NCBI GenBank assembly: GCA_017411605.1
Contig: JAFQPR010000039.1
Location: 16,498-80,497, forward strand
Source: Clostridia bacterium
GTDB taxonomy: Bacteria; Bacillota; Clostridia; Oscillospirales; CAG-272
DNA: 64,000 nt
Reading direction: 5' to 3'
Under the pieces are notes generated by a model that was not told where the DNA came from, searched no databases, and worked only from the letters and a program-made list of their open reading frames with translations. This document shows positions 1 through 64,000 of this stretch, piece by piece; positions within the stretch are counted from its first letter, which is position 1, and every line of letters begins with the position of its first letter. The translations under genes were made by a program, and so were the position numbers.

Positions 1-1
1 T

Positions 2-439
2 ACGGGGGAAGCGAACGTAAATGTTTACTATCCCGACTACGGTATGCCGTTTACAATGGCTCACGAGCTTGCGCACCAAAGAGGAATAGCGCGAGAGGAC
101 GAAGCAAATTTTATAGCTTTCCTGGCTTGTATTCGTGCAGAAAGCGTATATATAAGATACAGCGCTTATATGAATATGTTTGAGTACGTGGCATCTGCTC
201 TATCAAAAACCGATAAAAATGCATTTAAAGAGATATATGCAGGTGCCGATCCTCGAATTAAGGGGGAAATATCAGCATTCAATAAATTTTACGACGAGCA
301 TAAAAACGAGCTTATGTCAAAAATTTCTGATTTTATGAATGATAACTATTTAAAAGCCAGCGGGACCGAGGGAATTATAAGTTACGGTCTTGTAGTAAAA
401 CTTTGCGTGGCTTATTATTCCGATATTGCTTCAAAGTAA
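2..439 (+). CDS. DUF3810 domain protein, zinc metalloprotease-like (5' end outside window)
   Basis: The frame is already open at base 2, so the N-terminal part lies upstream. The visible 145 codons begin TGEANVNVYYPDYGMP and carry a zincin motif AHELAHQRG (HExxH, near bases 60-86) followed by EDEANF, which probably supplies further metal-binding or structural acid residues. This TGEANVN...PFTxAHELAHQ pattern is typical of the C-terminal part of DUF3810 proteins. These usually have N-terminal membrane helices and an extracytoplasmic metal-binding domain of unknown substrate. murA follows 54 bases later on the same strand, so a cell-envelope role is possible, but that is inference. An internal ATG at 44 is not a credible start because it lies inside the conserved block. 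Confidence 0.8.
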   Translation, partial: TGEANVNVYYPDYGMPFTMAHELAHQRGIAREDEANFIAFLACIRAESVYIRYSAYMNMFEYVASALSKTDKNAFKEIYAGADPRIKGEISAFNKFYDEHKNELMSKISDFMNDNYLKASGTEGIISYGLVVKLCVAYYSDIASK

Positions 440-493
440 CTCATAGACTTATTTCAGAATAAAATGTAGTATCTTAAAGCGGAGCTGCATTTT

Positions 494-1717
494 ATGAGTT
501 ATTTTAAAGTTTTTGGCGGAAAAAGACTTTGCGGAGAAATAGAGCCGAGCGGTTCAAAAAACGCGTCATTGCCTATAATCTTTGCGAGCCTTGCAACCTG
601 CGGAATATCTGAGCTTAAGAACGTTCCCGATATCGGTGACGTAAGAGTTGCGATTAAGATAATTGAGTCGTTTGGCGCTAAAGTCAAAAGAGCGGGGAAT
701 ACACTCTGTATCGATACAAGAAACGTATTTTACACAATGCCGGATAAGGCGCTGACGTCAAGTATCAGAGCATCTTCTTATCTTATCGGCAGCTGTGTTG
801 CTAGATTTGGCGTCTTCCATCTGTCGGAATTCGGCGGATGTAATTTCTGTAACAGGCCAATTGATATGCATTTATTTGCCGCTGCTTCATTGGGAGCAGA
901 AATAAGCTCGTGCGAGATTTCCGCAATCAGGCTTGCCGGTGCAAAAATATACTTTGATAAGCCTTCGGTCGGCGCAACTATAAATGCATTGATAATGGCA
1001 CTTTCCGCATGCGGCGAAAGCGAGATCTTTGGAGCTGCAAAAGAACCGCATGTCAAAGCTCTTGTTGACTATCTTATTTCTGCCGGGGCTGATATAGAAG
1101 AAATACCATTTGGGTATAAGATACGCAAATCGGAACTTCACGGCGGTACACTGGAAGTCCTTCCCGATATGATAGAGGCGGGTACTTATATGCTACTCGC
1201 TCCGATGACGGAAGGGCGTATAACCGTACGAAATGCTGCAAAGCTTGAGCTTGATAGCTTTTTTGAGACTATTACCGACGCCGGCATTGGTATCAGTATT
1301 CACGGTGAAGATGTTACCGTTTATGGTGAACCTCAAAGACCGTTTTTAGTAACAACTGCTCCTCATCCCGGTTATCCAACCGATCTTCAACCGCAAACAG
1401 CTCCGCTTATGTCAAAGTATTTTGGCGGAATTATAAACGAAAACGTATGGCAAAGCAGGTTTTCTTACCTAGACTCTCTCGGAGCATTCGGTGTCAGATA
1501 CAAAACAATGTCGAGCCGTGCCGAGGTATACCATTCAAAGCTTTATCCTGCGGAAACTTTCGCTCCCGATCTTCGCGGCGGCGCTGCCGCAGTGATGTGC
1601 GCCCTGACTGCACGAGGCGAAAGTACAATAAAAAATGCCGAGATAATACTGAGAGGTTACTCTGATTTTGAGAGTAAGCTCAGACGGCTCGGCGCAAATG
1701 TTTTATATAAGGAATAA
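494..1717 (+). CDS. murA: UDP-N-acetylglucosamine 1-carboxyvinyltransferase
   Basis: MurA transfers enolpyruvate from PEP to UDP-GlcNAc, the first committed step of peptidoglycan synthesis, in the cytoplasm. The 407-residue protein has family length. Visible motifs are SGSKNASLP (substrate-binding Lys-Asn near residues 22-23), GGCNFCNRPID with the expected catalytic cysteine at 116 (the fosfomycin target position), TDLQPQ near 300, and DLRGGAA near 360. The start is supported by GGAG upstream of ATG 494. The sequence is somewhat divergent, for example GGCNFCNRP instead of the common GGCAIGARP, so it may be one of two MurA paralogues, which many Firmicutes carry. The next gene begins 4 bases after the stop, so the two are probably co-transcribed. 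Confidence 0.93.
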   Translation: MSYFKVFGGKRLCGEIEPSGSKNASLPIIFASLATCGISELKNVPDIGDVRVAIKIIESFGAKVKRAGNTLCIDTRNVFYTMPDKALTSSIRASSYLIGSCVARFGVFHLSEFGGCNFCNRPIDMHLFAAASLGAEISSCEISAIRLAGAKIYFDKPSVGATINALIMALSACGESEIFGAAKEPHVKALVDYLISAGADIEEIPFGYKIRKSELHGGTLEVLPDMIEAGTYMLLAPMTEGRITVRNAAKLELDSFFETITDAGIGISIHGEDVTVYGEPQRPFLVTTAPHPGYPTDLQPQTAPLMSKYFGGIINENVWQSRFSYLDSLGAFGVRYKTMSSRAEVYHSKLYPAETFAPDLRGGAAAVMCALTARGESTIKNAEIILRGYSDFESKLRRLGANVLYKE

Positions 1718-1721
1718 AAAA

Positions 1722-2561
1722 ATGAAAAGAATAATCACAATTCAGGATATATCATGCGTAGGAAAATGCTCGCTTACCGTTGCATTACCTATAATAAGCG
1801 CTGCGGGCGTTGAGTGTGGAGTAATTCCCACTGCTGTTCTTTCAACGCACACGGCATTTCCCGAGTTTACATTTTGTGACTTGACGGATGAAATAGAACC
1901 TATCGCTGAAAAGTTTTCAAAGCTTAATATAGACTTTGACGCTATTTACACGGGATATCTCGGATCGGCGCGTCAGCTCGCTTTGGTCGAAAAATTCTTT
2001 GACGATTTCAAAAAAGAAAAAACCGTAATAGTGATCGATCCTGTTATGGCAGATAACGGTAAGCTTTACCACGGATTCACCGAGGAGTTTGCAGAATCTA
2101 TGGCAAAGCTTTGCGGAAAGGCTGATCTTATTATTCCCAATCTCACCGAAGCTTCTTTTATGCTCGGTATAGAATACAATCCCGACTATAATGAGGATTA
2201 CGTAAGATACGTTTTGAAAAAACTTACGGGACTCGGATGCAAAAGAGCGGCTCTGACGGGTATCATCCTCAAAGACGGTGAGATAGGTGTGTACTATTAT
2301 GACAGTGTCAGTGATACATATTATTCCTATTTTAACGAGCTTTTACCCGTAAGCTATCACGGAACCGGGGATATCTTTGCCTCTGCTACTCTCGGCGCTC
2401 TTATGAGAGGACTTTCTTATGAGGATTCGCTTTCTTTAGCAACCGATTATACGCTTGAATGTATGAAATATACTATGAGGGATGAGAACCGTCGCTTCTA
2501 CGGTGTCAATTTTGAGGAAGCACTGCCGTTCTATATTTCAAGAATACCTAAGTTGATATAA
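1722..2561 (+). CDS. Pyridoxamine / pyridoxal kinase (PfkB-ThiD fold)
   Basis: Predicted vitamer kinase that makes pyridoxal or pyridoxamine 5'-phosphate in the B6 salvage pathway. The protein has 279 residues, the usual length. It begins MKRIITIQDISCVGKCSL, the typical PdxK/PdxY start with the substrate-binding SCVG loop. It has TGYLGS, IDPVMADNGKLY and a C-terminal YHGTGDIFAS anion hole whose Asp is the expected catalytic base. A longer frame reaches back to 1668 inside murA, but ATG 1722 has an AAGGA box at the right distance and starts exactly where homologues start. It sits 4 bases after murA. No clear terminator follows; the next 370 bases hold the palindrome array. Confidence 0.9.
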   Translation: MKRIITIQDISCVGKCSLTVALPIISAAGVECGVIPTAVLSTHTAFPEFTFCDLTDEIEPIAEKFSKLNIDFDAIYTGYLGSARQLALVEKFFDDFKKEKTVIVIDPVMADNGKLYHGFTEEFAESMAKLCGKADLIIPNLTEASFMLGIEYNPDYNEDYVRYVLKKLTGLGCKRAALTGIILKDGEIGVYYYDSVSDTYYSYFNELLPVSYHGTGDIFASATLGALMRGLSYEDSLSLATDYTLECMKYTMRDENRRFYGVNFEEALPFYISRIPKLI

Positions 2562-2586
2562 GATAAGTACCGCAGGGGGATGGTGC

Positions 2587-2921
2587 GTGTTCTTAAGGAC
2601 AGTTTTTGAGTTCAACAGAATATATATCTACCGATAGAAAAAGGACGAAGAGTTGTAAAATCTCCTCGTCCGCTTTTCTTTGCAATCACTGCATCTGTGT
2701 CCACAGATGCTGATTTATCTGGCGATATATTTGCTGTCGCAAACGCGATATATTTTCGCTTGCGCTCAAATGCGATATAACCTCCCTTACGGTCGGTAGC
2801 GATATGATATAAATACCTCTCACGCCCGAGAGGGCATATCGCATCGAAGATATATCTCACGCGACACGCGTATATCGCAAATCCCGCGAGGGATTTATAT
2901 CGCTGCGTAGTGTACTTAAGG
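2587..2921. repeat. Array of small palindromes with GCGATAT / ATATCGC units, flanked by a 12-bp direct repeat
   Basis: This gene-free stretch is built from short inverted repeats. GCGATAT occurs at 2722, 2745, 2772 and 2799, and its inverse ATATCGC at 2836, 2872 and 2897. Small hairpins lie between them, for example AAATCCC/GGGATTT near 2880-2896. A perfect 9-bp hairpin GCATCTGTG/CACAGATGC lies at 2691-2710, a GGACGA/TCGTCC hairpin at about 2643-2671, and TGCGTAGTG/CACTACGCA at 2905-2932. GTGTTCTTAAGG at 2587-2598 and GTGTACTTAAGG at 2910-2921 bracket the array. One 108-codon minus-strand frame is open across it but looks incidental. Function unknown; it could be a non-autonomous repeat or a structured RNA. 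Confidence 0.75.
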
Positions 2922-2937
2922 GCACTACGCATATGCA

Positions 2938-3351
2938 TCAGTTCCTTTTTCTGTGTGCATGCTTTGCGGGCTTTCTTTTTGCAATTAAAAACACAAATAG
3001 AGTTACAAGGATAAAGCAGAGCGAGCTCATAAGGCTTCCCGCTGTAATTTTACCGCACCATATTAGTGAAACTGTAAGAAATATAATCAGGTTAAAAAGG
3101 GAAGAGAATAACGGCAAGACGGTTTTCTCTCTTCCGAAAATCTTTGTATTAATAAATATTCCGATGGCACCCGCTATAACAAATGAAAGGATAAAAAGAA
3201 GTCCTTCGTGCGCTGTAGGGTCAGGGGTATTGTATGCGATAATTGCGATAACGAACGACATCGTAATAAACGATACTGCAAGTATCAGTACCCCGAAAAT
3301 GACAGAAGCGACAGGTGATCGCAATTTACTTGTTTTGTGTCTTGTTTTCAT
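2938..3351 (-). CDS. TIGR04086 family membrane protein
   Basis: Small integral membrane protein of 137 residues with about four hydrophobic helices (near 13-40, 47-68, 78-98 and 103-124) and a basic C-terminus (KRKPAKHAHRKRN). Its length, topology and position directly after yajC match TIGR04086, a clostridial family of unknown function that typically sits between yajC and the SCIFF peptide gene scfA. No scfA or scfB gene is present here; the palindrome array follows instead. The ATG at 3351 is preceded by a GGAGG box that lies in the 3' arm of a terminator-like hairpin, so expression may depend on read-through from yajC. Confidence 0.75.
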   Translation of the reverse strand: MKTRHKTSKLRSPVASVIFGVLILAVSFITMSFVIAIIAYNTPDPTAHEGLLFILSFVIAGAIGIFINTKIFGREKTVLPLFSSLFNLIIFLTVSLIWCGKITAGSLMSSLCFILVTLFVFLIAKRKPAKHAHRKRN

Positions 3352-3358
3352 AATAAAA

Positions 3359-3398
3359 AGCCTCCGATATGTCTTTTAATAAAGCATATTCGAAGGCT
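3359..3398 (-). terminator. Terminator-like hairpin overlapping the RBS of the TIGR04086 gene
   Basis: On the minus strand AGCCTTCGAATATG (3398-3385) pairs imperfectly with CATATCGGAGGCT (3371-3359) and is followed at once by TTTTTATT, the form of an intrinsic terminator. The GGAGG ribosome binding site and the ATG at 3351 of the next gene are embedded in the 3' arm and U-tract. The same bases can therefore act as terminator of yajC and initiation region of the downstream gene. Confidence 0.7.
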
Positions 3399-3418
3399 CT
3401 TTATTTTATTCAAATTAA

Positions 3419-3838
3419 TTATTTTGCTTCTGTTTCTTCGGAAGCAACCTCTGCTGCAACCTCTTCGGTAGCGGGAGCTTCTGCAACATCTGCATTCTCT
3501 TCTGCCTTTGCTTTCTCTTCAGCGATAACCGCAGCCGCGATATCTGCAGCTTTAACGTCTACGCTTCTGATAGCACCTTTGAGGAAACGAATCTTGGTCT
3601 TATCTCTTGTTGTTTCAAGAACGAAGGTTTCTCCCTTGATTGAAACGACCTTACCGATAATACCGCCGATAGTAGTAACCTCGTCGCCTACGGCGAGAGC
3701 ATCGCGCATTGCGCTATCCTTCTGCTCCTGCTTTTTCTGAGGACGGATCATAAAGAGCCAGAACACCAGAATAACAACAGCGAACATGATAAGCATACCC
3801 CAAGGGCTACCTTCTGTTGCAAGTAAAAAATTGAACAT
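3419..3838 (-). CDS. yajC: Preprotein translocase accessory subunit YajC
   Basis: YajC is a single-span membrane protein that associates with SecDF and the SecYEG channel. The 139-residue protein has a short N-terminus, one helix at about residues 14-31 and then the signature MIRPQKKQ. The cytoplasmic part contains the conserved LAVGDEVTTIGGIIGKVVSI and FVLETT motifs. The last 45 residues are a low-complexity Ala/Glu tail, longer than in many homologues. AAAGG precedes the ATG. No secD or secF lies nearby. The upstream minus-strand gene is the helicase more than 3.8 kb gene end to end, with only about 100 bases between them and no obvious terminator. Confidence 0.93.
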   Translation of the reverse strand: MFNFLLATEGSPWGMLIMFAVVILVFWLFMIRPQKKQEQKDSAMRDALAVGDEVTTIGGIIGKVVSIKGETFVLETTRDKTKIRFLKGAIRSVDVKAADIAAAVIAEEKAKAEENADVAEAPATEEVAAEVASEETEAK

Positions 3839-3937
3839 TGAACTTTACCTTTCAAAAAATTGATAACAATAATTATTATACAACGCAAATATTAAAAATT
3901 CAAGAACAAATGAATTTTTTTGAAATAAATGCGTTAT

Positions 3938-6900
3938 TTAATTCTTTTTGCCTAAAAGCTTTTTGTTTTTTTCTGCCTCGTTAACGATTGCGCGGATAAC
4001 CTTAGCAGGAGAAGCCCACCAATCGCGGCTCCATACTCTGATGATCGACCAACCTCTGGATTCAAGGAACTGAGGCTTGCAAACGTCACGCTCCATACAT
4101 GATTCCGACGATGCGAAAGCATCTCTGTCAAGCTCAACGCCGACAAGATATCTGTCTGCATCGGAATCGTATACTGCAAGAGAAATTCTGCTGTTGCTGT
4201 TACCGAGGTTAACGTCAACCTTATAACCCATCTTTTCAAGTCTGTCCTTGATCTGCGTTTCAACGGATATAAGGTTTGCGTAGGTGGATGCTTGCTGCTC
4301 GGAAGGATCAATCTCGGCAAGAATAGCATTGACCTCTTCATTGTCACCCTTCGAAACAGCTCTTACATACGTAAGATATTTACGGAGAAGCTTGGGGCCG
4401 AGATTCTTTGCAGTATCTACCTTAAGCGCCTCGGGCTCAATACTTGTAACAACAATTATTTTGGATTTTGCTCTCGTTATAGCAACGTTAAGACGGTTTT
4501 CGCCGCCCTCTGCGGAAAGCGAACCGAAGTTTGTATAAATTCTGCCAAGCTCGTTTTCGGCATAACCGATAGAGAAGATTATAATATCGCGCTCATCACC
4601 CTGTACGTTTTCAAGGTTCTTGATGAAGATACTTGTATCCTCTCCGTTTTCTATACGGATTTTTTCCTTAAGAATATGAGAACGGAAATCGTGATCCTTT
4701 GAGCATTCTTTATCTATCATATCAGCAATGCAGGACTGCTGGTCAGCGTTGAAGGTAATGATACCGATGCTTTCGTTGTTCTTTCTTGTACCGAAAATGT
4801 TTTTAAGAATTTCAACAATCTTTTTAGCCTCGGCAACATTCTTTCTGTCTATCCACTTGCCGTTTACCTTGTGTCGCTCGATAGGACGTGATTTGTTATT
4901 CCTTGAAATGTTAGGCGCGATCTGAAGCGTCATACCGTAGAATGCATGGTTAGAGAAGTCGATAAGCTCCTGATTCTTACTACGGTAATGGTAAGTAAGG
5001 TTAGCGCTGTCATATCTTGCAACGGCAAGGTCGAGCAAGCTTTCAACCTCAAGAGCTGCCTGAACAGAGTAATCCTCCTGGTTTTCGGGATCTCCGCCAA
5101 GATATCTCTTCATAAAGGTGGTTGAAGGGCGAAGCTGCTTAGCATCTCCCGCAACGACTATGTTTTTACCTCTGTAGATAGAGGGAATAGTGCTCTCTAT
5201 AAATACCTGCGATGCCTCGTCGAAGATAACGAGATCAAAGAGATTCTTAGTAAGTGGTAGGAGATTTGAAACGTTTTCGGGAGAAAGAAGCCAACAGGGG
5301 AAGAGCGTAAGAATGAACTCTCCGTAAACCTCCATACTCTTTCTTATAGGCCAATATTTCTGCTTTTTCGAGATCTGATAAAGATAGTCCTTATTATTAG
5401 GTGCGCTCTCGTAGAGCATATCGTAATCTCGGCTGGTCTTTCCTTCGCATATCTTGGTGGAAACTTCAAGCTGAGCCTGCTTATAACGAGAAATACGCGA
5501 GGTGATGTTCTGGAAGTCTACGATTTTTGAAAGCTCTTCTTTGCATTCATCCTCGTAACGCGCTGCCTCGTGATAAATACGTATTTCGAGAAGCTTAGAT
5601 ATGATCTCAACGTAGTTCTGATGGTTTTTGCATATACTGTACGCAAAGTCAAGAATTGCGCTCTTATTTTTATCAAGGCTCGCAAGAAGCTTTGATACGT
5701 CGCGAAGATCAATATAATTTGCAAGGGCATCGCATACGAATCTTATATAAGATGTGTTACCTCTGAGAATGTTATCTATTACAGCCAGATATCCGTCGGG
5801 AGTAAGTACTCTGTGCAAGCAGTCGTATTCTTTTGCGTATGTATCAATAGCAGCACGTGTTTCTTTGATTTTGAGCTTGATTTCCTCAGGCTTAGCTTCG
5901 GAGAACTTGCGTGCAAGTCTTACGACAGCATCGAGATTTTTATCGCTGTCAAGCTCATAATAATAAGCCAAAACTTGACGGTAGAAAGGATACTTAGCAG
6001 TATTGAAAAGACCCTTTTTTGATTTTTGTAATTCAACAAGTTCGCCCTTTACCTCGCAAAGCGTGTTGGTATCGATATTGGGAAGCATATAATCGATAAC
6101 CGGATTTTTTTCTTTATCCTGAATAAAGTTGTAGTAAAGATCCTCGAGATTTTTTGCTTTGATATCCATAAGCGCTTCGCTGAGCTGCTTATAGTTAAGT
6201 GACATTATCTCGGGGCACTCAATGAGCTTTGTATAGATTCCGTAGTCTACGGAGTTTTTCTGAAGCATAGTCGATGAGCTGTACATTTCGGAAAGAGAAA
6301 GACCAAATGGACGTTTATCGTTGAGAACGTGATAAATTCTATCAAGCTTTGCGGTTTCCTCATCAATCTTATCCTGAAGCTCATTGTATGATGCCTGAAG
6401 CTTATCAATATCAACTAAGGCGGCAATCATATCCTTCTGGTGCGCGTCAAGACACTTATCATAGAAGGTTTTCTTTTCCTTAGTTTCATCTGTAATGTAC
6501 ATTGCTTTCTCATTAAGAGGACCAAGACGGTTATAAACAACGTCAAGAGCTGCCTTTTTTTGAGAAATAACAAGAACGCGCTTCTTTTTGCTGAGAGCAT
6601 CGCTTATAACGTTAACGATAGTTTGCGATTTACCTGTACCGGGAGGTCCGTAAATAACCATATTACCGCACTCGTCAACACGTCTGACAACCTCCGACTG
6701 CGCGTAGTCGAGCATTTTTACAGTATAACTGTTAGCAGGTGTTTTGCGAGCTTGTTTTTTAGGCTTACTCTTCTTAGGCTTTCCAATACGCAAAAGCTCG
6801 GAAATCGCATCATTTGTCAAATGCTTCTTTTCAAGAGCACTGTAGTCATTAAATATCGAGTTTGAAAGAGAATATCTCGTAAGAACTGCGGCGTAACGAA

Positions 6901-7699
6901 GCGAGAGTGAGGGCTTTCCGTCAGGTTCCTTGAATCTGCCGTAGTTATATATATTCTTTGATTCGTACTCACTTCCGTCAAACTTGATGTGGAAGGATTC
7001 GAGGTATTTTACGATCGAGCTGATCGTGGGATAAGCCGAAAGATCGTCGAACTCTGTATCCATAAGGTCGACGTTGAGCTTTTTAGACTGAGCGTATGCA
7101 AAAATAAGAGCTCTGTTTATCTGAATCTTTTCACTTTCGTTAATAGATATCTCAACCGTGTTTTCGTCGGGTATTTCAATTTTAACGGGGAAGAGAAGAA
7201 GAGGAGCTTTGATAGTAGTCTTTGCAGGCCCTTGGTTTATGGTACCGAAAACGAATGGATAACCGATATAAAGCTCGCAGCGTCCGGTTTCCTTTTCTAT
7301 TTCCTCTACATCTCGCTTGATTTCTTTTATCTTGGTGATCTCGGCTTCAAGTGCTTTGTTGCTCTCTTCTCGTCTGATTCTGTCATTTTTTTGAGAAGCC
7401 TTGATGAGATCATCGCCGGTGAGGGTTGATGTATCAAGCTTTCTTTTGTCAAGTTTACTTTGTATATCTAAATTTTCAAGAACGTCCTTCTTTTCCTTAT
7501 TGCTGATAAGAGTAAGGGGGAATCTTCTTGTTGTCCAAAGAAATTCAATGAATTCGGCAACCTTGTCGCCACGGCCTTCGAGGATACGACCTATATCATA
7601 AGCGCCTTTTCGTCCAACGCTCTTAAGGTATAAGCATTTGTTGTTTCCGCCGATCTCAATCAAACGCTCTTTGTAATAGGTATATATACCCTTTCTCAT
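3938..7699 (-). CDS. Large SF1 (COG1112-type) helicase with DUF4011-like N-terminus and C-terminal restriction-endonuclease-like domain
   Basis: A 1253-residue ATP-binding protein. Around residues 140-175 it has a YIGYPFVFG...APLLLFPVKI block like DUF4011. The Upf1/Dna2-type helicase core follows: Walker A GPPGTGKSQ (Lys357), Walker B FDEASQ (Asp827, Glu828), motif III VAGDAKQLRPS, YHYRSKNQELI, VQGDERDIIIFS and the arginine-finger motif NVAITRAKS. The C-terminal 100 residues contain DSDADRYLVGVELDRDAF and GWSIIRVWSRDWW, resembling the Vsr-like MTES_1575 nuclease fold. A 480-residue helical insertion separates motifs I and II. Such helicase-nuclease proteins are often found in phage-defence islands, but the target here is unknown. 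It has its own promoter and a strong GGAGG site. Confidence 0.8.
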   Translation of the reverse strand: MRKGIYTYYKERLIEIGGNNKCLYLKSVGRKGAYDIGRILEGRGDKVAEFIEFLWTTRRFPLTLISNKEKKDVLENLDIQSKLDKRKLDTSTLTGDDLIKASQKNDRIRREESNKALEAEITKIKEIKRDVEEIEKETGRCELYIGYPFVFGTINQGPAKTTIKAPLLLFPVKIEIPDENTVEISINESEKIQINRALIFAYAQSKKLNVDLMDTEFDDLSAYPTISSIVKYLESFHIKFDGSEYESKNIYNYGRFKEPDGKPSLSLRYAAVLTRYSLSNSIFNDYSALEKKHLTNDAISELLRIGKPKKSKPKKQARKTPANSYTVKMLDYAQSEVVRRVDECGNMVIYGPPGTGKSQTIVNVISDALSKKKRVLVISQKKAALDVVYNRLGPLNEKAMYITDETKEKKTFYDKCLDAHQKDMIAALVDIDKLQASYNELQDKIDEETAKLDRIYHVLNDKRPFGLSLSEMYSSSTMLQKNSVDYGIYTKLIECPEIMSLNYKQLSEALMDIKAKNLEDLYYNFIQDKEKNPVIDYMLPNIDTNTLCEVKGELVELQKSKKGLFNTAKYPFYRQVLAYYYELDSDKNLDAVVRLARKFSEAKPEEIKLKIKETRAAIDTYAKEYDCLHRVLTPDGYLAVIDNILRGNTSYIRFVCDALANYIDLRDVSKLLASLDKNKSAILDFAYSICKNHQNYVEIISKLLEIRIYHEAARYEDECKEELSKIVDFQNITSRISRYKQAQLEVSTKICEGKTSRDYDMLYESAPNNKDYLYQISKKQKYWPIRKSMEVYGEFILTLFPCWLLSPENVSNLLPLTKNLFDLVIFDEASQVFIESTIPSIYRGKNIVVAGDAKQLRPSTTFMKRYLGGDPENQEDYSVQAALEVESLLDLAVARYDSANLTYHYRSKNQELIDFSNHAFYGMTLQIAPNISRNNKSRPIERHKVNGKWIDRKNVAEAKKIVEILKNIFGTRKNNESIGIITFNADQQSCIADMIDKECSKDHDFRSHILKEKIRIENGEDTSIFIKNLENVQGDERDIIIFSIGYAENELGRIYTNFGSLSAEGGENRLNVAITRAKSKIIVVTSIEPEALKVDTAKNLGPKLLRKYLTYVRAVSKGDNEEVNAILAEIDPSEQQASTYANLISVETQIKDRLEKMGYKVDVNLGNSNSRISLAVYDSDADRYLVGVELDRDAFASSESCMERDVCKPQFLESRGWSIIRVWSRDWWASPAKVIRAIVNEAEKNKKLLGKKN

Positions 7700-7751
7700 T
7701 ATTTTCCTCCAAAAAGATTATTTTAAATGTATAAAAAGCATATCACAATAT

Positions 7752-7781
7752 ATTATAGCACAACGGATATCAAAAAGTCAA
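7752..7781 (-). promoter_or_regulatory. Promoter of the helicase gene
   Basis: On the minus strand TTGACT (7781-7776) and TATAAT (7757-7752) are separated by 18 bases and lie about 50 bases upstream of the helicase start. Confidence 0.65.
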
Positions 7782-7932
7782 CGGCAAAAAAACAAAAAAT
7801 GCAATAAAAATCTACACGGTATGCCACTAAATGAATAAAACTGAGTTTAGTTAATGGATATGTCGATAAAGTGTATGAAATGATTGTACAAAAGATACAA
7901 AATCAAGCTTCAATTTTTGCCATATTGACAAG

Positions 7933-7961
7933 TTGATTTTTTATTTTTTTAATGATATAAT
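7933..7961 (+). promoter_or_regulatory. Promoter of the secreted-protein gene
   Basis: TTGATT and TATAAT separated by 17 bases, about 40 bases before the ATG at 8004. A TTGACA at 7925-7930 is too far from the -10 box to be the -35 element. Confidence 0.6.
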
Positions 7962-8003
7962 ATAAATGAATAAAAAAATGCAAATATTTTTTAGGAGATA
8001 ACT

Positions 8004-10310
8004 ATGAAAAACTTTAAAAAAATCTTAATTGTGCTCCTTGCTCTTGCGATTACGTTTGCATGCTTTGCTGTTTTTGCATTCGCGGCTGACGATTCTGATT
8101 ATCAGTCCGCTTATGAAGCAGCGTTGATTGAGCATAAAAAAGTGCTTGAGTACTATGAGGCAGGTTATTATTTAAATGCCGGTTTTGACGGAGCTACCGA
8201 TCTTGAGTCTGCGTTCGCGGATGCATCGGATGAATTTTCCTTCGTTGCAGGCGGCGCGTTTGAATCGGAGCTTGATGCAGAAAGCGGTACGGCTCATATC
8301 TCATCCGTAAATAAAACTTACTTTGATTTCGTTCCCGAAACACCTTCTTCGTTCGGTATCAAAGCAAAAGTGAAGATTTCTGCAGGTTCATCCTTCGACC
8401 TTTTCCTTCATTCTTCCGAACGAGGAGAGATAGGTGACTACTTAAGACTCTTCTCAATTTCCGAAGGCAAGGTTATATATAAGCTTGATTGTAGCGGTTC
8501 GGTTCCGAAGTATGTGAGTGATAATGAAAGCGCAGTTCTTGCAGATACGTATTTTAACTTGGACTTCTTCCTTACCAAAAAAGCTACTAGTGATGTAATG
8601 AATCTTGTAATTACACCCGAAGGCGGAGAAGCCAAAGAATACGTTTTTGAATATGATAATACTTCGACCGATTTCCTGAACGGTAAATTTGATTTCAATT
8701 CTTTCTATATCGCAACCGAAGATGCTACAATTGATGCGCTTCAGGTATATAAGGGAAGTTTCATTCGTGATCTTGATAACACCAAGAATATTAAATTGAT
8801 TGCTGATAGTATTCTCGAAATCAAGGCTGATTACGATAAGTATTATACTAAGGTAGATGGCAATGCATATGAGTTATTCGAAATCGTTGCTGCCCTTGTT
8901 GTTACATACGGTTACGATTGCACATCTCTTTCTGATGCTGATTTTGTGAAGAGTGTTAATGATTTTGCACAGATCGCTGTTAACGCAGTTGCTCCCGTAT
9001 ATGCAGCATCGTATGCTGACGGTGTTGCAAAAATAGATCCCGCATCTGCTTATTACGATAGACTTGAGCATCTTAATAGCATCGCGGTTTACAGTGCTTT
9101 CCTTGAGAGTCTTAAGTCCAGCGCCTTCAGCAATGTAGAAGGTCTTGACTATGACAAGATAGAAGAAGACGTAGCAAAGGTTGCTGCTGAGGAAGCAGCT
9201 CTTATGAAGGCAAAGGCTGATACAATTGAGGCTGTTGCTGCAGCAGTGCAGATTCCCGATGTTTATTTTGCAAATTACGCAGATTACAGAGCTGTATACG
9301 ATATACTTTTAAATCATCCTATTTGCGCAAGCTATTATGATGATTCCTTAAGTGCTGAAACGGTTAATCTTGCAAGCAAGGTGGCAAACGTTGTTCTTGC
9401 CGAGTATCCCTTACTTGACGCGGCAGCAACTGCTTTTGTAACCAACGTACCGATCGCGAACAATTCAACTCTCGGATTTGCTGAAAGATATGCGGCATAC
9501 GTTATTGCTAAAGAGAATAAATTTACCGATACAAGCTATAATGAATTCATTGAAGGTACAACGATAGAAGAGATTCTCGCAATATTCGATAGTGTTGATG
9601 CAGAGCTTAGCGTTATTATAGCTTATGCAGAGGAATTTCTCTCAAAGGTTGATGATGCTTCAAAGAGTCTCAGCTATTCAGTTAAGAATGTTCTTCTCGA
9701 TGAGGCTGCGGCTTATATTGAAAACGTTGAGATCGGATATCCCGGAGTGCCCGAAGCTATAGAACTCTACAGTGCTCTCCGTAAGGATGTAAGCGAAAGA
9801 GTTGAAGCAACCAAGAGCTACATTCAGGCTGTTATCGACGTTCAGAATGCATCGACAGTTGCTGATAAGAAGGCTGCTATTGAAATAGCAAAAGGTCTTG
9901 CTACACTCGGTAGTGACGTATCTGTTGAGATTACGGGATTTGATATTACCGTAACCGAAGCGAATATCATCCTTTCGAATGAAGAGTCTGCTATTCTTCT
10001 TGCAGAATCCAAAATATTAAATTACATATCGGCAGTTGATGCACTTGCTGATATGACTGATCTTGCAGAAATTCGTCGCGGAATTGCGAATGCTACAGCG
10101 CTCAAGGCAAATGCTGATGCTTCCATAGCAGGTGTTCCGGAAGCTACTGCAAAGCTTGAGGCTGCTATCGCATCCTTCAATGCTAGGATGAATGCCGCGA
10201 ACTCAGAGTTAAAGGAAGTCAGCAACGTAGCGCTTTCTGCTCTTGGCACAACTGTTCCTACTCAGAGATTCGGCGAAATTGTCGCAATTATCAAGAAGTT
10301 TTACGAATAA
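8004..10310 (+). CDS. Large secreted protein of unknown function
   Basis: A 768-residue protein that I do not recognise. It begins with a clear Sec signal peptide (MKNFKKI, hydrophobic core, probable cleavage after AFA near residue 27). No lipobox, LPXTG, SLH or other cell-wall anchor was seen, so release from the cell is likely. Residues about 55-260 are beta-rich with a concanavalin-like flavour (SFGIKAKVKISAGSSFDLFLHS...). The remainder is acidic, Ala-rich and mostly alpha-helical. The segment IADSILEIKADYDKYY onward could form long helical bundles. Cysteines are almost absent from the mature part. It stands alone with its own promoter and terminator. AGGAG precedes the ATG. Confidence 0.6.
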   Translation: MKNFKKILIVLLALAITFACFAVFAFAADDSDYQSAYEAALIEHKKVLEYYEAGYYLNAGFDGATDLESAFADASDEFSFVAGGAFESELDAESGTAHISSVNKTYFDFVPETPSSFGIKAKVKISAGSSFDLFLHSSERGEIGDYLRLFSISEGKVIYKLDCSGSVPKYVSDNESAVLADTYFNLDFFLTKKATSDVMNLVITPEGGEAKEYVFEYDNTSTDFLNGKFDFNSFYIATEDATIDALQVYKGSFIRDLDNTKNIKLIADSILEIKADYDKYYTKVDGNAYELFEIVAALVVTYGYDCTSLSDADFVKSVNDFAQIAVNAVAPVYAASYADGVAKIDPASAYYDRLEHLNSIAVYSAFLESLKSSAFSNVEGLDYDKIEEDVAKVAAEEAALMKAKADTIEAVAAAVQIPDVYFANYADYRAVYDILLNHPICASYYDDSLSAETVNLASKVANVVLAEYPLLDAAATAFVTNVPIANNSTLGFAERYAAYVIAKENKFTDTSYNEFIEGTTIEEILAIFDSVDAELSVIIAYAEEFLSKVDDASKSLSYSVKNVLLDEAAAYIENVEIGYPGVPEAIELYSALRKDVSERVEATKSYIQAVIDVQNASTVADKKAAIEIAKGLATLGSDVSVEITGFDITVTEANIILSNEESAILLAESKILNYISAVDALADMTDLAEIRRGIANATALKANADASIAGVPEATAKLEAAIASFNARMNAANSELKEVSNVALSALGTTVPTQRFGEIVAIIKKFYE

Positions 10311-10348
10311 TTAAGAATTGATTGGAGCAGCGCATGCTCTGAATAATA

Positions 10349-10395
10349 AGAGGTCGGCAAAGATTATTATGATTCTAGCCGATCTCTTTCTTTTT
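10349..10395 (+). terminator. Intrinsic terminator after the secreted-protein gene
   Basis: AGAGGTCGGC (10349-10358) pairs with GCCGATCTCT (10378-10387), with one G-U pair, and is followed by TTCTTTTT. Confidence 0.8.
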
Positions 10396-10432
10396 AAAAC
10401 TTACATTTATTCAATATGTACAGAGGTAAATT

Positions 10433-11230
10433 ATGATACCTGATTTTAACGAAGTATACAATAAATTGAATGAAAGCGAGCTTGTGGAAGTTCCTCCGTC
10501 GCGCAAGGAAATAATTTCAATAATTAAGGCTATACAGTCAAAACTGTTTCCGAATTATTTTACCGTTGACGAAACTGTTACACTCGAAGAAATATATCTT
10601 AAAATATCCCAACAGATAAAAGCCGCGGCATCATTTTCAAATGATGAGGAGCTTGATGCAGAATCTTTAGCTGAAGAGATAATAAGATCGTTGCCCGTTA
10701 TCAAGGAAATGCTCAAAAAAGATATAATTGCACTATATGAAGGTGACCCTGCTGCGGTCTGTCCTGAGGAAATAATGCTTTCTTATCCCGGATTCTACGC
10801 GATATCCATATACCGTATCGCGCACGAGTTTTATATAAGGAAGATTCCGTTGCTTGCAAGACTTATGACAGAGTATGCCCATGAAAAGACGGGAATTGAT
10901 ATTCATGCGGGCGCAAAGATAGGCGAGTATTTCTTTATCGACCACGGTACCGGTATTGTCATAGGTGAAACGACTACGATAGGTAACAGAGTTAAGATAT
11001 ATCAAGGTGTAACGCTAGGAGCAAAGAGCTTTGAGCTTGATGAATACGGAAATCCCGTAAAAGGAATAAAGCGTCATCCCGATATAGGAAATAACGTTAT
11101 AATTTATGCAAACGCAACTATTCTCGGCGGTAAAACAATAATAGGTGACGGTGCTGTTATAGGCGGTAACGTTTGGCTTACTCATTCTGTTGAGCCGGGG
11201 GCTGTTATTTACTATGATAAAAAACATTAA
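10433..11230 (+). CDS. cysE: Serine O-acetyltransferase
   Basis: CysE acetylates L-serine with acetyl-CoA to give O-acetylserine, the precursor of cysteine. The 265-residue protein has the N-terminal helical region, then YPGFYAISIYRIAHEFY, and a C-terminal left-handed beta-helix of hexapeptide repeats. The repeats include the active-site block GIDIHAGAKIGEYFFIDHGTGIVIG (split here across its repeats) and the VKIYQGVTLGAKS turn. Both catalytic histidines expected for the family are visible. AGAGG precedes the ATG. No cysK or sulfur-assimilation gene is adjacent. The deacetylase begins 21 bases downstream, so the two may be co-transcribed without an obvious functional link. Confidence 0.92.
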   Translation: MIPDFNEVYNKLNESELVEVPPSRKEIISIIKAIQSKLFPNYFTVDETVTLEEIYLKISQQIKAAASFSNDEELDAESLAEEIIRSLPVIKEMLKKDIIALYEGDPAAVCPEEIMLSYPGFYAISIYRIAHEFYIRKIPLLARLMTEYAHEKTGIDIHAGAKIGEYFFIDHGTGIVIGETTTIGNRVKIYQGVTLGAKSFELDEYGNPVKGIKRHPDIGNNVIIYANATILGGKTIIGDGAVIGGNVWLTHSVEPGAVIYYDKKH

Positions 11231-11251
11231 AGTATTAGACGGAGAAAGAAA

Positions 11252-12181
11252 ATGATAATAGAAAAGAATTATTACCCCGGATGGGTAAGAAAAGCCATTA
11301 CTTTTACTATTGATGACGGAAATCTTAAGCTTGACAAAAAATTCATTGATAAGGTTCGTCCATACGGTATAAAAGGTACTTTTAATCTTTGCTTACCTGA
11401 TCTTAAAAACTATACTGCCGATTACTACCGAGAGCTTTACCGTGGATTTGGAATATCAAACCATTGCAAGCTTCATCCGTTTGCTATGGCAGACGGAAAG
11501 AAATATGATATTTCTACCGATCCGTTTGATGAGGAAAAAGCTGATCCAAATAAAATTTATACGATATCGGACGGACTCTATTATTGCTTTGTAAATACGG
11601 GCTGGCGAAAAATTGCCGATACCGAGACCTACTGCAAGCTTGTAGACGAATGTAAGGTTGAGCTTGAAGCGGTTTTCGGGGAAGGAAGCGTTACTACCTA
11701 CGTATGGCCTTATTATGAGCAGAATAACGCCTCAGTTCAGGATCACATAATGAACAAGTGCGGATATGCCGCAGTAAGAAAAACAGGATGTACCGAGAAT
11801 AAAACAGCCTTTGCGGTACCTGCAGACCGAATGCATTGGTCCTATAATGCTAACCATAGAAATTTACTTTCGTGCGCTGCGGATTTCGAAGCCTTTGCTG
11901 ATGACGGAGAGCTTAAATTCTTCAGCTTCGGTGTCCATTCTCACGATTTTGAGAGAGATAATTGCTGGAACGTGCTTGATGAGTTTGCGGCAAAATACGG
12001 AAATCGCCCCGAGGAATATTGGTATGCCTCTGTTGAGGATATTTTCAGATATAGCGATGCCGCTGAATCTTTGGTAATAAAAGAGGATGTTATAGCGAAT
12101 CCTACCGATATTGATGTTTATTTAAAAATCGACGGTAAGAGATTGATAATTCCTGCTAAAACCAATTATAAATTGAGCTGA
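11252..12181 (+). CDS. Polysaccharide deacetylase family protein (NodB homology)
   Basis: A 309-residue protein with the NodB-type motif FTIDDGN near residues 18-24, the second metal-ligand region SNHCKLHPF near 77, and FSFGVHSHDF near 228 for the catalytic histidine. Enzymes of this fold remove N- or O-acetyl groups from polysaccharides through a metal-bound water. No signal peptide is present, which is unusual for a wall-modifying enzyme. It may act on a cytoplasmic sugar or precursor. A GGAG box precedes ATG 11252. The substrate cannot be judged from sequence. Confidence 0.8.
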   Translation: MIIEKNYYPGWVRKAITFTIDDGNLKLDKKFIDKVRPYGIKGTFNLCLPDLKNYTADYYRELYRGFGISNHCKLHPFAMADGKKYDISTDPFDEEKADPNKIYTISDGLYYCFVNTGWRKIADTETYCKLVDECKVELEAVFGEGSVTTYVWPYYEQNNASVQDHIMNKCGYAAVRKTGCTENKTAFAVPADRMHWSYNANHRNLLSCAADFEAFADDGELKFFSFGVHSHDFERDNCWNVLDEFAAKYGNRPEEYWYASVEDIFRYSDAAESLVIKEDVIANPTDIDVYLKIDGKRLIIPAKTNYKLS

Positions 12182-12228
12182 ATGTTCAAGTAAAAGCTAT
12201 TGATTAAAATAATTTATATATTCAAAAC

Positions 12229-12268
12229 AAAAAGGAAGACGTATTGATAAAAGTTCGTCTTCCTTTTT
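12229..12268. terminator. Bidirectional terminator
   Basis: AAAAAGGAAGACG (12229-12241) and CGTCTTCCTTTTT (12256-12268) form a perfect 13-bp stem with A and T runs at either side. It lies between the convergent deacetylase and TtcA-like genes. Confidence 0.85.
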
Positions 12269-12332
12269 CTATGTAACAATCCGATTTAAAGCATTTTTTT
12301 GATTTAACTGCCGAGAAAAGCTACTATAATAC

Positions 12333-13091
12333 TTAATTCTCATCTATCGGTCCGGCATCGGGGTAACGGCCTTTTTCGGAAAAACCGTCCAGTTGCCCCT
12401 TGCAAATAGCTTTAAAAATTCTGTGCTTAAGTCCTTTATTTGTTTTTTCAATATCTGCAAGCAGATTTTTCATATTTTCGCGTTCAGTATTATGATCCTC
12501 GGGGCAAAGACTTGTGACGATAGGTAACTCTTGCCGTCTGGCAAAGTAAACAACGTCTTTTTCCATTGCATAAATCATGGGTCTTATGAGCGTGATCTTT
12601 CTGTTTGAAAGATACGTTACGGGAGAGAAGCAACCGAGTCTGCCTTCAAAGAAAAGATTCATCATAAAGGTTTCGACAACGTCATCAAAGTGATGACCGA
12701 GCGCAACCTTATTGCATCCCATTTCCTGAGCAGCGAGATGAAGTGAACCTCGGCGCATTTTTGCGCAAAGCGAGCAAGGATTTGGCTCGCGTCTTACGTC
12801 GAATATTATCTTTGCGATATCGGTTTTAACTACCCTGTATTCTACGTTTAATGCATTACAGTAATCTTCGATAGTTGAAAAATTCGAGCCTTCAAATCCC
12901 ATGTCGATTGTTATGGCTTTTACTTCATATTTTTTAGGATAGAAACGGCGCATCTCAGCTAGTGTCTTAAGCAAAGCGAGAGAGTCTTTTCCGCCCGAAA
13001 CACCTACGGCAATAACGTCGCCGTCGTTTATCATGCCGTAATCGTCAACAGCGCGTCTGACAAAGCTGAGTAGCCTTTTAAGTTCATTCAT
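12333..13091 (-). CDS. TtcA-family tRNA 2-thiocytidine synthetase
   Basis: Predicted PP-loop ATP-dependent thiolase that modifies cytidine 32 in tRNA or a related base. The 252-residue protein contains the PP-loop VSGGKDS (residues 31-37). It also contains the three cysteines that hold the iron-sulfur cluster in TtcA, two in NPCSLCAKMRRG and one in TSLCPEDHN, and the GHHFDDVVET motif. Length and motif order fit TtcA. It is a stand-alone minus-strand gene between two plus-strand genes. GGGAG lies 12 bases before the ATG, a slightly long spacing. Confidence 0.85.
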   Translation of the reverse strand: MNELKRLLSFVRRAVDDYGMINDGDVIAVGVSGGKDSLALLKTLAEMRRFYPKKYEVKAITIDMGFEGSNFSTIEDYCNALNVEYRVVKTDIAKIIFDVRREPNPCSLCAKMRRGSLHLAAQEMGCNKVALGHHFDDVVETFMMNLFFEGRLGCFSPVTYLSNRKITLIRPMIYAMEKDVVYFARRQELPIVTSLCPEDHNTERENMKNLLADIEKTNKGLKHRIFKAICKGQLDGFSEKGRYPDAGPIDEN

Positions 13092-13150
13092 GTATCAAAT
13101 TAACTCCCAATAACATATCTTATTAATAATGAAAATATTTTGAGGTATTT

Positions 13151-13720
13151 ATGGCAATAAAAGTATATATAGACCAGGGACATAATCCAAACTCATACAA
13201 TACAGGCGCCGAAGGAAACGGCTATTTCGAGCAGGATATAACCTATAGAATAGGAACAATCCTGAACGGATATTTCGAGGGCAATCCTAATTTTGAGACC
13301 AGACTTTCAAGACCAACGCCGGATACCTTGCTGGGGACGTCAAATTCGAGCAGTCTTTCCGCAAGAGTAAGGGATGCAAACAGTTGGGGGGCGGATCTTT
13401 TTGTTTCATTGCATACGAACGCCTCTGTAAATCCCTCGGCAAACGGATCCGAATGCTTGATATACAGTTTTACCGCCGAAGAAGCTTACGCTGTTGCAGA
13501 AGATATCCTCGAGCAAATGACTTTGATAACAGGACTCAGAGATCGAGGCATAATAGAGCGTCCGGGACTTTATGTTCTCAGGCGAACTGCTATGCCCGCA
13601 GTCGTTGTTGAAATGGGATTTATCACCAATCCGTCCGATGCAGAGCTTATGGCTAATTCACCGAATCTTTTTGCCCGCGGAATATACAGAGGAATTTTGA
13701 GGTATTACGGTCTGTATTAA
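13151..13720 (+). CDS. N-acetylmuramoyl-L-alanine amidase (Amidase_3)
   Basis: Zinc amidase that cuts the bond between muramic acid and the stem peptide. The 189 residues comprise just the catalytic domain. Visible are the first zinc histidine in VYIDQGHNP (His11), GYFEQD for the Glu ligand, SLHTNAS for the second histidine, and VVVEMGFITN with the catalytic Glu. There is no signal peptide and no wall-binding repeat, as in CwlC/CwlD-like or phage-type enzymes. It may work in the mother cell or depend on another export route. GAGG precedes the ATG. Confidence 0.9.
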   Translation: MAIKVYIDQGHNPNSYNTGAEGNGYFEQDITYRIGTILNGYFEGNPNFETRLSRPTPDTLLGTSNSSSLSARVRDANSWGADLFVSLHTNASVNPSANGSECLIYSFTAEEAYAVAEDILEQMTLITGLRDRGIIERPGLYVLRRTAMPAVVVEMGFITNPSDAELMANSPNLFARGIYRGILRYYGLY

Positions 13721-13730
13721 AAAAGAAAAT

Positions 13731-13778
13731 AGCTGAGATGATTCATCTAAGAACTTTTTAGGGTGCTGAATCTCAGCT
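13731..13778. terminator. Terminator shared by convergent genes
   Basis: AGCTGAGAT (13731-13739) pairs perfectly with ATCTCAGCT (13770-13778), followed by TAATTTTATTT on the plus strand. The right arm overlaps the last codons and stop of the minus-strand zinc-ribbon gene. Confidence 0.7.
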
Positions 13779-14411
13779 TAATTTTATTTCTTCGACCGTA
13801 ACGTATTCCTCTGCGGCAGAAGCCGAAGCGCAAGAGAAGAAATATGTAGCTTCGCATTCGGGGCAGAATACCTGAATACCTCCGGGAGCATAGCGAAGAT
13901 CGTAATTACCGCTATGGCAAGGGCAATCAATTCGGCCTTCTGCTTCAAGGTCTTTTACTACGAAACGTATAAGATCGTAAACCTGAGCATCAGGAAGCAC
14001 CTCGTCTTCATCCATATCCTCCGGCTGAAGCTCCTCGAGTGTTTCGACCTCCATATCCTTGATAAGCTTTTCGAGATCCTTCGTATTCTTTTCTACAGCA
14101 AGGTCTACCTTGTCCTTATCTCCGATAAAGATGACATCAAGATTTGAATATGGACACCCGCCAAGGAAAATATCCCTTTCAAAGAAAAGAGCAGGGGATA
14201 TAACAAAGTTGTGATTATCACGGCATAGCACGCAGGGGACTGATATTCTGATCTTTTTGTCACGGGTGGGTGTTATATCAAGAGCGGATTTTCCGCAGTC
14301 GCACTTGAGGCGAAGCATACTTGCACCAAGCGCAAATTCACTTACTAATCCAAAAATTACGGTGCCGCATTCAGGGCATCTATATGCAATATGGGCGTGT
14401 TTTGTTGCCAT
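13773..14411 (-). CDS. CpXC-like zinc-ribbon protein of unknown function
   Basis: A 212-residue cytoplasmic protein with several paired cysteines: CPECG near residue 13, CDCG near 38, VPCVLCRDNH near 60, CPCHSG near 163 and FCPECEATYFF near 182. This pattern indicates two zinc-binding modules separated by an acidic helical linker (KDLEKLIKDMEVETLEELQ and onward). Proteins of this layout occur widely in Clostridia without a known function. No enzyme motif is seen. It precedes the TIR-FtsK gene in the text but is transcribed after it: both are on the minus strand with 114 bases between them and no strong terminator. Confidence 0.65.
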   Translation of the reverse strand: MATKHAHIAYRCPECGTVIFGLVSEFALGASMLRLKCDCGKSALDITPTRDKKIRISVPCVLCRDNHNFVISPALFFERDIFLGGCPYSNLDVIFIGDKDKVDLAVEKNTKDLEKLIKDMEVETLEELQPEDMDEDEVLPDAQVYDLIRFVVKDLEAEGRIDCPCHSGNYDLRYAPGGIQVFCPECEATYFFSCASASAAEEYVTVEEIKLS

Positions 14412-14525
14412 TTCGTTTTAATTCCTTTTCGATTTGTAATGTAAAATCAACCGGCAGTTTTATCAAAGTCGCGATACTGCCTCGCAATAAATGTCAAAAA
14501 ATAAGAAATAATGAGTCTGGGATTA

Positions 14526-16460
14526 TCAAACGTCTTCCTCGTAGCGTTTTAATATCCTTCTCCATTCCTCGTATCCAATGATGACCTCATATTGAGCGGA
14601 TCCGTTATTTTTAGTAATGATACGAAGCTTTTGCATAAAGTCCACAAAGAGCAATGCCTTACCGTATCCTATGTTTAATTTGCGTTGCAAGAAAGATAAG
14701 GTTATGTAGCCACGGTCTATTCCGAGGGTGACGGCTTCCTTGAATTTACTATTCTTTATGTAATACGCTAAGTCACCGTCTTCAGGTTCATCGTTTGCAT
14801 CTAAATCATCTTTTTCTTTAACTATTTCGAGAAGAATATTTTCGTCATAATTTGTTTCGCCCGAGGGGTTAAGTGAGCTGACAATTCGTTTTATATCGTC
14901 ACTTGAAGCATATGCGCCCTGAATCCGCTGAACACCTTTGCCCGGAGAAGAGAATAGCATATCTCCATTCCATAGCAAATGCTCAGCGCCGAAGCTACCG
15001 TCGAGAATTGCTCTCGTATCCATCGCAGTCGCGGTTCTGAAAGCGATCCTGCTTGGTATGTTAGCCTTTATAACTCCTGTGAGAATATCGGGTGAAAAGC
15101 GATTTGCAGAAAGAATAAGGTAAATACCTGCCGCTCTTGCCTTTTGAGTTATCGGAAGGATAAGGCTTTCCGTGGTAGGGCCGTCTGCCAACATAAGATC
15201 GATTAATTCATCGATGATAATAACTATTTTCGGAAGTGGTTTTGCTCCGTCATTTTCTTCGAGAATTCTTCTGTTATATACATCTAATCTGACGGTATTA
15301 TATTTTTCTAGGAGGGTGTATCTTCTTTCTATTTCCTTGACAGCCCACGAGAGAGAAGCGATAGCCAGCTTGGTGTCAGTAATTTTGGGAACAAGAAGAT
15401 GAGGAGCTCCCTCGAATTGAGCATAATCAGTGTTTTTGGGGTCAATGAGTATTAGTCTTACTTCTTCGGGTGTGGATTTGCAGATAATACTCATCATTAT
15501 CGAATTTATCAACGAGGTGCGGCCGCTACCTGTAGCGCCTCCTATGAGTAAGTGCGGCATTCTTTCGATGCTGTATATTATCGGAGAATTATTAATGTCA
15601 ACGCCGATTATGGCAGATGTAACATCTTCTGACGAAAGGAATTCCTCGCTCTTGAGTATATTGGTAAGCATAACTTTTTCGCGCGTCGTGAGAGCAATCT
15701 CGATACCTATGGCACTAAGTCCCGGTATTGGTGCTTCTATTCTGAACGAGGATGCCTTGCAAGCCAGTGCCAAGTCGTTTGAAAGGTTAGTTATTTTGAT
15801 GACGGGAATCCCCTTTTCGGGTACTATGTGATAACGAACTAAACTCGATCCAACATCAACATTCCTTATTGTGGCTCTTACTTTAAATGAAGCAAGTGTT
15901 TTAATCAGCAGTTCACCTTTTTCCGTAACTTCCTGCTTTATTATTTCATTTGGAAACTCTTTTTGTGTAATGAGCTTAGCAAAGTCAGCGAGTGCGGAAC
16001 TTTCGCTATCTTCAACGGCTTTGGTTGTAGGCGTTTTTCTTTCCTTCTGCGGCTTTGGTTGACCGGTATGCGCAATAATACTTTTAAGTATCTTTTTCAT
16101 CTGCTCGTTGTTTCCATCGATTTTTTGAACGGCAACTACTTGATCTGTGCATAAATATATTTCAAATTCATCGTTAAGAACAATATCCTCGAGCTGAATA
16201 GGGAAAAGCGGTTTTTTATAGCATATAGCTCTTTCCACTTCCTTGCTTACCCAAACCGAGTTTTGAGAAGCGTTAGTTAAAAGCAGAATAAAGCATGAGC
16301 ATTCTTTTATTGCTTTGTTAATTACGTTAGCATACTTACTTCCAACGGGAATATCGTACGGAGCCATCCATGAATCTATTCTGTTCTTTTTCAACAGATC
16401 GCGCAAGGAATCGGCTGCCGCTTGATTTTTTGTGCTGTAGCTTATAAATGCATATCCCAT
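14526..16460 (-). CDS. TIR domain fused to FtsK-type motor and gamma domain, with altered Walker A
   Basis: A 644-residue fusion. Residues 1-130 form a TIR domain (GYAFISYSTKNQ, WMAPYDIPVG, SVWVSKEVERAI). Glu74 in SKEVERA aligns with the NADase glutamate of TIR enzymes such as SARM1, and Trp70 is also kept. Residues about 165-530 are colinear with the motor of the nearby ftsK, including RIEAPIPG, LIDPKN and TGVIKANIPSRIAF. However, Walker A reads GGATGSGRTS (Arg314 for the P-loop Lys), and the usual GTQRPS is SANRFS. Walker B IDEL (Asp417, Glu418) is intact. Residues about 565-640 match the DNA-binding gamma winged helix. The membrane helices and long linker of FtsK are missing, so it should be cytosolic. 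It probably arose by duplication of the adjacent ftsK. Function unknown. Confidence 0.88.
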   Translation of the reverse strand: MGYAFISYSTKNQAAADSLRDLLKKNRIDSWMAPYDIPVGSKYANVINKAIKECSCFILLLTNASQNSVWVSKEVERAICYKKPLFPIQLEDIVLNDEFEIYLCTDQVVAVQKIDGNNEQMKKILKSIIAHTGQPKPQKERKTPTTKAVEDSESSALADFAKLITQKEFPNEIIKQEVTEKGELLIKTLASFKVRATIRNVDVGSSLVRYHIVPEKGIPVIKITNLSNDLALACKASSFRIEAPIPGLSAIGIEIALTTREKVMLTNILKSEEFLSSEDVTSAIIGVDINNSPIIYSIERMPHLLIGGATGSGRTSLINSIMMSIICKSTPEEVRLILIDPKNTDYAQFEGAPHLLVPKITDTKLAIASLSWAVKEIERRYTLLEKYNTVRLDVYNRRILEENDGAKPLPKIVIIIDELIDLMLADGPTTESLILPITQKARAAGIYLILSANRFSPDILTGVIKANIPSRIAFRTATAMDTRAILDGSFGAEHLLWNGDMLFSSPGKGVQRIQGAYASSDDIKRIVSSLNPSGETNYDENILLEIVKEKDDLDANDEPEDGDLAYYIKNSKFKEAVTLGIDRGYITLSFLQRKLNIGYGKALLFVDFMQKLRIITKNNGSAQYEVIIGYEEWRRILKRYEEDV

Positions 16461-16500
16461 ACCGTTGTACCTTCCTGCAATTTAAAAGTCGAATGTGGAT

Positions 16501-16998
16501 TTATTTTAAAAGGCGCTCAAGCTCAAGAGCGAATGCGTATGCCGCGGGCATTCCCGATGCGGTAGTTATGTTTCCATCGGTAACTACGTCAGCTTTTGTG
16601 ATGATAGCGCCCTTAAGCTCTCCCTCAAAGCCGGGAAAGCAGGTTGCTTTTTTACCTTCAAGAAGACCGCGTCGTCCAAGTACCAGAGGAGCTGCGCATA
16701 TAGCGGCGAGCCTGCCTTCATTTTCAAGCACGGCTGATATCATTTTATCCGAAAAATCGGACGCATCAAGGTTAGTGGCTCCCGGCATACCACCGGGGAA
16801 GATTACGGCGCTGTAATCCGATGGGTTAACCTCTTCTTTTGTGCTGTCAGCAATAACTTTAATGCCGTGAGCTCCGATAACCTCGCGGTTTTTTATAGCG
16901 ATCATATCTATTTCTATATTTGCACGTCTGAGAATATCCACGGGGGAGAGAGCTTCAAGCTCTTCAAAACCGTCTGCTAAGAGTAATGCAACCTTCAT
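16501..16998 (-). CDS. DJ-1/PfpI family protein
   Basis: A 165-residue single-domain member of the DJ-1/ThiJ/PfpI superfamily. The expected features are ADGFEELEA near residue 9 for the acidic partner, VIFPGGMPG near 65, and the nucleophile elbow AAICAAP with Cys101. Family members have been described as glyoxalases, deglycases, chaperones or peptidases; the precise activity here cannot be read. The gene lies between ftsK (75 bases upstream, with a terminator between) and the TIR-FtsK gene (40 bases downstream), so it is probably co-transcribed with the latter. Confidence 0.88.
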   Translation of the reverse strand: MKVALLLADGFEELEALSPVDILRRANIEIDMIAIKNREVIGAHGIKVIADSTKEEVNPSDYSAVIFPGGMPGATNLDASDFSDKMISAVLENEGRLAAICAAPLVLGRRGLLEGKKATCFPGFEGELKGAIITKADVVTDGNITTASGMPAAYAFALELERLLK

Positions 16999-17032
16999 AA
17001 TATATCTCTTTCTTTCATACTTTTTAAAAATT

Positions 17033-17064
17033 GGCGGGATAACTGCGAAACAGTATATCCCGCC
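17033..17064 (-). terminator. Intrinsic terminator of ftsK
   Basis: On the minus strand GGCGGGATA (17064-17056) pairs perfectly with TATCCCGCC (17041-17033), followed by AATTTTT. Confidence 0.85.
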
Positions 17065-17073
17065 GTAAAACTT

Positions 17074-20000
17074 TTAGTCGTCAAGTCTGCGATTCAGCAT
17101 TTCACGCCATTCTTCCATTGTCATCTTGACCTCACGAGCCTTGGCTCCGTTTTTCTCGCCAACGATGCCTTGTTCTTCCATGATATCGATGTATTGAGCG
17201 GCTTTGCCGTAACCTATCTTAAGCTTTCTTTGAAGGAATGACGTAGCAACGCTTCCGTTTCTTATAGCAAGCTCAACGGCATTGAGGAATTTTTGATCCT
17301 GAAGGAAGCCCATTCCGGCGTTGTCTTCATCATAATCATCATCCATGCTATCGCCTGACTTGCTCTTATCGCATTTTTGCGCAGCGCGTCGCATATCTTC
17401 AAGAGCCTGTTCGTCGTAATGAGCATCCTTAAACTGAGCCTTAATGAAATCAACGATGTTCTCGGTTTCTGTTTCGGAAACAAATGCGCCCTGAACACGT
17501 TTAGGAGCTTTACCCGACGGAGCAAAGAGCATATCACCTTTACCGATGAGCTTTTCCGCGCCTGTTTGTTCAAGAATTGTACGGGAGTCAATGCCCGAGG
17601 ATACCTTGCAGGCTATACGCGAAGGAATATTTGCCTTGATAACACCCGTGATAACGTCTACCGAAGGACGCTGAGTACCGATAACCAGGTGAATACCCGC
17701 AGCTCTTGCCTTTTGAGCAATAAGCATTATAAGGTTTTCAACAGGATCTCTTACCTGTACCATAAGATCGTTAAGCTCGTCAATAAAAATAATTATTTTG
17801 GACATGGGGGCGCCGAGCTCTGGATTTTCGGAAACCTTTTTGTTATAGGAGTCGATGCTTTTAACGCAGAGCTTTTCAATGATTTCATATCTTTTGTTCA
17901 TTTCATCAACCGCCCACATAAGCGCACCTGCGGCTTGCTTAGGCTCGGTTACGACGGGAACGAGAAGATGAGGAATACCATTATAAGGCGCAAATTCAAC
18001 CTTCTTCGGGTCGATCATTATAAATTTGACTTCATCGGGACGTGCCTTATATAGCATACTTGTAATAAGTGAGTTGATACATACCGATTTACCCATACCG
18101 GTAGCACCCGCAATAAGAACGTGAGGCATAGAGCCTATATCTCCGTAAACAAGAGATCCTTCTACGCTTTTACCGATACAAACGCAGGTTTTCGAGGTTT
18201 CGCTCTGGAATTCATCAGCCTCAAGAAGATCACGAAGCGATACAAGAGACGGAACTTTATTTGGAACTTCAACACCTACTGCGCTCTTGCCGGGGATGGG
18301 AGCTTCTATTCTTATAGACTCAGCCGCGAGCGCGAGCGCGATATCATCGGCAAGCTTTTCAATCTGATTTACTCTTACGCCCTTTGCCGGAACTATAGAA
18401 TATCTCGTAATTCTCGGACCGTGCTCCATGCCACGTATCGTAGCCTTGATATTGAAGGAATCAAGAGTATTGATAAGCTGCTCACCGCCGTACTGTATTT
18501 CCTTGTTTATGCTATCCCAATCTTCTTCCTCACTCTTCTTAAGAAGCTCAAGGGGAGGGAATTTATAATTGGAATAATCGGGAAGAGCGGGCTTTTTCTT
18601 TTCTTCTTTTTTAGGCTGAGGTATGATGGGCTCTTCATATTCTTCCTCTGTGTAATCATCAAAAGGAGGAGTGTCGTCTTCATCCTCGGCTTCTTCGCTT
18701 TCTTCTCCGTAAGCACTCTCGACGGATATCGGTTTGAGTTCATCTTCATCAGCAACAGATTCATTCTCAATTTCCTCGGTTTTGGTGCTATCCACGTTTC
18801 TGAAAACGTCAAACATCTGTCTTTGAGCATAGATCTCGGGATTCCTTTCGTCCTCGGGAATCTCCTTTTTTTCCACGATCTCTTCCGGCTCAAGCTCGTC
18901 CTCGGAGAATTCTTCCTCTTCAATATCCTCATCGTCTTCATCATAGGTGAATTCCAATCCGGATTTTCTTAAGTCGGAAGACGCGTCAAGTGTGGAATCA
19001 AGCATGGTGCGCGATACCTCGAGCGTTGCTTCATCCGAAGGTGTAGCATCTACGAGATCATCTTCGTCACCGGAATCGTATTTTTCATCAAAATTAAACT
19101 CGGTTGAGGTCGTAGGTTTGATATCGGCATCAATATAATCGGTTTCCTCAAACTCGATTCCCGTACCGAATTTTGATACAGACTCCTGAATATGCTCAGG
19201 ATCCGCTTTCCGCATTTCTTTGTCAGGGATGGCAACACTAATTGTTTCTCCGGTTGTTTCAGAAGCTTCAGCGACGTATTTCTGCACCGATGGAATCTCA
19301 CGTGCCATATCTGCGGATGGAGCATCGTGAATATCGCCTGTGCTGTATGTGGGAGCAGGCGAAACGTATGCGGTATCTGCGACGGTTGAGCGGGCGGATT
19401 CAGTATGTGCTTTAGGTGCAGTATATTCAGGTGCTGTCGGTGTAGTATGAACAGGCGCGACAGGGATCGTATAAGCGGGTGCTGACGGAGCGGTGTGCGT
19501 AGGCGCGACCGGAGTAGCAGAAGGAACAGATGCTGCGGGCGCAGAGTAAGAAGAAGTTGCGGGCGCAGGATTTGTTTCTTTATCTGTATACGGTAAGACT
19601 GTCGGCGTAGAGTATGACGGAGCAACGGAAGCCGCAGCTCGGCTGCTTTCCGGAGATATTCTTACCTCCGAGGCTGTTTCTCCGGAAGAATATGCCCGTC
19701 TTGGCTCAGGCGCGGTAGCGCCGACAAAACGATATTTGTCGCTTACGGAAGGTCTGACAATCGAGCCATAGGTAGACTCATAATCGCTTACTATCGAAGC
19801 AACACTGTGACGCTTTTCCTCGGATACCGGAGCAGATGAGCCCGTTGCGGTATGGGTCGCTGGAGCAGTTTCCGTTTTATCCGCAGAAGGGGATACACCG
19901 CTTACAAGACTTGCAAGACGAGCTTGCTCTCTCGCACGTTCCTCTTCGGCTTGCTTTGCCGAATCAATTGCGGGTGCCGTGCTTTCCGCCGCGGGGGTAG

Positions 20001-21414
20001 AAACAGTTTCTTTGATGGCAGATTCTGCTTTTGCCTCACGCTCTGCTACAATACGCGCATTTTCTTTTTCAATGGAAGCTTTGACAAGCGCGGCTTCTTC
20101 AGCTTCTCTGGCGGCGCGTCTTTCAATAGCGGCTCTGCGATTTCTTTCAAATTCTTCGAGTCTTCTTTTTTGCTCTGCCTGCTCGGGTGTCAGTTCCGAA
20201 ATAAACTCGGAGAAGCCCTTGCTCTCTTTAGGCATTTCTTTTACCTTGCTCGAAGGTTTGTTTGCTCTTTTTTCATTCATAGCAAGGTCAAAAGGATCGA
20301 AGGATGATGTAAATATTGCATCGGCACTGTCGTCAATTCCGAAGTCAGCAGCAGTCTTTGCTTCTTCTTTTGAAACGGAAGGTACGTCATCGGACTCGTC
20401 CGCCGATGTTGGGGCTTTTACCTCTTCATAAACAATATCATCGCTTCGGAATCCTTCGGAAGGTGTTTCCGTTCTGACGAAGATTGGGTCCGCTTCAATT
20501 TCAATATCTGTAAAGCGCTTTTTATCCTCGGTAGCTTCGTCGATAACAGATTCCTCTGCAACGGTATCGTCTTCTTTGATTACCGTTTCTCTTAAAAATG
20601 GCGAGCCTGCCGTGCCCGTTTTGGTTTCAAGAATACCGAGCTCCGGAATCTCGAGTCTTGAAACGCCGTTATCGGCATTAAAATATTCGTCATTATAAAA
20701 ATCTGCGTTTTTCTTATCATCAACAGCCCTCTGTCTGACAAGCTTTTCTTCGCGTTTTGTTTTTTTCTTCTCTTGCTTCCTTTCTTCAATGTCAGCAAAA
20801 TAGTTGGCTATCTTCGCGATTTTTCTTAAGAAGAATCTCGAAATGCCCGATCCGCTGCCGGAGGAAAGATATAAGATATACAGCGCAACAGCCAAAGCTA
20901 TTACAATGAGAAGTCCTACTTTTCCGATTATCTTCGCAAGAGCAAATGCAAAAACGCTGCCTATAAATCCGCCGCCGACAGAGTTTTTGCCATTATTATA
21001 ATAGTCTTTTACGTTGAATACGAGTTCGGAAGAAATATTCGGTATAATGTAAGCCAGCATTGAAAGCATAACGAGCGCGATAAAAGAAAATATTACTTTT
21101 ATTCCGAGCTTATGCTCTTTGATATCCGAATAGAAGAATATAGCGTGAAAAACAATAAAAGCGGGAATGGTATAAGCCATGTATGAGAATAGTCCCATCA
21201 GAAGATTTGAAATAAATCTGCCAAATGCTCCCGTTTCCGCAGTTATAAAACAGAGAGTAAGGAACAGCGCTGCCGCTATCATAATAACGGGAATCGCGCG
21301 GACGAAGCCTTTTATTTCAACCGGCTCCTTCTTCTTGGTTCTTCTTTCTATTGCTCTGCGTTTTAATCTATCTATAAAAGTGTCTTTTTTAACTTTATCT
21401 TTTTTGTCAGTCAA
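17074..21414 (-). CDS. ftsK: DNA translocase FtsK/SpoIIIE
   Basis: Septum-anchored hexameric motor that pumps chromosome termini during division or sporulation. I place the start at TTG 21414 because GGAGG (21427-21423) lies 8 bases upstream. An in-frame GTG at 21450 has no Shine-Dalgarno sequence. The resulting 1446 residues hold about four membrane helices in the first 190 residues. A very long acidic and Ala/Pro/Thr-rich linker (about 220-930) follows, then the motor with intact Walker A GATGMGKS (Lys1109) and FIDELNDLM, and the gamma winged helix with SFLQRKLKIGYGKA. The linker makes it far longer than many FtsK proteins (often 750-900). A truncated paralogue with a TIR domain lies two genes downstream. 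Confidence 0.95.
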   Translation of the reverse strand: MTDKKDKVKKDTFIDRLKRRAIERRTKKKEPVEIKGFVRAIPVIMIAAALFLTLCFITAETGAFGRFISNLLMGLFSYMAYTIPAFIVFHAIFFYSDIKEHKLGIKVIFSFIALVMLSMLAYIIPNISSELVFNVKDYYNNGKNSVGGGFIGSVFAFALAKIIGKVGLLIVIALAVALYILYLSSGSGSGISRFFLRKIAKIANYFADIEERKQEKKKTKREEKLVRQRAVDDKKNADFYNDEYFNADNGVSRLEIPELGILETKTGTAGSPFLRETVIKEDDTVAEESVIDEATEDKKRFTDIEIEADPIFVRTETPSEGFRSDDIVYEEVKAPTSADESDDVPSVSKEEAKTAADFGIDDSADAIFTSSFDPFDLAMNEKRANKPSSKVKEMPKESKGFSEFISELTPEQAEQKRRLEEFERNRRAAIERRAAREAEEAALVKASIEKENARIVAEREAKAESAIKETVSTPAAESTAPAIDSAKQAEEERAREQARLASLVSGVSPSADKTETAPATHTATGSSAPVSEEKRHSVASIVSDYESTYGSIVRPSVSDKYRFVGATAPEPRRAYSSGETASEVRISPESSRAAASVAPSYSTPTVLPYTDKETNPAPATSSYSAPAASVPSATPVAPTHTAPSAPAYTIPVAPVHTTPTAPEYTAPKAHTESARSTVADTAYVSPAPTYSTGDIHDAPSADMAREIPSVQKYVAEASETTGETISVAIPDKEMRKADPEHIQESVSKFGTGIEFEETDYIDADIKPTTSTEFNFDEKYDSGDEDDLVDATPSDEATLEVSRTMLDSTLDASSDLRKSGLEFTYDEDDEDIEEEEFSEDELEPEEIVEKKEIPEDERNPEIYAQRQMFDVFRNVDSTKTEEIENESVADEDELKPISVESAYGEESEEAEDEDDTPPFDDYTEEEYEEPIIPQPKKEEKKKPALPDYSNYKFPPLELLKKSEEEDWDSINKEIQYGGEQLINTLDSFNIKATIRGMEHGPRITRYSIVPAKGVRVNQIEKLADDIALALAAESIRIEAPIPGKSAVGVEVPNKVPSLVSLRDLLEADEFQSETSKTCVCIGKSVEGSLVYGDIGSMPHVLIAGATGMGKSVCINSLITSMLYKARPDEVKFIMIDPKKVEFAPYNGIPHLLVPVVTEPKQAAGALMWAVDEMNKRYEIIEKLCVKSIDSYNKKVSENPELGAPMSKIIIFIDELNDLMVQVRDPVENLIMLIAQKARAAGIHLVIGTQRPSVDVITGVIKANIPSRIACKVSSGIDSRTILEQTGAEKLIGKGDMLFAPSGKAPKRVQGAFVSETETENIVDFIKAQFKDAHYDEQALEDMRRAAQKCDKSKSGDSMDDDYDEDNAGMGFLQDQKFLNAVELAIRNGSVATSFLQRKLKIGYGKAAQYIDIMEEQGIVGEKNGAKAREVKMTMEEWREMLNRRLDD

Positions 21415-21577
21415 TTTTTTATCCTCCGTAGAAATTGCAAAAAATACCACATTTTAATCTATATATTTTATAATACCAAATTTTAAAATAAAATACAAGT
21501 ATTTACGCGAAAAATTAAAAAATAAAAATTAAAAAATATTTTTATTATGGGAAAATAATGAAAACAGTTAAATTTGC

Positions 21578-21606
21578 TTGACAAATTCGGGCAAGTCTGC
21601 TAGAAT
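21578..21606 (+). promoter_or_regulatory. Promoter of cysS
   Basis: TTGACA (21578-21583), 17-base spacer, TAGAAT (21601-21606). The start codon is 34 bases further on. The short leader leaves no room for a T-box. Confidence 0.8.
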
Positions 21607-21639
21607 GGATAATATAATTTATTCAGAAAGGCAATAGCA

Positions 21640-23076
21640 ATGCGTCTTTATAATTCGCTGACAAGAGAAAAGGACTTATTTATTCCGAGGGTCGAGGGAA
21701 AGGTATCTATGTATACCTGTGGCCCAACAGTATATCATTTTGCTCATATAGGAAATCTCCGTTCTTATATTATGGAGGATATTCTTGAAAAATATTTACG
21801 TTATATTGGATATGACGTAACAAGAGTTATGAATATCACAGATGTGGGACATCTTACCAGCGATGCCGATACAGGTGAGGATAAGATGCTGAAAGGTGCA
21901 AAGCGTGAGCATAAAACGGTTATGGAGATAGCCGATTTTTATACGAAAGCATTCTTTGCCGATTGCAAAAAGCTTAATATAAAAACTCCCGACGTTGTTG
22001 AGCCTGCAACTGCGTGCATTCCCGAGTTTATCGAAATGATAAAAACTCTTCTTGAAAAGGGATTCGCTTACGAGGCGGGCGGAAATATTTACTTTGATAC
22101 GTCGAAGCTTGATAAGTATTACGTATTCAATGACTTTACCGAGGATGATCTTGACGTCGGTGTAAGAGAAACTGTAGAAGCCGATAATAACAAGAGAAAC
22201 AAAGCAGATTTCGTACTTTGGTTTACAAAATCTAAGTTTGACGATCAGGAGCTTAAGTGGGATTCACCCTTCGGGCTCGGTTATCCCGGATGGCACATTG
22301 AGTGCTCATGCATTGCAAAGAAGCACCTTGGCGAGTATCTTGATCTTCATTGCGGCGGTATAGATAATGCTTTCCCGCATCATACGAATGAGATCGCGCA
22401 GAGTGAATCCACGTTTGGTCACGAATGGTGCAAGTATTGGTTCCACGTTCATCATCTTAATACCGCGGGCGGTAAGATGAGTAAGTCAAAAGGCGAATTT
22501 CTCACAGTATCGTTGCTTGAAGAGCGCGGATTTGATCCCGTTGTTTACCGTATGTTCTGCCTTGGCTCGCATTATAGAAAGAATCTTGTATTTTCGTGGG
22601 AAAACCTTGAAAATGCTAAAGTAGCATATAACAAGCTTGTTGCAAAGATCGCGCAGCTCAAAGAAGATCCCGAATCGAAAATATCTTCTGCAGCACTCGA
22701 AGAGGGCAGGTTGAAGTTCAAAAATGCTCTTGACAATGACCTTAATACATCTCTTGCGGTAACAGCTCTCTATGATGTTCTTAAGCTTGATACAAATGAC
22801 AGAACAAAGCTTCAGCTTATAGCTGAGTTTGATACCGTTCTCGGTCTTGATCTTATTGCTCATGCTAAAGCGCTCGGTGCAGACGATAAGAGCGAAGAGA
22901 ACTCGGATATTGATCCGGAGCTCGTAAGCTATATCAAAGAGAGAATAGCGGCGCGCGCTGCTGCAAAGAAAGCTAAGAATTTTGCCGAAGCGGATGCTAT
23001 CAGAGCAGAGCTTCTTGAAAAGGGTATCACTCTTGTTGATAAACGGGAAGGTACCGAGTTTATCATTAATAAGTAA
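21640..23076 (+). CDS. cysS: Cysteine--tRNA ligase
   Basis: Class I aminoacyl-tRNA synthetase charging tRNA-Cys. The 478-residue protein shows the N-terminal zinc/substrate segment MYTCGPTVY (Cys27), the HIGH signature HIGN (36-39), WHIECSCIAK with further zinc cysteine, GGIDNAFPHHTNEIAQSES with the zinc histidine/glutamate region, and the KMSKS loop. A C-terminal anticodon-binding helical region with IAARAAAKKAKNFAEAD closes the protein. The leader is short and contains no T-box, unlike many clostridial synthetase genes. A terminator follows within 40 bases. Confidence 0.96.
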   Translation: MRLYNSLTREKDLFIPRVEGKVSMYTCGPTVYHFAHIGNLRSYIMEDILEKYLRYIGYDVTRVMNITDVGHLTSDADTGEDKMLKGAKREHKTVMEIADFYTKAFFADCKKLNIKTPDVVEPATACIPEFIEMIKTLLEKGFAYEAGGNIYFDTSKLDKYYVFNDFTEDDLDVGVRETVEADNNKRNKADFVLWFTKSKFDDQELKWDSPFGLGYPGWHIECSCIAKKHLGEYLDLHCGGIDNAFPHHTNEIAQSESTFGHEWCKYWFHVHHLNTAGGKMSKSKGEFLTVSLLEERGFDPVVYRMFCLGSHYRKNLVFSWENLENAKVAYNKLVAKIAQLKEDPESKISSAALEEGRLKFKNALDNDLNTSLAVTALYDVLKLDTNDRTKLQLIAEFDTVLGLDLIAHAKALGADDKSEENSDIDPELVSYIKERIAARAAAKKAKNFAEADAIRAELLEKGITLVDKREGTEFIINK

Positions 23077-23110
23077 AAATACTTGACATAGTAGATCAGC
23101 AATTAATAAA

Positions 23111-23146
23111 TCGGGCAGGAGCTTACTTAATAATATCCCTGCCCGA
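23111..23146 (+). terminator. Terminator after cysS
   Basis: TCGGGCAGG (23111-23119) pairs perfectly with CCTGCCCGA (23138-23146), followed by AATTTATT. AATAAA on the left can extend the stem. Confidence 0.75.
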
Positions 23147-23192
23147 AATTTATTAGGACAAAAACAACTGTTATACAAAAGAAGGAAAAACT

Positions 23193-23951
23193 ATGGCTTT
23201 TGAAAAAAGCGTCGCCGACGTTCTTTTTATGAAAGGCGAATATGAGAGAGCAGCGGAAATGTATCTTGAGGGCGCGAAGGACGGCGAAGAGATAGCATCG
23301 TTTGATTATGCGTACTGTCTTTTGCGCGGCTACGGTGTGCCGCGAGATCCGGAAATGGCAAAGAGTTTCTTTACCTTTGCAAGAGATATGGATGGTGGAG
23401 CAAGCTGCTACAATCTAGCCGTGATGTACCTTGAGGGAAACGGAGTCGAAAAGAATTACAGAACTGCCATTCAGTATATGTCCGATGCGGCAGATATGGG
23501 GTGCGTCGAGGCAATGCTATACCTTGGAATGGCATATACGACAGGGTACGTTCTTTATCCCGAAATAACCTCAATTTGTATGATACCGTATCACAAAAGT
23601 GAGCTGCGTGACAATATGTTCTGTCTTCCCGGTAGCAGCGAAGCTTTGGATGAGGCAGACGAGGAAGCGAGATTCACGGTTATTAAAGCAGATGCTCGCC
23701 GAGCGTTTGAATATTTCAGTGACGCAGCGCACGCAGATTCAACTTACGTTGAGGATTTAGTTGCAAAAGGTAAATATTTGTATGCAAAATGCTATATTGA
23801 CGGTATGGGAACAGACTTTAACCGTGAGGTAGGACTTAAGCTCATGCTAACCGCAGGAAAGAGCGGTTCTGAAGATGCGGTAGCTTATCTTGCCGAGAAC
23901 GGAATAACGGAGAAGCTTCTTCTCGAGTGGAAAAAGCCTAAGAAAGATTGA
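23193..23951 (+). CDS. Sel1-repeat (TPR-like) protein
   Basis: A 252-residue soluble protein of tandem Sel1-like helical hairpins: GEYERAAEMYLEGAKDG, ASFDYAYCLLRGYGVPRD, ASCYNLAVMYLEGNGVEKN, EAMLYLGMAYTTGY and a last unit near residue 205. Such repeats make a curved scaffold for protein-protein contacts. An insertion of about 45 residues (EITSICMIPYHKSELRDN onward) interrupts the array. There is no signal peptide. AAGGA precedes the ATG. The VanZ-family gene begins 4 bases after the stop, so the two form an operon. Confidence 0.8.
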   Translation: MAFEKSVADVLFMKGEYERAAEMYLEGAKDGEEIASFDYAYCLLRGYGVPRDPEMAKSFFTFARDMDGGASCYNLAVMYLEGNGVEKNYRTAIQYMSDAADMGCVEAMLYLGMAYTTGYVLYPEITSICMIPYHKSELRDNMFCLPGSSEALDEADEEARFTVIKADARRAFEYFSDAAHADSTYVEDLVAKGKYLYAKCYIDGMGTDFNREVGLKLMLTAGKSGSEDAVAYLAENGITEKLLLEWKKPKKD

Positions 23952-23954
23952 CTT

Positions 23955-24827
23955 ATGCTATACATATTGAAAAACAAAAAAATAATCACTTGTCTTGTCT
24001 TTATAGTTTTGACACTTGGATTTATTTTTACTCAATCGGCATTGCCGTCTGAAAAGTCTTATATCGTAAGCGACTCGGTTTCCAATTTTTTTGATGATCT
24101 TTTCACGAAAAAGCCTAAGCCTACGGAGAACGATTCGAGCGGTGTAGGTACAGGTGATAATACCGGTACTGAAGAAGAGGATACCGACATATCCGGCGGC
24201 AATACAGATACAGAGCAGGGAGATGCTGAAAATCCCGATAATATTACCGATACAGACCAAGGAAATACCGAAGCTCCGGGTGATAATACCGATACTGATA
24301 TCGGAACGGATGATGATAGCGTTACGAATACAGACCCCGATAACGGTGTCGGAACGGATACGGACATTGGCAACGAATCCGATAGCGGCCAGGATAATGA
24401 AGAGGGCGAAGGCTCGGAAAACGAGGAAAATAATACCGCTGCGGACAGTCAGGTAAAAGAGCACGGTAAATTTGCAACCTATTTTATGAAGCATATAAGA
24501 AAAATCGCTCATTTTACAGAGCACGGTATATTCGGTCTTGAAGTATTCTTCTTAGCTTTTGTAATCGAAAAGCTTATTGGTAAGAGAAAAAAGATTTTAC
24601 CGCTAAACCCGTTGACACTCTTGGTCTGCCTCAACGCAGGAATCCTCGTCGCTTTTCTTGATGAGAGCATACAGCTTCTTTCGGGACGTACTGCGAGCAT
24701 CAGAGATATTTGGCTTGATTTGTCAGGCTTTGCGGCATTTCTTGCTCTTTGCTTCATTATTACTTTTATAGTAAGGTGCATTCGATACTTTGTAGCTCAG
24801 AGAAAGATTACGCAGATTTCATCATAA
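23955..24827 (+). CDS. VanZ-family membrane protein with long acidic linker
   Basis: A 290-residue membrane protein. The first helix (about 7-25) ends in the VanZ signature FTQSALPSEKS. The conserved RKIAHFTEHGIFGLE, AFLDESIQLLSGRTASIRDIW (shown in parts) and the last helices follow from residue about 175. Between helix one and two is an unusual low-complexity insert of about 110 residues made of Asp, Thr, Gly, Glu and Asn (NTDTD-like repeats), facing the outside by topology. VanZ proteins are linked to glycopeptide or lipoprotein-sugar tolerance in some species, but most have no proven role. Terminator-like hairpin material follows at once. Confidence 0.85.
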   Translation: MLYILKNKKIITCLVFIVLTLGFIFTQSALPSEKSYIVSDSVSNFFDDLFTKKPKPTENDSSGVGTGDNTGTEEEDTDISGGNTDTEQGDAENPDNITDTDQGNTEAPGDNTDTDIGTDDDSVTNTDPDNGVGTDTDIGNESDSGQDNEEGEGSENEENNTAADSQVKEHGKFATYFMKHIRKIAHFTEHGIFGLEVFFLAFVIEKLIGKRKKILPLNPLTLLVCLNAGILVAFLDESIQLLSGRTASIRDIWLDLSGFAAFLALCFIITFIVRCIRYFVAQRKITQISS

Positions 24828-24833
24828 ATAAAA

Positions 24834-24871
24834 GAGGGTAGCTCAAGTTGTGCAAAACTTTAGCTACCCTC
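24834..24871. terminator. Hairpin of dispersed repeat, copy A
   Basis: GAGGGTAGCT (24834-24843) pairs with AGCTACCCTC (24862-24871). No T-run follows on the plus strand, but TTTTATTTA follows on the minus strand, so it could terminate transcription coming from gpsA. The loop starts CAAGTTGT, as in copy B at 39473. Confidence 0.7.
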
Positions 24872-24880
24872 GAATGCGCT

Positions 24881-25106
24881 AAGGGGCTAGAGGGATTTAG
24901 AGCGAAAATTTGCGTTCTCCCACCTGTGAGGCGTATATAAATACGTCGAGGGAGGGAAACGCAAATAGAAAATGACTTTAATTTGATGGAGAAATTCGTA
25001 GAATTTCAACATTATAACACATATTCTTAGCTCATTTGTTGATTTTAGAGCTTCTTTATGTCGTTTTTTTGTCATTTTCGGTTGCGCCTAAATGCGCCAG
25101 CCCCTT
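24881..25106. repeat. Dispersed repeat with imperfect terminal inverted repeats, copy A
   Basis: The left end AAGGGGCTAGAGGGATTTAG (24881-24900) resembles the reverse complement of the right end, AAGGGGCTGGCGCATTTAGG. The 28-base segment at 25071-25098 is identical to 39604-39631, and TTTAGAGCGAAAA near 24897 recurs near 39534. The interior holds a long hairpin (TTTGCGTTCTCCC near 24924 with GGGAGGGAAACGCAAA near 24950-24967). No credible gene is present. The element runs right up to the stop of gpsA. Confidence 0.75.
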
Positions 25107-25111
25107 ATATA

Positions 25112-26164
25112 TTATTTTGTATATGTGAAGGTAAAAGCTTCCCATGGAATGTCAACGGGCTTTTTCTCGCAAATGATCCCATCTACGTGAAGAAGAAGCG
25201 GGAAGTTCTTAGTATCGAGTTTGCCAAGCTCACCTGCGCGGCGAATTGCTCTTGCGACGCGTTCTGCAACAACGAGCGATTCAAGCGTTACGCCGTTAAG
25301 CTCAGCCTTTGCTTCGTCTATATTAAGACCTCTGCCGAGGAGGATACCGACAAGTCGCGTTCTTCCGCCGTAAACCGTAACGTAGAGATCACCGTAACCA
25401 ACGGACATATTCTCGAGGGTAGCTGCGCCCTGGTACTCGAGAAGCTTATACATTTCCTTAACCGCTTGACCGAAAACTGCAGCCTGAGAATTGAAATGAA
25501 GCTCGCTGTCTATACCGTAGTTTTTCTGATTAACGCCAATAGTGAGAGCTATGCCGAGCGCGTAACCGTTTTTAAGAGCAACTGCGCTTTCGATTCCAAC
25601 AACTTCCGTCGAGGGGCTAATATGATAATAATCGGTTGCCATAATAGATTTAAGCTTCTTAAGAATTTCAATATCGTGACCGCAGAAGGAAACCTCGGTT
25701 TGATCGTGAGCAACGAGCTCGTAGCTCGTGCAAGGACCGCCGATAGCGTTTATGGAAAGCTTTTTCCCGAGTTTTTCCATTTTTGCTTCCCAAACCTCGG
25801 GGTAGGTGAGGAGTCTACCTTCTTCTGTATCCATAAGCCCCTTGGTAACCGAAAGAACGGGAGTGCTCTCGGGAATTTTCGGAAGAATAACGTCACCGAA
25901 CCAATCAACGCCGAAGCTTGATACACCGCCGATTATCATATCAGCGCCCGATATTGCCTCGTCAACCTCTTCAATCTGATAATATTTAATGCCTGAAGGG
26001 AATACCTTATTGAACTTTGGGTGCTTGTTGCTTTTTCTGCACTCATCGATGATATTTCTATCGAGATGAGTACCTACCAAACGAACCTCGTTGCCGTTTT
26101 CTCTTGCGGGAAATGCGAGAGCTGAACCCATCATACCCGCTCCGATAATTGTAACAATTGCCAT
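25112..26164 (-). CDS. gpsA: NAD(P)H-dependent glycerol-3-phosphate dehydrogenase
   Basis: Reduces dihydroxyacetone phosphate to sn-glycerol 3-phosphate, the backbone for phospholipids. The 350-residue protein starts with the Rossmann motif IGAGMMGSALAFPA and has LSVTKGLM near 103. It also has GGPCTSYELVAHDQTEV near 140, the catalytic-lysine region ESAVALKNGYALG near 196 and a C-terminal helical domain with GDLYVTVYGGRTR. It is slightly longer than typical GpsA and somewhat diverged, so a related glycerol-phosphate or polyol-phosphate dehydrogenase is possible. AAGGAG precedes the ATG. It is transcribed away from the neighbouring DeoR-type gene. Confidence 0.85.
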   Translation of the reverse strand: MAIVTIIGAGMMGSALAFPARENGNEVRLVGTHLDRNIIDECRKSNKHPKFNKVFPSGIKYYQIEEVDEAISGADMIIGGVSSFGVDWFGDVILPKIPESTPVLSVTKGLMDTEEGRLLTYPEVWEAKMEKLGKKLSINAIGGPCTSYELVAHDQTEVSFCGHDIEILKKLKSIMATDYYHISPSTEVVGIESAVALKNGYALGIALTIGVNQKNYGIDSELHFNSQAAVFGQAVKEMYKLLEYQGAATLENMSVGYGDLYVTVYGGRTRLVGILLGRGLNIDEAKAELNGVTLESLVVAERVARAIRRAGELGKLDTKNFPLLLHVDGIICEKKPVDIPWEAFTFTYTK

Positions 26165-26192
26165 GAATAAATTCTCCTTTTTGAAAAAGTTC

Positions 26193-26221
26193 TTGCAAAA
26201 TTTAGTTATATAAGATATAAT
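26193..26221 (+). promoter_or_regulatory. Promoter of the DeoR-family gene
   Basis: TTGCAA and TATAAT separated by 17 bases. It lies inside the gpsA leader and overlaps the region in front of the gpsA promoter, so the two genes could share control. Confidence 0.6.
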
Positions 26222-26223
26222 GT

Positions 26224-26252
26224 ATCATATACTATTTGGCTCTAAAAATCAA
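26224..26252 (-). promoter_or_regulatory. Promoter of gpsA
   Basis: On the minus strand TTGATT (26252-26247) and TATGAT (26229-26224) with a 17-base spacer, about 60 bases before the gpsA ATG. It is back to back with the plus-strand promoter. Confidence 0.55.
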
Positions 26253-26314
26253 TACGTGGCGTGAATTTTGAAAAAAAGCAAAAAAATGAAAGAACTTTTG
26301 CAAAAGGTGGTATT

Positions 26315-27010
26315 ATGGAAAATTATAAAAGGCAGGAAGAAATACTGGAGTTTTTAAAGAAAAGGCATTTTGCATCTATAGCGGAAATTGCCGAAGTTCA
26401 GTATACGAGTCAGGCGACAGTAAGACGTGATATAGCAAAGCTGGAGGCAAAGGGCATTGTTAAAAGCGTATACGGCGGCGTAGTTATGACCGAATACGAG
26501 AGATCACCCGTACCATCGTATCTGAGGGAAAAGGAGAATTCTTCTGCAAAGGAATTAATTGCGAGATCGGCGGCAGAGTTTATAAAGGATAATACCACTG
26601 TAATTCTTGATGCGTCAACTACCGTCAGAAGAATGTGTAAATATATAAAAGGAAGAAAAGGTCTGACGGTAATAACAAATGGTCTAAATATCTGCGAGGA
26701 GCTTTGTGAGAGCGATATCAAGGTGCTTTGCACAGGCGGGGAGTTCATAAAAAAGAGGGAATGCTTCGTTGGATATATAGCTGAGGATTTTTTGCGTAAT
26801 ATAAAAGCAGATATGGTATTTTTCTCGTCGCAAGGCATCTCGGATAACGGGGATATAACGGACAGCTCTTCGGTAGAGGTTTCTATACGTCGCGCTATGC
26901 TTGCGTCCGCGAACGAAAAATTTTTCCTTTGCGACAGCTCTAAGAGAAATAAAGATTATACGTATAAGCTTTGCAATATAAGCGACGTTGACCAAGCTAT
27001 ATTCGATTAA
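26315..27010 (+). CDS. DeoR/GlpR-family transcriptional regulator
   Basis: A 231-residue repressor-type protein. It has an N-terminal winged helix (RQEEILEFLKKRHFASIAEI, then TVRRDIAKLEAKGIV) and a C-terminal sugar-phosphate sensing domain with DASTTVRRM, TNGLNICEEL, LCTGGEF, FFSSQGIS and ADxSK-like DSSKRNKDYT. The frame stays open upstream to 26261, but ATG 26315 has an AAGGTGG site and begins where homologues begin. Divergence from gpsA with back-to-back promoters suggests that it may regulate gpsA and itself, possibly sensing a glycerol or sugar phosphate. A second member of the family is at 62173. Confidence 0.88.
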   Translation: MENYKRQEEILEFLKKRHFASIAEIAEVQYTSQATVRRDIAKLEAKGIVKSVYGGVVMTEYERSPVPSYLREKENSSAKELIARSAAEFIKDNTTVILDASTTVRRMCKYIKGRKGLTVITNGLNICEELCESDIKVLCTGGEFIKKRECFVGYIAEDFLRNIKADMVFFSSQGISDNGDITDSSSVEVSIRRAMLASANEKFFLCDSSKRNKDYTYKLCNISDVDQAIFD

Positions 27011-27046
27011 GTATAAGCATTGAATGATTAAATATGAATATTGAAA

Positions 27047-27072
27047 CGGAGGCAACTATCATGTTACCTCCG
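27047..27072 (-). terminator. Terminator of the ABC exporter operon
   Basis: On the minus strand CGGAGGTAAC (27072-27063) pairs with GTTGCCTCCG (27056-27047), with one T-G wobble, then TTTCAATATT. The wobble makes it stronger on this strand than on the plus strand. Confidence 0.65.
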
Positions 27073-27096
27073 CTAAATATTATTCTGAAACATTTA

Positions 27097-28857
27097 TTAT
27101 GTTTTCGCAAACTGGCTGTCATAAAGCTCGCGATAGAAGCCGCCGCGGCGTAAAAGCTCTTTATGACTGCCTTGCTCGATAATGTTACCGTCCTTCATAA
27201 CCAAAATTATGTCGGAATTTTTGATAGTTGATAGTCTGTGCGCAACGACGAAGCTCGTTCTTCCGACCATCATCTTTGAAAATGCTTCCTGAATTTTGAT
27301 CTCGGTACGGGTATCGATAGATGACGTAGCCTCGTCGAGGATAAGCATAGGGGGAAGCGTCAGCATAACTCGCGCGATGCAGATAAGCTGCCTTTGACCT
27401 GCGGAGAGTGAACCGCCGCTATCGCCTATAATCGTGTCATATCCGTTAGATAAGCGTTTTATAAAGCTGTGCGCATGAGCAAGCTTCGCTGCATTTTTGA
27501 TCTCCTCGTCTGTAGCATCGGGGCGACCCATGGCAATGTTATCACGCACCGTTCCGCCGATAAGCCAGGTTTCCTGAAGGACCATACCGAAGTTTCCTCG
27601 AAGACTGTCACGCGTGATATTCCTTATATCCGTGCCGTCAACTTCAATCTTTCCGGAATTCACGTCGTAAAATCTCATAAGAAGATTGATAAACGTGGTT
27701 TTTCCGCATCCGGTAGGACCGACGATTGCAACGCGTTTGCCTGCGGCAACCGAAAGATCAAGATGCTCGATGAGCTTCTTTTCGGGAGTGTATGAGAAAG
27801 ATGCATCCGTTATCTTTATCTCGCCCGAGGGATCGGTAAGAACGAGAGCATCGGGAGCATCGGGGATCTCGCGCTCTTGTTCGATAAGCTCAAATATTCT
27901 ACCCGCGCAGGCAAGCGCGTTCTGAAATTCTGTAACTACGCCCGAGATCTCGTTGAACGGCTTGGTATATTGGTTAGTGTAGGAAAGAAGGCATGAAAGC
28001 TGACCTACGGTGAATGGAACCGAAGCGCCCGCCGTCATAACTGCGGCAAACGCGCCCGTCAGCGCAACCGCTGCATAAACGATATTGTTTACAAACCTTG
28101 TAGTGGGATTAACGAGAGAAGAGAAGAATATCGCCTTAAGCGAAGCCTTTTCCAGCCTTGCGTTTATTTCACCGAAACGCTCGAGCGCCTCGTCCTCGTG
28201 CGAGAATGCGATAACGACCTTCTGATTCCCGAGTGTTTCGTCAATGTTTGCCGTTTGCTCACCGTTAGTCTTGGAACGCAACGTGAACATTGAGTGAGTT
28301 CTTGTTCCGATAAATCTTGCGATAACGAGTGATATCGGGGTCAAAACAACAACGACTAAAGCAATCTTCCAATTTATAAATAGCATAAACAGAAGTGTGC
28401 CTACGATAGTGAGAACGCCGGTAAATAGCTGAGTAAATCCAAGCAGTAAGCCGTCCGCAAACTGGTCAACGTCCGAGATTATTCTGCTGACGATATCGCC
28501 CTTTGAATTCGAGTCAATATAAGATATGGGAAGCCGCTCGAGCCTTGAGAACGCTTCGTTTCTCATATCTCTGACGATATGATAGGTTATTTTGTTATTG
28601 ATACTGCTCATTATCCATTGCATAACGGCGGTGATAACAACCATTATGCCCGCGGTGATAAGGAGCTTCGCAATTGCCGCGAGATCAACGTTATCCTTAC
28701 CGATAATTAAATCTATGGAGTCACCGATGAGGATAGGGACGTAAAGCGTTAAGGCAACTATGCCGATAGCAAGCAATGCGGAAACCAGCATAAGAAACTT
28801 ATAACGTCCGATATAAGAGAGAACCTTTGAGAGAGTTGATGATTTTTTATTATTCAT
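27097..28857 (-). CDS. ABC exporter half-transporter, subunit 2
   Basis: A 586-residue type IV ABC half-transporter with six membrane helices (residues about 15-315) and a nucleotide-binding domain. The latter has Walker A GPTGCGKTT, a signature SLSAGQRQ and Walker B LILDEATSSID with the catalytic glutamate. I choose ATG 28857 because GAGGAGG lies 6 bases before it. It overlaps the stop of subunit 1 by 8 bases, indicating translational coupling. The frame is open further back to 28962 inside subunit 1 and is not used. Together with subunit 1 it should form a heterodimeric multidrug or lipid exporter with one normal ATP site. Confidence 0.9.
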   Translation of the reverse strand: MNNKKSSTLSKVLSYIGRYKFLMLVSALLAIGIVALTLYVPILIGDSIDLIIGKDNVDLAAIAKLLITAGIMVVITAVMQWIMSSINNKITYHIVRDMRNEAFSRLERLPISYIDSNSKGDIVSRIISDVDQFADGLLLGFTQLFTGVLTIVGTLLFMLFINWKIALVVVVLTPISLVIARFIGTRTHSMFTLRSKTNGEQTANIDETLGNQKVVIAFSHEDEALERFGEINARLEKASLKAIFFSSLVNPTTRFVNNIVYAAVALTGAFAAVMTAGASVPFTVGQLSCLLSYTNQYTKPFNEISGVVTEFQNALACAGRIFELIEQEREIPDAPDALVLTDPSGEIKITDASFSYTPEKKLIEHLDLSVAAGKRVAIVGPTGCGKTTFINLLMRFYDVNSGKIEVDGTDIRNITRDSLRGNFGMVLQETWLIGGTVRDNIAMGRPDATDEEIKNAAKLAHAHSFIKRLSNGYDTIIGDSGGSLSAGQRQLICIARVMLTLPPMLILDEATSSIDTRTEIKIQEAFSKMMVGRTSFVVAHRLSTIKNSDIILVMKDGNIIEQGSHKELLRRGGFYRELYDSQFAKT

Positions 28858-30574
28858 TTTCATCCTCCTCTCTGCCAAACTGCGTTTCGTATATTTCTCT
28901 GTAGATATCCGAAGTGGCGAGCAGCTCCTCGTGCGTTCCGATAGCTGCAGCTTCACCGTCATCGAGGAGAATTATCTTATCAGCGTGCATTATAGAGGAT
29001 GCTCGCTGCGAAACGATAAAAACGGTAGTATCCTCGGTGTTTTTTGCTATTGAAGATCTGAGAGTAGCGTCGGTTGCATAGTCAAGCGCCGATGCGGAGT
29101 CGTCGAGGATAAGTATTTTGGGCTTTTTAACCAAAGCTCGCGCGATAGTGAGTCTTTGCCTTTGACCGCCCGAGAGGTTTTTACCGCCCTGCTCGATATG
29201 GGCATCAAGACCGCCCTTATCGGCTACGATAGACGCCCCTTGCGCAATCTCAATAGCGCGCATTATCTCTTCGTCGGTAGCATTTCCGTTACCCCAGAGC
29301 ATATTTTCTCTGATAGTTCCGGAGAAGAGAACTGCCTTTTGCGGAACGATGCCGATAGCCTCTCTGAGTCCGTCCTTTGAGTATTCTGATATTCTTTTGC
29401 CGCCGATAAGTATTTTACCTTCGGTAGCGTCGTAGAATCTAGGAATAAGATTGATAAGCGAGCTTTTTCCCGAGCCTGTACCGCCGATGATACCGATAGT
29501 TTCACCTTTTTTTGCGGTAAAGCTGATATTTTGAACGGAAGCCTCTGCCGCGCCGCTGTATCGGAGTGATACGCCGTCAAAAACTATACCATCTCCAAGG
29601 TCGGAAAGCTCGGCATCCCCGTAAGTCATTGTACTGCTCGTTTCAAAAACAGACTGTATCCTGCCTGCAGAGGCAAGAGCCTTTGTGATGCTTATTATAA
29701 GGTTTGCCATTTTAACAAGCTCAACAAGAATCTGCGCCATATAGTTATAAAGAGCAACGACCTCGCCCTGAGTGAGGCTTCCGTGCTTTACCTGAACTGC
29801 TCCCGTATATATAAGAACAAGCGTTGCGACGTTAATAAGAATATACGTGATAGGGTTCATAAGAGCGGATATCTTGCCGACGAATTTTTGCATATCCGTA
29901 AGAGCTTCGTTTCTGCGCTCGAACTCTTCTATTTGCTCGTCCTCCTGGCAGAAGGCACGGATAACTCTCACGCCGTGAAGATTTTCACGTGTTTTTCCGA
30001 GAACTCCGTCGAGTCTTGACTGCACCTTTTTGTATAAAGGAATTGATGCGAGCATAATTCCAAACACGACAACGCACAAAAGCGGAATAACAACTGCGAA
30101 GGTAAGTGCGGATTTTACGTCTATGGTAAATGCCATTATCATCGCTCCGAAAACGACGAACGGTGAGCGCAAAAGAAGCCTTAAGGTAAGGTTAAGTCCT
30201 GTCTGCACCTGATTTGAATCGTTGGTCATTCTTGTAATAAGTGTGGACGTTCCTATGGTGTCAAGCTCTGTATAAGAGAGCGTCTGAATGTGTTCAAAGA
30301 GTGAATACCTCATCTTAGAAACAAATCCGCAAGACGCTTTTGCGGCAAAATACTGTGCCGTAACCGAAAACGCAAGTCCCACAGCTCCAAGCAGAACAAG
30401 CAAAAGACACATCTTAATAATATACGGCTTATCGCTCTTTCCTATACCGTTGTCAATAAGACCGGCAATAACGAGTGGAACTATAAGCTCAAGAGATGCT
30501 TCAAGGAGCTTGAATAGCGGTCCTAAAATAGTTTCGGGAATATATCCCTTTAAAAATTTAGCTAGTTTTTTCAA
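28850..30574 (-). CDS. ABC exporter half-transporter, subunit 1 (degenerate Walker B)
   Basis: A 574-residue half-transporter whose membrane domain begins KKLAKFLKGYIPETILGP. Its nucleotide-binding domain has Walker A GGTGSGKSS, signature LSGGQRQRL and Walker B LILDDSASALD, where Asp replaces the catalytic Glu. In known heterodimeric exporters (TM287/288, BmrCD) one subunit carries exactly this change. The start is set at TTG 30574: GGAG lies 6 bases upstream and homologues begin here, although the frame is open to 30673. Such pairs in Clostridia often have a MarR gene in front; none is present here. Confidence 0.9.
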   Translation of the reverse strand: MKKLAKFLKGYIPETILGPLFKLLEASLELIVPLVIAGLIDNGIGKSDKPYIIKMCLLLVLLGAVGLAFSVTAQYFAAKASCGFVSKMRYSLFEHIQTLSYTELDTIGTSTLITRMTNDSNQVQTGLNLTLRLLLRSPFVVFGAMIMAFTIDVKSALTFAVVIPLLCVVVFGIMLASIPLYKKVQSRLDGVLGKTRENLHGVRVIRAFCQEDEQIEEFERRNEALTDMQKFVGKISALMNPITYILINVATLVLIYTGAVQVKHGSLTQGEVVALYNYMAQILVELVKMANLIISITKALASAGRIQSVFETSSTMTYGDAELSDLGDGIVFDGVSLRYSGAAEASVQNISFTAKKGETIGIIGGTGSGKSSLINLIPRFYDATEGKILIGGKRISEYSKDGLREAIGIVPQKAVLFSGTIRENMLWGNGNATDEEIMRAIEIAQGASIVADKGGLDAHIEQGGKNLSGGQRQRLTIARALVKKPKILILDDSASALDYATDATLRSSIAKNTEDTTVFIVSQRASSIMHADKIILLDDGEAAAIGTHEELLATSDIYREIYETQFGREEDENE

Positions 30575-30602
30575 AACAGTCTCCAAAATAATAATATATT
30601 TT

Positions 30603-30631
30603 AGTATAACATAAGTTATTATTAAAGTCAA
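30603..30631 (-). promoter_or_regulatory. Promoter of the ABC exporter operon
   Basis: On the minus strand TTGACT (30631-30626), 17 bases, TATACT (30608-30603). Just upstream the sequence contains GAATAAA-8-TTTATTC (about 30651-30672) and two CGAATG/CATTCG elements, which could be operator sites. Confidence 0.65.
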
Positions 30632-30757
30632 CGAATGAAAAACAAAAAAGAATAAATCGTTTCGTTTATTCATTCGTTTTGGGTAAAGTATTATTTGATA
30701 AGAATACTTTATAATTTACTGATTGACAGAAAAAAATAAATTATTTTTCAAATTCAG

Positions 30758-30786
30758 TTGACAAATTCGAAGTAATGTGTTAAATT
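30758..30786 (+). promoter_or_regulatory. Promoter of the HPr-like gene
   Basis: TTGACA (30758-30763), 17-base spacer, TAAATT (30781-30786), about 75 bases before the ATG. Confidence 0.7.
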
Positions 30787-30861
30787 ATAGGCAAATGTGC
30801 AACTGCGCATTAAAGTAAAGCCGCTCCCCGACTTTTAATCTGAATTTGAAAGGAGATAACA

Positions 30862-31089
30862 ATGAAAATAGTTCAGATAACGCTTAAAAGTATTCAGGAT
30901 ATCAGAAAGTTCGTTAACGAAGTAACCCTTCTTGACTATGAAGTTGACCTCGAGCAGGGAAGATACATAGTTGACGCAAAATCTATAATGGGTATTTTTG
31001 CTCTTGATACTCTCTCCCCGATCAAGCTCGTTGCTCATACCGATGATGCCGAGGAGTTTATTAACAATATCAAGGAATTTATTATTTGA
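30862..31089 (+). CDS. HPr-like protein lacking the phosphorylatable histidine
   Basis: A 75-residue HPr-fold protein. The KSIMGI segment around Ser41 matches the regulatory-serine region of HPr (Ser46). At the position of catalytic His15 it has Gln12 (KSIQDIRKF instead of GIHARPA). Bacillus Crh carries the same His-to-Gln change and acts in carbon regulation, not in sugar transport. By analogy this protein may be a target of HPr kinase, which is inference. It is a single-gene unit with its own promoter, a GGAG site and a terminator. Short HPr-like proteins of this type are common in Clostridia. Confidence 0.8.
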   Translation: MKIVQITLKSIQDIRKFVNEVTLLDYEVDLEQGRYIVDAKSIMGIFALDTLSPIKLVAHTDDAEEFINNIKEFII

Positions 31090-31108
31090 TATTTAATTTT
31101 TGAATAAC

Positions 31109-31145
31109 AAAAAACGGTGAAATTTTCATATTTCACCGTTTTTTT
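31109..31145. terminator. Bidirectional terminator between the HPr-like gene and potD
   Basis: AAAAAACGGTGAAA and TTTCACCGTTTTTT form a perfect stem with A and T tracts, serving the convergent genes. Confidence 0.85.
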
Positions 31146-31151
31146 ATTTGA

Positions 31152-32579
31152 TTATTCTGTTGGTTTTTGTGCATTTTCGAGCGCTTTCGTGCGCTTTTCA
31201 AGCATTTTTTGCTTATCACGCATCCTGTAATCGCGCGAGCGCTTTTTTCGAATATAAATGCTGTAGCCCGCATAGGCAACAACCGCAACAACGATTGCGA
31301 TACTCAATATATGCACCCAAAGCTCGGTCGAGCCCGAAATCTTAAGATCTTCCCAAAGAGTGTTTACGTGAGTTTGAATATCCGGGTCAAAGCTGCGGTA
31401 GCATGCAGGGGAGATCTCTCCGGGATAAAGACTATCGTAAGCTGCGTTAACAACATCGGGTGTGTAGTTATAAAGAAGCTCGTAAGCTCCCTCGCCGTTT
31501 TCACCCTCGTATGCATACTCATTCATAGCCTCGATATATTCTTCGCTATTAATAACGGCGCTGTTCGGAGAAGCGTATCCGATGTACATTGCGTTTGCAA
31601 CAGCAGCGGTTTCACCGATCATGAAGTTGATATATTCTTTGGCTATATGAGGATTTTGCGAGCAAGATGGAATGCACATTGCATCTACAAAGTAGTTAAC
31701 GCCCTCGTCGGGATAATAGAAGTCGAGATTTTCCTCTTCTTCCGCCATCGTAAGAAAGTCGCCTACAAAGTAGGGCGCTATCGCGGCAGATTCGGTTTTC
31801 ATTTTATTGAATATCTCGTCGTTGACGTATCCTTGCAAGAGAGGCTTTTGCTCCTTTAACAATTCAAGCGCCTTATCCCACTCATCGGGATCTGTGGAAT
31901 TGACGTTAAGTCCCTTCCAATACATAGCGGTTGCGAAGGCATCTCTGGGGTTATTGAACTGAAGAATATTGTTTTTATATTTCTCATTCCAGAGAAGTCC
32001 CCAGGTCTTTTTATTGTCTTCGTCATATATATCGTTTTTATCAACGATTTCTTTGTTATATATAACTCCCATCATTCCGTAAGTATACGGAACGGAATAC
32101 TCGTTGTTCTCATCGTAGTATGCTTTTTTGAAGCTTTCGGGAATGTTTTTATAGTTTGAAAGCGTGGACGTGTCAAAGGAAAAGAGCATTCCTTCGTTCT
32201 TCAGCTTCTCGATCATATAATCGGAAGGAACAACGATATCGTAAGCAACTGCGCTGTTCTTAAGCTTTGAGTACATATCCTCGTTAGTAGGATACGTGGA
32301 GTATTCAACCTTAACCTTGGCGCCACCGTAAAGTGAGGATCGATTTGTGTTAAAGTATTCTTCAAAAGCGGCGTTAACGTCAAGCGAATCTTCTGAGCCG
32401 TCCGAGATGTATTCTCCCCAGTTATAAACCTTGAGAGTTATAGTCTGCCCTGATTTATATTCGGGCTTTTTGATTTCTTCTACGCTGACAGCGGTTTTTA
32501 CCTCATCATCATTTCGTGAACAAGCTGCCATGGAAAGTATCATGATCAGCACAAGAAACAGAGAAATTATTCTTTTCAT
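31152..32579 (-). CDS. potD: Spermidine/putrescine-binding lipoprotein with C-terminal membrane helix
   Basis: Substrate-binding component of a polyamine ABC importer. The lipobox MAAC places the lipidated cysteine at residue 20. The body matches PotD: LKVYNWGEYI near 47, YDIVVPSDYMIEKL, PYTYGMMGVIYN, DAFATAMYWKGL and a C-terminal region ending near 385. The 475 residues exceed usual PotD (about 350) because of an extra transmembrane helix (VHILSIAIVVAVVAYAGY) and a basic tail. The protein would thus be held by both a lipid and a helix. It is the last gene of potABCD and overlaps potC by 4 bases. Confidence 0.9.
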   Translation of the reverse strand: MKRIISLFLVLIMILSMAACSRNDDEVKTAVSVEEIKKPEYKSGQTITLKVYNWGEYISDGSEDSLDVNAAFEEYFNTNRSSLYGGAKVKVEYSTYPTNEDMYSKLKNSAVAYDIVVPSDYMIEKLKNEGMLFSFDTSTLSNYKNIPESFKKAYYDENNEYSVPYTYGMMGVIYNKEIVDKNDIYDEDNKKTWGLLWNEKYKNNILQFNNPRDAFATAMYWKGLNVNSTDPDEWDKALELLKEQKPLLQGYVNDEIFNKMKTESAAIAPYFVGDFLTMAEEEENLDFYYPDEGVNYFVDAMCIPSCSQNPHIAKEYINFMIGETAAVANAMYIGYASPNSAVINSEEYIEAMNEYAYEGENGEGAYELLYNYTPDVVNAAYDSLYPGEISPACYRSFDPDIQTHVNTLWEDLKISGSTELWVHILSIAIVVAVVAYAGYSIYIRKKRSRDYRMRDKQKMLEKRTKALENAQKPTE

Positions 32580-33406
32580 TTTGTTTTTGCTCCTTTCTTT
32601 TTTTGATTTGCAGAAAGGCGCTTTGTGCTTTTCATATTTGATATTATCAAAAGAACAAATACCGAAATAATAATTATGGTTGAAAGCGCGTACATATCAG
32701 GCTTTACCGTCTTTTTAGTCATGGAGTAGATAAGAAGAGGTAAGGTCTGGAAGTTTGTCGGTCCAACGAAATACGAAATAACGAAATCGTCGAGCGACAT
32801 CGTGAACGCCATAACCATGCCGGAAACAACGCCGGGCATAATATTCGGGAGCTTAACCTTGAAAAATGCCTGAAGAGGCGTGCAGCCAAGATCAAGCGCC
32901 GCATCGGAAAGCGAGTTTCCAAGCTCATTTATTCGAGGCAAAACGGAGAGGATAACGTAAGGAAGACAGAATGTCGTGTGAGAAATGAGCATAGCAACAA
33001 ATCCGATCTTGTTATAATCGGCGATCTTGAATATGCTCATAACCGCTGCAAAGAAGAGCATCATAGACATACCCGTAACTATATCGGGATTCATCATAGG
33101 AATGTTGGTTACGGAAGTGATAGCCGTTTTGCAAATCTTACTTCTCATTTTATAGATACCCTCAGCAGCGGCAGTGCCTATGACAGTAGCAATAAGCGAC
33201 GCACTGACAGCAAGAATGAGAGTATTTCTGAGTGCTATCCAAGCTTCTTCGGATTTAAAGAGCTCGGAGTACCAATAGAGGCTGAAGCCGGAAAATTCCG
33301 CTGTGCTTTCCGTTGCATTGAACGAAAACAGTATAACAGTAACAAGGGGGATATAAAGTATTGCGAAAATTAAGCAAAGATAGATACGGGAAGCATATTT
33401 TTTCAT
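32576..33406 (-). CDS. potC: Spermidine/putrescine ABC transporter permease
   Basis: A 276-residue inner permease with six predicted helices and the cytoplasmic coupling EAA-like loop ALDLGCTPLQAFFKVKLP near residue 180. It pairs with PotB to form the membrane channel of the importer. LYWYSELFKSEEAWIALRN near the N-terminus is typical of PotC. The start overlaps the end of potB by 4 bases (ATGA arrangement) and its own end overlaps potD. Confidence 0.92.
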   Translation of the reverse strand: MKKYASRIYLCLIFAILYIPLVTVILFSFNATESTAEFSGFSLYWYSELFKSEEAWIALRNTLILAVSASLIATVIGTAAAEGIYKMRSKICKTAITSVTNIPMMNPDIVTGMSMMLFFAAVMSIFKIADYNKIGFVAMLISHTTFCLPYVILSVLPRINELGNSLSDAALDLGCTPLQAFFKVKLPNIMPGVVSGMVMAFTMSLDDFVISYFVGPTNFQTLPLLIYSMTKKTVKPDMYALSTIIIISVFVLLIISNMKSTKRLSANQKKKGAKTK

Positions 33407-34215
33407 ACTATTATACCTCCTTCGTCTGAATCTCCGAATTTATTCATTACTGTAAGAGATATAAGTATGAGGATCATCATTACGAGAGAAATTGCCGCTC
33501 CTACGTTGAGAGCGCCCGTAACGAACTGTCTTTCGATCGTATCTCCTATAAGCTCAAAAGTTCCGCCGCCGAGCTTTTGGGAGATATAGAACGTGCTTAT
33601 CGAAGGAACAAGAACCATAGTTACGCCCGAAATTATACCCGAGCGTGAAAGCGGGATGATTACCTTCGTAAGAGTTGAAAAAGTATTGCAGCCAAGATCG
33701 CTCGCCGCCTCCCACATATTCTTATCTATTTTTGAAATGCATGTATATATGGGCAGAACCATATAAGGTAAGAAGTCGTATACCATACCGAAGATAACGG
33801 CTCCCTTTGTTCCTACAATTTGCATGGATGTACCGAGAAGCGTGTTGATAATGCCGCCGTTATCCAGTATTGCCATAATTGAATAGGTTCTTATGAGAAG
33901 GTTTGTCCACATTGGAAGCATCAAAAGCATACTTAAAATTTTCTGAGTTTTAGGTTTTGACTTTGCAATAATATACGCCAAGGGATAACCCAGAAGTAAG
34001 CAAATCGCCGTTGCGATAATAGAAAGCTCAAGCGATAGCCAGAATATTGATGCGTAGCTTGGAAGAGAAGCTATATTAGAGAACGAGAAGTGCCCATCGG
34101 AATCGGTAAAAGCGTAGTACAAAACTATCAGCAGCGGCAAAATAATAAAGAGAACCGCCCAAAAGATGTGAGGAGCCGCAGCGATAGAATTCATAAATGA
34201 TCTTTTTTTGTTCAT
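33403..34215 (-). CDS. potB: Spermidine/putrescine ABC transporter permease
   Basis: A 270-residue permease with six helices. The coupling loop EAASDLGCNTFSTLTKVIIP near residue 165 is typical of PotB and contacts PotA. The preceding segment GMVYDFLPYMVLPIYTCI is also characteristic. It begins 17 bases after potA and overlaps potC, consistent with a single transcript from the promoter at 35455. Confidence 0.92.
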   Translation of the reverse strand: MNKKRSFMNSIAAAPHIFWAVLFIILPLLIVLYYAFTDSDGHFSFSNIASLPSYASIFWLSLELSIIATAICLLLGYPLAYIIAKSKPKTQKILSMLLMLPMWTNLLIRTYSIMAILDNGGIINTLLGTSMQIVGTKGAVIFGMVYDFLPYMVLPIYTCISKIDKNMWEAASDLGCNTFSTLTKVIIPLSRSGIISGVTMVLVPSISTFYISQKLGGGTFELIGDTIERQFVTGALNVGAAISLVMMILILISLTVMNKFGDSDEGGIIV

Positions 34216-34232
34216 CGCAGCCCCGCCTTTCG

Positions 34233-35351
34233 TCAGAATTCTTCTGCCGTATCGGCATCGGAAAGCGTGTCCAACTCGTCGGAGAAGGACGAATAGTCTC
34301 CGAATTTGCCCGAATACTTTGATTTTTTCATAACGTGAATGGCGTCGGGTTCGATGAAAAGACCTATTTTTTCATCGGGAGCAACGTAGTCTGTGGATTG
34401 AATCATCCACTTGAATCCCTTGATATCAACAATTATTTCGTAGTGAACACCCTTGAACGTAACGCTTGATACGATACCGGTAAGCATTCCGTTCTCGGGC
34501 TTGACAACGTCAACGTCCTCGGGACGCACAACTACGTCGACGGGCTCGTTTTTGTCGTAACCTCCGTCAAGACAATCGAAGGTATGCCCTGACATACGAA
34601 CTTTTTTATCCTCGAGCATAATACCGTCAACGATATTACTTTCACCGATAAAGTCGGCAACAAAGGCATTCTTAGGCTCATTATAAATATCGGTAGGAGT
34701 GCCTATCTGCTGAATTTCACCGTCAGCCATAACGACTATGGTATCAGACATTGAAAGCGCTTCTTCTTGATCGTGCGTTACGTAAATAAAGGTTATACCG
34801 ATAGCTTTCTGGATAGTTTTAAGCTCGTTCTGCATATCCTTTCGGAGCTTAAGGTCAAGCGCGCCGAGAGGCTCGTCCAGAAGGAGGACCTTGGGATGAG
34901 AAACAAGAGCTCTTGCAATAGCAACTCTCTGCTGCTGACCGCCCGAAAGGGTACTTACGCTTTTGTTTTCAAATCCGACAAGTGCAACCATCTTAAGCAT
35001 TTCGGTTACACGCTTTTTTATATCTTCCTCAGAAATTTTTTTCATTCTGAGGGGAAAAGCAATATTTTCATAAACATTAAGATGAGGGAATAAAGCATAT
35101 TTCTGAAAAACAGTGTTTACCTGCCTTTTATGGGGGGGAACGTCACTGATCTCAGTACCGTCGAAGTAGAGCTCGCCTTCATCAGCGGTTTCGAATCCGC
35201 CGATAATACGAAGCGTGGTGGTCTTTCCGCAACCGGAAGGACCGAGAAGGGTAATAAATTCACCGTCTCTGATATAGAGATTTATGGAATTTAAAATAAC
35301 TTCACCGTCATAAGACTTAGTGATTCCTTTCAACTCAATGAGCTTAGCCAT
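34233..35351 (-). CDS. potA: Spermidine/putrescine ABC transporter ATPase
   Basis: ATPase of the polyamine importer, 372 residues. It shows Walker [10 protein letters not shown] (near 39), Q-loop [10 protein letters not shown], signature [15 protein letters not shown], Walker [12 protein letters not shown] and the switch histidine in [11 protein letters not shown]-terminal TOBE-like domain ([26 protein letters not shown] region) follows. First gene of the potABCD operon. An Orn/Lys/Arg decarboxylase at 50858 may belong to the same polyamine economy. Confidence 0.95.
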
Positions 35352-35454
35352 TTTATTAAAATCTCAGATCCTTTCATTAAAACGCTCATCTGCGTCCAAA
35401 ATCGGTGCATAGCGTTATTATTCGTCGAAATATGTATTATATTACGATGAAGGT

Positions 35455-35483
35455 ATTATAGCAAAAAGGTTAGAGATTTGCAA
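35455..35483 (-). promoter_or_regulatory. Promoter of potABCD
   Basis: On the minus strand TTGCAA (35483-35478), 17 bases, TATAAT (35460-35455). The leader to the potA ATG is about 100 bases with no clear riboswitch. Confidence 0.7.
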
Positions 35484-35557
35484 TAGTTTTTATAAAAGTT
35501 TTTTTGAAAATATTTGAAATTAAACGCAATCTGCCTTGATTTTCTATGATTTTTCTG

Positions 35558-36229
35558 CTATTCGCCCGAATAATTCTCTCGAAATCTCTTGAAATCTCGT
35601 TTTTTCTCTGGTTTTCTCTCAAAAAACACCTTTTTGTCATTTTTAACCGTTTTTATTAAAATGGCAGCAAATATAAAGTACAGCCAGTAACCTGCGTCAA
35701 GCATTTTCATAAAGTACAGGGCGATAATAGAAAAAAGCGATAGTAAAGCAAACGAAACGCCCCGGAGCAGGTGTATAGCGCGGTTACCGCATCCTAGCAT
35801 AAGGGCCGTGCACTCGATTATTCTGTAACCGTCATAGCTTTCGATAGGAAAAAGGTTTGAGATAGCGGTAAACAGATTGATTATTCCGAGATCCAAAAGG
35901 TAACTGCCGGACTTGCAAAAGGGAAGTAAAATAACAAATGCTATTATATTCCACAACGGTCCCGCCGCAGCAATCAGAATTTCTTCCTTGTATGATAAGT
36001 TCTTTTTTGATTTGAGTCTGAAGCCCGATACAGACGACTTAAGTACAAGTTTTTTTGTTACCGCGTAAGATGCGATAATATGACCGGACTCATGAATTAC
36101 GGCCGATATAAGAGTAATGATAGCGATATGCGGCAAATCGAATCCGAAAATAAGGAGTACCCAAAAAACAGTCGGAAGAATTTTGAGAATTATTTTTACC
36201 GTGCTAATAATTGGTTTGTTAATTTGCAT
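35558..36229 (-). CDS. M50-family site-2-type metalloprotease
   Basis: A 223-residue intramembrane zinc protease. The zinc motif VIHESGHIIA (HExxH) lies in the second helix region, and the third ligand motif is NLFPIESYDGYRI (N-x-P-x4-DG type) near residue 135. About five or six hydrophobic helices are visible, and the tail is basic. The small size and absence of PDZ or CBS domains recall SpoIVFB-like proteases, but no sporulation partner gene lies nearby. ATG 36229 is preferred (GAGGA upstream) over an in-frame GTG at 36262 without a Shine-Dalgarno sequence. Confidence 0.85.
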   Translation of the reverse strand: MQINKPIISTVKIILKILPTVFWVLLIFGFDLPHIAIITLISAVIHESGHIIASYAVTKKLVLKSSVSGFRLKSKKNLSYKEEILIAAAGPLWNIIAFVILLPFCKSGSYLLDLGIINLFTAISNLFPIESYDGYRIIECTALMLGCGNRAIHLLRGVSFALLSLFSIIALYFMKMLDAGYWLYFIFAAILIKTVKNDKKVFFERKPEKKRDFKRFRENYSGE

Positions 36230-36299
36230 AATTTTATTTTCCTCAAGATGTATATTTTCCACAAAAAACTTTTTTTTGGAAAAAATTAAGATTTAAAAC

Positions 36300-36328
36300 T
36301 TGTTTTTAAAATAAATATATGCTAATAT
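36300..36328 (+). promoter_or_regulatory. Probable promoter of the LRR lipoprotein gene
   Basis: TTGTTT and TAATAT with a 17-base spacer, about 110 bases before the ATG. The -35 box is weak. Confidence 0.45.
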
Positions 36329-36438
36329 AGTACTGTATAAGAATTTGGAAATTCATAAATTTTATATAATAAGATGATTTTGCAGTTCTTTTTTGACGGA
36401 TTCAAAATAAAAACAAATATCATATATGGAGGAAAAGA

Positions 36439-39426
36439 ATGAAAAGGAAGATTTTGCTTGCTTTGCTCGTAGTGATGACTCTTGTATGTGTTATTGCTCT
36501 TGCATCATGCGAAGGAATTATTATTCCCGGTGTAACCGAAGGTACAGGCAACAACACGGGAAATAATACCGGTAATAACACCGGAAACAATACCAATAAT
36601 AACACCGGCGGAGGAGTTACAACTTATTTGGTGAAATACTACTACGACGGTAAGGTTATCCATCAACAAAGCGTAAAGTCAGGTAACACTCTGACCTCTT
36701 TCCAGCTTGAGGAGAGAGATGGACTTGGAGTGAACGGTATGCTGTTTACTAACTTTTATGCTGACAGCGCGAAAACAAAAGAATTTGATTTCGATATGAA
36801 GATTACAAGGAACGTTAACGTTTACTGCCAGATTCTTCATACCGTATCGTATTATTTTGGTGATACTCTCGTAGCAGAGCATAAGGTTGATGCTCTTTCC
36901 GGCTATCTTACTCAGGCTCAGGCGGATGAGGTAGTTAATATGAGTAAAGTATACTTAGGTCTTTATACCGATAAGGAAAAGACTGTTGAATTTGATCCTG
37001 TCGCTAAGATATTGAGATCAATGAATGTTTACTGTAAGGACGTTCACGTTATTGACTACGTTTACATTGATACCTTGGGTACAGAGGTTAAAATTGAAGG
37101 TCTCAGACAGCGCGTTGATGCTGTAGACGGATTTACCGAAGCTCAGAAGCAAGAGGTATACGAGTATCTTTACAACGGCTTCAGCTTTGATTACTTCTGG
37201 AGCGATGCTAATCTTGCGGTTGCGTTTGATTTTGATAGCGTGCCGAAGAAGGATACTGTCGTTTATTGCGAAAGAGACGAGTACAAGGCAGGTAAGAACG
37301 TTAAATGGTCGTTTGACGGTAAAAATACTATTACCTTTACGGGAAGCGGCGATATGTATGATTACAAGTACAATACCGACGTTCCGTGGTATAACTATGG
37401 TGCGCTTATTGAAAATATAGTAATCGAAGAGGGAATTACCTCTGTTGCCGGTTGCGCATTCTATAAATTCAACAAGATCGGAAGCGTAACTCTCCCCGAT
37501 ACTATTAAGAGAATCAACAAGAATGCCTTCTACGAATCCTCAATAACCGATATCAACTTCCCGACGTCGCTTGAATCTATCGGAACGAGCGCATTTTCAA
37601 CCTGCGAGGGACTTGTTCATCTTGATTTCAATGAAGGTTTAAAGACTATAGAAGGCAATGCTTTTGCTGACTGCGTAGGTCTTACCACTGTTGTTCTCAC
37701 TCCTACGATCATGGGCTTCGGCGCATCCGCGTTTAAAAACTGTGTTAACATCGAGTCGGCTTATTATATCGGCACGGAAGCTCAGTTTGAGGAGATAGAT
37801 ATAAGCGTATCTAACTTCTGGATAGATCAGCTTGCTCATAAGTACTTCATCTCGCAGGAAAGACCCGAAAAGTCAGGTCCCTATTGGTACTACAATGATG
37901 AAGGCGAGATCTGCCAGTGGTATTACACTATCTGGTATTACGACAGTGTTGTCGCGAAGCTTCCTTTCACTGCTGATTATATTGACGTAGAGAACGGAAT
38001 TTCTCAGGCTAACATTGATTTTATGCATAATGACTCGGAAACAGAAGGAACAGGTCATAACGGCTATAAGTTCGTTGGATGGTATCTCAAGGATAGCGAT
38101 TATAAGAATCATTATGAATTCACCCTTGGAGAGAAATACAGCGAAAATATCAAGCTTATCGGCGATCGCGGAAATCTTTGCGGAGATAACGTTAAATGGT
38201 CATTTAATAAAACGTCCGGTACTCTTACCATAAGCAAGGTTGATAAAACACTTGATGACGGTGCAATGTGGAACTTCAAGTATTCCAACGATGCGCCTTG
38301 GTGGGCTAACTATCGTACAAGAATTGCTAAAATCGTTATCGAAGACGGTATTACTCATATAGGAAGCTTTGCTTTCTCGGAGATATATGACAATACGAAT
38401 ACCGCTTTCACCAATTTCAGCTACATAGATATTCCCGATACTGTTACAAGCATCCATGCTGACGCGTTCTACAGATGTCTTCGTCTTCTTTATATCTATT
38501 ATGAAGGAACAGCGGAAGACATTTACGGAACTGAAACCATAGCGCCTACCATTCAGGGCTTAAGCTCGCTTAACTGCTTAACAGCGGATGGAAACGTTGC
38601 AATTGTTTATGCTAACGCAACGAATGCCGACTTCGCAACTCTCGGCGCAGGCTCGTATTGGGCGCAGATGCATACCGGAGCTGCAACGAACGATGATATT
38701 CGCGTTGCATGGTCTTATGATGCGGAGAACGGTACTCTTATTGTCGGCGGCGGCGATGAAAAGCACATTATGATCAACTACGTAAGCCACAGTCAGACGC
38801 CTTGGTATTCCTACAGAGATAATGTAAACACCGTTATTATCAATAAGAATATCACAGTTGTCGGATACTGCAGCTTCGAGGGTATGGAAAGCGTAACCTC
38901 AATAGTGGCTTCTAATCTTATCACGAAGATAGCAGATACTGCATTCTCGGGAACGGGTTACTACAATTCGGAGCTTGCGAATAAGGGCGTTGTATTTATC
39001 TACACGGAGGGTGTGGAGGCGCTCAGATACAGTCATCTTATCAAGGTTGATCCCGCAAAGGCAGGAGAACTGTTCGTCATTCCCGCAAGAACTCTTTCTA
39101 TAGCTGACAATGCGTTTGCGGGTTGCTCGGGTATCAAGAAGCTTGTATTTACAAAGGATATCAAGACCAATGCGATCTATTCTACCGCACTGACGGGTCT
39201 TACGGGGCTTGAATCAATCTTCTTTGATGGCGATATTACCATATGGAGCAAGTATGATAATGTTTCCGGAAAGATACCCGAAACCGTTAAGGTTCATCAC
39301 TATTTCACAAACAAACCCAATGATGCTATGCTTGAGGCCTATGGACTCACTCTCGATCTTTGCTGGCATTGGAAGAATAATCAGGAAAACAGCGAGCCTG
39401 TTATCTGGGCAGACGAAGAGGCTTGA
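36439..39426 (+). CDS. Surface lipoprotein with BspA-type leucine-rich repeats
   Basis: A 995-residue lipoprotein. Signal peptide with lipobox ALASC (Cys24), then a low-complexity Asn-Thr-Gly spacer (about 36-60) encoded by near-identical 12-base repeats (36547-36609). It is followed by three related beta modules of the VKYYYDGKVIHQQSV type. From residue about 285 there are three copies of a (V)KWSF...TGSG...PWY module that leads into LRR_5 repeats such as IEEGITSVAGCAFYKF and LPDTIKRINKNAFYES. BspA-like LRR proteins usually bind host or bacterial surface molecules. The gene is monocistronic and GGAGG lies before the ATG. Confidence 0.85.
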   Translation: MKRKILLALLVVMTLVCVIALASCEGIIIPGVTEGTGNNTGNNTGNNTGNNTNNNTGGGVTTYLVKYYYDGKVIHQQSVKSGNTLTSFQLEERDGLGVNGMLFTNFYADSAKTKEFDFDMKITRNVNVYCQILHTVSYYFGDTLVAEHKVDALSGYLTQAQADEVVNMSKVYLGLYTDKEKTVEFDPVAKILRSMNVYCKDVHVIDYVYIDTLGTEVKIEGLRQRVDAVDGFTEAQKQEVYEYLYNGFSFDYFWSDANLAVAFDFDSVPKKDTVVYCERDEYKAGKNVKWSFDGKNTITFTGSGDMYDYKYNTDVPWYNYGALIENIVIEEGITSVAGCAFYKFNKIGSVTLPDTIKRINKNAFYESSITDINFPTSLESIGTSAFSTCEGLVHLDFNEGLKTIEGNAFADCVGLTTVVLTPTIMGFGASAFKNCVNIESAYYIGTEAQFEEIDISVSNFWIDQLAHKYFISQERPEKSGPYWYYNDEGEICQWYYTIWYYDSVVAKLPFTADYIDVENGISQANIDFMHNDSETEGTGHNGYKFVGWYLKDSDYKNHYEFTLGEKYSENIKLIGDRGNLCGDNVKWSFNKTSGTLTISKVDKTLDDGAMWNFKYSNDAPWWANYRTRIAKIVIEDGITHIGSFAFSEIYDNTNTAFTNFSYIDIPDTVTSIHADAFYRCLRLLYIYYEGTAEDIYGTETIAPTIQGLSSLNCLTADGNVAIVYANATNADFATLGAGSYWAQMHTGAATNDDIRVAWSYDAENGTLIVGGGDEKHIMINYVSHSQTPWYSYRDNVNTVIINKNITVVGYCSFEGMESVTSIVASNLITKIADTAFSGTGYYNSELANKGVVFIYTEGVEALRYSHLIKVDPAKAGELFVIPARTLSIADNAFAGCSGIKKLVFTKDIKTNAIYSTALTGLTGLESIFFDGDITIWSKYDNVSGKIPETVKVHHYFTNKPNDAMLEAYGLTLDLCWHWKNNQENSEPVIWADEEA
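36547..36609 (+). repeat. Short tandem repeat encoding (NNTG)n
   Basis: About five imperfect 12-base units (GGAAATAATACC, GGTAATAACACC and similar) that encode Asn-Asn-Thr-Gly in the spacer of the LRR lipoprotein. As the unit is a multiple of three, changes in copy number would change spacer length without a frameshift. Confidence 0.8.
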
Positions 39427-39472
39427 TTATCTCTCGCTAAAGGTTAGTGAAATTTAGCAATTAAATAATGCT

Positions 39473-39509
39473 GAGGCTAGCTCAAGTTGTAAAAAAATGA
39501 GCTAGCCTC
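39473..39509. terminator. Hairpin of dispersed repeat, copy B
   Basis: GAGGCTAGCT (39473-39482) pairs with AGCTAGCCTC (39500-39509), followed by TTTTG on the plus strand. Compared with copy A the fifth base pair is C-G instead of G-C, a compensatory change. The CAAGTTGT loop start is conserved. It probably terminates the LRR lipoprotein transcript. Confidence 0.7.
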
Positions 39510-39518
39510 TTTTGAATC

Positions 39519-39637
39519 GGGGGACAGGGGAAATTTAGAGCGAAAAACTTCGTTATTAAATTTTGCTCATTTACTTAAAATAAAGCTTTTTTCTTTATTT
39601 AAAGTCATTTTCGGTTGCGCCTAAATGCGCCGCCCCC
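39519..39637. repeat. Dispersed repeat with imperfect terminal inverted repeats, copy B
   Basis: Shorter copy of the element at 24881. The left end is GGGGGACAGGGGAAATTTAG and the right end, reverse-complemented, GGGGGCGGCGCATTTAGG. Bases 39604-39631 equal 25071-25098. The internal part is mostly different from copy A and about 107 bases shorter. Confidence 0.75.
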
Positions 39638-39677
39638 TTTTTATTCGGTTCTGTCTGAATATGCAGCATCAAAGTAT

Positions 39678-39736
39678 AAAATGCAGACTTATCAATGGGT
39701 GTACATATCCACCTCATATGAGTAAGTCTGCATTTT
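39678..39736 (-). terminator. Terminator of the proS / BirA-like unit
   Basis: AAAATGCAGACTTA (39678-39691) pairs perfectly with TAAGTCTGCATTTT (39723-39736). It lies directly after the stop of the minus-strand BirA-like gene. The 31-base loop itself contains a weak GGTGG/CCACC hairpin. Confidence 0.75.
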
Positions 39737-39739
39737 CAT

Positions 39740-40540
39740 TTATTTTGATGTAGATTTCAGCTTAATCTTATCGGGAATAATTATATTTCTGTTTCCGGAA
39801 ATATGCTTGATTGCTCCGTCTTTCGTTTCGACGATCAACCTTCCGTCAGCGCTCTCTACTCCGAGAATTTTGCATCTTTTTTTCTTGCCGTCTTCAATAT
39901 ATCTTGCTTTTACACCGCCGAGAATAAATTTGCGTTTGTAGTTTTCCATAAACTTTTCCGGTGTTTTGATCCTTTTCGGATAAAGAGCAAAGAATTTTGA
40001 AAGAATGTTTTTCGCAATGATAAGAGGAATCGATGTGTTTTCACTCTCGAAGACCTTTTTGATCATATCGGATAAACGCGGAGGAAAATATTCATCTGTA
40101 AGCTTGACTGTAAAGCTTATTATGATATATTCGTAAGCCATAAAGCTGTCAAGCTTACCTTCTGTAGCGATAGTTCCTATTCGCTCGCCCTCGCAGAAAA
40201 TATCACTTACCCAGCCTATGCCGAGAGTTTTATCCGTCTGCTCTTCAAGAGCAGTGACAAATGCCACGGCAGACATAGCGCCGAGAAATCCTGCCTGAGA
40301 AGGGAAGATAGAAGGTCTTAAGATGCAGGATAAATAAACTCCGTGCTCGGATGAGCCTTCGGTGAGCTTTTGACCGAGCGAATTGTACTCAGTCTGATTT
40401 TCGGAAAAGACGACGTAACCGTCTGCATAGCCGATACGCGCATACGAACGTGCTAACGAATGTGTAGACGGAATTGAGTCATGACACTCGAGATGAAGTA
40501 TTTTTCCGTCTTTTGTACGCATTATCACGTTTTTTGCCAT
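39740..40540 (-). CDS. Biotin/lipoate ligase-like protein with degenerate active site
   Basis: A 266-residue protein aligned with the catalytic domain of biotin protein ligase: DSIPSTHSLARSYA near residue 21, HGVYLSCILRP near 66, and a C-terminal domain with KILGVESADGRLIVETKDG. The key signatures are altered. The GRGRxGR biotin-binding loop reads NSLGQKLTEGSSE, the KWPND motif reads GWVSDIF, and the KxxGIL segment reads RIGTIATE. Both functional lysines are thus missing. It may be inactive, have another ligand, or act as a regulator. It is 46 bases downstream of proS on the same strand. No DNA-binding N-terminal domain is present. Confidence 0.7.
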   Translation of the reverse strand: MAKNVIMRTKDGKILHLECHDSIPSTHSLARSYARIGYADGYVVFSENQTEYNSLGQKLTEGSSEHGVYLSCILRPSIFPSQAGFLGAMSAVAFVTALEEQTDKTLGIGWVSDIFCEGERIGTIATEGKLDSFMAYEYIIISFTVKLTDEYFPPRLSDMIKKVFESENTSIPLIIAKNILSKFFALYPKRIKTPEKFMENYKRKFILGGVKARYIEDGKKKRCKILGVESADGRLIVETKDGAIKHISGNRNIIIPDKIKLKSTSK

Positions 40541-40586
40541 ACATCTTCTCCTTTCCGAAGTTATTTATCTGTTTTCCGTGCTCTGA

Positions 40587-42029
40587 TTAATATGCCTTGC
40601 CCCAGTAAACTAGTTTTTTAGCCGCTCTGCCGCAACATACGCATTTTTCTGCGATAGGCTCACTGTCGAAGGGCATACATCTTGAAGTAACGTCTGCTGT
40701 CTCTTTGAGCTTTTCCTCACACTCGCGATCTCCGCACCACATAGCCTTGATGTAACCGTTGTTCTCATTTGCTATCTTTGTAAGCTCGTCGAGATCGTAT
40801 GCATTGAACGTTCTGTTTTCTCTGTTAGCAAGGGCCTTTTCGTAAAGAGCCTTTATAAGAGCATCAAGTCCTGCATTTACCTCGTCAACAATATTGTCAA
40901 CGGAAACGAAGGATTTTTCACGATTGTCGCGTCTTACGATAACACACTTATTGTCAGCAATATCCCTCGGACCGATCTCAATACGGAGCGGTACACCCTT
41001 CATCTCATATTCGGAGAACTTCCATCCGGGGCTTTGGTCGGAATCGTCCATCTTAACTCTGATTCCGGCAGCTTTGAGTGTATCATATATCTTACCCGCA
41101 GCTTCAAGAACACCTTCCTTGTGCTGCTGAACGGGGATGATCACAACCTGGATAGGAGCAACGGCAGGGGGAAGAACAAGACCGGAGTCATCGCCGTGAG
41201 TCATAATGATACCGCCGATAATTCTTGTTGAAACACCCCAAGAGGTTTCGTGGCAATATTTTAGCGTATTATCGCTATCAAGGAACTGAATATCGAATGC
41301 TTCGGCAAATCCTGTACCGAAGTTATGCGAGGTGCCGCCCTGAAGAGCCTTACCGTCGTGCATAAGTGCCTCAACTGTGTAAGTAGCCTTAGCGCCTGCA
41401 AATTTTTCCTTTTCGGTTTTTTGACCGCGGATGACGGGCATTCCCAGATCCTTTTCGAAGAAGTTAGCATAGATATTCAGCATCTGAATAGTTCTTGCTT
41501 CTGCTTCTTCTGCGGTTCTGTGAACGGTATGACCTTCCTGCCAAAGGAATTCTCTTGAGCGAAGGAAGGGACGTGTGGTCTTTTCCCAACGAACTACAGA
41601 GCACCACTGATTATAATTCTTAGGTAGATCTCTGTATGATTTTACTACGTTGGCGAAATGCTCGCAGAAAAGAGTCTCGGAGGTGGGTCTGACGCAAAGA
41701 CGCTCGGCAAGTCTTTCACTTCCGCCGTGAGTTACCCATGCAACCTCGGGAGCAAATCCTTCGACGTGCTCTTTTTCCTTTGTGAGAAGGGATTCGGGAA
41801 TGAACATAGGCATATAAACGTTTTCAACGCCTGTTTCTTTAAACCTAGTGTCGAGTATTTTCTGTATGTTTTCCCAGATAGCATATCCGTAAGGGCGAAT
41901 GATCATGCATCCTTTAACGCTGGAATAGTCGATAAGGTCTGCCTTTTTGACTATATCCGTATACCATTTTGCAAAGTCTTCATCCATCGAGGTTATCTGC
42001 TCGACGAACTTCTTGTTATTGTTGGCCAT
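40587..42029 (-). CDS. proS: Proline--tRNA ligase (short, archaeal/eukaryal-like type)
   Basis: Class II synthetase charging tRNA-Pro, 480 residues. It has no bacterial-type editing insertion between motifs 2 and 3, so it is the type 3 form known from archaea, eukaryotes and some bacteria. Visible are [25 protein letters not shown], motif 2 [20 protein letters not shown] (split), and motif 3 with IEIGPRDI. The C-terminus holds a zinc-type cysteine group (CMPFDSE...CVCCGR) and ends in WGKAY. It has its own promoter at 42093. No T-box is seen in the leader of about 60 bases. Confidence 0.95.
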
Positions 42030-42092
42030 ATACTTTTAATATCCTTTCAAAGTATGTACGAAAAATTTAACGTGCATATAATTTTACATTAT

Positions 42093-42121
42093 ATTATATA
42101 ACACTATTTAAATTTTGTCAA
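42093..42121 (-). promoter_or_regulatory. Promoter of proS
   Basis: On the minus strand TTGACA (42121-42116), 17 bases, TATAAT (42098-42093). Confidence 0.75.
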
Positions 42122-42220
42122 GACAGCTATAAAAAAATAGCCAAAAGTGCTACATTTTCGGGACTTAAACCCGTAAAGTTGAAAGAAATGCATAATTTTG
42201 AATATTTTTTGTGAAAGGAC

Positions 42221-42249
42221 TTGCAAAAAACCATCGGATAAGGTATAAT
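42221..42249 (+). promoter_or_regulatory. Promoter of the aminotransferase gene
   Basis: TTGCAA (42221-42226), 17 bases, TATAAT (42244-42249), followed by a leader of about 60 bases. Confidence 0.75.
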
Positions 42250-42315
42250 AGAGAAGTATTTTGCAAGAAAAATGAATTTTTTTGTATAAGGAATTTCAAA
42301 AAGCAAGGAAAAAAT

Positions 42316-43593
42316 ATGAAAAATTATCACAAACTCAGCCGAAAGGAAGCAGAAGAGCTATATTCTGATCTTTTGGCTAAATACAACTCATATAAATCGA
42401 GAGGACTGTCGCTTGATCTGTCGCGAGGAAAACCAAATTCCGATCAGCTTGATATTTCCGACGGATTGCTTTCTATCGATATGAGCAGAGAACTTTCCAA
42501 GACGTTAGAAGGCTTCGACTGCCGCAACTACGGAATACTTGACGGTGTCCCCGAGGCGAAGCATCTTTTTGGTGACCTTTTAGGTCTTAATCCCGACAAC
42601 ATAATAGTTGCGGGAAATTCGTCATTGCAGCTTATGTACGATGCATTAATGAGAGCCATGGTGTTCGGTACGTGCGACTCGAAAACTCCGTGGTGCCGTG
42701 AGAACGGACTTAAATGGATATGCGTAGCTCCCGGCTACGACCGTCACTTCAAGATTACAGAGGATCTCGGCTTTGAGCTTCTGACGGTGAAGATGACTGA
42801 GAGCGGTCCGGATATGGATGAAGTTGAGCGTCTTGCGCTTGATCCTAAGGTAAAAGGAATATGGTGCGTCCCAAAATATTCAAATCCCACGGGAAATACC
42901 TATTCTGATGAAACCGTGAGACGTCTTGCATCAATGAAGTGCGGTGCTCACGATTTCAGAATTATGTGGGACAATGCTTATGCTATCCACGCGTTCGGCG
43001 ATAAGGATGACGAGCTTCTCGATATTTTTGCCGAAGCAGAAAAGTGCGGAAATCAGAACAGAGTGCTTTATTTCGCGTCAACCTCGAAGGTCACTCTTCC
43101 CGGAAGCGGTGTTGCGATCGTTGCGGCGAGTGACGATAATATTGCCGAGATCAAACGTCATATGGGAACGCAGACCATAGGATACGATAAGATCAATCAG
43201 CTTCGCCACGTTGAGTATTTCAAAAGCATCGAAAACGTTATGAAGCATATGAAAAAGCTTGGTGCTGCTATCAAGGTTAAGTTTGATATTACGCTTAATG
43301 CGTTGTCTATTCTTGACGGACTTGAAATAGCGAAGTGGACTAAGCCTTACGGCGGGTATTTTATTTCGCTCGATATCACCCTCGGCTCTGCGGCAAGAGT
43401 ATACGAGCTTATGAAGAATGCAGGAGTAACGCTCACGAAGGTAGGTGCAACTTATCCCTACGGAAAGGATCCCGAGGATAAGAACCTCAGAATCGCTCCT
43501 ACCTATCCTAAGGATACCGACCTCGCTCTTGCTTGCGAGATATTGACGCTTACCGTCAGGATGTCTGCTCTTGAGAAAATACTCAGCACTTAA
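42316..43593 (+). CDS. Class I/II aminotransferase (PF12897-like, probable aspartate aminotransferase)
   Basis: A 425-residue PLP-dependent enzyme. LDLSRGKPNSDQLDIS near the N-terminus, GNSSLQLMYDAL (PLP phosphate), WCVPKYSNPTGNTYSDET, IMWDNAYAIHAF and the Schiff-base segment FASTSKVTLPGSG are in the expected order, and the C-terminus carries RIAPTYP. This layout is that of the PF12897 group, which includes bacterial aspartate aminotransferases of the MocR-related subgroup. The frame is open from 42211, but ATG 42316 has AAGGA 6 bases before it and is downstream of the -10 box. A terminator follows at 43607. Confidence 0.88.
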   Translation: MKNYHKLSRKEAEELYSDLLAKYNSYKSRGLSLDLSRGKPNSDQLDISDGLLSIDMSRELSKTLEGFDCRNYGILDGVPEAKHLFGDLLGLNPDNIIVAGNSSLQLMYDALMRAMVFGTCDSKTPWCRENGLKWICVAPGYDRHFKITEDLGFELLTVKMTESGPDMDEVERLALDPKVKGIWCVPKYSNPTGNTYSDETVRRLASMKCGAHDFRIMWDNAYAIHAFGDKDDELLDIFAEAEKCGNQNRVLYFASTSKVTLPGSGVAIVAASDDNIAEIKRHMGTQTIGYDKINQLRHVEYFKSIENVMKHMKKLGAAIKVKFDITLNALSILDGLEIAKWTKPYGGYFISLDITLGSAARVYELMKNAGVTLTKVGATYPYGKDPEDKNLRIAPTYPKDTDLALACEILTLTVRMSALEKILST

Positions 43594-43606
43594 AATCCAA
43601 AATATT

Positions 43607-43648
43607 CCCCGAGCGGTAAAATTAACTTTTACTACTTGGGGTTTTTTA
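43607..43648 (+). terminator. Terminator after the aminotransferase gene
   Basis: CCCCGAGCGGTAAAA (43607-43621) pairs with TTTTACTACTTGGGG (43627-43641), using wobbles, and TTTTTTA follows. Confidence 0.75.
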
Positions 43649-43677
43649 TTGACAAAATGATAGAATAATGTTAAAAT
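43649..43677 (+). promoter_or_regulatory. Promoter of the membrane-protein / ligA operon
   Basis: TTGACA (43649-43654), 17-base spacer, TAAAAT (43672-43677). It begins inside the T-run of the preceding terminator. Confidence 0.75.
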
Positions 43678-43698
43678 ATTTATAGTAATCTTGGGAGG

Positions 43699-43780
43699 AT
43701 GCTATGCAAGACAAGATAAATTCGATACTAAAAAGGAGAATGCTATGCAAGACAAGATAAATTCAATACTAAAAAGGAGA
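43699..43780 (+). repeat. 41-bp tandem duplication of a translation-initiation region
   Basis: Bases 43699-43739 and 43740-43780 are identical except for one base (G43724 / A43765). Each unit contains ATGCT-ATG-CAAGACAAG and ends in AAAAAGGAGA, so each provides both a start codon and a ribosome binding site. The period of 41 is not a multiple of three, so the two ATGs are in different frames. Confidence 0.9.
43704..43760 (+). CDS. Short upstream ORF (18 codons) made by the duplication
   Basis: ATG 43704 follows GGGAGG at a good distance and encodes MQDKINSILKRRMLCKTR before TAA at 43758. It overlaps the start of the membrane protein at 43745 in another frame by 16 bases. It could couple or reduce translation of that gene. 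Peptide function is not implied. Confidence 0.45.
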   Translation: MQDKINSILKRRMLCKTR

Positions 43781-45511
43781 ACGCAAATGAAAGGCAGAAT
43801 TAAAGGTTTTGTTTTTCCAACGGTAATAACGCTTATCTTTTTAGCGCTATACTATTATTTGGCTATACCCGCTATAAATCTTCGATCGGGTGGCTTCTGG
43901 GCTATGATCATATTTGCAGCTCTCGTATTTATGGGATGCTACATTTCATGGAATCATTCCACCTTCTTGAAGGAGATAGGCTCGTGGATAAAAGCGGTTG
44001 TAGTGGAAGATTCTAAGAAGAAGGGTAAAAAGAAAAAAACAAACGATTATGTTGTTGAGACCTCGGGAGTGCACATGCCTTCCATATCTAAAAAAATCAA
44101 GATAACTATTATCGTCATTGCGGCGGTTGTTATTTTAACTTTGCTTTTATGCTTCTTCACTTCGTCAAAACTTTTCAGAGCTAAGGCTTACCAGAAAATG
44201 CTTGACGTAACACCGGATTGCGATTTTTCAGCAGATATTGCTGAGATATCGATATCTCAGATACCGATTGTTGACAGAGATACTGCGGAGCGCCTCGGAT
44301 CGAGGAAAATAGGAGAGGTTGTTGAGCTTGTATCGCAGTTTAACGTATCGAGCTATTATTCTCAGATAAACTATAAGGATAAGCCCTTCAGAGTATCTCC
44401 TCTTGAATATGCGGATATTCTCAAGTGGATGTCGAATAAAGACGAAGGTATTCCGTATTACGTATCAATTGATATGGCGACGCAGGAAACCGAGCTTGTG
44501 AAGCTTGGCGAGGGAATAAAGTATTCGCCATCCGAATATTTTTCTCGTGACCTTAAGCGCCATATACGTTTTGCTTATCCCACGAAGATGTTCGAAAATC
44601 TTTCTTTTGAGATAGATGATAAAGGTCATCCTTATTGGGTAATGTCGTATTATACCTATACGATAGGAATTGTCGGCGGTAAGGATATATCAGGTATAAT
44701 TCTCGTTGATGCTGTAAGCGGAGAAATGACAGATTATTCTATAAATGAGATTCCGCAATGGATAGATCTCGCATACTCCGCAGAGATGGTCGTAAAGCAG
44801 GCAAACAATTATGGCTCGCTGAAAAACGGATTCCTTAACTCTATTTTCGTTCAGAAGGATGTAGTAGTAACGACCGAGGGATATAATTATATAGCGGTTG
44901 ACGATGACGTATGGCTTTATACAGGTATTACTTCGGTAGTTGCAGATGAATCGAACATCGGATTTATTCTCATCAATATGAGAACAAAAGAAGCAAAGAC
45001 CTATATGATAAACGGCGCTGAAGAATACTCGGCTATGGATTCCGCGGAAGGACAGATTCAGGAAAAAGGTTATACCGCTACCTTCCCGATACTTTTGAAC
45101 GTTGCGGACAGACCCACGTATTTTATCAGTCTAAAGGATAACGCGGGACTTGTCAAGGCATATGCCTTCGTTTCGGTTGCCGATTATCAGATAGTTGGCG
45201 TCGCAGATAAAATAGAGGATGCAAAAAACGAGTATCTGCGTATGCTCGGTATTGATATCACGGATGATAGCGAGATTGGTGAAACAGAGAAATTTAACGG
45301 AAAAGTATTGCAGATCGCTACAGCGGTAAAGGGTGGAAATACTCTTTATTATCTTATAATCGAAACCGGCGAAAGCAAGAGCGAAATATATACCGCTGAT
45401 ATAAGGATAAGCGATATACTTCCGTTCCTTAAGGTTGGCGACGAGGTCGACTTTGATGCTGATGCAAACAAGAAAATCAGCAATATAGATTTAGCAGAAA
45501 ACGGTGAATAA
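43745..45511 (+). CDS. Membrane protein of unknown function with large extracytoplasmic part
   Basis: A 588-residue protein I cannot place in a named family. It has two helices near residues 22-40 and 46-62, a Lys-rich cytoplasmic loop (KKKGKKKKT), a third helix near 122-145, and a beta-rich extracytoplasmic region of about 440 residues. The latter has motifs such as KGHPYWVMSYYTYTIGIVGGKD and VDAVSGEMTDYSI, which recall PepSY-like repeats. ATG 43745 has AAGGAG 6 bases upstream. ATG 43787 (MKGRIKGF) has an equally good site and may be the ancestral start. The first 14 residues come from the duplicated leader. ligA follows 15 bases later. Confidence 0.7.
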   Translation: MQDKINSILKRRTQMKGRIKGFVFPTVITLIFLALYYYLAIPAINLRSGGFWAMIIFAALVFMGCYISWNHSTFLKEIGSWIKAVVVEDSKKKGKKKKTNDYVVETSGVHMPSISKKIKITIIVIAAVVILTLLLCFFTSSKLFRAKAYQKMLDVTPDCDFSADIAEISISQIPIVDRDTAERLGSRKIGEVVELVSQFNVSSYYSQINYKDKPFRVSPLEYADILKWMSNKDEGIPYYVSIDMATQETELVKLGEGIKYSPSEYFSRDLKRHIRFAYPTKMFENLSFEIDDKGHPYWVMSYYTYTIGIVGGKDISGIILVDAVSGEMTDYSINEIPQWIDLAYSAEMVVKQANNYGSLKNGFLNSIFVQKDVVVTTEGYNYIAVDDDVWLYTGITSVVADESNIGFILINMRTKEAKTYMINGAEEYSAMDSAEGQIQEKGYTATFPILLNVADRPTYFISLKDNAGLVKAYAFVSVADYQIVGVADKIEDAKNEYLRMLGIDITDDSEIGETEKFNGKVLQIATAVKGGNTLYYLIIETGESKSEIYTADIRISDILPFLKVGDEVDFDADANKKISNIDLAENGE

Positions 45512-47536
<2,025 letters not shown>

Positions 47537-47574
47537 AATGTAAAATAATATTTTCATTTTGAAGCATTTAATAG

Positions 47575-47639
47575 AAAAAAACGGCTGGGATGAAGCTGAA
47601 CCCGAGAAAGGTATTCAGTTGCGTCCTGACCGTTTTTTT
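47575..47639. terminator. Bidirectional terminator between ligA and the nucleoside hydrolase
   Basis: AAAAAAACGG (47575-47584) pairs with CCGTTTTTTT (47630-47639); an inner GCTGAA/TTCAGT stem supports it. Confidence 0.8.
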
Positions 47640-47642
47640 GTA

Positions 47643-48575
47643 TTATTTAAAACATTTCATAAATTCCGATATCATACGTTCGCGATCGACTTCCTTTGCG
47701 AGCGTATGATTTTTTGCGAAGTCAAAAGTTGAATACGCATTATTATAAGCGGCTTTTGAATATGCCGAAACGTTAAGAGTGAGTCCTCTTGCAAATCCGT
47801 CGGTAATTACTGCTACGGGGGAGATTTCGCACTCGCAAATTCCGTGATCTTTTACGTAAAAAATAGCTAATGGATCGTGTAATACTCCTATTGATGAGCT
47901 CCAATCTTTCCATTTTTTGTAGATTTCCGAAACATATTTTTGCGCGTCGGATCCATTGGAATTTACAATACTTTTATCATTTTCTTCGTTGATCCTGAGT
48001 TTATGAGTAACGTCAGCTCCAAGACACTTTATATTATTTACGTTATCGAACATTATCTTTGCCGATTCGACGTCGCAAATAACGTTCCAATCCGAATATT
48101 GCTTGTAAAATGCGCCACCCATTATGACGAGCTCTTTTACGAGGTTCAGAGCCTCGCTGTCGCGCTCTATTACCTTTGCAATATTTGTAAAAGGCCCGAT
48201 CGCTATAACTGTTAGCTCGTCCTTGTATTTTCGACAGGAATTAATAATAAAATTTATAGCATCATCATTATCTGCGGAATCGGGCGCATACTCGGATAAT
48301 TCTATATCGGGCGTATATTGGCAGAGATCCGGATATTGCGCTTCGGCTTGCGCCAAGGGAGTGCCGTATCCTGCAAAAACGGGAACTCTTTCGTATCCTT
48401 TACCGTATAGCTTAAGAAGCTTTTTTGCTATTCTTGCTCTTTGAATCGTATTTTGAAAAACCGTTGTGATTCCGATAATATCAAAATCAAGCTCCATAGC
48501 GAAAAGAAGCGCAAAAGCATCATCTATATCATCACCTATATCGGTATCTATAATGACCTTAAGTTTTTTATTCAT
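47643..48575 (-). CDS. Nucleoside hydrolase (IunH family)
   Basis: Calcium-dependent N-ribohydrolase that splits nucleosides into base and ribose. The 310-residue protein carries the signature VIIDTDIGDDIDDAFAL at the N-terminus, ELVIMGGAFY near 148 and the active-site histidine region GVLHDPLAIFY near 235. Base preference cannot be assigned. ATG 48575 is chosen with AAGGCGG upstream. The start overlaps the stop of the RluA-type gene by 8 bases, so both are translated from one message. It is the last gene of the long minus-strand run. Confidence 0.9.
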   Translation of the reverse strand: MNKKLKVIIDTDIGDDIDDAFALLFAMELDFDIIGITTVFQNTIQRARIAKKLLKLYGKGYERVPVFAGYGTPLAQAEAQYPDLCQYTPDIELSEYAPDSADNDDAINFIINSCRKYKDELTVIAIGPFTNIAKVIERDSEALNLVKELVIMGGAFYKQYSDWNVICDVESAKIMFDNVNNIKCLGADVTHKLRINEENDKSIVNSNGSDAQKYVSEIYKKWKDWSSSIGVLHDPLAIFYVKDHGICECEISPVAVITDGFARGLTLNVSAYSKAAYNNAYSTFDFAKNHTLAKEVDRERMISEFMKCFK

Positions 48576-49425
48576 TTTCAAAGTCCGCCTTTGATGTAAG
48601 TATCATCCGCTCTTTTGTAAACGGATGCGTGAATTCTATACTTGTCGCGTGAAGCTTATAGGTTTTGTCACCGTTTCGCTCACCGTAGAGAAAATCGTTG
48701 CGCAAGGGATGACCTATGTGAGCCATATGTACGCGGATCTGGTGAGTTCTGCCCGTATGCAAGGTTATCTCACAGAGTGAATCTCCGTTCTCAAGTATCT
48801 TTTTAACCGTATATTCGGTTACAGCGTGCTTGCCGGAGTCGCAAACAATACGCTTTATATTTCCCTCAGCTTCGCGGTCAATAGGAGCATCTATTATAGC
48901 GTGATCAGGTGAGGGAACACCGGTTACGATTGCGGAGTATTTCTTTATGTAACCGCCTGACTTCATTTCGCGGGAAAGCTTATCTGCGCTTATCGGGTCT
49001 TTCGCTATTATTACTATACCGCTTGTATCTCTATCCAGCCTGTTTATTGAACGAAAAACGAAGCTGCGTGGTGCAAAATAAGCCATAACACCTTCGGCAA
49101 GTGTCGGAAGACTGTTTCCTCTTGACGGGTGAGTGGGCATACCGTAAGGCTTATTAACCGCAATAAGATAGTCGTCTTCGTAAATTATATCAAGAGGAAT
49201 ATCAATCGCTCGGATATTCTCACTGTTTTTTTCGGGAAGAACGACCAAAACAGTGTCGTCCGTATGAACGATAGCACGCATATGAACGTTTTCACCGTTT
49301 ATAAAGACACCGCCGAACTTTACTCTTTTAACAAGTGTTACGGATAACTCCATAACGCGTTTCAAGTATTCGGAAATTTTCATTCCGTTATATTCCGTCG
49401 TGACTTTTTTAGATATTTCCTTCAT
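48568..49425 (-). CDS. RluA-family pseudouridine synthase
   Basis: Converts uridine to pseudouridine in rRNA or tRNA. The 285-residue protein has an S4-like N-terminal part (ISEYLKRVMELSVTLVKRVKFGG split), the catalytic motif INRLDRDTSGIVIIAKD with the essential Asp, GRTHQIRVHMAHIGHPL and a short C-terminal strand region. The specific RNA position cannot be told. It overlaps the downstream nucleoside hydrolase by 8 bases. Confidence 0.92.
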   Translation of the reverse strand: MKEISKKVTTEYNGMKISEYLKRVMELSVTLVKRVKFGGVFINGENVHMRAIVHTDDTVLVVLPEKNSENIRAIDIPLDIIYEDDYLIAVNKPYGMPTHPSRGNSLPTLAEGVMAYFAPRSFVFRSINRLDRDTSGIVIIAKDPISADKLSREMKSGGYIKKYSAIVTGVPSPDHAIIDAPIDREAEGNIKRIVCDSGKHAVTEYTVKKILENGDSLCEITLHTGRTHQIRVHMAHIGHPLRNDFLYGERNGDKTYKLHATSIEFTHPFTKERMILTSKADFENE

Positions 49426-49497
49426 AAATCTGCAATCCTCGTTATGCTAATTTGCAAAAACGGTATCTGCGGTACACAATAGCTTCAATCCGGATTT

Positions 49498-50781
49498 TCA
49501 AAGGTGTCCGCCATCTATTTCCGTGGCGTTTTTTCCATGGATAATGACAGTCTTATCCTCGGGAACATACTCGTCCGGAAAGTGTACCATAATATTCTCG
49601 GCTGTAAGCTTTGATTGCAATAGCTTTATATCTACGTTTGCTATACCGCATCCTTCGTCGATAGCCTGGCATGCGGCAATAGCGATAGCCTGACCTGTTA
49701 TGATAGCGGGAGGAATAACTCTTATAAGATCCCAGCCGTATCCGGTTGCGGAAGCACTTCTGCCTGCAGTTCCGATATTAGGATAGTCCTTTCTGCAGAG
49801 TGCTCTGAGCGGAACTTCAAAAAGGTGATCTCTATGTTCAAAATCGTTTATTGCTCCAACTGAATCGTCAAAGTGACGGTAAGCATCATTTACTGTAAAA
49901 TCATAATCACCGTTTAAATGGCAGGTAGTTCGGAATTGAGGCATATGCGGAATTGTAGCTACGTCGCGCGAGTTTTTATCTTTCGTAGCCTTGAGCTTTT
50001 CAAGCATGACCTTTTGATTTGTAACAAGGTAATCAGTGACATCTTCAACCGTGGTACCCGACCAGCGGGGAACACCTTCGGGCTGCCTGTCGCCCCAAAG
50101 ACTTGCGCCATAACCGCCGATACCCGAATACGCATCGCGTATGTTCCCGCTCTCGGCAGCTTTTTTACATCCTTCGAGAGTTATCTGTTTGCAGGAATAC
50201 GTAGCAAAATTCTGTCCTTTTGTATGGGGAACGCCGACCGCTCTCAGCACGTCAAGATCACCCGTTGTATCGATAAGCATTTTGCATCCGTAAAACTCTG
50301 TTCCGGATTTGCTGACGGTAACAACGCCAATGCATTTTTTACCGTCCATAACAGCTTCTGTTGCAACACAGTCATATAGAAGATCGGCTCCGCTTGCGAG
50401 CAGATCTTCGGTCATTTGCATAGCGAAAATATAAGGAGAAAATCTATTCGTATATCTTTTGAGTGTGGGCTCTTTGGGATCGCCGTTTTTCCATTCCGAC
50501 GGAATTGTATCATATCCGTAAAGCGTGCTTTCTCTGACCCATTTTTCGCAAAGTCCGAATATTATCTGCTTACCGCGTCCGTTACAGAGCGGAACAAATA
50601 AATTTATAAGACCCAGTGTGGCAAGTCCGCCAAGAATAGTAGATTTTTCAAGCAATAAAGTGGATTTTCCGCATTTTGCTGCGCTAATAGCTGCGGCAAC
50701 GCCCGCAACGCCTCCGCCACAAACAATAACGTCGTATTCCTTTTTAACGGTAAGAGTTTTCGATAATGTAAGAGTACTCAT
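49498..50781 (-). CDS. FAD-dependent oxidoreductase (PF12831-like)
   Basis: A 427-residue flavoprotein. The FAD-binding GGGVAGVAAAISAAKCGKS lies near the N-terminus, LLLEKSTILGGLAT follows, and MLIDTTGDLDVLRAVGVPH marks the second FAD contact. A C-terminal block AGRSASATGYGWDLIRVIPP ends the fold. The substrate is unknown; members of this group include dehydrogenases for sugars, steroids and others. ATG 50781 has AGAGG upstream; an in-frame start at 50814 lacks one. It is 76 bases downstream of the decarboxylase, on the same strand. Confidence 0.82.
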   Translation of the reverse strand: MSTLTLSKTLTVKKEYDVIVCGGGVAGVAAAISAAKCGKSTLLLEKSTILGGLATLGLINLFVPLCNGRGKQIIFGLCEKWVRESTLYGYDTIPSEWKNGDPKEPTLKRYTNRFSPYIFAMQMTEDLLASGADLLYDCVATEAVMDGKKCIGVVTVSKSGTEFYGCKMLIDTTGDLDVLRAVGVPHTKGQNFATYSCKQITLEGCKKAAESGNIRDAYSGIGGYGASLWGDRQPEGVPRWSGTTVEDVTDYLVTNQKVMLEKLKATKDKNSRDVATIPHMPQFRTTCHLNGDYDFTVNDAYRHFDDSVGAINDFEHRDHLFEVPLRALCRKDYPNIGTAGRSASATGYGWDLIRVIPPAIITGQAIAIAACQAIDEGCGIANVDIKLLQSKLTAENIMVHFPDEYVPEDKTVIIHGKNATEIDGGHL

Positions 50782-50857
50782 TGTTATACCTCTGAAAAGT
50801 TTTGTATCTTTCACCGGGCGGGAAGAGAATTAATCCAATCCAAAACAAAGGATAATA

Positions 50858-52288
50858 TTAATTATCCAGCACGTTTATATTGCCGTTTTCCATAAGTCCG
50901 CTGACTGTACAGCCTTTATCGGCGGCATAAACGATATGTTCTATTATTTCTTTTGTGATAAGTTCACCAGGCGCGAGAATCGGTATTCCGGGAGGATAGC
51001 ACATTACAGAGTCGGCGGATATCATACCGTCAGATGCGCTAATGTGCACGTTTTTTTTCTTAGAGTAGAAAGCTTGTCTTGGAGAAACTACGGTAATCGG
51101 AGAAATGTATTCATAGTTAAAACGCGAGCTTTCCTTTTTTGCGTATTTCTCGCGGAGATCGTAAAGCGCATCCGCAAGCTTAATATGGTCATCCTCCGTG
51201 TCACCGATAGCGCAGAGCGCAAGGATATTACCCATATCTCCGAATTCAAGCTGTATATTATATTTATCGCGCAAAATCGTGTAGACCTCTATTCCCGCAA
51301 GACCTATAGTAAAGGTGTTTACTGAAATTTTGGTAAGATCAAAGTCAAATATTTGATCCTTATCAATTATTTCTTCGCCAAAGGCGTAGTATCCGCCCAT
51401 AGCGTTGATTTTTTTGCGCGTTTTAATTGCCATTTCGGTAATTTTGTTTATTTTTGCTCGTCCCTCGGTTGCAAGATATGAACGGGCAAGGTCGAGAGAA
51501 GCGAGCAAGAGATATGATGCGCTCGTTGTCATAGTAAGACCTATGATATTTCTTACGTGCTCGGGATCAATATTTTTTCCCGAGAGCAAAATGGAGCTTT
51601 GAGTAAGTGATCCGCCCGTTTTGTGCATACTGACTGCTGCCATATCCGCGCCTACGTGCATTGCTGCCGCGGGAAGTCCTTCACCGAAATAAAAGTGAGT
51701 TCCGTGAGCTTCATCGGCGAGAACGAGCATTCCGTTTTCGTGAGCGATTTCTACGACCTTTCGAATATCCGTGCAAATACCGTAATACGTAGGATTATTT
51801 ACAAGGATCGCCTTCGCATCGGGATTGTCTCTAATGCATTTTTTGATATCAGAGATACGCATACCGAGTGAAATTCCTATAGAAGGATGCACCGACGGAT
51901 TTATATAAACAGGTACGGCGCCCGCTAAAATAACCGCATTTATAACGCTATAGTGAACGTTGCGCGGAAGAATGATCTTTTCTCCGGGAGCGCAAGCACT
52001 CATAACCATAGTCTGCACGGACGCAGTCGTTCCTCCTACCATAAAGTAAGCGTTTTCCGCGCCGAATGCATCGGCGGCAAGCATTTCTGCCTCGCGGATA
52101 ACGCCCCTGGGCTGGCAGAGGTAATCTATGCTTTTTCTTGAGTTTTTATCAAGTAATAAGCATTCCTTGCCGAAATAATCGGCAAGGAATGAAAGTCTGC
52201 CTTTGTGTCCGGGAACGTCAAAGGCTATCACTTCTTTTTTTGCCTCAGCTAAAAGCGCATCGGCAAGAGGTGTTAAAAATTGGTTCAT
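50858..52288 (-). CDS. Orn/Lys/Arg decarboxylase family PLP enzyme
   Basis: A 476-residue PLP enzyme of the fold III-like bacterial decarboxylases. Motifs in order are FDVPGHKGR, VGGTTASVQTMVMS, NPTYYGICTDI, LADEAHGTHFYFG and the Schiff-base lysine in SMHKTGGSLTQSS, followed by the C-terminal domain with VMCYPPGIPILAPGE. Such enzymes make putrescine, cadaverine or agmatine from basic amino acids; which one is not clear. The family link to polyamines fits the potABCD importer at 31-35 kb. It begins 5 bases after the YkgJ-type gene. Confidence 0.88.
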   Translation of the reverse strand: MNQFLTPLADALLAEAKKEVIAFDVPGHKGRLSFLADYFGKECLLLDKNSRKSIDYLCQPRGVIREAEMLAADAFGAENAYFMVGGTTASVQTMVMSACAPGEKIILPRNVHYSVINAVILAGAVPVYINPSVHPSIGISLGMRISDIKKCIRDNPDAKAILVNNPTYYGICTDIRKVVEIAHENGMLVLADEAHGTHFYFGEGLPAAAMHVGADMAAVSMHKTGGSLTQSSILLSGKNIDPEHVRNIIGLTMTTSASYLLLASLDLARSYLATEGRAKINKITEMAIKTRKKINAMGGYYAFGEEIIDKDQIFDFDLTKISVNTFTIGLAGIEVYTILRDKYNIQLEFGDMGNILALCAIGDTEDDHIKLADALYDLREKYAKKESSRFNYEYISPITVVSPRQAFYSKKKNVHISASDGMISADSVMCYPPGIPILAPGELITKEIIEHIVYAADKGCTVSGLMENGNINVLDN

Positions 52289-52293
52289 TGATA

Positions 52294-52794
52294 TTAGTTA
52301 TCACTTTCTGCTTTCGTATAAAACTTCAGCCAGAATTCGTACATTTTTTTTGCCGCATCGAGCGCGTATTGGCAGTTTTCTATTTCTGTCCAGTAGTCAT
52401 CCGAAAATCCTTCGCAATCTATTGCGCAAAGTCCGGAAAACATATCGAAATAGAAGGGAAATGCCTTGCATAGTGTAGGTTTGATGTCATTTATTGTGCA
52501 TAGACCGTTGCATAGTGCCTTGCACGTTCCGTCCTTCTCAAGAGCCATTTTATAATATTTCTTTCCCATATGCTCGGATACAGCCTCTTCAATCAGCTCG
52601 GCATGACCTGAAGAATAAATTTTATTGTAATCCTCATCGGTTAAAACGATTTCCTCAAATGGGCGCTCGTCAATGCTGGTTAAATTAGAGGTTATACCTG
52701 CAAAAGGACCGCAGCAGCTGCTTTGGCAAAGATGCATTCTGCAGGAGAAGTTGATCATACCGTCTTTTATTTTAACGGAATTTTTTTTATTCAT
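52294..52794 (-). CDS. YkgJ-family cysteine-cluster protein
   Basis: A 166-residue protein with the metal-binding cysteines of the YkgJ/CxxCxxCC family: FSCRMHLCQSSCCGPF near residue 16, CKALCNGLCTINDIKPTLCKAFPF (split) near 92, and CAIDCEGF near 122. Such proteins are thought to bind zinc or an iron-sulfur cluster; their role is mostly unknown. The N-terminal cluster has spacing C-x4-C-x3-CC, slightly different from the name-giving pattern. The ATG lies inside the last codons of the TIR gene (8-base overlap), so translation is probably coupled to it. Confidence 0.82.
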   Translation of the reverse strand: MNKKNSVKIKDGMINFSCRMHLCQSSCCGPFAGITSNLTSIDERPFEEIVLTDEDYNKIYSSGHAELIEEAVSEHMGKKYYKMALEKDGTCKALCNGLCTINDIKPTLCKAFPFYFDMFSGLCAIDCEGFSDDYWTEIENCQYALDAAKKMYEFWLKFYTKAESDN

Positions 52795-55456
52795 TGTTTT
52801 TCTCTTTCGCTTTTGACAAAATATCTATAAATCTATCGCATCTTATGAGGAGCGGCTCAATCATCCAATCCTTGAGCTCGCTGGAATTGCGATATTTTGG
52901 AATACAGTAATAGTCGTATATTTCTAAGGTTTTTGATGTAAGAATATGGCTGAGCCTGGATTTTTTACGTCCTTTTCCACGTATCAATTCATAACCTACG
53001 ATGGCAATATTATCACGTTTAATACGAGTTTCCTTTACCGACGTTACTATAGGGAATATGCATTTTGAGAAATCTGCATTTTCGTCGTTGAAATAGTTAT
53101 GTATTTCGGACGCTTCCTTTGATAAAGTCGAGCCATATTTTAAAAATGCGTAGAAGTTTGCTACTGCAAGCTTAAAGCTGCCTTCGTAAAATTCAGGAGC
53201 AACAACTCTTCCGTCGTTACGTGAAAGCGTTTCATAGTCCGATATAATGCACTCATCAAGCTCAGATTCAGTAGAGGAATGATAATCGATGAAAACATCC
53301 TCATCTCCTATGCACTTACGTATCCTTTTCGCATACGCGCGCTCTTTATCAACATTTGGGTGAAGATTTGCAACCTTAGGCAGATAATCCTTTATCGGCT
53401 CTTTTTCGAGATTTATCGGAATAATGAACATTGATTGCTTGGTAGGATCACTCGGATATTTTTTTGCTCTCCAAAGATGAGCGTGCTCTATTTCCATTGC
53501 AACCGCTTCTTTTCCTACTGATTTTTCACTGACGAATGCGACAACCAGCTTACACTCATCTCTGTCCATTGCATCCTCAGCTACTTTCTGCCAATTCTGT
53601 CCATGGTGAATATCGCTTTCATCAAAGAAGAATTTTAATCCCATTTTTCTCCAACGGTCAATGATGGGCTTTACCTTATCATAATCCTCGTGAGCATAGC
53701 TGACGAATATTCCGTAACCGGTAGATCCTTTTGAAAGACGTGAGGTTTGGGGATTATTGATCTTTGATAAAATATCCTTCTTCGAAAATTTCAGATAGCG
53801 CGTAGCGTTCAGACCGATACCGCTACGGCCGAGAAGCTCCTCGAGATGAGGAAGACTCTCACTGCGCGCAGAAATTTCTATAAAAGCATCAAAAAGTTGC
53901 TCAAGCGTGTGCCCTGCAGAAATATACTTTGGAGCAATAAGCTCGACATCACTGAAGTATTTTTCCTCGTCAAACGGAACTGTGTTTTCGAGGAGGGCAG
54001 AGTAAAATACACACATTGTTTCAAGAAGCTGAATGAGATCGTTTTCTACCGTTGATTCATCATTGTCAAGCATATCGTAATAATCGTCAATTGATAGAAT
54101 TGTTTCAACGTCAGCAAAAAGATTATTGCTTCTGATTCCTGCTGCCTGAAGAATGTAGAAGGTTTTCCATTCTGCGTGAATTTCAAGCGTGCGACGAAGA
54201 TAAGTCGGTGATTTCTTAGCTACGATATGTGTTAATTTATCAAGCGTGACGGATATTTTTCTCTCGCATATTTCTATGTATCGCTTGTATGCTTCACCAT
54301 CTATAACTCCGCTATCGGTGAGCGCGCTAAGGTAAAGATCAAATATTTTATCTGAGCTCCAATCCATATCTTCGGGGGTATACATTATACAACGCACCGT
54401 TTTGAAAAGTCCCTCGGTTAAGAAGAGCTCAAACAGTATGCTGTTAAGATCCTTTACTTTGATTATAGGATATTTTGCTACTGCCTCGTAAAGATCTGTG
54501 TCTGCAAATACGAGCAACAATCTTTCTCGAATATCTATTTCTTTTTCAAACTCGATATTAGTTATTTTGCAGCAATTGAGTAAAACGTTCTCAGTTGCGT
54601 CAACCATCTTGTTGAGAAATTTCAAGTCGCACCAGCAATCATCCATAGAATACCAATTTGTATTGATATTAGCTGTCTTACATATAAGAGTAAGGCTTTC
54701 GTTAGACTTAAGTCTGCGGCATAATCTTCTTTCGTCGATATCTGTATCAAGCTTATCAAGACGTACGGTATCAAAGAAAAGCTCATTATTGGTTTCTCCT
54801 TTTGAAACCGCGCAGAGTATGTAGCAATCATCTGTAACTTTTTCAACAGGTTCGCCTATGGGATTGTTTTTGAAACTCAAAAATGAAACGAACGGAGAGG
54901 CTTTGATTGATAGCTTAGCGTCAGACGTTGTTATTTCAAATTTCATCGTTTTTTCAACGAAAGAAGTGTTTTTGAGTAACGGAAGTGCTTCAAGAACGTC
55001 AAGAAAAAGATTTCTGCTTATCGAATTGAGCATTGCCCGCGAGTTTTCCATAGTTACAGGCTCGTATGCTTTGTGAATCTTTATCAGCAGCTCGCGAGTA
55101 GACTGTGTAAACAAATTATAGTCTACGCATTCAGAGGAGGTTATGAAGTAGCTGAAAATATCGCCCTCGGATGAGAAGCCATCATCGCTGTCAGTGTCCC
55201 ACATACGGAGTATTGGTTTCATAACCTTATCCGATAAATCAATTTCTTTTAAAGTTTTACCATTTTGCTGCGCGTTAGCAAAGCAGTAGGCTTGAGTTAG
55301 ACCAAAATAGAATAGGAGAACCACACGAGTCAACCGGGGAAGATCATAATCTATTTCATACCAATAATCGGGATTCTCTAAATTATCTCCAAAGATGAAA
55401 GGCATCAAAGATTCATCGATGACGTTTCGCTCCTTGAGCTTCTTTAAAAAGTTCAT
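52787..55456 (-). CDS. Large TIR-domain protein
   Basis: An 889-residue soluble protein. Residues 1-580 are largely helical and match nothing I know. Residues about 582-692 form a TIR domain: GYGIFVSYAHEDYDKV (first strand and box 1), FFDESDIHHGQNW (BB-loop region), LVVAFVSEKSVGKEAVAMEIEHAH and FIIPINLE. Glu655 in AMEIEHA aligns with the NAD-cleaving glutamate. The last 200 residues are another unassigned domain, ending near a helix KDWMIEPLLIRCDRFID. AAGGA precedes the ATG. It lies 180 bases downstream of the KGGSGR ATPase and is part of the same minus-strand run. It is most simply read as the effector of that operon, but this is inference. Confidence 0.82.
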   Translation of the reverse strand: MNFLKKLKERNVIDESLMPFIFGDNLENPDYWYEIDYDLPRLTRVVLLFYFGLTQAYCFANAQQNGKTLKEIDLSDKVMKPILRMWDTDSDDGFSSEGDIFSYFITSSECVDYNLFTQSTRELLIKIHKAYEPVTMENSRAMLNSISRNLFLDVLEALPLLKNTSFVEKTMKFEITTSDAKLSIKASPFVSFLSFKNNPIGEPVEKVTDDCYILCAVSKGETNNELFFDTVRLDKLDTDIDERRLCRRLKSNESLTLICKTANINTNWYSMDDCWCDLKFLNKMVDATENVLLNCCKITNIEFEKEIDIRERLLLVFADTDLYEAVAKYPIIKVKDLNSILFELFLTEGLFKTVRCIMYTPEDMDWSSDKIFDLYLSALTDSGVIDGEAYKRYIEICERKISVTLDKLTHIVAKKSPTYLRRTLEIHAEWKTFYILQAAGIRSNNLFADVETILSIDDYYDMLDNDESTVENDLIQLLETMCVFYSALLENTVPFDEEKYFSDVELIAPKYISAGHTLEQLFDAFIEISARSESLPHLEELLGRSGIGLNATRYLKFSKKDILSKINNPQTSRLSKGSTGYGIFVSYAHEDYDKVKPIIDRWRKMGLKFFFDESDIHHGQNWQKVAEDAMDRDECKLVVAFVSEKSVGKEAVAMEIEHAHLWRAKKYPSDPTKQSMFIIPINLEKEPIKDYLPKVANLHPNVDKERAYAKRIRKCIGDEDVFIDYHSSTESELDECIISDYETLSRNDGRVVAPEFYEGSFKLAVANFYAFLKYGSTLSKEASEIHNYFNDENADFSKCIFPIVTSVKETRIKRDNIAIVGYELIRGKGRKKSRLSHILTSKTLEIYDYYCIPKYRNSSELKDWMIEPLLIRCDRFIDILSKAKEKNNE

Positions 55457-55636
55457 ATATTTTCCTTTTTAATGCAGTCCGCAACTGTATAGTCATAATT
55501 TGCCGCATTGTACTAATATTTTATATTATTTGCGCCTCGAAATTTGTTAAAATTCGTATGGCACCGCTTTGAAAAGTAAATTTTAGTGCTTTTAATCGAT
55601 TTTGTTTACGAAAAGATAGGATTGTAATTATGTATA

Positions 55637-56962
55637 TTACGAGTTGAAACAAAGTCTTTCAGCAAGAAGTTTATAGGTTTTATATGCAAACTTTGCATCA
55701 TCCGGCATAGTGTTGTAATTTTCATAGGGCTCGATGGTTTTTGCGCAGTCACCCTCAAAAATGTTGCTTGAGCCTACAAGACGAGTTCCGAGAATGTGCT
55801 CACGCCATTTAAAGAGGGAAACTTCTTTAAGGGAGGTTTCGTATGAACAGAAGGTATCATCGATCAGCTTAGAGAATATATTTGCGATGTTTTCAATTCT
55901 TTTGAAGCTATCCTTTTGAAGATTCTCTGTGCCTTCGTTGCTGTAGGGAACGGCGGTAGGAAGAAGTATAACAGGTTTTTTGCAGGCTTCCTCACCGTTA
56001 TCAAGTGCTTTCGCGTTTATTCTGTTAGCGATTTTCGAAAGGCATTCATAATAAACGTTAAGCTGATTTATAGTACCGGACGCAAACTGAAAAGTGGGAC
56101 GCATGCAATAAACTATTACGTCAGAAACGTGGTTCAAAATGTGTGCCGTGCTTTGAACTCCTGCGCCGCAATCAAAGATAACGGTTGAAAATCCTTTTTT
56201 ACCGCATTCAAATGCAATGCAGCTTTTGTTATTTAATGCCTGCTCGTTAGTAAGTGATACGTGAACGCCCTTGAATGCAACGTCAACACCGATAAATTTG
56301 ACAGATCCGACAGGACGACCGAAGTAGTCCGAAACGTCTACCATACCGTCTGTAGGAAGGAAGTTTTCTATTGCCGCTCTTTTGGCACTTTCTTTATCAA
56401 ATATATCGTCGGTCTGCTCGATAATCTCGATTTCGTCGAACAAATCTCTGAAATCATATGTTTCGTTGAGATAATCGTCGTCTGTTTTCATATCTTCGTC
56501 GGTCTGAGCGGTCTTATTCCTTTCGTTTACAAATTCCTTTGCGCGTACGATTCTCTCAAGGATCTGCGAAGTCGTTTCACGGATGTAAACACCGGATAAG
56601 AGTGTCTCGGTATCGATATTTTTATGCAGGGTACCGATTCTTGTTGCAATAGCCTCGCAGGAAACAAGACGCTCTTTGCTGATGCCGAACGTATTATCGC
56701 TTCTTATGGTCTTCAATAATTTGGGAGCGGAATTGATAAAGTCTTCCGCATTTAAAGTAGAATTGAAACGGGTAGAGAATTTCTTTTCGCAACCGAAAAA
56801 GTAAGTCAAGCCTGCGCTTTCGAGATCGGCATCGACAAGTAGAATAGGATGCTCCTTGCTGGCATTTAAAATCTCCGCAAGATGCTTTGTTGTATTGAGA
56901 AGCGTTGTTGTTCTTCCTGAACCGCCTTTATACGAATAGAATGTATAGCATTTTGAATTCAT
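55637..56962 (-). CDS. KGGVGR-variant ParA/MinD-like ATPase
   Basis: A 441-residue SIMIBI-class ATPase. The deviant Walker A reads YKGGSGRTTTLLN: the signature Lys12 is kept, but the P-loop lysine is Arg17. Walker A' is LLVDADLESAGLTYFF (Asp44, Asp46), and Walker B FDCGAGVQST lies in the second half. An insertion of about 150 residues with acidic stretches separates these motifs, longer than in ParA or MinD. No ParB-like gene, replication gene or centromere-like repeat lies nearby, so plasmid partition is unlikely. It begins 27 bases after the toroid-like gene. KGGVGR-type ATPases occur in gene clusters of unknown function together with signalling or effector proteins. Confidence 0.82.
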   Translation of the reverse strand: MNSKCYTFYSYKGGSGRTTTLLNTTKHLAEILNASKEHPILLVDADLESAGLTYFFGCEKKFSTRFNSTLNAEDFINSAPKLLKTIRSDNTFGISKERLVSCEAIATRIGTLHKNIDTETLLSGVYIRETTSQILERIVRAKEFVNERNKTAQTDEDMKTDDDYLNETYDFRDLFDEIEIIEQTDDIFDKESAKRAAIENFLPTDGMVDVSDYFGRPVGSVKFIGVDVAFKGVHVSLTNEQALNNKSCIAFECGKKGFSTVIFDCGAGVQSTAHILNHVSDVIVYCMRPTFQFASGTINQLNVYYECLSKIANRINAKALDNGEEACKKPVILLPTAVPYSNEGTENLQKDSFKRIENIANIFSKLIDDTFCSYETSLKEVSLFKWREHILGTRLVGSSNIFEGDCAKTIEPYENYNTMPDDAKFAYKTYKLLAERLCFNS

Positions 56963-56989
56963 AACTGAAAATTCCTTTTAAATACTGTT

Positions 56990-59110
56990 TTAATGTGATG
57001 AGCCCGCTATGAGCTTACGATATATTTTGTCAAGATGTGCATTGGGGTTATTCCAATTCTTCGAGATTATCTCGGTGATTTCCTGGAATTGACTCTCGAG
57101 CTTGGACAATATCTGCGCAAGTGTTTTCTCGTCAAATACGTAAGCGGTAAGAGCGTCTTGTATAGCTTTCATGCTGACGTTTTTGTGCAAACCGATAAGG
57201 GCAGAGGCGAGTCGCTCGTATTCATCTGTGGAATCTCTTTCGGGAAGCTTATCGTTACCGAGTGTGCGCTGAACGTTTTCGATTTCGTTAATAATAACAT
57301 TGAAATCTAAAGCAGCGCTTGAAGATGCACGAACAGGGGCACTTGTTTGCTGACCGGCAAGAGCCGTACCGAGTTTTTCACTTATTATGGCAGAAACCTT
57401 TTCATCAACAATGCGTGCGATATCGCTTTCATTTATTGTCGGAACTTCGTCTTTTGATACAAAACCGAGAGATTTTATAGTTTTCTTGCCTTCATCGGAA
57501 TTGATATAGTTGACTATTTTTTTGTTAATGGCATCGTCAATTGAAGATGATGCTCCCTCGGATCCTCCGGATGTCTGCTCTGCGAGAGTTTTGTTCAGGT
57601 AGTCGCTATAGTCTACGAGGGCTTCGATCGACCGCTCAGTAACGGGCAAGCTATAATTTACACAGTCCCAAAGGTTCTTGACCTTGGTGTCCTTCTTCAC
57701 AGTTTCGGTTTTAGGGCTACGGTCATCGCATATCATGTCAAACATATTGTCAACCGTGATATCTGCGCGCTCTATAATATAGAAGCAATATACAGTATTA
57801 GCGCGGAGAGCCATAGAAACAAGAGCGGGCTCGGTTATATCAACATCTCCACGAGCTTCCTCTATTCTCGTTTTTGATATCTCATTGTGTTCCCAGGGAA
57901 TAATAAGCTCTGATGCGGAACTGTCCCAGAACGCTTTTCCGCTTCTTCTTGCCATACCGAAGTTCGTTCTCGCGGAATGAATTGCCTGATTCAGGTAATC
58001 GTTGAACATAGATGCAAAGTTTGCTCCGCCGTTCTTTTCAAAGAAGTAGGCATAATCGGATTCGCTCATTATACTCTTGTAAATCTTTTTGATATCATCT
58101 ACCGCTACTGAATCGGCACCCTTCGCAATATTATCAAAACGCTTGTCCGAAGAGCTTGTGGTCAAAATATCTATAATATAATAAGTATAATACAGATTTA
58201 TGTAATCCTTGCCGCCAAGCTTTGTAATTGTTTCGGACGAGGTCTGACGAACCATGCCTATTCTTGCCATTTCTTCATCGCTTAAAGGATTGCATTCAGC
58301 AAGCTTGGGAAGTATGGGAAGGCAGTTTTCAAGAAGCCACATCTGAAGATTTGACTTTATTTCAGCAACAACTTCTGTAATATTGTCCTTAGGATAAATA
58401 TCCTTGGGAGTTTCACGATAATACGTATTTATAGCATCAACGGTCTTCCAATCATAGAAATCTTCAATGTTTTTAGATGAAGTATCATCAGATGAGTAAT
58501 ATTCAAGCTCTCCGAATATATAGTCGAGGAAGTCACCGAGAGATGCAGCTACCGCATAAGTGGAATAGAGTGACGGTTTAGCATCCTTGTCAACGGAAAA
58601 GCCCCACGCGCCGCACTGGAGCTGACCGTGAGCAATATGTGCAAGCGCATCTGCAATAAGTTCGATAGCCTTGCGCTCGAGCTCTTCACTGAGTGAAATA
58701 AGCCCCTGTCTGATTGCGTATATCGTAAGTACGGAGGAAGAGAGGACCCATGTAAGTGTATCTACGTATGCATGATTTTTATCAATAACACCCTCGGTTT
58801 CTTCAACACTGCGTAACGGAGATATCGTATATCCTTCGCTTTCAACGGAGTCATATAAGAAATTCAATGCTTTTTCTACTATGGCGAGGGTATCGGAATC
58901 GTTAGTTCCGGCGTAAACCCCTTTGTTTTCAGCAAAGCAAACGTATAAAAGCATAACCGACGTCAATCCCATAGCTTCGGATAAAACGCCGCGACCTGCT
59001 TCCATAAAATTGTTGTAATCTTCAAAGCATTGTTTTTTCTTCCACTCATCGTATAGAGCGATTTTTGTTTCTTTTGCTACTTGAGTAAGTTTAGCGAGTC
59101 TTTCATTCAT
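56990..59110 (-). CDS. Alpha-toroid-like protein with helical C-terminus, first gene of the TIR/ATPase operon
   Basis: A 706-residue protein without a firm family. Residues about 40-210 show helical-hairpin repeats with a segment GQLQCGAWGFSVDKDAKPSL, then STYAVAAS. This resembles the QW-type repeats of terpene cyclase / prenyltransferase alpha-alpha toroids, and VDTLTWVLSSSVL fits the pattern of another repeat. No DxDD or metal-binding catalytic motif is visible, so a sensor or scaffold role is more likely than catalysis. Residues from about 530 on are predicted helical or coiled coil with an Ala/Ser-rich hinge near 600. ATG 59110 (GGGAG 8 bases upstream) is preferred over an in-frame ATG at 59128. 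Confidence 0.6.
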   Translation of the reverse strand: MNERLAKLTQVAKETKIALYDEWKKKQCFEDYNNFMEAGRGVLSEAMGLTSVMLLYVCFAENKGVYAGTNDSDTLAIVEKALNFLYDSVESEGYTISPLRSVEETEGVIDKNHAYVDTLTWVLSSSVLTIYAIRQGLISLSEELERKAIELIADALAHIAHGQLQCGAWGFSVDKDAKPSLYSTYAVAASLGDFLDYIFGELEYYSSDDTSSKNIEDFYDWKTVDAINTYYRETPKDIYPKDNITEVVAEIKSNLQMWLLENCLPILPKLAECNPLSDEEMARIGMVRQTSSETITKLGGKDYINLYYTYYIIDILTTSSSDKRFDNIAKGADSVAVDDIKKIYKSIMSESDYAYFFEKNGGANFASMFNDYLNQAIHSARTNFGMARRSGKAFWDSSASELIIPWEHNEISKTRIEEARGDVDITEPALVSMALRANTVYCFYIIERADITVDNMFDMICDDRSPKTETVKKDTKVKNLWDCVNYSLPVTERSIEALVDYSDYLNKTLAEQTSGGSEGASSSIDDAINKKIVNYINSDEGKKTIKSLGFVSKDEVPTINESDIARIVDEKVSAIISEKLGTALAGQQTSAPVRASSSAALDFNVIINEIENVQRTLGNDKLPERDSTDEYERLASALIGLHKNVSMKAIQDALTAYVFDEKTLAQILSKLESQFQEITEIISKNWNNPNAHLDKIYRKLIAGSSH

Positions 59111-59147
59111 AATGATATCTCCCATCATAAAATAAAATATTTATTAT

Positions 59148-59177
59148 ATTTTAACATATAATAACGATTTTTGTCAA
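59148..59177 (-). promoter_or_regulatory. Promoter of the toroid / ATPase / TIR operon
   Basis: On the minus strand TTGACA (59177-59172), 18-base spacer, TAAAAT (59153-59148). No SOS box is associated with it. Confidence 0.65.
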
Positions 59178-59316
59178 GTATTTGCACTAAAATGAAAAAT
59201 TTATTTATGCTGAAAAAGTAATATTTATTCGAATGACTGTTAACTGAATGTCGCTAAAGATAAATATCGGCAAATAAACTTTTTGAGAAATTCATTGAAC
59301 TGGTAAAATATATCTC

Positions 59317-59345
59317 TTGACATCATTTGAAATGTGTGATACAAT
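59317..59345 (+). promoter_or_regulatory. Promoter of the Y-family polymerase gene
   Basis: TTGACA (59317-59322), 17-base spacer, TACAAT (59340-59345). Confidence 0.8.
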
Positions 59346-59355
59346 TTATATAAAG

Positions 59356-59369
59356 CGAACACGAGTTCG
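59356..59369. promoter_or_regulatory. LexA (SOS) box
   Basis: CGAACACGAGTTCG is a perfect match to the Gram-positive SOS operator form CGAAC-N4-GTTCG. It starts 10 bases after the -10 box, over the expected transcription start, so LexA bound here would block the polymerase promoter. Confidence 0.88.
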
Positions 59370-59390
59370 CATTAAGCGAGGAGACGTAAA

Positions 59391-60884
59391 ATGAAAAGTT
59401 ATATTGCAATAGATCTGAAGTCGTTTTACGCATCCGTTGAATGCGTTGAAAGGGGACTCGATCCCTTGACGACAAATCTTGTCGTAGCAGATACGTCGAG
59501 AACAGATAAAACTATCTGTCTTGCGGTATCCCCGAGCCTTAAGGCGCACGGCATTCCGTCTCGCCCAAGACTTTTTGAGGTAATAGCTGAGGTTGCCAAA
59601 ATAAACAATCAAAGGCGGTGGTATGCGCCGTCACGTAAGTTTATAGGTGATACGTACGATGACGTATTGCTGAAGAATGATTCGTCGCTCGCTCTCGGAT
59701 ATATAGCCGCTGTACCGAGAATGGCGCTCTATATGGAGTATAGCGCCAAAATCTACGGTATATATTTGCGCTACTTCGCTCCGGAGGATATTCACGTCTA
59801 TTCGATAGATGAGGTTTTTATCGATGCGACGAGCTATCTTAATACTTATAAAATATCCGTCGAGGAATTGACTTCAAAGATACTTCACGAGGTCGTGAGC
59901 GAAACGGGAATTACAGCCACCGCGGGTATAGGAACGAACCTTTATCTCGCAAAGGTTGCTATGGATATCGTGGCAAAGAAGATACGCCCTGATAAAAATG
60001 GTGTAAGAATGGCAACGCTTGATGAAGTGAAATATCGTAAGCTTTTGTGGGAGCATCGTCCGTTGACCGATTTCTGGAGAGTTGGAAGAGGGTATCTAAA
60101 GAAACTCGAAGCGAACGGTATGTTCACTATGGGAGATATAGCATTGATGTCACTTTTCAACGAGGAACTTTTATATAAGCTTTTCGGCATAAATGCAGAG
60201 CTGCTGATAGATCATGCGTGGGGCTTCGAGAGCTGCGGGATGGCGGACATAAAAGCATATAAGCCGCTGACGAACAGTATAAACTCGGGGCAGGTTTTGA
60301 GTTGTCCGTACACTTATGATAAAGCAAAACTCATAGTGCGCGAAATGTGCGATCTTTTGGTTTTGGATATGGTAGAGAAGCGCGTTGCAACAAATCAGAT
60401 CACGCTGACGGTTGGGTACGACTCCGAAAGTCTGACCGCAAAAAATTGCGAATACCGCGGAGAGATCGTACTTGATTATTACGGCAGGCCCGTGCCAAAG
60501 CATGCTCACGGTAGCTACAATTTTAAAAGGCACACTTCGTCAACGGATGAGATAATATGCGGACTTATCGAAATTTTTGATAGGATAGTTGATAAAACGT
60601 TACTCGTAAGACGTATAAATATATCGGTCGGAAATCTCATAGATGAGTCGCGTCGTACGAGCGAGCGCGATGGGGCGCAAATGAATTTTTTCGTTGATTA
60701 TGATTTGGAAAATGAAGAGGAAATCAAAAGAGAAATTGAATATTCGCGAGAAAAACAAAGGCAGAAAGCAGTAATAAATATAAAAAATAAGTTTGGCAAA
60801 AACGCAATTCTTAAAGGAATGAATTTCGCAGAGGGCGCGACTACGATAGATAGAAACATGCAGATAGGAGGTCATAAAGCATGA
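59391..60884 (+). CDS. Y-family DNA polymerase (UmuC/DinB-like)
   Basis: Translesion polymerase of 497 residues. Motifs: YIAIDLKSFYASVECVERG (catalytic Asp), YSIDEVFIDATSYL (catalytic Asp-Glu pair), TATAGIGTNLYLAKVAMDIVAKK (split), and thumb plus little-finger domains. It lacks the exact DinB length (about 350-420) and its C-terminus is extended with a Lys/Glu-rich helix (ENEEEIKREIEYSREKQRQK, split). This places it near the UvrX/UmuC-type group of Firmicutes. It is under a perfect SOS box and overlaps the YolD-like gene by 4 bases, an arrangement known for B. subtilis uvrX-yolD-like pairs. Confidence 0.92.
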   Translation: MKSYIAIDLKSFYASVECVERGLDPLTTNLVVADTSRTDKTICLAVSPSLKAHGIPSRPRLFEVIAEVAKINNQRRWYAPSRKFIGDTYDDVLLKNDSSLALGYIAAVPRMALYMEYSAKIYGIYLRYFAPEDIHVYSIDEVFIDATSYLNTYKISVEELTSKILHEVVSETGITATAGIGTNLYLAKVAMDIVAKKIRPDKNGVRMATLDEVKYRKLLWEHRPLTDFWRVGRGYLKKLEANGMFTMGDIALMSLFNEELLYKLFGINAELLIDHAWGFESCGMADIKAYKPLTNSINSGQVLSCPYTYDKAKLIVREMCDLLVLDMVEKRVATNQITLTVGYDSESLTAKNCEYRGEIVLDYYGRPVPKHAHGSYNFKRHTSSTDEIICGLIEIFDRIVDKTLLVRRINISVGNLIDESRRTSERDGAQMNFFVDYDLENEEEIKREIEYSREKQRQKAVINIKNKFGKNAILKGMNFAEGATTIDRNMQIGGHKA

Positions 60885-61297
60885 GAGAAAGATATGAGAA
60901 AATACTTTATTTAGGCCACCATGTTTCGCAGAGTCGCAAGCATATGTCGAACTATGAACGAGCCGCTCAATTCGCTCCTTATGCCGCCCTCGTAGGTTAT
61001 GACCGTGTTGTGAAAGAAACCGCAAGACTTACAACTAAGCGTATAGAGCTTGATGAATATGAGATTGAAAGACTGAATGCGGAAATAGTGGATCTCGAAT
61101 CGAGAAAGGCGGATGCTCGCATTCGAATAACATATTTTGTTCCGGATAATAAAAAAAGCGGAGGCGCGTATGTTACTGCCGAAGGAAAAATAAAAAAGAT
61201 AGACGAATATCTTGGATCTATAATTATATCCGACGGAACAAAAATACCTATATCCGAAATAATAGACGTGGAAGAAATTTTTGATAATTCAGTATAA
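60881..61297 (+). CDS. YolD-like protein
   Basis: A 138-residue protein of the YolD-like family, which usually accompanies Y-family polymerases in Firmicutes and is thought to modulate them. It contains the typical MSNYERAAQFAPYAALVGYD segment (residues 22-41), then a helix with ERLNAEIVDLESRKADARI, and a C-terminal strand-rich part (IDEYLGSIIISDGTKIPI). The ATG overlaps the polymerase stop by 4 bases and AGGAGG precedes it. It should be co-expressed in the SOS response. Confidence 0.85.
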   Translation: MRERYEKILYLGHHVSQSRKHMSNYERAAQFAPYAALVGYDRVVKETARLTTKRIELDEYEIERLNAEIVDLESRKADARIRITYFVPDNKKSGGAYVTAEGKIKKIDEYLGSIIISDGTKIPISEIIDVEEIFDNSV

Positions 61298-61301
61298 AAT
61301 A

Positions 61302-61330
61302 TTGTAAATCAAATAAAGTTGTGTTATAAT
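61302..61330 (+). promoter_or_regulatory. Promoter of the SGNH hydrolase gene
   Basis: TTGTAA, 17-base spacer, TATAAT (61325-61330), about 60 bases before the ATG. Confidence 0.65.
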
Positions 61331-61392
61331 GAATTTGGCGGCAAGACGCAATGTTTGCTGCTTATAAATTAGAATAATAAAGAGGTTTTAAA

Positions 61393-62046
61393 ATGATTTT
61401 CGAGCATCTTGACAGAATAGTTTTCGCAGGTGATTCGGTTACGGATATGGGAAGCACAAACCCCGTCGGCGAGGGACTTTTTGATAACGTTGGCAGGAGT
61501 TACGTAAGAATTGTTGAAAATATGCTTGCAACCTGGTATCCTGATGTTTTTATCAGAGTAACAAATTCAGGTATCGGAGGAAATACGAGCAGAGATTTAT
61601 TAAAAAGATTTGATAGAGATGTAGTTGAACTCGAACCCGATTGGGTGTCGATCTGTATAGGAATAAATGACGTTTGGCGTCAGTTTGATTCTCCTGCAAT
61701 AACGTCCTCACACGTATTACCCGAGGAATACGAGCAAAACGTAGAAGAAATGATACTCAAGGTCAAGGATAACGTTAAAGGCGTATTCATCCTTTCGCCT
61801 TATATTATCGAGCCAAATTCCGAAGATATGATGCGTGCCAGAATGAATGAGTACGTAGCTATTGCAAAAAAGCTTGCTGAAAAGCACGGATGCAAGTTCG
61901 TTGATTTTCAAAAGATGTATGAGGAATATTGCAAGATAAGGCATTCGTCCTACATAGCCTGGGATAGAATTCACCCGAATCAGATAGGCGCGACTCTTAT
62001 GGCTAAGGAATTTCTCAAGGTCTGCGAATTCGATTTTAATAAGTAA
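61393..62046 (+). CDS. SGNH/GDSL-family hydrolase
   Basis: A 217-residue esterase-like protein. Block I is VFAGDSVTDMG with the nucleophilic serine, block II GIGGNTSRDLL, block III GINDVWRQ and block V WDRIHPNQIGA with the catalytic Asp and His. No signal peptide is present, so it should be intracellular. The family cleaves acetyl or acyl esters of carbohydrates or lipids; the substrate is unknown. GAGG precedes the ATG. It is a single gene with its own promoter. Confidence 0.9.
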   Translation: MIFEHLDRIVFAGDSVTDMGSTNPVGEGLFDNVGRSYVRIVENMLATWYPDVFIRVTNSGIGGNTSRDLLKRFDRDVVELEPDWVSICIGINDVWRQFDSPAITSSHVLPEEYEQNVEEMILKVKDNVKGVFILSPYIIEPNSEDMMRARMNEYVAIAKKLAEKHGCKFVDFQKMYEEYCKIRHSSYIAWDRIHPNQIGATLMAKEFLKVCEFDFNK

Positions 62047-62122
62047 AAAAGAGATCTGAAAAAATAAACAATGTTATAAAAAACAAAGGAGGCTGTCTCA
62101 TTAAGATAGCTTAAAAAAGAAA

Positions 62123-62172
62123 AAAGGGACTGTCTCAAACGCTCTAATATTTGCATTTGAGACAGCCCCTTT
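62123..62172. terminator. Long-stem terminator between the SGNH hydrolase and the DeoR-family gene
   Basis: AAAGGGACTGTCTCAAA (62123-62139) pairs with TTTGAGACAGCCCCTTT (62156-62172), with one mismatch or wobble. The preceding sequence GGAGGCTGTCTCATTAAGATAGC at about 62089-62111 partly repeats the GGCTGTCTCA arm. Confidence 0.75.
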
Positions 62173-62859
62173 CTACTCGCAGATAATTTTATCAAGCTCG
62201 TTTGTTCGACAGACAATATGTGTATAGCGTTCGCCGCGCTTGGTATAGTCAGCCAAAAAATAACGCTTTGCCGACTGCTCTAATACAACTCGTCGTAACT
62301 CTGTTTCTCCTTCCGACCAATCGCTGACTACATCGTCGTCAAAGCCAGCACTGGAAAAAAACATTGCATCAAAATATACCTTCCGCACTGTATTTATTGC
62401 TGCCGAACCAACATAAGCCAGAGATTCCGACAACAATTCACCACCTGTGCAAACCGTACGAATTTTCGCTTCCGCAAGGCGCATTGCCGTGTCGACGCCG
62501 TTTGTATATACGGTCAGATGCTCGACGGCGGCAAGGTACGGTATCATATACTGCACTGTCGTAGAGGCATCGATGAATATCGTGCTATCCGCTTCTACCA
62601 ATGCCGCCGCCTTATATGCAATAGCATTTTTCTCACTTTGATTACGCTGACGGCGGATGATCTGCGGCGGCCGCAGTGATAAAACCGATTCTGCGCCTCC
62701 GTGGTGTCGACGAAGCAGACCTTGTTGTTCCAGCTTTTCAAGGTCGCGTCGAATCGTGGAACGACTTGAATATGTTTTTTTCGAAAGCTCCGCAACACTA
62801 ATAACGCCGCGGCTGTTAACAAGTTGAAGTATTTCTTCGCTTCTGCTGTTTTTTGACAT
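62173..62859 (-). CDS. DeoR/GlpR-family transcriptional regulator
   Basis: A 228-residue regulator. The N-terminal winged helix includes RSEEILQLVNSRGVISVAEL and STIRRDLEKLEQQGLL, and the C-terminal effector domain has FIDASTTVQYM, VYTNGVDTAM, TVCTGGELL, FFSSAGFD and LADYTKRGERYT. It is a distant paralogue of the protein at 26315. It faces the glycerophosphodiesterase gene across a 167-base region that contains a perfect TGCTCA-TT-TGAGCA palindrome, so local control of that gene is likely. Its GC and arginine codons look somewhat richer than in its neighbours, which may point to transfer; this was not quantified. Confidence 0.9.
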   Translation of the reverse strand: MSKNSRSEEILQLVNSRGVISVAELSKKTYSSRSTIRRDLEKLEQQGLLRRHHGGAESVLSLRPPQIIRRQRNQSEKNAIAYKAAALVEADSTIFIDASTTVQYMIPYLAAVEHLTVYTNGVDTAMRLAEAKIRTVCTGGELLSESLAYVGSAAINTVRKVYFDAMFFSSAGFDDDVVSDWSEGETELRRVVLEQSAKRYFLADYTKRGERYTHIVCRTNELDKIICE

Positions 62860-62874
62860 GACTTTCTCTATTCT

Positions 62875-62888
62875 TGCTCATTTGAGCA
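62875..62888. promoter_or_regulatory. Probable operator of the DeoR-family regulator
   Basis: Perfect palindrome TGCTCA-TT-TGAGCA just upstream of the regulator start. A related half site TGCTCGTTTATG (62957-62968) adjoins the -10 box of the divergent promoter. Confidence 0.55.
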
Positions 62889-62946
62889 TAATTTTGATGC
62901 AATTCACGCACAGAAAATGATTCCACGCCAATATAGCACCCATGCA

Positions 62947-62975
62947 TTGCGTTTTTTGCTCGTTTATGTTATAAT
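62947..62975 (+). promoter_or_regulatory. Promoter of the glycerophosphodiesterase operon
   Basis: TTGCGT (62947-62952), 17-base spacer, TATAAT (62970-62975). The spacer contains TGCTCGTTTATG, similar to the palindrome at 62875, as expected for repression. Confidence 0.65.
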
Positions 62976-63026
62976 TCTATCATAAAATCAAAGTCTTGTC
63001 AAGACTAAAACAAAAGGAGAAGAACT

Positions 63027-63824
63027 ATGTATATAGAAGTTGCTGCCCATCGCGGAAACGTTGCGGAATATCCCGAAAACACAATACTCGCATATAAGTC
63101 GGCATATGAGATCGGCGCTGATATGATAGAGCTTGATCTGCATATGACAAAGGATGGCGAGATCGTCCTTATTCACGATGGAGATCTTGCGCGTACAGCT
63201 GATGTTTCGGGCAAGATAAGCGCGCTGACACTTGATGAAGTATTGCGCGCAGACGTCGGTATAAAGAATGGCGAAAGGTTCAGAGGAACAAGAGTGCCAA
63301 CCCTCCTTCAATTTTGTGAATTCGTTGCAAATGAAGACCCTGCTATGCAGTTCAATTTTGAATTCAAGGATTATTTCAGCGACGGTGAGGAACGGGCAAA
63401 GGTGTGCGCCGACAAGATCATTGCAACGGTTGACAGCTACGGTCTTTGGGAACGTAGCTTTGTTAACAGCTTTGACGGAAGACTGCTTAAGTACGTAGAG
63501 GAAAAATATGACGGGCGTTTCCGACTTCACGGATTTTATCCCTACAGTATCCTTGGGGATACACGTCCCGAAAAGCTTTATTGCGCTTGCCTTTGGGCGT
63601 ATAAAAATCCCGATGGCACTCCTGCGTTTGAAGGCGTTGTCAATCCGAAAAAGGATTTTGATGCTCTCATAGCACAAGGGGTTCGTCCTTGGGTTGGTGC
63701 ATCTGTTCGCACCATCGAGGATATGAAGCTCGCGGCAAGTCTTGGAGCAAAGCTGATAACCTCCAACGAGCCTGCGTTTATGATAGCAGAGCTGGAAAAA
63801 GCAGGACTGCGAGTCAAGGAGTAA
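63027..63824 (+). CDS. Glycerophosphodiester phosphodiesterase family protein
   Basis: Hydrolyses glycerophosphodiesters to sn-glycerol 3-phosphate and an alcohol. The 265-residue TIM-barrel protein begins with AAHRGNVAEYPENT (catalytic His and first metal ligands), then ELDLHMTKDGEIVLIHDGDLART with the second His, FNFEFKDY and a C-terminal ITSNEPAFM. No signal peptide is present, so it acts in the cytoplasm. GGAG precedes the ATG. The HAD-type gene starts 4 bases after the stop, and a DeoR/GlpR-type regulator is divergent, together suggesting a small glycerophosphodiester catabolic unit. Confidence 0.92.
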   Translation: MYIEVAAHRGNVAEYPENTILAYKSAYEIGADMIELDLHMTKDGEIVLIHDGDLARTADVSGKISALTLDEVLRADVGIKNGERFRGTRVPTLLQFCEFVANEDPAMQFNFEFKDYFSDGEERAKVCADKIIATVDSYGLWERSFVNSFDGRLLKYVEEKYDGRFRLHGFYPYSILGDTRPEKLYCACLWAYKNPDGTPAFEGVVNPKKDFDALIAQGVRPWVGASVRTIEDMKLAASLGAKLITSNEPAFMIAELEKAGLRVKE

Positions 63825-63828
63825 TCGT

Positions 63829-64000
63829 ATGATAAAGGTATTTGCATTTGATCTTGACGGCACACTCACGCAACACAAGACACCGCTGGACGTGAAAAAT
63901 CGAGCGATCCTTGAACAGCTTTCACAGCGTTACACTCTGCTTATGGTAGGTGCGGGAAGCTGTATGCGTATCCACAATCAGCTTGGCGGATTCCCTATGG
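63829..64000 (+). CDS. HAD-superfamily phosphatase (3' end outside window)
   Basis: Only the first 57 codons are visible. The N-terminus MIKVFAFDLDGTLTQHKT carries HAD motif I (DxDGT), with the nucleophilic and acid-base aspartates. LLMVGAGSCMRIHNQLGG corresponds to the motif II region, although the usual Thr/Ser in a VIATGR-like turn is read here as VGAGS. A Cof-type or phosphomannomutase-like HAD phosphatase is likely. It is 4 bases after the glycerophosphodiesterase and presumably co-transcribed. Confidence 0.8.
   Translation, partial: MIKVFAFDLDGTLTQHKTPLDVKNRAILEQLSQRYTLLMVGAGSCMRIHNQLGGFPM

Follow-up and report, generated by a model that had tools for sequence, protein, structure and literature searches.

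TIR domains are widespread immune effectors that often destroy NAD+, and the trigger of most of them is unknown. A role of the WxxxE motif is described in the available part of PMC11374754, according to which the NADase activity of bacterial TIR domains depends on the glutamate. Members of the FtsK family form a hexameric ring on DNA and are oriented by the gamma domain (PMC4744071, in the excerpt at hand). In the Sir2-HerA system of S. aureus, the HerA ring opens the NADase pocket, as stated in the accessible text of PMC12198126. DndH and allied systems have captured HerA/FtsK motors, including a cellular FtsK with its alpha domain, according to the portion of PMC10853773 that was available.

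In the window, that is, the whole stretch of 64,000 nucleotides analysed in this study, a TIR domain and an FtsK part are fused in one frame, as the first-pass annotation had claimed. The gene at 14526..16460 (minus strand, as are all window coordinates below) is an intact ATG-to-stop frame of 644 codons, and four Pfam domains of its 644-residue product score above their curated cut-offs. The TIR domain (residues 1-135; 16056..16460) is matched by TIR_2 at residues 5-93 with 63.6 bits against a cut-off of 28 (E 3e-17), and ThsB_TIR is also above its cut-off (28.3 versus 21.2 bits). This Pfam match rules out that the N-terminus is something other than a TIR domain, and the annotation of the first 130 or so residues as a TIR domain stands. 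There follow FtsK_alpha (PF17854; residues 170-255; 15696..15953) with 71.3 bits against 22.9, the FtsK motor or beta domain (FtsK_SpoIIIE, PF01580; residues 265-456; 15093..15668) with 144.2 bits against 24, and the DNA-reading FtsK_gamma (PF09397; residues 571-628; 14577..14750), whose reported retention was borne out by 42.1 bits against 30.6. The residues singled out in the annotation are all in place: Glu74 (16239..16241), at the position of the C-helix glutamate of TIR NADases, makes a WxxxE motif with Trp70 (16251..16253); the Walker A motif GGATGSGRTS (15513..15542) has Arg314 where a lysine is expected, as found in all 66 canonical FtsK sequences compared; and the Walker B pair Asp417-Glu418 (15207..15212) is intact in the alignment to canonical FtsK. 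The membrane part is replaced, as had been proposed. FtsK_4TM is present in the resident ftsK and has no Pfam match in the TIR-FtsK protein, in which no 19-residue window exceeds a hydrophobicity of 1.6, indicating no membrane segment. Among the related proteins, one such window was found in P0004 and five in P0007, at residues 289 and about 439, all within the motors. Judged by its domains, the window protein is a soluble FtsK paralogue with a TIR domain in place of the septum-anchoring membrane part.

The gene order on the minus strand is ftsK, a hairpin, a DJ-1/PfpI gene, the TIR-FtsK gene, and a gene for a 212-aa protein. The canonical ftsK (17074..21450; 1458 aa) encodes 4TM, alpha, motor, and gamma parts, as detected with Pfam. 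It is followed by a hairpin with a T run (17033..17064; -22.1 kcal/mol, z -4.6), a likely terminator that is absent from the output of a consensus terminator scan. The DJ-1/PfpI gene (16501..16998; 165 aa; PF01965) lies upstream of the TIR-FtsK gene with a gap of 40 nt, and an AGGAAGG sequence precedes the TIR-FtsK ATG. Since the hairpin and T run come after ftsK, the DJ-1/PfpI and TIR-FtsK genes probably form a transcription unit of their own. The 212-aa protein (13773..14411), which borders the variable spot, is cysteine-rich and zinc-ribbon-like by eye and has no Pfam match. Farther out, cysS on the opposite strand lies before ftsK, and an amidase gene on the opposite strand and a PP-loop ATPase gene lie after the 212-aa gene. 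The genes around it are of the housekeeping kind, and no ThsA partner gene was found among the seven neighbours scanned with Pfam.

Is the fusion found in related genomes? A TIR-FtsK gene was detected in 4 of 69 genomes of the window genus, many of which are incomplete: the window genome, G059, G074, and G020. In G059 and G074, the gene lies at the same spot as in the window, after ftsK and the DJ-1/PfpI gene. Because two other genomes have the same gene order, an assembly error, which the first-pass annotation had named as a possible refutation, is excluded, and so is chance. The G059 protein has 663 aa, and the G074 protein (L086, 5569-8715) has 1,049 aa, in which a TIR domain is joined to two motors, both accompanied by alpha parts, and to a single gamma domain; the sequences used for them (P0002 and P0003, respectively) are each one residue short at the C-terminus. 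The G020 protein is a contig-edge fragment of 584 aa with the second half of the TIR domain followed by alpha, motor, and gamma parts. It is encoded on a contig other than that of the G020 ftsK, whose own spot holds a fusion of DJ-1 with gamma. The near kin G063, G065, and G029 are without a TIR-FtsK. A search of genome contigs gave no match for P0001 and only the G059 contig itself for P0002.

Besides the window, 62 ftsK loci of the genus were fetched. Both flanks, the DJ-1 gene and the 212-aa gene, are present in 59 of them; L066, L067, and L093 were dropped for a missing flank. In these 59 loci and the window, the spot holds a TIR-FtsK gene in 3 cases and no FtsK-derived part in 48. In five loci (L033, L054, L055, L074, and L088), DJ-1 is fused in frame to alpha, motor, and gamma parts; in one (L063), its partner is a degenerate motor that lacks gamma; and in three (L042, L052, and L057), it is fused to gamma alone. 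These nine DJ-1 fusions lie directly downstream of ftsK, and their DJ-1_PfpI and FtsK parts are all above the Pfam cut-offs. Since either TIR or DJ-1/PfpI is found on FtsK copies at one spot, the head domain of the FtsK copy is exchangeable. No description of a DJ-1/PfpI-FtsK fusion was found in the literature searched. Other cargo was noticed between the DJ-1 gene and the 212-aa gene in L036, L037, L042, L057-L060, L062, and L065, and it was named by eye as CPBP-type membrane, GNAT-like, and 5-formyl-THF cyclo-ligase-like proteins.

TIR-FtsK proteins also exist in two other genera of the family, with the architectures TIR-FtsK-TIR, TIR-gamma-FtsK-TIR, and TIR-FtsK. A profile built on TIR and alpha was run against the family (395 genomes, with 374 belonging to other genera), and G592 of genus g27 was the spanning match besides the window among the matches listed. 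The G592 protein (L120, 4989-7487) is a TIR-FtsK-TIR of 832 aa. A search of 12 chosen genomes added G613 (genus g27; L142, 408-3086), whose protein of 892 aa is a TIR-gamma-motor-gamma-TIR with the extra gamma domain between the first TIR domain and alpha, and G614, with a TIR-FtsK of 598 aa. Both genomes are also among the 395, in which they were unseen as spanning matches. Thus, the total of seven proteins in three genera is a lower bound, and there are at least seven. A profile of the same kind gave no further spanning match among the matches listed for 391 genomes of the class, and none at E 1e-34 or better for 398 genomes of the phylum; the family, class, and phylum searches score the best 6 candidates per genome, and the order search scores the best 3, among the matches listed. 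When 60 further loci (50 fetched for TIR matches and 10 for canonical FtsK) were searched with tblastn, FtsK was found in those ten only. All seven TIR-FtsK frames are open, with that of G020 cut by the contig edge, and gamma is above the Pfam cut-off in six of the seven proteins and below it in P0006. In the stretches of 8-12 kb fetched around the three TIR-FtsK genes of g27 and g34, neither a DJ-1 gene nor another FtsK gene was found. A CobB-like sirtuin gene (by eye; L143, 4768-5544) lies upstream of the G614 gene and is probably ordinary.

An origin of the fusion from a phage or a plasmid was considered and, on the matches listed, rejected. Coverage of 80% of the query is reached by none of 221 phage records and by 6 of 692 plasmid records, and TIR is absent from the matches listed (30 of the 221 phage and 30 of the 692 plasmid matches), all of which start at residue 104 or later. 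Two TIR-domain scans and one DNA-pattern scan of viral contigs found no relative.

Residues 1-133 of the window protein are 59% identical to a TIR domain fused to LRR_5 in another genus, and TIR-LRR_5 genes adjoin the TIR-FtsK genes of G592 and G613. Thus, the TIR domain is a shuffled module, with FtsK as one of its partners. In a first look, G592 and G613 showed 21-30 TIR candidates per genome, with several TIR genes clustered and some of them carrying LRR_5. The NADase glutamate is present in all nine TIR domains of the TIR-FtsK proteins, and the 47 control TIR stretches, some of them taken from overlapping loci, all have it as well; its retention is therefore weak evidence for catalysis in TIR-FtsK. 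The WxxxE tryptophan is found in the window TIR alone among the nine, and 42 of the 47 controls have an asparagine there. The structure model of the whole protein is too poor to use (pLDDT 55.6, and below 50 over most of the TIR domain). For the G059 TIR domain, a model with pLDDT 60.9 matches the TIR domains of SARM1, SPARTA, AbTir, and ThsB, and the nucleotide N-glycosidases DNPH1 and MilB are tied with these matches. The best PDB sequence match of the window TIR is Cat1 (E 0.011), in which Trp70 and Glu74 align to a tryptophan and a glutamate.

The state of the motors was assessed with 66 columns that are nearly invariant in 77 canonical FtsK sequences used as the reference. In the window genus, the TIR-proximal motors keep 43-50 of these columns, with 50 kept and 16 changed in the window protein. 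The second G074 motor keeps 54, the G614 motor 45, and the two g27 motors 61 and 55, and the five full-length DJ-1-FtsK proteins keep 58-62; the degenerate motor of L063 keeps 21 of 61. As for the key residues, the Walker A lysine and the Walker B aspartate and glutamate do not vary among the 66 canonical FtsK sequences compared. The window has the change from lysine to arginine, G059 and the first G074 motor have a Walker B change from glutamate to aspartate, and G020 has Walker A glycine to aspartate and Walker B aspartate to asparagine. Walker A and B are intact in the second G074 motor, and the key residues are intact in the g27 and G614 motors. Of the DJ-1 fusions, L088 has a Walker B change from aspartate to glutamate, and L063 has an arginine aligned in the Walker A lysine column.

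The P-loop change emphasized in the first-pass annotation is thus real in the window, but it is not family-wide, and the damage to the motors is general. None of the six other TIR-FtsK proteins has an equivalent of Arg314. Among the four TIR-proximal motors of the genus, 5 changes in key columns were observed against 4.5 expected at random, and the chance that all four have a key-column change is 0.30. A shared ATP-clamp role of Arg314 was therefore rejected: since Arg314 is not shared by the other TIR-FtsK proteins and catalytic columns are changed no more than expected, the pattern argues for a relaxed demand on translocation in the window genus rather than for a specific, designed ATP-lock. 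Arg314 may also affect assembly. The K70R variant of B. subtilis RecA loses its ATPase and mostly stays dimeric (PMC9769622, in its available part), which suggests that Arg314 could impair ring formation and does not settle the stability of the ring.

Where did the motors come from? The resident ftsK product and residues 135-643 of the window protein are 43% identical, and derivation of the motor by duplication from ftsK, as annotated, is upheld to that extent. The window motor does not seem to have been copied recently from the ftsK of its own genome, however. In the motor trees, proposed in the annotation as a check against the ftsK at 17074, the window motor lies on a long branch and, with those of G059 and the first G074 motor, groups with the DJ-1-FtsK paralogues of one half of the genus. 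The trees thus give no support to a recent tandem duplicate of the resident gene. The G020 motor falls within the other half of the genus, near its own ftsK, with 57% identity to the canonical sequences there, and the two g27 motors fall with the FtsK of g27 itself. The placement of the G614 motor is unreliable owing to a very long branch, and G614 was left out of the grouping test. Holding G020 and g27 together was rejected (p 0.002), holding the window, G059, G074, and g27 together was borderline (p 0.076), and a single origin of the four TIR-FtsK proteins of the window genus was not rejected (p 0.37); the groups were named after the tree had been seen, and long branches are in play. A single origin of all TIR-FtsK proteins was rejected on the first of these results. 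Because the joining of G020 with g27 is rejected, the trees support a minimum of two independent captures of the motor.

What may be the function of the window protein? Tentatively, and by analogy, I favor a DNA-clustered TIR switch, to which I give somewhat less than an even chance. In the manner of FtsK, the alpha/motor/gamma part would come together in a ring on double-stranded DNA, and the ring would gather six TIR domains. Once clustered, the TIR domains would cleave NAD+ or else produce an ADP-ribose signal, and a cell in which the state of the DNA is abnormal, for instance through invasion by foreign DNA or failed segregation, would stop growing. Since translocation is probably weakened or lost in the window genus, the ring may serve there as a DNA-bound scaffold rather than as a pump. 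The two-TIR and two-gamma architectures, which keep the TIR-plus-FtsK theme, support the switch. It is also favored by the four domains in one frame, the recurrence of the fusion at the spot and through separate captures, the retained TIR glutamate, the lack of a membrane segment, the exchange of heads, and the analogy to Sir2-HerA. Its rarity (the 4 of 69 genomes noted above, many incomplete) counts against it, and so do the housekeeping neighbours, the possible harm of Arg314 to ring assembly, and the general relaxation of the motors, which also fits drift. The open frames (that of G020 up to its contig edge), the independent recurrence of the fusion, the short gap after DJ-1 with a purine-rich sequence 5' of the ATG in three genomes, and the 55 and 61 of 66 motor columns kept by the g27 members all speak against a decaying ftsK duplicate that gained a TIR domain by chance and has no selected function. 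I consider such decay improbable, despite the long branch of the window motor, its 16 changed columns of 66, in which catalytic columns are hit as often as others, the near kin without TIR-FtsK, and the decay or loss of the motor in the DJ-1 fusions L063, L042, L052, and L057. It also seems quite unlikely that the TIR domain is only a scaffold, whose TIR-TIR contacts assemble or localise the FtsK ring without catalysis. TIR domains can serve as scaffolds, as the available part of PMC8494770 states, and a glutamate that is conserved in control TIRs too need not mean catalysis; against this, the glutamate is kept in all nine domains although the window and G059 TIR domains share only 20% identity, and the window TIR has the full WxxxE.

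The housekeeping character of the surrounding genes, and the position of three of the seven TIR-FtsK genes two places from ftsK, speak against an immune role and would suit a segregation checkpoint just as well. The same two facts favor a role outside immunity, as a partner that regulates the FtsK of the same cell: its weakened subunits would enter FtsK rings, cap them, or vie with FtsK for its DNA sites, and the head, whether TIR or DJ-1, would adjust division or metabolism upon failed segregation. Identity of 43% with the resident FtsK and the retention of both alpha and gamma also favor such a partner, as does the occurrence of DJ-1-FtsK proteins with near-intact motors (58-62 of 66 columns) at the spot. 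I nevertheless regard it as unlikely. There is no DJ-1 and no second FtsK in the three 8-12 kb stretches of g27 and g34, the G020 copy is on a contig different from that of its ftsK, and with 43% identity, mixed rings are not assured. Returning to the DNA-clustered TIR switch, it may be part of a broader pattern, which is possible but rather doubtful: the family would repeatedly copy its own segregation motor and turn the copy into a ring scaffold on DNA, to which interchangeable enzymes are attached as heads (DJ-1/PfpI, or TIR at one end and in some cases at both). This would yield a new class of NADase switch that senses the state of DNA, for immunity or as a segregation checkpoint.

If this is true, the host segregation machine, and not only mobile HerA-type ATPases, has been repeatedly recruited into effector-like proteins. 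The joining of a TIR domain to a motor with a well-understood ligand, double-stranded DNA read by gamma, offers a concrete candidate for a trigger, and the DJ-1/PfpI heads are an unexplained parallel to the TIR heads. The statement in the annotation that no protein of this architecture has been described agrees with the literature searched, which covered few subscription papers. FtsK is not in the main text of the TIR survey PMC7075850 or in that of PMC9092222, which deals with TIR NADases of the gut. Fusions of an effector to a sensor are known, and so is the capture of FtsK, each on its own; as far as seen, their combination and the swapping of heads are apparently new.

The window protein is clearly homologous to the FtsK/SpoIIIE translocases, with alpha, motor, and gamma in the same order. 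It differs from them in that the 4TM part and the long linker are missing, a TIR domain stands there instead, and the Walker A lysine is an arginine. In Thoeris ThsB, SPARTA TIR-APAZ, Cat1 CARF-TIR, and TIR-LRR, a TIR domain is likewise linked to a sensing part or switched on by one. None of Thoeris, SPARTA, and Cat1 is known to have an FtsK motor, and TIR-LRR, unlike the window protein, is without one by Pfam. The DJ-1/PfpI-FtsK fusions share the spot, a paralogous FtsK part, and an exchangeable enzyme-like N-terminal domain; their head is DJ-1/PfpI, and their motors, in the full-length fusions, are nearer to intact than that of the window protein (58-62 versus 50 of 66 columns). DndH/SspH is the nearest precedent for conflict proteins capturing a cellular FtsK motor with alpha, as far as the source excerpt goes. 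The SspH models have about 1,560-1,770 positions, and the window protein matches only 1471-1764 of 1766 and 1232-1558 of 1561; a full-length DndH/SspH match beyond the motor was not found in it. No TIR domain on the FtsK protein of these systems is mentioned in the available part of PMC10853773. In the Sir2-HerA and HerA-DUF4297 anti-phage complexes, an effector enzyme is carried by a hexameric ring whose subunits belong to the FtsK/HerA superfamily, as proposed here. Sir2-HerA consists of two proteins, the HerA ATPase and Sir2, whereas the window protein is one polypeptide with a TIR domain and with the alpha and gamma parts of FtsK. Among working systems, Sir2-HerA offers the closest analogy to the mechanism suggested here.
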